DNA of 9,721 nucleotides, taken from Myxococcales bacterium (GTDB taxonomy: Bacteria; Desulfobacterota_B; Binatia; UBA1149; SPBQ01). Location of the stretch: assembly GCA_004525875.1 (NCBI GenBank), contig SPBQ01000048.1, forward strand, positions 1 through 9,721. Reading direction: 5' to 3'. The notes under the pieces are model-generated. The model saw only the letters and a list, made by a program, of their open reading frames with translations. It was not told where the DNA came from and did not search any database. Positions 1 through 9,721 of the stretch are shown piece by piece (position 1 is the stretch's first letter; each line of letters begins with the position of its first letter). The translations under genes were made by a program, and so were the position numbers.

Positions 1-1012
1 CCAGCGCCTCGAGCGTGGTGCGCGCGTCGGCGACGATGCCGAGCTCGACGGGGCGGGTGACGGCGATGTTCCTCGCATCGATGTCGATCTGGATGATGCG
101 ATGCTTGCCAGCCGGTCCCCAGTACTTGTCGTAGGGCAGCTCGAGATTTCCCATGCGCGAGCCCACCACCAGCATGACGTCGGCTTCCTTTCTGACGACA
201 TCGGCACCCGGCCCGAAGCCGTACACGCGCGCGGGATGGTCGGTCGGCATCGCGCTGCGGCCCGACATCGTGGTGATGACGGGGCAGCCGAGCAGTTCGG
301 CGACGTCGAGCAGCGTGTCGTTGGCGGCGGAGCGATCGACGCCCGTGCCCGCGAACAGCACCGGCCGTTCGGCCGCCGTGAGCATCTGTGCCGCCTGCTC
401 GAGCTGTTCGCGCGATGCTTGCGGCTGCGCGGCGCGTGACTGCCGCGGCTGCCAGATCGGGGCGGCGGCGGGGCTACCGGGCTGGTAGATCACGGTCATC
501 GGCATTTCGATATGGACCGGACCCGGACGGCCGCTCCACATCTCGCGAAACGCGATGCGCATGATATCGGGGATGCGGTCCCAGACGTGAATCGGCGCGC
601 CCCACTTCACGGCCGGCTTGAACAGATCGATCTGGTCCTGGCCCTGGAATGTCGAGGGGGGCGCGGGGTACACGACGCCGAGTCGATGCTGGGCCGTGAT
701 CACCACCACCGGAACGCCCTCGTGCAGCGCGGTGACGACGCCCGGCACGAGGTTGGCGGAACCGGGCCCGGGGTTACCGATGACGGCGGCGACCTGTCCG
801 GTTGTCTTGTACACGCCCTCGGCCATGTGGACTGCGGCCGCCTCGTGACGAATGGGCACGAAGCGAAGGCCGTTGGGCTCGAGCGCGGCGAGGATCGGCT
901 CGATCTCGGGGCAGGGCAGGCCGAACAGGATCTTGACGCCCTCGGAGGCGAGGCAGCGGACGAGGAGCTCGCCGCCTGTGATTTCGGGACTCGCGCTTGG
1001 CTCGGTGCTCAT
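1..1012 (-). CDS. Thiamine-diphosphate-dependent enzyme, acetolactate synthase-like (partial, N-terminal part)
   Basis: The frame is open from ATG at 1012 to the window edge, giving 337 codons without the C-terminal domain. Residues about 12-180 form the pyrimidine-binding ThDP domain: an FGLPCPEI segment near residue 31, then RHEAAAVHMAEGV, whose Glu57 is at the position of the cofactor-activating glutamate in this family. GNPGPGSAN (about 79-87) and FQGQDQIDLF follow. Residues about 190-337 form the central domain, with LFAGTGVDRSAA and an IIQIDIDARNI segment. Family members decarboxylate 2-keto acids or join the resulting carbanion to a second carbonyl (acetolactate synthase, benzoylformate decarboxylase, oxalyl-CoA decarboxylase, glyoxylate carboligase). 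The substrate cannot be chosen because the C-terminal pyrophosphate-binding domain lies outside the window. The gene is downstream of surE on the same strand, 123 bp away with a hairpin between, so it is probably a separate unit. The family call is firm. Confidence 0.9.
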   Translation of the reverse strand, partial: MSTEPSASPEITGGELLVRCLASEGVKILFGLPCPEIEPILAALEPNGLRFVPIRHEAAAVHMAEGVYKTTGQVAAVIGNPGPGSANLVPGVVTALHEGVPVVVITAQHRLGVVYPAPPSTFQGQDQIDLFKPAVKWGAPIHVWDRIPDIMRIAFREMWSGRPGPVHIEMPMTVIYQPGSPAAAPIWQPRQSRAAQPQASREQLEQAAQMLTAAERPVLFAGTGVDRSAANDTLLDVAELLGCPVITTMSGRSAMPTDHPARVYGFGPGADVVRKEADVMLVVGSRMGNLELPYDKYWGPAGKHRIIQIDIDARNIAVTRPVELGIVADARTTLEAL

Positions 1013-1078
1013 GGATGTCTGCTATCCAAGTGCAGCGGCCGAGGGAAGCGCACACGCGGGTGTCGGAAACGCCAAAGT

Positions 1079-1101
1079 GGCGATCCCGTAGCGGAATCGC
1101 C
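1079..1101 (-). terminator. Hairpin downstream of the TetR-surE unit
   Basis: GGCGAT (1079-1084) pairs with ATCGCC (1096-1101). Inside, CCG (1086-1088) pairs with CGG (1092-1094) around the loop TAG, with one mismatch between the two stems. It begins about 35 nt after the surE stop on the minus strand. Only a short T-run (ACTTT) follows on that strand, so it may be a weak intrinsic terminator or a processing hairpin. A smaller hairpin, CGCCA-AAG-TGGCG (1070-1082), overlaps it. Confidence 0.4.
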
Positions 1102-1135
1102 CCTTTCGCCGATCAATGTGAGCGCGACGACGTGT

Positions 1136-2092
1136 CTACTGGAACGGGACCTTGGTGAGAGACTTGAAGCGCTTGAGCTTGTTGTCGACCGTCTTGTCCG
1201 GGTTCAGCACCGTCAGGCTGATGTAGCCGTTCAAGAACGCGTCGAGGTCATTGGTCGGGTCCTCGACGGTCGAGGTGCAGTCGGCCTCACCGATGATGGC
1301 GGCGGCGCCGTTGTTGATCCATGTCGGCAGGAAGACGCCGGGGGTGACCTGTTCCACGTAACCGGTGAACGTGAGGAGCTGGGCTAGCGGTACCAGCGCG
1401 ACGCCGCGGATCGAGCCCGTCGTGCAGGTCGGCACGTTCACGTTGAGAATTGCGGCCTGTCCGAGGCCGTTCTTGTTGACCAGCTTCTTGGCGAAGCTCT
1501 TCTTGGTTCTGAAGGTCTCGACTAGGTTGGCGACGTACTTCGCGGCAGCCGTGTAGTCGGTCCCGTTGCGCTGCTGGCTGACGGCGATCGCCGGAATTCC
1601 CATGCGTCCTGCGGTCAGAGCTGCGCCGACGGTTCCGGAGATACTGGCGCCGATCTCGCGGCCGAGATTCTGTCCGCCGTTGATTCCGGTAACGACGAGA
1701 TCCGGAGCGAAGCCGAGACCGAGCACCCCGTAGAGCACACAGTCGGCAGGGAATCCGTCGACCGCCTTGTCGTCGGGTTCGGTCGCGGTGCCAGCCGTCG
1801 AGCCGGGTGTCACCGTGATCGTGTTCGGGGGCTCGGTCTTGCTGTCTCCCGAGCCGCTCTTGTTCACATCGGGTGCCACCACCCGAACGATCAGGTTCGG
1901 ATTCGATCGGAGCTCGTCGACCAGAACGTCGATCCCCCCGTTCGTACCCGTGGCGCCGATGCCGTCGTCATTGGCCACCAGTACGCGCAGCGTCTGCGCC
2001 TCGGCGTCCCCCACCCGGCAGAGCAACAGCGACATGCCGAGGATCAGCCCGAATAGCCCGAGCGTTCTCGTCTTGAGTTCCGAAGTCTTCAT
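1136..2092 (-). CDS. surE: SurE-family 5'/3'-nucleotidase (survival protein E) with signal peptide
   Basis: The 318-residue product matches the SurE fold. VLVANDDG carries metal-binding Asp42 and Asp43. NKSGSG carries Ser79 (NRSG in classical SurE). FPADCVLYG (114-122), DLVVTGINGGQNLG (131-144, with metal ligand Asn138), SGTVGAALTAG and GIPAIAVS follow. SurE proteins are metal-dependent phosphatases acting on nucleoside monophosphates and sometimes short polyphosphate. Unusually, residues 1-32 look like a Sec signal peptide: charged start, hydrophobic LGLFGLILGMSLLLC, then an AEA|QT cleavage site. The enzyme is therefore probably periplasmic or secreted, whereas textbook SurE is cytoplasmic. 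Residues 85-110 form a Gly/Thr/Pro-rich insert. The start is well supported: AGGAGG lies 4 nt upstream (2097-2102). The ATG overlaps the TGA of the upstream TetR gene, suggesting translational coupling. The physiological substrate is unknown. Confidence 0.88.
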   Translation of the reverse strand: MKTSELKTRTLGLFGLILGMSLLLCRVGDAEAQTLRVLVANDDGIGATGTNGGIDVLVDELRSNPNLIVRVVAPDVNKSGSGDSKTEPPNTITVTPGSTAGTATEPDDKAVDGFPADCVLYGVLGLGFAPDLVVTGINGGQNLGREIGASISGTVGAALTAGRMGIPAIAVSQQRNGTDYTAAAKYVANLVETFRTKKSFAKKLVNKNGLGQAAILNVNVPTCTTGSIRGVALVPLAQLLTFTGYVEQVTPGVFLPTWINNGAAAIIGEADCTSTVEDPTNDLDAFLNGYISLTVLNPDKTVDNKLKRFKSLTKVPFQ

Positions 2093-2787
2093 GATTCCTC
2101 CTGTTCACTTGCGGCGATCCCTTGCAGGATCGATACGCAGTAGCGGATCAGCAAAGTATTTCCTTCTTCGAGACTGACCTCACCCGCCCGCCACTTGAGG
2201 GCGAGCTGGTAAAAGGTGGCGATCCACAGCTCGACGATCATTTCCGCGTCGGCCCGCGTCGACAGGACCGGCTCGATATAGCCCATCCACCGCTCCACGA
2301 ACGGCTGGCGTACGTGCACGACGCGGTCCGCAACCGCCGGGCTCGCATACGGCGAAGCTGCCAGAAATAGACCGGCGGCCCCTTCCTCCGCGATGAGCGC
2401 CCACGCCGCGCCCGCAACCCGGTGCCCCCAGTCCGCCAGCTGGTCGGGCCCGAACGTGCTCGGGTCCATGACAAGCTCTTCGAGCGAGCCGAGCTTGTGC
2501 TGCAGAATTCTCTCGAAGTCGGCGAGGACGGCGATGAGAAGGTCCTCTCGCCGGGCGAAGTAGCTGTGGACGACCTGTCGCGAGCAACCTGCAACCTTCG
2601 CGACCTCCGCCATGCGCAGGTTGTCGACGCCCTTGGACTCGATCAGCATCGCGGCCGCGCGAATGAGCTGCGCGCGCCGACGCTGCGCTTGGGATTCCAG
2701 CGGGATGGAGCGCAACGGCTGGTCTTGCACCGCGTGGGCCTCTGCTCTGGCGGCGGCCGACGCGAACACTCTCGATCGCTGAATCAT
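2089..2787 (-). CDS. TetR/AcrR-family transcriptional regulator, upstream of surE
   Basis: Up to 232 residues. The N-terminal DNA-binding domain spans about 36-85 (RRAQLIRAAAMLIESKGV, then the helix-turn-helix MAEVAKVAGCSRQVVHSYFA at about 59-78, then RREDLL). A helical ligand-binding domain follows. TetR proteins usually repress their own and neighbouring genes until a small molecule binds. Its TGA overlaps the surE ATG by 4 bases, so the two are co-transcribed and probably share control. The start is uncertain: ATG at 2787 has no Shine-Dalgarno, while GTG at 2730 (codon 20) has AGAGG 8 nt upstream and gives a more usual N-terminal length. A TTGACA box with an overlapping palindrome lies just upstream at 2813-2826, consistent with autoregulation. 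The ligand is unknown. Confidence 0.88.
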   Translation of the reverse strand: MIQRSRVFASAAARAEAHAVQDQPLRSIPLESQAQRRRAQLIRAAAMLIESKGVDNLRMAEVAKVAGCSRQVVHSYFARREDLLIAVLADFERILQHKLGSLEELVMDPSTFGPDQLADWGHRVAGAAWALIAEEGAAGLFLAASPYASPAVADRVVHVRQPFVERWMGYIEPVLSTRADAEMIVELWIATFYQLALKWRAGEVSLEEGNTLLIRYCVSILQGIAASEQEES

Positions 2788-2812
2788 CGTTCATGCGGTG
2801 TACCCGGCGGCC

Positions 2813-2826
2813 TGACAGCATGTCAA
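2813..2826 (-). promoter_or_regulatory. Candidate promoter -35 box with overlapping operator for TetR-surE
   Basis: On the minus strand a perfect TTGACA (2826-2821) is followed 17 nt later by GTACAC (2803-2798), a poor -10. The perfect palindrome TGACA-GCA-TGTCA (2813-2825) overlaps the -35, the usual place for a TetR operator. The predicted transcript would start only a few bases before ATG 2787, which favours the GTG start at 2730. Confidence 0.4.
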
Positions 2827-3000
2827 GTGAGAATGACGCTCTGTCCCGACGCCCCGACGCGTGGTCAGTTTCCGCTGTGGATACGCCGTATGCTGCGAGG
2901 GGTTGGTACCAATCGCCAGCCCAAATCGTCGCGCGATCGCAGCCCGCGCGCACGACTCAGGCGGGGGCGCCACGGCGGCGCCTTCGTGTCCAACAAGCTG

Positions 3001-3705
3001 CTATGCGACTCCGGGATTGCGGATGGCCGCGAGGGATCGTTTCTGGATGGCGTTGGCGTCGAAGTTCTCGGGGGCAAGCCACGTCTCGAAGGCCCGCGTC
3101 GCTTCGGGCCATTCGCGGTCGAGAAGTGAGAACCAGGCGGTATCGCGATTGCGGCCGGAGACGACCATATCCTGGCGGAACACGCCCTCGAAGACGAAGC
3201 CGAGCCGGCGAGCCGCGCGCTTCGACGCCTCGTTCTCGTCGTTGCACTTCCACTCGTAGCGGCGGTATCCCGACTCGCCGAGCACGTTGCGCGCCAGCAG
3301 ATACATCGCCTCGGTTGCAGCGATGGTGCGTTGCATGAGCCTCGAGTAGAGGACGAAGCCGACCTCGGCCGAGCCGGCGTCGGGCCGTACTCGCATATGG
3401 CTCGCCGTTCCGATGAGCAGCCCGTCCTCGAGACGACGGAAGACGTAGGGAATCCACCCGTCGTGCTCGGTTACATAGGCGAAGAAGTCGGTCACGTTCT
3501 TCGCGGAGTCGAAAGGCTCGAAGGGGAGGTAGCGCCACAGGGCTGCGTCACTGCGGTTGCAGAGGCGTTCGACGAACTCTCCGGCATCTCGCTGCGGGGA
3601 GAAGCGTGAAATCGAGACGTGCGCGCCGTCGAGCGGTCCGAACGGCTCGAGTGGTCGCGGCTGCCAGGCAAGCTGCTGGCCTGTGGAGCCAGGGCTTTCG
3701 CTCAT
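3001..3705 (-). CDS. GNAT-family N-acetyltransferase (RimJ/RimL type)
   Basis: 234 residues from ATG 3705. The acetyltransferase domain covers most of the protein. Recognisable parts are the N-terminal GAHVSISRFSP strand region, WRYLPFEPFDSAKNVTDFF (about 57-75), IPYVFRRLEDGLLIGT (85-100), AEVGFVLYSRLMQRTIAATEA (about 113-133, equivalent to the acetyl-CoA pyrophosphate loop), GYRRYEWKCNDENEASKRAA (146-165), RLGFVFEGVFRQ and NRDTAWFSLLDREWP. This pattern matches a common COG1670 group that acetylates amines on proteins or small molecules; the substrate is unknown. The frame stays open upstream to ATG 3786, but MSESPGS at 3705 is preferred because family members start shortly before the WxPRP-like segment. 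No strong Shine-Dalgarno is visible. It appears monocistronic. Confidence 0.88.
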   Translation of the reverse strand: MSESPGSTGQQLAWQPRPLEPFGPLDGAHVSISRFSPQRDAGEFVERLCNRSDAALWRYLPFEPFDSAKNVTDFFAYVTEHDGWIPYVFRRLEDGLLIGTASHMRVRPDAGSAEVGFVLYSRLMQRTIAATEAMYLLARNVLGESGYRRYEWKCNDENEASKRAARRLGFVFEGVFRQDMVVSGRNRDTAWFSLLDREWPEATRAFETWLAPENFDANAIQKRSLAAIRNPGVA

Positions 3706-3811
3706 TGCGCGGCTTCTAGCACTCCCGCTTATGTGATCAACCCGGAGCGCGGGGACGCCGCAGCGATCGCGACGCCGACCTTGCATGGAGCGATCGCATG
3801 GAAGAGCTGCT

Positions 3812-3834
3812 CGGAGGCTTCCGGTTAGCCTCCG
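3812..3834 (-). terminator. Perfect 8 bp hairpin between the antiporter and acetyltransferase genes
   Basis: CGGAGGCT (3812-3819) pairs perfectly with AGCCTCCG (3827-3834) around the loop TCCGGTT. It lies downstream of the antiporter gene, on the far side of the inserted element, and ahead of the acetyltransferase gene. There is no T-run on either strand. It may be the original 3' hairpin of the antiporter transcript, since the TAA ending the coding-like tail (3825-3827) sits at the loop edge. Confidence 0.35.
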
Positions 3835-3900
3835 GTGGGCTCAGAGAAGCAGGCGCGCTCGCGCCGGTAGTCCTCGAATGAGCGCGGGCGGCCCTGCCGC
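3825..3900 (-). pseudogene. Possible severed 3' tail of the antiporter gene
   Basis: On the minus strand, immediately past the inserted element, one frame runs from 3899 to TAA at 3825-3827 and reads RQGRPRSFEDYRRERACFSE, then PTGG. In this frame 21 of 24 codons end in G or C, as in the real genes nearby. The frame directly continuous with the antiporter ends after 19 codons and has only about 12 of 19 GC-ending codons. If 3901-4084 is removed, antiporter codons GAC ACC CC join G CGG CAG in frame. The natural reading is that the antiporter once ended here. The stretch is too short to be sure, and it could instead be chance coding-like composition. Confidence 0.35.
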
Positions 3901-4084
3901 CTAGCCCGGACTATTCATGAAGCACTCTGCCACGACGCCGAAATTCGCATCATCCCGGGCCGTGCTCGCTCTTCGCTCGTCGACGTACTGTTCCAGTACG
4001 CCTCCTCTCTCATCACTGTGCTTGCCCCGACCTGACGCATACTTCGGCGTCTCGCGACGAGCGTTGATGAATAGTCCGGGCTAG
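3901..4084. mobile_element. 184 bp MITE-like element with long terminal inverted repeats
   Basis: CTAGCCCGGACTATTCAT at 3901-3918 is repeated as its exact reverse complement at 4067-4084; the match extends one base further out on each side. In the same register, GACGCCGAA (3934-3942) mirrors TTCGGCGTC (4043-4051). Over 51 bp the two ends match at 36 positions, so these are long imperfect inverted repeats. No ORF of note lies between them. Inside are the hairpin CGTACTG-TTC-CAGTACG (3984-4000) and an off-register 9 bp pair (3974-3982 with 4055-4063). The palindromic CTAG at both ends could be a 4 bp target duplication or part of the element. The form fits a non-autonomous DNA transposon. The terminal CCCGG and 4 bp duplication recall IS1380-type ends, but that family assignment is a guess. 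Confidence 0.72.
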
Positions 4085-5319
4085 GGGGTGTCGTTCGTCT
4101 GCGTCACCCCGAGCCAGCGCGCGCTCGGCACCAGCGTGAGGCCCTGGATCAGGACGGACGTGATCACGAGAAAGAAGACGACGTCGAAGATCTGATCGCC
4201 GCGCGCCACGCCGTACGAAGCCGGGAAGGTCGACAGCACGATCGGGACGGAACCCCGAAGACCAACCCACGACGTGTAGGCGAGCTCGTTGCGCTTCGGT
4301 CGAAATGGCAGCAGGCACACGACCACGGCCACCGGTCGCGCCACGAACATGAGGAGGAGACCGAGCGCGATCGACACTGGAGCCACGCCGAGCATTCGGG
4401 ACGGGAACACGAGCAGGCCCAGAACCACGAACATCGCGATCTGCGCGAGCCAGGAGAGTCCGTCGTGGAACGCCAGGACGCCCGCTTTCTCGGTATCGAT
4501 CCGGTTTCCAAGCGCCACGCCGGTGACGTAGACCGCCAGGAAGCCGTTGCCTCCGATGAGGTCCGCGCCACCGAAGGCCACCAGACCGAAGGCGGTTACC
4601 TGCAGCGGGTAGAGCCCGGCGTCCGGAAGATCGGCGCGGTTCACCAGCCAGGCTCCGAGAAGGCCGAGCACGAAGCCGATCAGGCCACCGAGCAGCAGTT
4701 GCGACGCGAGCGTACCGGCCAGCGCTCCGGCCGATCCGTCCGAACCGGTCATGAAACCAAGAAGGCCCGTCGTCAGGAGCACCGCCATGGGGTCGTTGCT
4801 CCCGGACTCGAACTCGAGAAGAGCCCGGAGGCGGGGCGAGGGCCGCACGTTGCTGGTCCGGAAGACCGAGAAGACGGCCGCCGCATCGGTGGAGCTCACG
4901 ATGGCGGCGAGCAGCAAGGCCTCGGGCCACGTGAGCCCGGTCGTGCCGAGGTCGAAAGACGAGTACTCCCCGAGCAGGAACCAGGCGCAGCTCCCGAGGA
5001 CGAGCGTGGGCAGCGCGACGCCGACGGTGGCGAGCACGAGGCCGGGGGCGAGCACCGGACGGACCGAGCGCCAGTCCGTCGCGAGGCCGCCGGCAAAGAG
5101 GATGATGAGCAACGCCACCTCGCCCACGGACCGGGCGACCTCGGCCGACTCGAACTCAATGCCCCCGATGCCCTCGGATCCGGCGAGCATGCCGACCGCG
5201 AGGAACACGAGCAGCGACGGAATCCCCAGGCGGCTGGACAGCTTGCCGGCGAGCACCGCAGCGAGCAGCAGGACGCCGCCGACGAGTACCGCAACCTCTA
5301 GCGAAAATGACATCGGCAC
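4081..5319 (-). CDS. Cation/proton antiporter, NhaP2-like (CPA family), short C-terminus
   Basis: A 412-residue integral membrane protein of about 12 hydrophobic segments. It has the Na+(K+)/H+ exchanger core: LSSRLGIPSLLVFLAVGMLAG (27-47), LLIILFAGGLATDW, SSTDAAAVFSVF (142-153, with Asp145 at the ion-binding position), LEFESGSNDPMAVLL (168-182, with Asn175-Asp176), and near the end SWVGLRGSVPIVLSTFP. It should exchange K+ or Na+ for H+ across the inner membrane. Full-length NhaP2/CvrA proteins carry cytoplasmic TrkA-C and CorC-type regulatory domains; this one stops about 15 residues after the last membrane helix. The TAG stop (4083-4081) lies within the terminal CTAG of the inserted element, so the natural C-terminus may have been altered. 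Start is GTG 5319 or ATG 5313; neither has a clear Shine-Dalgarno. It is transcribed divergently from the MerB-family gene, with 123 bp between. Confidence 0.88.
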   Translation of the reverse strand: MPMSFSLEVAVLVGGVLLLAAVLAGKLSSRLGIPSLLVFLAVGMLAGSEGIGGIEFESAEVARSVGEVALLIILFAGGLATDWRSVRPVLAPGLVLATVGVALPTLVLGSCAWFLLGEYSSFDLGTTGLTWPEALLLAAIVSSTDAAAVFSVFRTSNVRPSPRLRALLEFESGSNDPMAVLLTTGLLGFMTGSDGSAGALAGTLASQLLLGGLIGFVLGLLGAWLVNRADLPDAGLYPLQVTAFGLVAFGGADLIGGNGFLAVYVTGVALGNRIDTEKAGVLAFHDGLSWLAQIAMFVVLGLLVFPSRMLGVAPVSIALGLLLMFVARPVAVVVCLLPFRPKRNELAYTSWVGLRGSVPIVLSTFPASYGVARGDQIFDVVFFLVITSVLIQGLTLVPSARWLGVTQTNDTP

Positions 5320-5442
5320 GAAGCTTTCACCCGTCGCTCCCCCCTGGCAACGTCGCTGCTGCGAACCGGTGGTGCATGCCCGTTCATGGGCGCACTCTGC
5401 CCGTAGTGCACTCGCCTTGACCGTTCAGTGGAGGTTCCGCAT

Positions 5443-6213
5443 ATGACCGTCCCGATGATGGATCGCGCGCTTCTCGGCGTCGGCCGCACGATGGTTCCCG
5501 TTCCCGGCTTCGTATGGAAGGCCGCCATACGCGCCGGCGCACGCAAGGTCACCGCCGGGCTCGGCTTCATGACGGCCGATCATCGGCGCGTCCACCACTT
5601 CGTCGTCGTCGAACTCTTGCGCGCGGGCGTGCCGTTGTCGCTGAGAACGATTGCTGCGGGGCTGGACCAACCCGAGCGGCGCGTCGAAGAGATCCTGGCC
5701 GATCTGGCCCGGCGGCTCACGTTCCTGGCGCGCGACGAACACGGCGCCGTCACGTGGGCGTACCCGGTCACCGTCGAGAAGACGCCGCACCACGCGCATG
5801 TGGACACCGGCGAGGACGCGTACTCGCCTTGAGCGATCGACACTCTCGCCATGCCCTTCGTGCAAGGGCGGCTCAGGGCGAAACCGGTGGCTGTCGTCTA
5901 CGAGACGGAGTGCGTCTGTTGCTCCCGACCGATGCGCCTCGAGATCCGCAGCGATCTCCACTATCGGGTCGAGGATGAGGCCGCACCACTCGCCTACCTG
6001 CCGATCGTCGACTTCGCGAAGCTGAAGCAGCCGACGATCATCGATGTGTTCTGACGAAGATCAGTATTCTTCTGGTCAGAAGAGCACGCACGCCGGCATC
6101 GACGCAGACACGGACGCGGCCGCGGCCTCTACCTCACGCTCGACCAGGCGGCCTTCATCACGCCCATCATGCAGGGAGCCTTGTTCGGGTTGCCGCCGTC
6201 GCCGTCCGGATGA
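5443..6213 (+). CDS. MerB-family (organomercurial lyase-like) selenoprotein with two in-frame UGA codons
   Basis: Read from ATG 5443 (GGAGG 8 nt upstream) through TGA 5830-5832 and TGA 6052-6054 to TGA 6211-6213, this is one 256-residue protein. Residues about 44-106 form a MerB-type N-terminal winged-helix region (HHFVVVELLRAGVPLSLRTI, LDQPERRVEEILADLAR). WAYPVTVEKTPH leads to AYSP-UGA-AIDTLAMPFVQGR, which aligns with LYAWCALDTLIFPALIGR of plasmid MerB as I remember it: UGA130 = catalytic Cys96 and Asp133 = Asp99. The second UGA (204) lies in IIDVF-UGA-RRSVFFWSEEHARRH, matching FCCHVHFFAS around MerB Cys158/Cys159. The end (LTLDQAAFITPIMQGALFG) looks natural. MerB cleaves carbon-mercury bonds using these two cysteines and the aspartate. 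Cys157, Cys159 and Cys160 use TGC/TGT, so UGA marks only the active-site positions. SECIS-like hairpins follow both UGAs. No merA, merR or other mer gene is nearby, so the substrate is open. The alternative is a pseudogene with two nonsense mutations, unlikely given their positions. Confidence 0.85.
5848..5872 (+). promoter_or_regulatory. Candidate bacterial SECIS element for UGA 5830-5832
   Basis: GCCCUU (5853-5858) pairs fully with AAGGGC (5864-5869) around the five-base loop CGUGC, whose second base is G followed by U. Below it GCC (5848-5850) pairs with GGC (5870-5872) with AU bulged on the 5' side. An alternative closing pair is UGAGC at the UGA itself with GCUCA (5871-5875). The loop begins 26 nt after the UGA, within the roughly 16-37 nt usual for bacterial SECIS hairpins. 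Such hairpins are bound by SelB to place selenocysteine. Confidence 0.65.
6067..6084 (+). promoter_or_regulatory. Candidate bacterial SECIS element for UGA 6052-6054
   Basis: UCUUCU (6068-6073) pairs perfectly with AGAAGA (6078-6083) around the loop GGUC (6074-6077); a U-G wobble (6067/6084) can extend the stem. The loop begins 19 nt after the UGA. GGUC is the sequence presented in the apical loop of the E. coli formate dehydrogenase SECIS, where SelB contacts the G and U. Two competing hairpins exist: GAAGA (6056-6060) with UCUUC (6068-6072), and GAUCAG (6059-6064) with CUGGUC (6072-6077). Confidence 0.68.
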
Positions 6214-6258
6214 TCAGCCGCGCACGCGACTGCGGTCGCACCCGGAGCCCGGACGGCG
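6200..6258. terminator. Inverted repeat between convergent genes, possible bidirectional terminator
   Basis: CGCCGTCCGG (6200-6209) is the exact reverse complement of CCGGACGGCG (6249-6258). The enclosed 39 nt contain a second small hairpin, GCGAC-TGCG-GTCGC (6226-6239). The structure spans the stop codon of the MerB-family gene and precedes the end of the convergent Rieske gene. No T-run follows on either strand, so intrinsic termination is uncertain. Confidence 0.35.
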
Positions 6259-6294
6259 CTTTGCGATTGGCCGCGCTATGCCCGTGTGCCGCGC

Positions 6295-7563
6295 TCACTT
6301 CGTGCCGTCGAAACGCTCGAGCGGCGCCATGCCCAGCGCCTGGCGGTAGTGCTGATGGTAGTGGTGCAGCGCGGGCTCGTTGCGACCGAAGATCACGTGA
6401 TCGAGCGTGCCGTTGTCGGCTGCACGCTGTGTCGTTTCTCCCATCAGGTAGTCTTCCTTCTCGATGGTGCTGTCGAACGTCTCGAACAACGCCGAGATGT
6501 CGAAGACCACCGGCTCGCCGTAGTTTCGATCGAAGCCGTCGCGGTCGTACACGTTCTCGGCCGTGACTTTCTGCACGTCGGACTCGGCCGCGGCCAGCGC
6601 GAGTGCCTCGGGGGTGAGGTAGTGGGCCACGCGTGTTAGAGAACGGCTGGGATCGTCCGGGTGCGGATAGATCTTGATCAGGTTCACGTTGTCGGGGCCG
6701 AACGAGAACTGGACGTTCGGGAACAGGAAGTACAGCGGGCTCGTGCCCTGCAGCATGTCCCAGCGCTCTTCGGGCTGCTCCCGCATCAGGTCGATGCCGC
6801 GCGTGGCGATCACGAAGCGGTGGTTACGCCCGAACTCCTCGTAGTGCAGGACGTCGCCATGGAAGATCTGGCCGAGCGTGTCCTTGTGGAGCTTGAGGAA
6901 GTGGTAGGTCTCCCCGAACGTGTCGTTGGCCAGCTTCCAGTTGAGTCGTTTCTCGATGACCGTCTCTCCCTGGAAGATCAGATCCTCGCCGAACTTCCAC
7001 GAGTCGATCTCCGGCGCGAGACCGCCGAGTAACTCGTCGATGTCGATGTGCCCGTCGACCTTCGGGTGCACCCACAGGAGCCCGTACTTCTCGACAGCAG
7101 GCAGCTCGATCAGGCCGCGGCATGACTTGTCCACGTCGCCGAAGTGTTCCTGCTGCGGGATGCCCACGAGGTCGCCCTCGCTCGAATAGGTCCAGTTGTG
7201 GAACGGGCAGACGAAACGCCTGCGGGTGCCGCGGTCGTCCTGCGCCACACGCACACCTCGATGCCTGCACGCGTTCAGGAAAGCGCGGAAGCGACCCTCC
7301 TCGTCGCGGGTGGTCAGGACAGGGACACCGAAGTCGTCGATCGTGAGGAAGCTGCCAGGCTCGCGGAGATCACCGGACAGCCCGATGAGCTGCGGGTGGT
7401 TCCGGAACAGGACCTCCCATTCCTTGCCGGCAATCTCGGGGCAGGTGTAGACCGACGTGGGGCTCTTGTACATGACGCCGGCGTCCACGTTGACCTTCTC
7501 GTCGATCTGCCGCATGAGCTCCTTGAGGATCGTTACCTGCTTGGTATGCTCCATCGTCTGCAT
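6295..7563 (-). CDS. Rieske non-heme iron oxygenase, alpha subunit (aromatic ring-hydroxylating dioxygenase type)
   Basis: 422 residues, the usual length for an oxygenase large subunit. The Rieske [2Fe-2S] domain has C99-R-H101 and C119-P-F-H122 (NACRHRGVRV ... FVCPFHNWTY). The catalytic domain has NDTFGETYHFLKLH with Asp214, His221 and His226; His221 and His226 are the mononuclear iron ligands. EKEDYLMGETTQR near residue 371 supplies the expected third carboxylate ligand. Such enzymes use O2 and electrons from a reductase, sometimes via a ferredoxin, to hydroxylate or demethylate aromatic, steroid or quaternary-amine substrates in the cytoplasm. No beta subunit, ferredoxin or reductase gene is in the window, so the substrate cannot be named. 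The start is supported by AAAGGAG 7 nt upstream of ATG 7563. The gene follows a TetR gene by 50 bp on the same strand, probably forming an operon with it. It ends facing the MerB-family gene. Confidence 0.92.
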   Translation of the reverse strand: MQTMEHTKQVTILKELMRQIDEKVNVDAGVMYKSPTSVYTCPEIAGKEWEVLFRNHPQLIGLSGDLREPGSFLTIDDFGVPVLTTRDEEGRFRAFLNACRHRGVRVAQDDRGTRRRFVCPFHNWTYSSEGDLVGIPQQEHFGDVDKSCRGLIELPAVEKYGLLWVHPKVDGHIDIDELLGGLAPEIDSWKFGEDLIFQGETVIEKRLNWKLANDTFGETYHFLKLHKDTLGQIFHGDVLHYEEFGRNHRFVIATRGIDLMREQPEERWDMLQGTSPLYFLFPNVQFSFGPDNVNLIKIYPHPDDPSRSLTRVAHYLTPEALALAAAESDVQKVTAENVYDRDGFDRNYGEPVVFDISALFETFDSTIEKEDYLMGETTQRAADNGTLDHVIFGRNEPALHHYHQHYRQALGMAPLERFDGTK

Positions 7564-7613
7564 GACGCGTCTCCTTTGCTCGTGTTGCGCGATCGCGCTT
7601 CGTCAGGGGCGAT

Positions 7614-8342
7614 TCACGCCGTTATCTCTTCGTCGTCTTCGGGTTTGTCACCGGACCGTGCAGGTCCGCGCAGGTCCGGTTCCAGCTTCTTGAGCTCGGC
7701 TTCCAGATCGGGCCGCAGCGCGTCGCTCGCCACCGAGAGTAGCGCGACGTAGAGCCCGTAGAGGGCTCGCGCCTCGAACTCGGCAGTGTCGATCAACCCT
7801 CGTGCCCACAGCGAGCAGGCCATGTCGTAGCCGTGGTAGATCTGCGAGCCGAGCACGTCGGGCGCGAGCACGTCGCGTAGCAAGCCGCGCTCGACGGCCG
7901 CCTCGATGGCGACCCGTTGCATGCCGGCGGCGCGTTCCGGCATCCCGAAGCGATCGGAGGGAGGGGCGGAGAGCCCCGCGTAGAGCGCCACGAACATCGG
8001 GCGGCACAGCGATTCGTGTTCGAGGATGTAGGCGATGCTGACGGTGATGACGGCGCGGCAGCGCTCGATCGGATCGTCGAGCGGTGCTTCCACGTCGAGG
8101 ATGCGATCGATGCGGTCGACGAGGTCGTGGACGAGCGCGCAGACGATGTCATCGCGCGAGCCGAACAGGTTGTAGAGCGTCGTGACGCTGAAGCCGGCCT
8201 CGCGCGCCAGCTTGCGCATCGAGAGCGCATCCATGCCCTCGCGGGCGATGAGTTCGCCGGCGGCCTCGAGGATGCGTCGGCGCCGGGCCCCGACGTTGAT
8301 CGCGCGGAGGGTCTTCGGCTCGCAGTCCAGATTCTGTAACAT
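7614..8342 (-). CDS. TetR/AcrR-family transcriptional regulator, upstream of the Rieske oxygenase
   Basis: 242 residues. The DNA-binding domain spans about 18-66 (RRRRILEAAGELIAREGMDA, then the helix-turn-helix MRKLAREAGFSVTTLYNLFG at about 42-61, then SRDDIV), followed by a helical ligand-binding domain with YILEHESLCRPMFVALYAGL. The acidic tail GDKPEDDEEITA is probably disordered. It should bind DNA as a dimer and respond to a small molecule, plausibly the oxygenase substrate or a related acyl-CoA (inference). A perfect 7-1-7 palindrome overlaps its start codon, which suggests autoregulation. No Shine-Dalgarno precedes ATG 8342 and no good internal start was found, so translation may be leaderless. 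It lies upstream of the Rieske gene and divergent from the hydantoinase B-type gene, so it may control both. Confidence 0.88.
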   Translation of the reverse strand: MLQNLDCEPKTLRAINVGARRRRILEAAGELIAREGMDALSMRKLAREAGFSVTTLYNLFGSRDDIVCALVHDLVDRIDRILDVEAPLDDPIERCRAVITVSIAYILEHESLCRPMFVALYAGLSAPPSDRFGMPERAAGMQRVAIEAAVERGLLRDVLAPDVLGSQIYHGYDMACSLWARGLIDTAEFEARALYGLYVALLSVASDALRPDLEAELKKLEPDLRGPARSGDKPEDDEEITA

Positions 8343-8349
8343 TGTTACA
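8335..8349. promoter_or_regulatory. Candidate TetR operator overlapping the regulator's start codon
   Basis: TGTAACA-T-TGTTACA is a perfect 15 bp palindrome. The ATG of the TetR gene (8342-8340 on the minus strand) lies inside it. A further half-site, TGTTAC, occurs at 8361-8366. Bound repressor here would block transcription start or elongation into its own operon. Confidence 0.45.
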
Positions 8350-8602
8350 AGTTGATACGGTGTTACGCATCCTGAGGCAAATCTTTCGAGGTGCCGGCAG
8401 ATCCGGGGTGAACGACCTAGGTTGCTCGTCTGTTAGCTGCGCAGATCGGGCCGAGCTTTGCGCTGCCGCCGGCGTTGCTGCCTCCGTGTCCCGAGTAGCC
8501 CTCGTCGCGATGCTCCAGCGCTGCCGAAGCGGCCGCCCCGCTAGAAGCTTAGCGAGCTCTGCGACGAGGCGAGTCGTGCCGTATCCGCTCGGTGACTCTG
8601 CT

Positions 8603-8631
8603 TTGCGATTGCTGTGAGCCTCGCCCATATT
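8603..8631 (+). promoter_or_regulatory. Candidate sigma-70-type promoter of the hydantoinase B-type gene
   Basis: TTGCGA (8603-8608) and CATATT (8626-8631) are separated by 17 nt; each matches consensus at 4 of 6 bases. Transcription would start near 8638, leaving a leader of about 135 nt. The adjacent palindrome at 8642-8655 strengthens the case. Confidence 0.35.
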
Positions 8632-8641
8632 ACGCGCTCAC

Positions 8642-8655
8642 TAGAACGTGTTTCA
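8642..8655. promoter_or_regulatory. TetR-type operator of the TNNAACNNGTTNNA class
   Basis: TAGAACGTGTTTCA fits TNNAACNNGTTNNA, the pattern known for the KstR-type TetR regulator of mycobacterial steroid catabolism and seen with other TetR proteins. The ideal form TAGAACGTGTTCTA is missed only in the right outer arm. It sits just downstream of the candidate -10, where a bound repressor would block transcription. Which regulator binds is unknown. Confidence 0.45.
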
Positions 8656-8772
8656 CTCCACCCGGGCGGGTCCTAGAGGGGGCGCTCAGAGGTGTTTCCT
8701 TGACGGCTCTCGAGCACGGGCCGGACCCGTCGGTGGCGTGCCGAGCGGCTGTAGATTCGGAAGGATCGGGTA

Positions 8773-9721
8773 ATGAGCGACGCTAGCGGGCACAGTCTGA
8801 AGGAGCAGCTGCGGGCCGACGAAAAGGCTTTCGAGGAGACCGGCCACCTGTTCGGCCTCGAGAAGCTCGAGCGCAAGGAGTCCGATCCGGGCACCTACGA
8901 GGCGGTCTGGCACATCCTTTCGAACCTCTGCGATGCCGCCTGGTCGACCGGTTGCAAGGTCTCCTCGTCGCCGATCGCGGCCGAGGGGGGTGATGCGCTC
9001 TGGGCCCTTCACGTGCCCACCGGAGAGGCCATCTGCACGTCGCGCGGCATCACCGCGCACCCGGGCCTGCTCGCCGACATGGTCCGCAATTTCATCGAGC
9101 TCGGCTACGAGGAATACCCGGGCTTCAAGCAGGGCGATATCTTCGAGAACAACGACCCCCACTACGGCGGCATCCACGCGCCCGACTTCGACATGTGCAT
9201 GCCGATCTTCTACCGCGACAAGCTGGTGGCGTGGGCGAGTGCGGTGAGCCACGTGAGCGACTGCGGATCGGTCGTCGCCGGCTCGATCGGTTTCCTCAAC
9301 CCCGATTGCTACTCCGACGGTCTCACCGTCTCGATGGAGAAGGTCGGCGAGAACGATCGCTTCTATCCGTGGTACGAGATGCGCATCAAGTCGCGCACGC
9401 GCACACCCGACTGGGTGATGGGTGACGCCCGTGGTCGTGTGGCCGGCTGCATCACGATCCGCGAACGGCTCACGGAGATGATCGAGAAGTACGGTCTCGA
9501 CTTCTTCCTCGATGCCAGCAAGGAGTACGTCGAGGACAGCCGGCGGTACGCCGTCGGCCGCGTCAAGACGCAGACCGTGCCGGGTCTCATCCGCAAGTCG
9601 CAGTTCAAGGACCTGGCGATGAAGGGCAAGCGCACGCTCCTCGCCAAGCAGGACATCGACTGTCTCTTCAACCTACCGATGGAGCTCGAGATCGAGGCCG
9701 ACGCCAACGTTCGCATCTCTC
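8773..9721 (+). CDS. Hydantoinase B/oxoprolinase family protein, acetone-carboxylase alpha-like (partial)
   Basis: The frame is open from ATG 8773 to the window edge, 316 codons, so the C-terminal part is missing. GGAAGG lies upstream at suitable spacing. The diagnostic block is QGDIFENNDPHYGGIHAPDF (about 120-139), followed by PIFYRDKLVAWASAVSHVSD (144-163), equivalent to the GDxxxxNDPxxGGxHxxD and GHHxDxGG regions of HyuB proteins. The family includes the B subunit of ATP-dependent N-methylhydantoinases and 5-oxoprolinases, and the alpha subunits of acetone and acetophenone carboxylases. All act with a HyuA-type partner that activates a substrate carbonyl with ATP. A partner gene probably follows outside the window. 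The acetone-carboxylase-like side is favoured from overall resemblance only. Control is probably through the promoter and operator at 8603-8655. Confidence 0.82.
   Translation, partial: MSDASGHSLKEQLRADEKAFEETGHLFGLEKLERKESDPGTYEAVWHILSNLCDAAWSTGCKVSSSPIAAEGGDALWALHVPTGEAICTSRGITAHPGLLADMVRNFIELGYEEYPGFKQGDIFENNDPHYGGIHAPDFDMCMPIFYRDKLVAWASAVSHVSDCGSVVAGSIGFLNPDCYSDGLTVSMEKVGENDRFYPWYEMRIKSRTRTPDWVMGDARGRVAGCITIRERLTEMIEKYGLDFFLDASKEYVEDSRRYAVGRVKTQTVPGLIRKSQFKDLAMKGKRTLLAKQDIDCLFNLPMELEIEADANVRIS

Follow-up and report, generated by a model that had tools for sequence, protein, structure and literature searches.

MerB acts through Cys96, Asp99 and Cys159, and the large MerB survey in which this is stated screened homologues for these three residues (PMC8261052, in the part of the paper available). 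A MerB-like selenoprotein, SaoL, is also known: it is the only MerB entry in the accessible part of Table 1 of PMC13188914, which counts 119 families in its text, and it carries one selenocysteine (Sec) in a CU motif. The same part of Table 1 contains predicted Sec proteins with mercury-related names, i.e. a putative mercuric transport protein, a UxxU metal-binding protein, HgcA and HgcB. These share a predicted Sec with the family described here and belong to different domain families, a separation made by the accessions of that table alone. No double-Sec MerB was found in searches of open-licence PMC papers, nor in the available parts of PMC9312934 and PMC2398784; PMC12013277 made no mention of the matters sought. 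The preliminary description of the locus had held that MerB is not known as an established selenoprotein family, which has to be amended for SaoL.

A MerB-family frame with UGA at both catalytic positions

The window, i.e. the whole stretch of 9,721 nt that was analysed, contains at 5443..6213 on the + strand a MerB-family gene of 256 codons plus stop. As described before, this is a single frame in which TGA occurs only at codons 130 (5830..5832) and 204 (6052..6054), both predicted to be read as Sec; its translation has 256 residues and a third TGA (6211..6213) ends it. A GGAGG motif at 5430..5434 (+), 8 nt 5' of the ATG, is the likely ribosome-binding site.

With Cys placed at both UGAs, the whole frame scored 50.4 bits with the Pfam MerB model PF03243 (gathering cut-off 27), in agreement with the family assignment made earlier. 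No Pfam family was matched by the ORF 5851-6054 or by residues 1-129 taken separately; the latter gave weak NCBIfam MerB matches of 21 bits. A confident AlphaFold model predicts a MerB fold for the protein, with 16-22% identity to MerB structures in the structural alignment of the predicted model. The canonical MerB models NF009710 and NF033555 gave 53.1 bits against a cut-off of 193 and 52.8 bits against a cut-off of 200, and thus both failed.

Counting positions along the alignment to solved MerB (PDB) placed UGA130 at Cys96 and Asp133 (5839..5841), the putative catalytic acid, at Asp99, as first proposed. UGA204 had been assigned to Cys158/Cys159; the count puts it exactly at Cys159, and Cys158 has to be discarded. 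Cys157 (TGC, 5911..5913) corresponds by the same count to Cys117. Both Asp133 and Cys157 are kept in 81/81 sequences. UGA stands at both catalytic Cys positions of the window gene and of 79 among the 80 related loci, and the family would not pass a screen for the canonical Cys96/Asp99/Cys159 set. Compared with MerB (PF03243; PDB 3F0O, 3F2F) and MerB2 (5C17), the gene is therefore distinguished by UGA at both catalytic Cys positions, by the lack of a mer operon and by NCBIfam MerB scores under the cut-offs.

Homologues in databases and genomes

A protein search of 5.8 billion proteins returned 42 homologues and a profile search 162, of which 120 were listed; 129 proteins (P0002-P0130) from both searches together were classified, and 42 of the 162 were unlisted and unclassified. 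Among the matches listed, 64/129 end exactly at position 130, 13/129 carry Cys130 and stop precisely at 204, and 45/129 (e.g. P0002-P0004) have W at both sites. The W/W readings are probably gene calls made under a TGA=Trp table, as judged from protein records, and such records may be a route to hidden selenoproteins. One homologue each has C/C, S/C, S/R and G/L at the two sites, and 3 are incomplete or misaligned (of the 129, among the matches listed). The C/C protein (P0082) departs from the family after 204, and the non-Cys/Sec residues of the S/C, S/R and G/L proteins were counted against the reading of both UGAs as Sec.

Genomic DNA was also scanned, each species being represented by a single genome, with amino-acid patterns that skip both sites; one of these patterns overlies the first of the hairpins described below. 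Out of 95 relatives, 80 loci were kept for analysis and 15 dropped. The codon pair is TGA/TGA in 79 of the 80 loci and TGC/TGA in L056 only, and a further in-frame stop is present in 6/80, always at codon 245 or later. The conservation of the TGA pair excludes a chance origin, which bears out the argument that two chance nonsense mutations were unlikely, and the Cys/UGA relationship sought in homologues was observed, as UGA at both sites or as Cys130 with UGA204.

The record labels of the relatives include Chloroflexi/Anaerolineae, delta-proteobacterial, Desulfobacterales, Acidobacteriota, Nitrospirae, Binatia, Rokuibacteriota, Gemmatimonadota, Zixiibacteriota, Spirochaetes and others; all the genomes concerned are MAGs, so some of these labels may be wrong. 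On a quick tree of 94 rows, with the trait column left in, site 130 underwent at least 8 Sec/Cys changes, and the window gene clusters with L001-L004 (SH-aLRT 95), L001 being its nearest relative. A single-protein scan of genome contigs found no relative, and none was confirmed in viral contigs.

A simple Tat pattern matched 10 of 130 records, two of which were discounted by eye, and four carry Pfam TAT_signal. RRTFL Tat-type N-terminal signals were seen in P0031, P0105, P0108, P0112, P0115, P0118, P0119 and P0121, and some family members may then be exported; the window protein has no Tat-type signal.

Conserved hairpins and selection downstream of both UGAs

A stem-loop stands behind each UGA. 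In the window, hairpin 1 (GCCCUU-CGUGC-AAGGGC, 5853..5869, +) lies 20 nt 3' of UGA130 and hairpin 2 (UUCUUCU-GGUC-AGAAGAG, 6067..6084, +) 12 nt 3' of UGA204. In the family, the same distances separate the UGAs from GCCCUU-CGUGC-AAGGGC and UUCUUCU-GGUC-AGAAGAA, respectively. Being conserved and compensated at both sites, they are predicted to be SECIS elements, and the GGUC loop of hairpin 2 presumably resembles the loop of the E. coli fdhF SECIS.

Codon choice in both hairpins is more uniform than the family background (given second): within hairpin 1, Pro138 is CCC in 79/81 sequences (30%), Val140 GTG in 81/81 (36%), Gln141 CAA in 71/81 (37%) and Gly142 GGG in 80/81 (23%), and within hairpin 2, Ser212 is TCA in 72/81 (11%). 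All five Trp211-to-Arg changes (CGG) are accompanied by Ser TCG, both Phe210-to-Leu changes (CTC) by Glu213 GAG, and the one Glu213-to-Lys change (AAA) by Phe210 TTT; the pairing of hairpin 2 is therefore kept at the cost of a conserved residue. Paired cells amounted to 472/480 for hairpin 1 (80 sequences, L056 left out) and 566/567 for hairpin 2 (81 sequences), and in 2000 column shuffles, which ignore relatedness, neither this degree of pairing nor the double changes were attained even once. On average, the 51-nt stretches at the UGAs had no lower folding energy than under synonymous-codon permutation (z +2.4 and +0.8). L056, which has Cys130, retains hairpin 1, and both points were counted against the Sec reading.

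Mean pN/pS values over 12 non-overlapping pairs of relatives, with the hairpin codons excluded, were 0.099/0.399 for the segment upstream of UGA130, 0.100/0.371 for the one separating the two UGAs and 0.092/0.376 for the one downstream of UGA204. Purifying selection acts downstream of both UGAs, a sign that translation runs on beyond them.

Selenocysteine machinery of the hosts

SelB scored over its cut-off in 43/50 and in 24/29 genomes of relatives (L034 lies outside the set), SelA in 46/50, and a tRNA-Sec of at least 60 bits was present in 42/50; the gathering score of the tRNA-Sec model is permissive, being exceeded by 5 of 14 controls. All three components occur together in 36/50 genomes and at least one in 49/50. 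The sole exception of the 50 is G001, which belongs to the nearest relative, L001; neither SelA, SelB nor tRNA-Sec was found in it at the levels used, and this speaks against the Sec reading. SelB is common in these clades anyway, being over cut-off in 131/148 genomes of one phylum and in 124/150 of one class (samples that include a few carriers), and its presence is therefore taken as that of a component needed for Sec insertion and not as an association.

Comparison with SaoL

With the SaoL model NF040728 the window gave 30.9 bits, below the cut-off of 140 and below its MerB scores. The same model had five matches in 395 genomes, two of them over cut-off (L087 and L088), of which L087 alone was translated in its correct frame. 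L087 has Cys at the Cys96 site and Sec at the Cys159 site, as aligned by eye on the following FF. The SaoL copy of L087 occupies 329 to ~880, and 12 nt past its Sec codon comes UUCUUCUGUCAGAAGGA, which closely resembles hairpin 2 and has a similar UUCUUCUG..CAGAAGGA stretch.

The family is thus similar to SaoL as a MerB-like protein with predicted Sec at the Cys159 position and, judging from L087, a hairpin 12 nt downstream. It differs in having UGA at both sites and in being an apparently free-standing gene here, while SaoL has one Sec; the CU motif of SaoL with its single Sec is absent, since the window has two UGAs and Phe before U204. The position of the Sec and the likeness of the hairpin in L087 make it possible that the second Sec of the family and that of SaoL are shared by descent. 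As its scores lie below the SaoL cut-off and both MerB cut-offs, the family is, at the level of sequence, a MerB-superfamily selenoprotein distinct from SaoL and MerB, with a predicted Sec204 as in SaoL and a predicted Sec130 added.

Genomic context and mercury genes

Upstream ORFs nearest to the gene were called, crudely, in 75 of the 80 loci, and the 49 codirectional ones were scanned; 8/49 match MerR and 8/49 MarR families (e.g. L022:9356-9949 and L066:969-1418), which suggests that the gene may have its own sensor in some lineages. Among 74 downstream ORFs, the 33 codirectional ones were scanned, and no family was matched by more than 3. Neither recurrent mer genes nor a mer cluster were found beside the copies at the 80 loci, and membership of a mer operon was ruled out on this basis. 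No recurrent transporter cluster was found within 10 kb of the 80 copies, as judged from crude ORF calls.

Of the 50 genomes, only G039 had MerA over cut-off, and this is the genome of L056. The sole locus with Cys130 thus sits in the sole genome with MerA over cut-off, a single case. Sub-cut-off MerA matches at E 1e-100 or better are present in 40/50 genomes and were taken as related flavoenzymes. HgcA was over cut-off in 21/50 carrier genomes and in 39/148 genomes of one phylum sample, i.e. somewhat commoner in the carriers, the lineages of the two sets not being matched. In the available part of the MerA/MerB survey, no MerB-only genome encoded HgcAB (PMC8261052). Because mer genes are lacking nearby and 49/50 genomes have no MerA over cut-off, the link of the family to mercury comes from its fold and residues.

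Proposed function and alternative explanations

The direct support comprises the UGA pair, which aligns exactly with Cys96 and Cys159 and is conserved across phyla, the Cys exchange at site 130, two compensated hairpins, selection on the read-through segments and the MerB fold in a confident model. The proposal of a double selenoprotein made in the preliminary description is upheld by the relatives, with UGA at both sites or Cys130 and UGA204, and by the conserved hairpins after both UGAs; the selenoprotein reading of both UGAs is strongly supported by these comparisons, and we infer that selenium is inserted at each. A Se-dependent organometal lyase, as also suggested there, is a plausible function by analogy with MerB. 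We consider it probable that the gene encodes a MerB-fold protein in which the UGAs at both catalytic Cys positions are most likely Sec and which likely cleaves C-Hg bonds by two selenolates.

A gene without selenocysteine, either decayed or translated with UGA as tryptophan in another genetic code, is extremely improbable. The W/W proteins, 45 of the 129 matches listed, speak for tryptophan, but in all 81 genes of the family Trp is encoded by TGG (309 codons), and the first stop past codon 225 is TGA in 38/80 loci, so UGA also serves as stop there; site 130, moreover, switches to Cys, as TGC in L056 and in the 13 database homologues among the matches listed. These observations rule out UGA as Trp, while decay is ruled out by the conserved TGA pair, with other in-frame stops absent before about codon 245, and by the purifying selection past both UGAs. 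It is also very unlikely that the gene is a SaoL selenoprotein with one extra UGA. L087 does have its Sec at the same Cys159 position with a similar stretch 12 nt on, and the Cys130 members of the family show the same Cys/Sec pattern as L087; against this stand the score under the SaoL cut-off and even under the window's own MerB scores, the single Sec and CU motif of SaoL, and, as far as crude ORF calls show, the lack of a transporter cluster recurring around the 80 copies. SaoL membership was rejected on the score and on the ordinary Cys at the Cys96 site of L087.

More serious, though in our view still rather unlikely, is a genuine double selenoprotein that leaves C-Hg bonds intact and would instead act on another organometal(loid) substrate, or bind and traffic Hg(II) or soft metals by its selenolate pair. 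It would agree with the absence of recurring mer genes and of MerA over cut-off in 49/50 genomes, with MerB scores falling well short of the curated thresholds (53 bits vs 193 and 200), and with the name of the related SaoL, which is only that of an organometallic lyase. Nevertheless, the whole MerB catalytic set is in place (U/C at 96 and 159, Asp99 and Cys117 in 81/81), and a pure binding role is disfavoured because the kept Asp would then be unexplained.

For the preferred reading, cleavage by two selenolates, a mechanism may be drawn from that of MerB. The first selenolate would take the mercury of R-Hg+, and the second would then bind the same Hg atom. Asp133 would give a proton to the departing carbon, releasing RH, and Hg(II) would be held by the selenolate pair until it is collected by a carrier with a thiol or selenol group, being handed on without MerA in most hosts examined. 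More tentatively, and with considerable doubt, the family could be the missing enzyme by which anaerobes demethylate methylmercury independently of mer genes: a MerB with two selenocysteines, encoded by a free-standing gene and acting without MerA in many phyla, including organisms that, to judge from HgcA, also make methylmercury. Such a demethylase would have escaped annotation, in which UGA is taken for a stop codon; in view of the residues used in the screen of the MerB survey, as given in the available part of that paper, double-UGA genes would therefore have been passed over as truncated. If methylmercury is cleaved by this family, one branch is missing from the inventory of demethylators (Chloroflexi, delta-proteobacterial, Desulfobacterales, Acidobacteriota and Nitrospirae MAG labels, and others), and a widespread selenium-based destruction of organic mercury may have been overlooked. 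In such an enzyme, selenocysteine would occupy both of the catalytic positions that bind the metal. The reason for the choice of selenium in soft-metal chemistry could then be tested directly, since natural relatives with Cys130/Sec204 are available as a comparison.

Other features of the window

The gene is flanked on the - strand by a Na+/H+ exchanger gene (4081-5319) and a Rieske oxygenase gene (6295-7563), neither an obvious partner. The window's hydantoinase gene, used in an attempt to place the host, reached no more than 36% identity in 10 genomes. Rfam gave a single match over the window, sub-threshold and elsewhere than the MerB-family gene, and the tRNA search of the window found none. 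At 3897-4088 there is an intergenic element of ~190 bp whose termini form inverted repeats of 25 nt (92% complementary) and which contains a further inverted repeat inside; in appearance it is a palindromic or MITE-type repeat.
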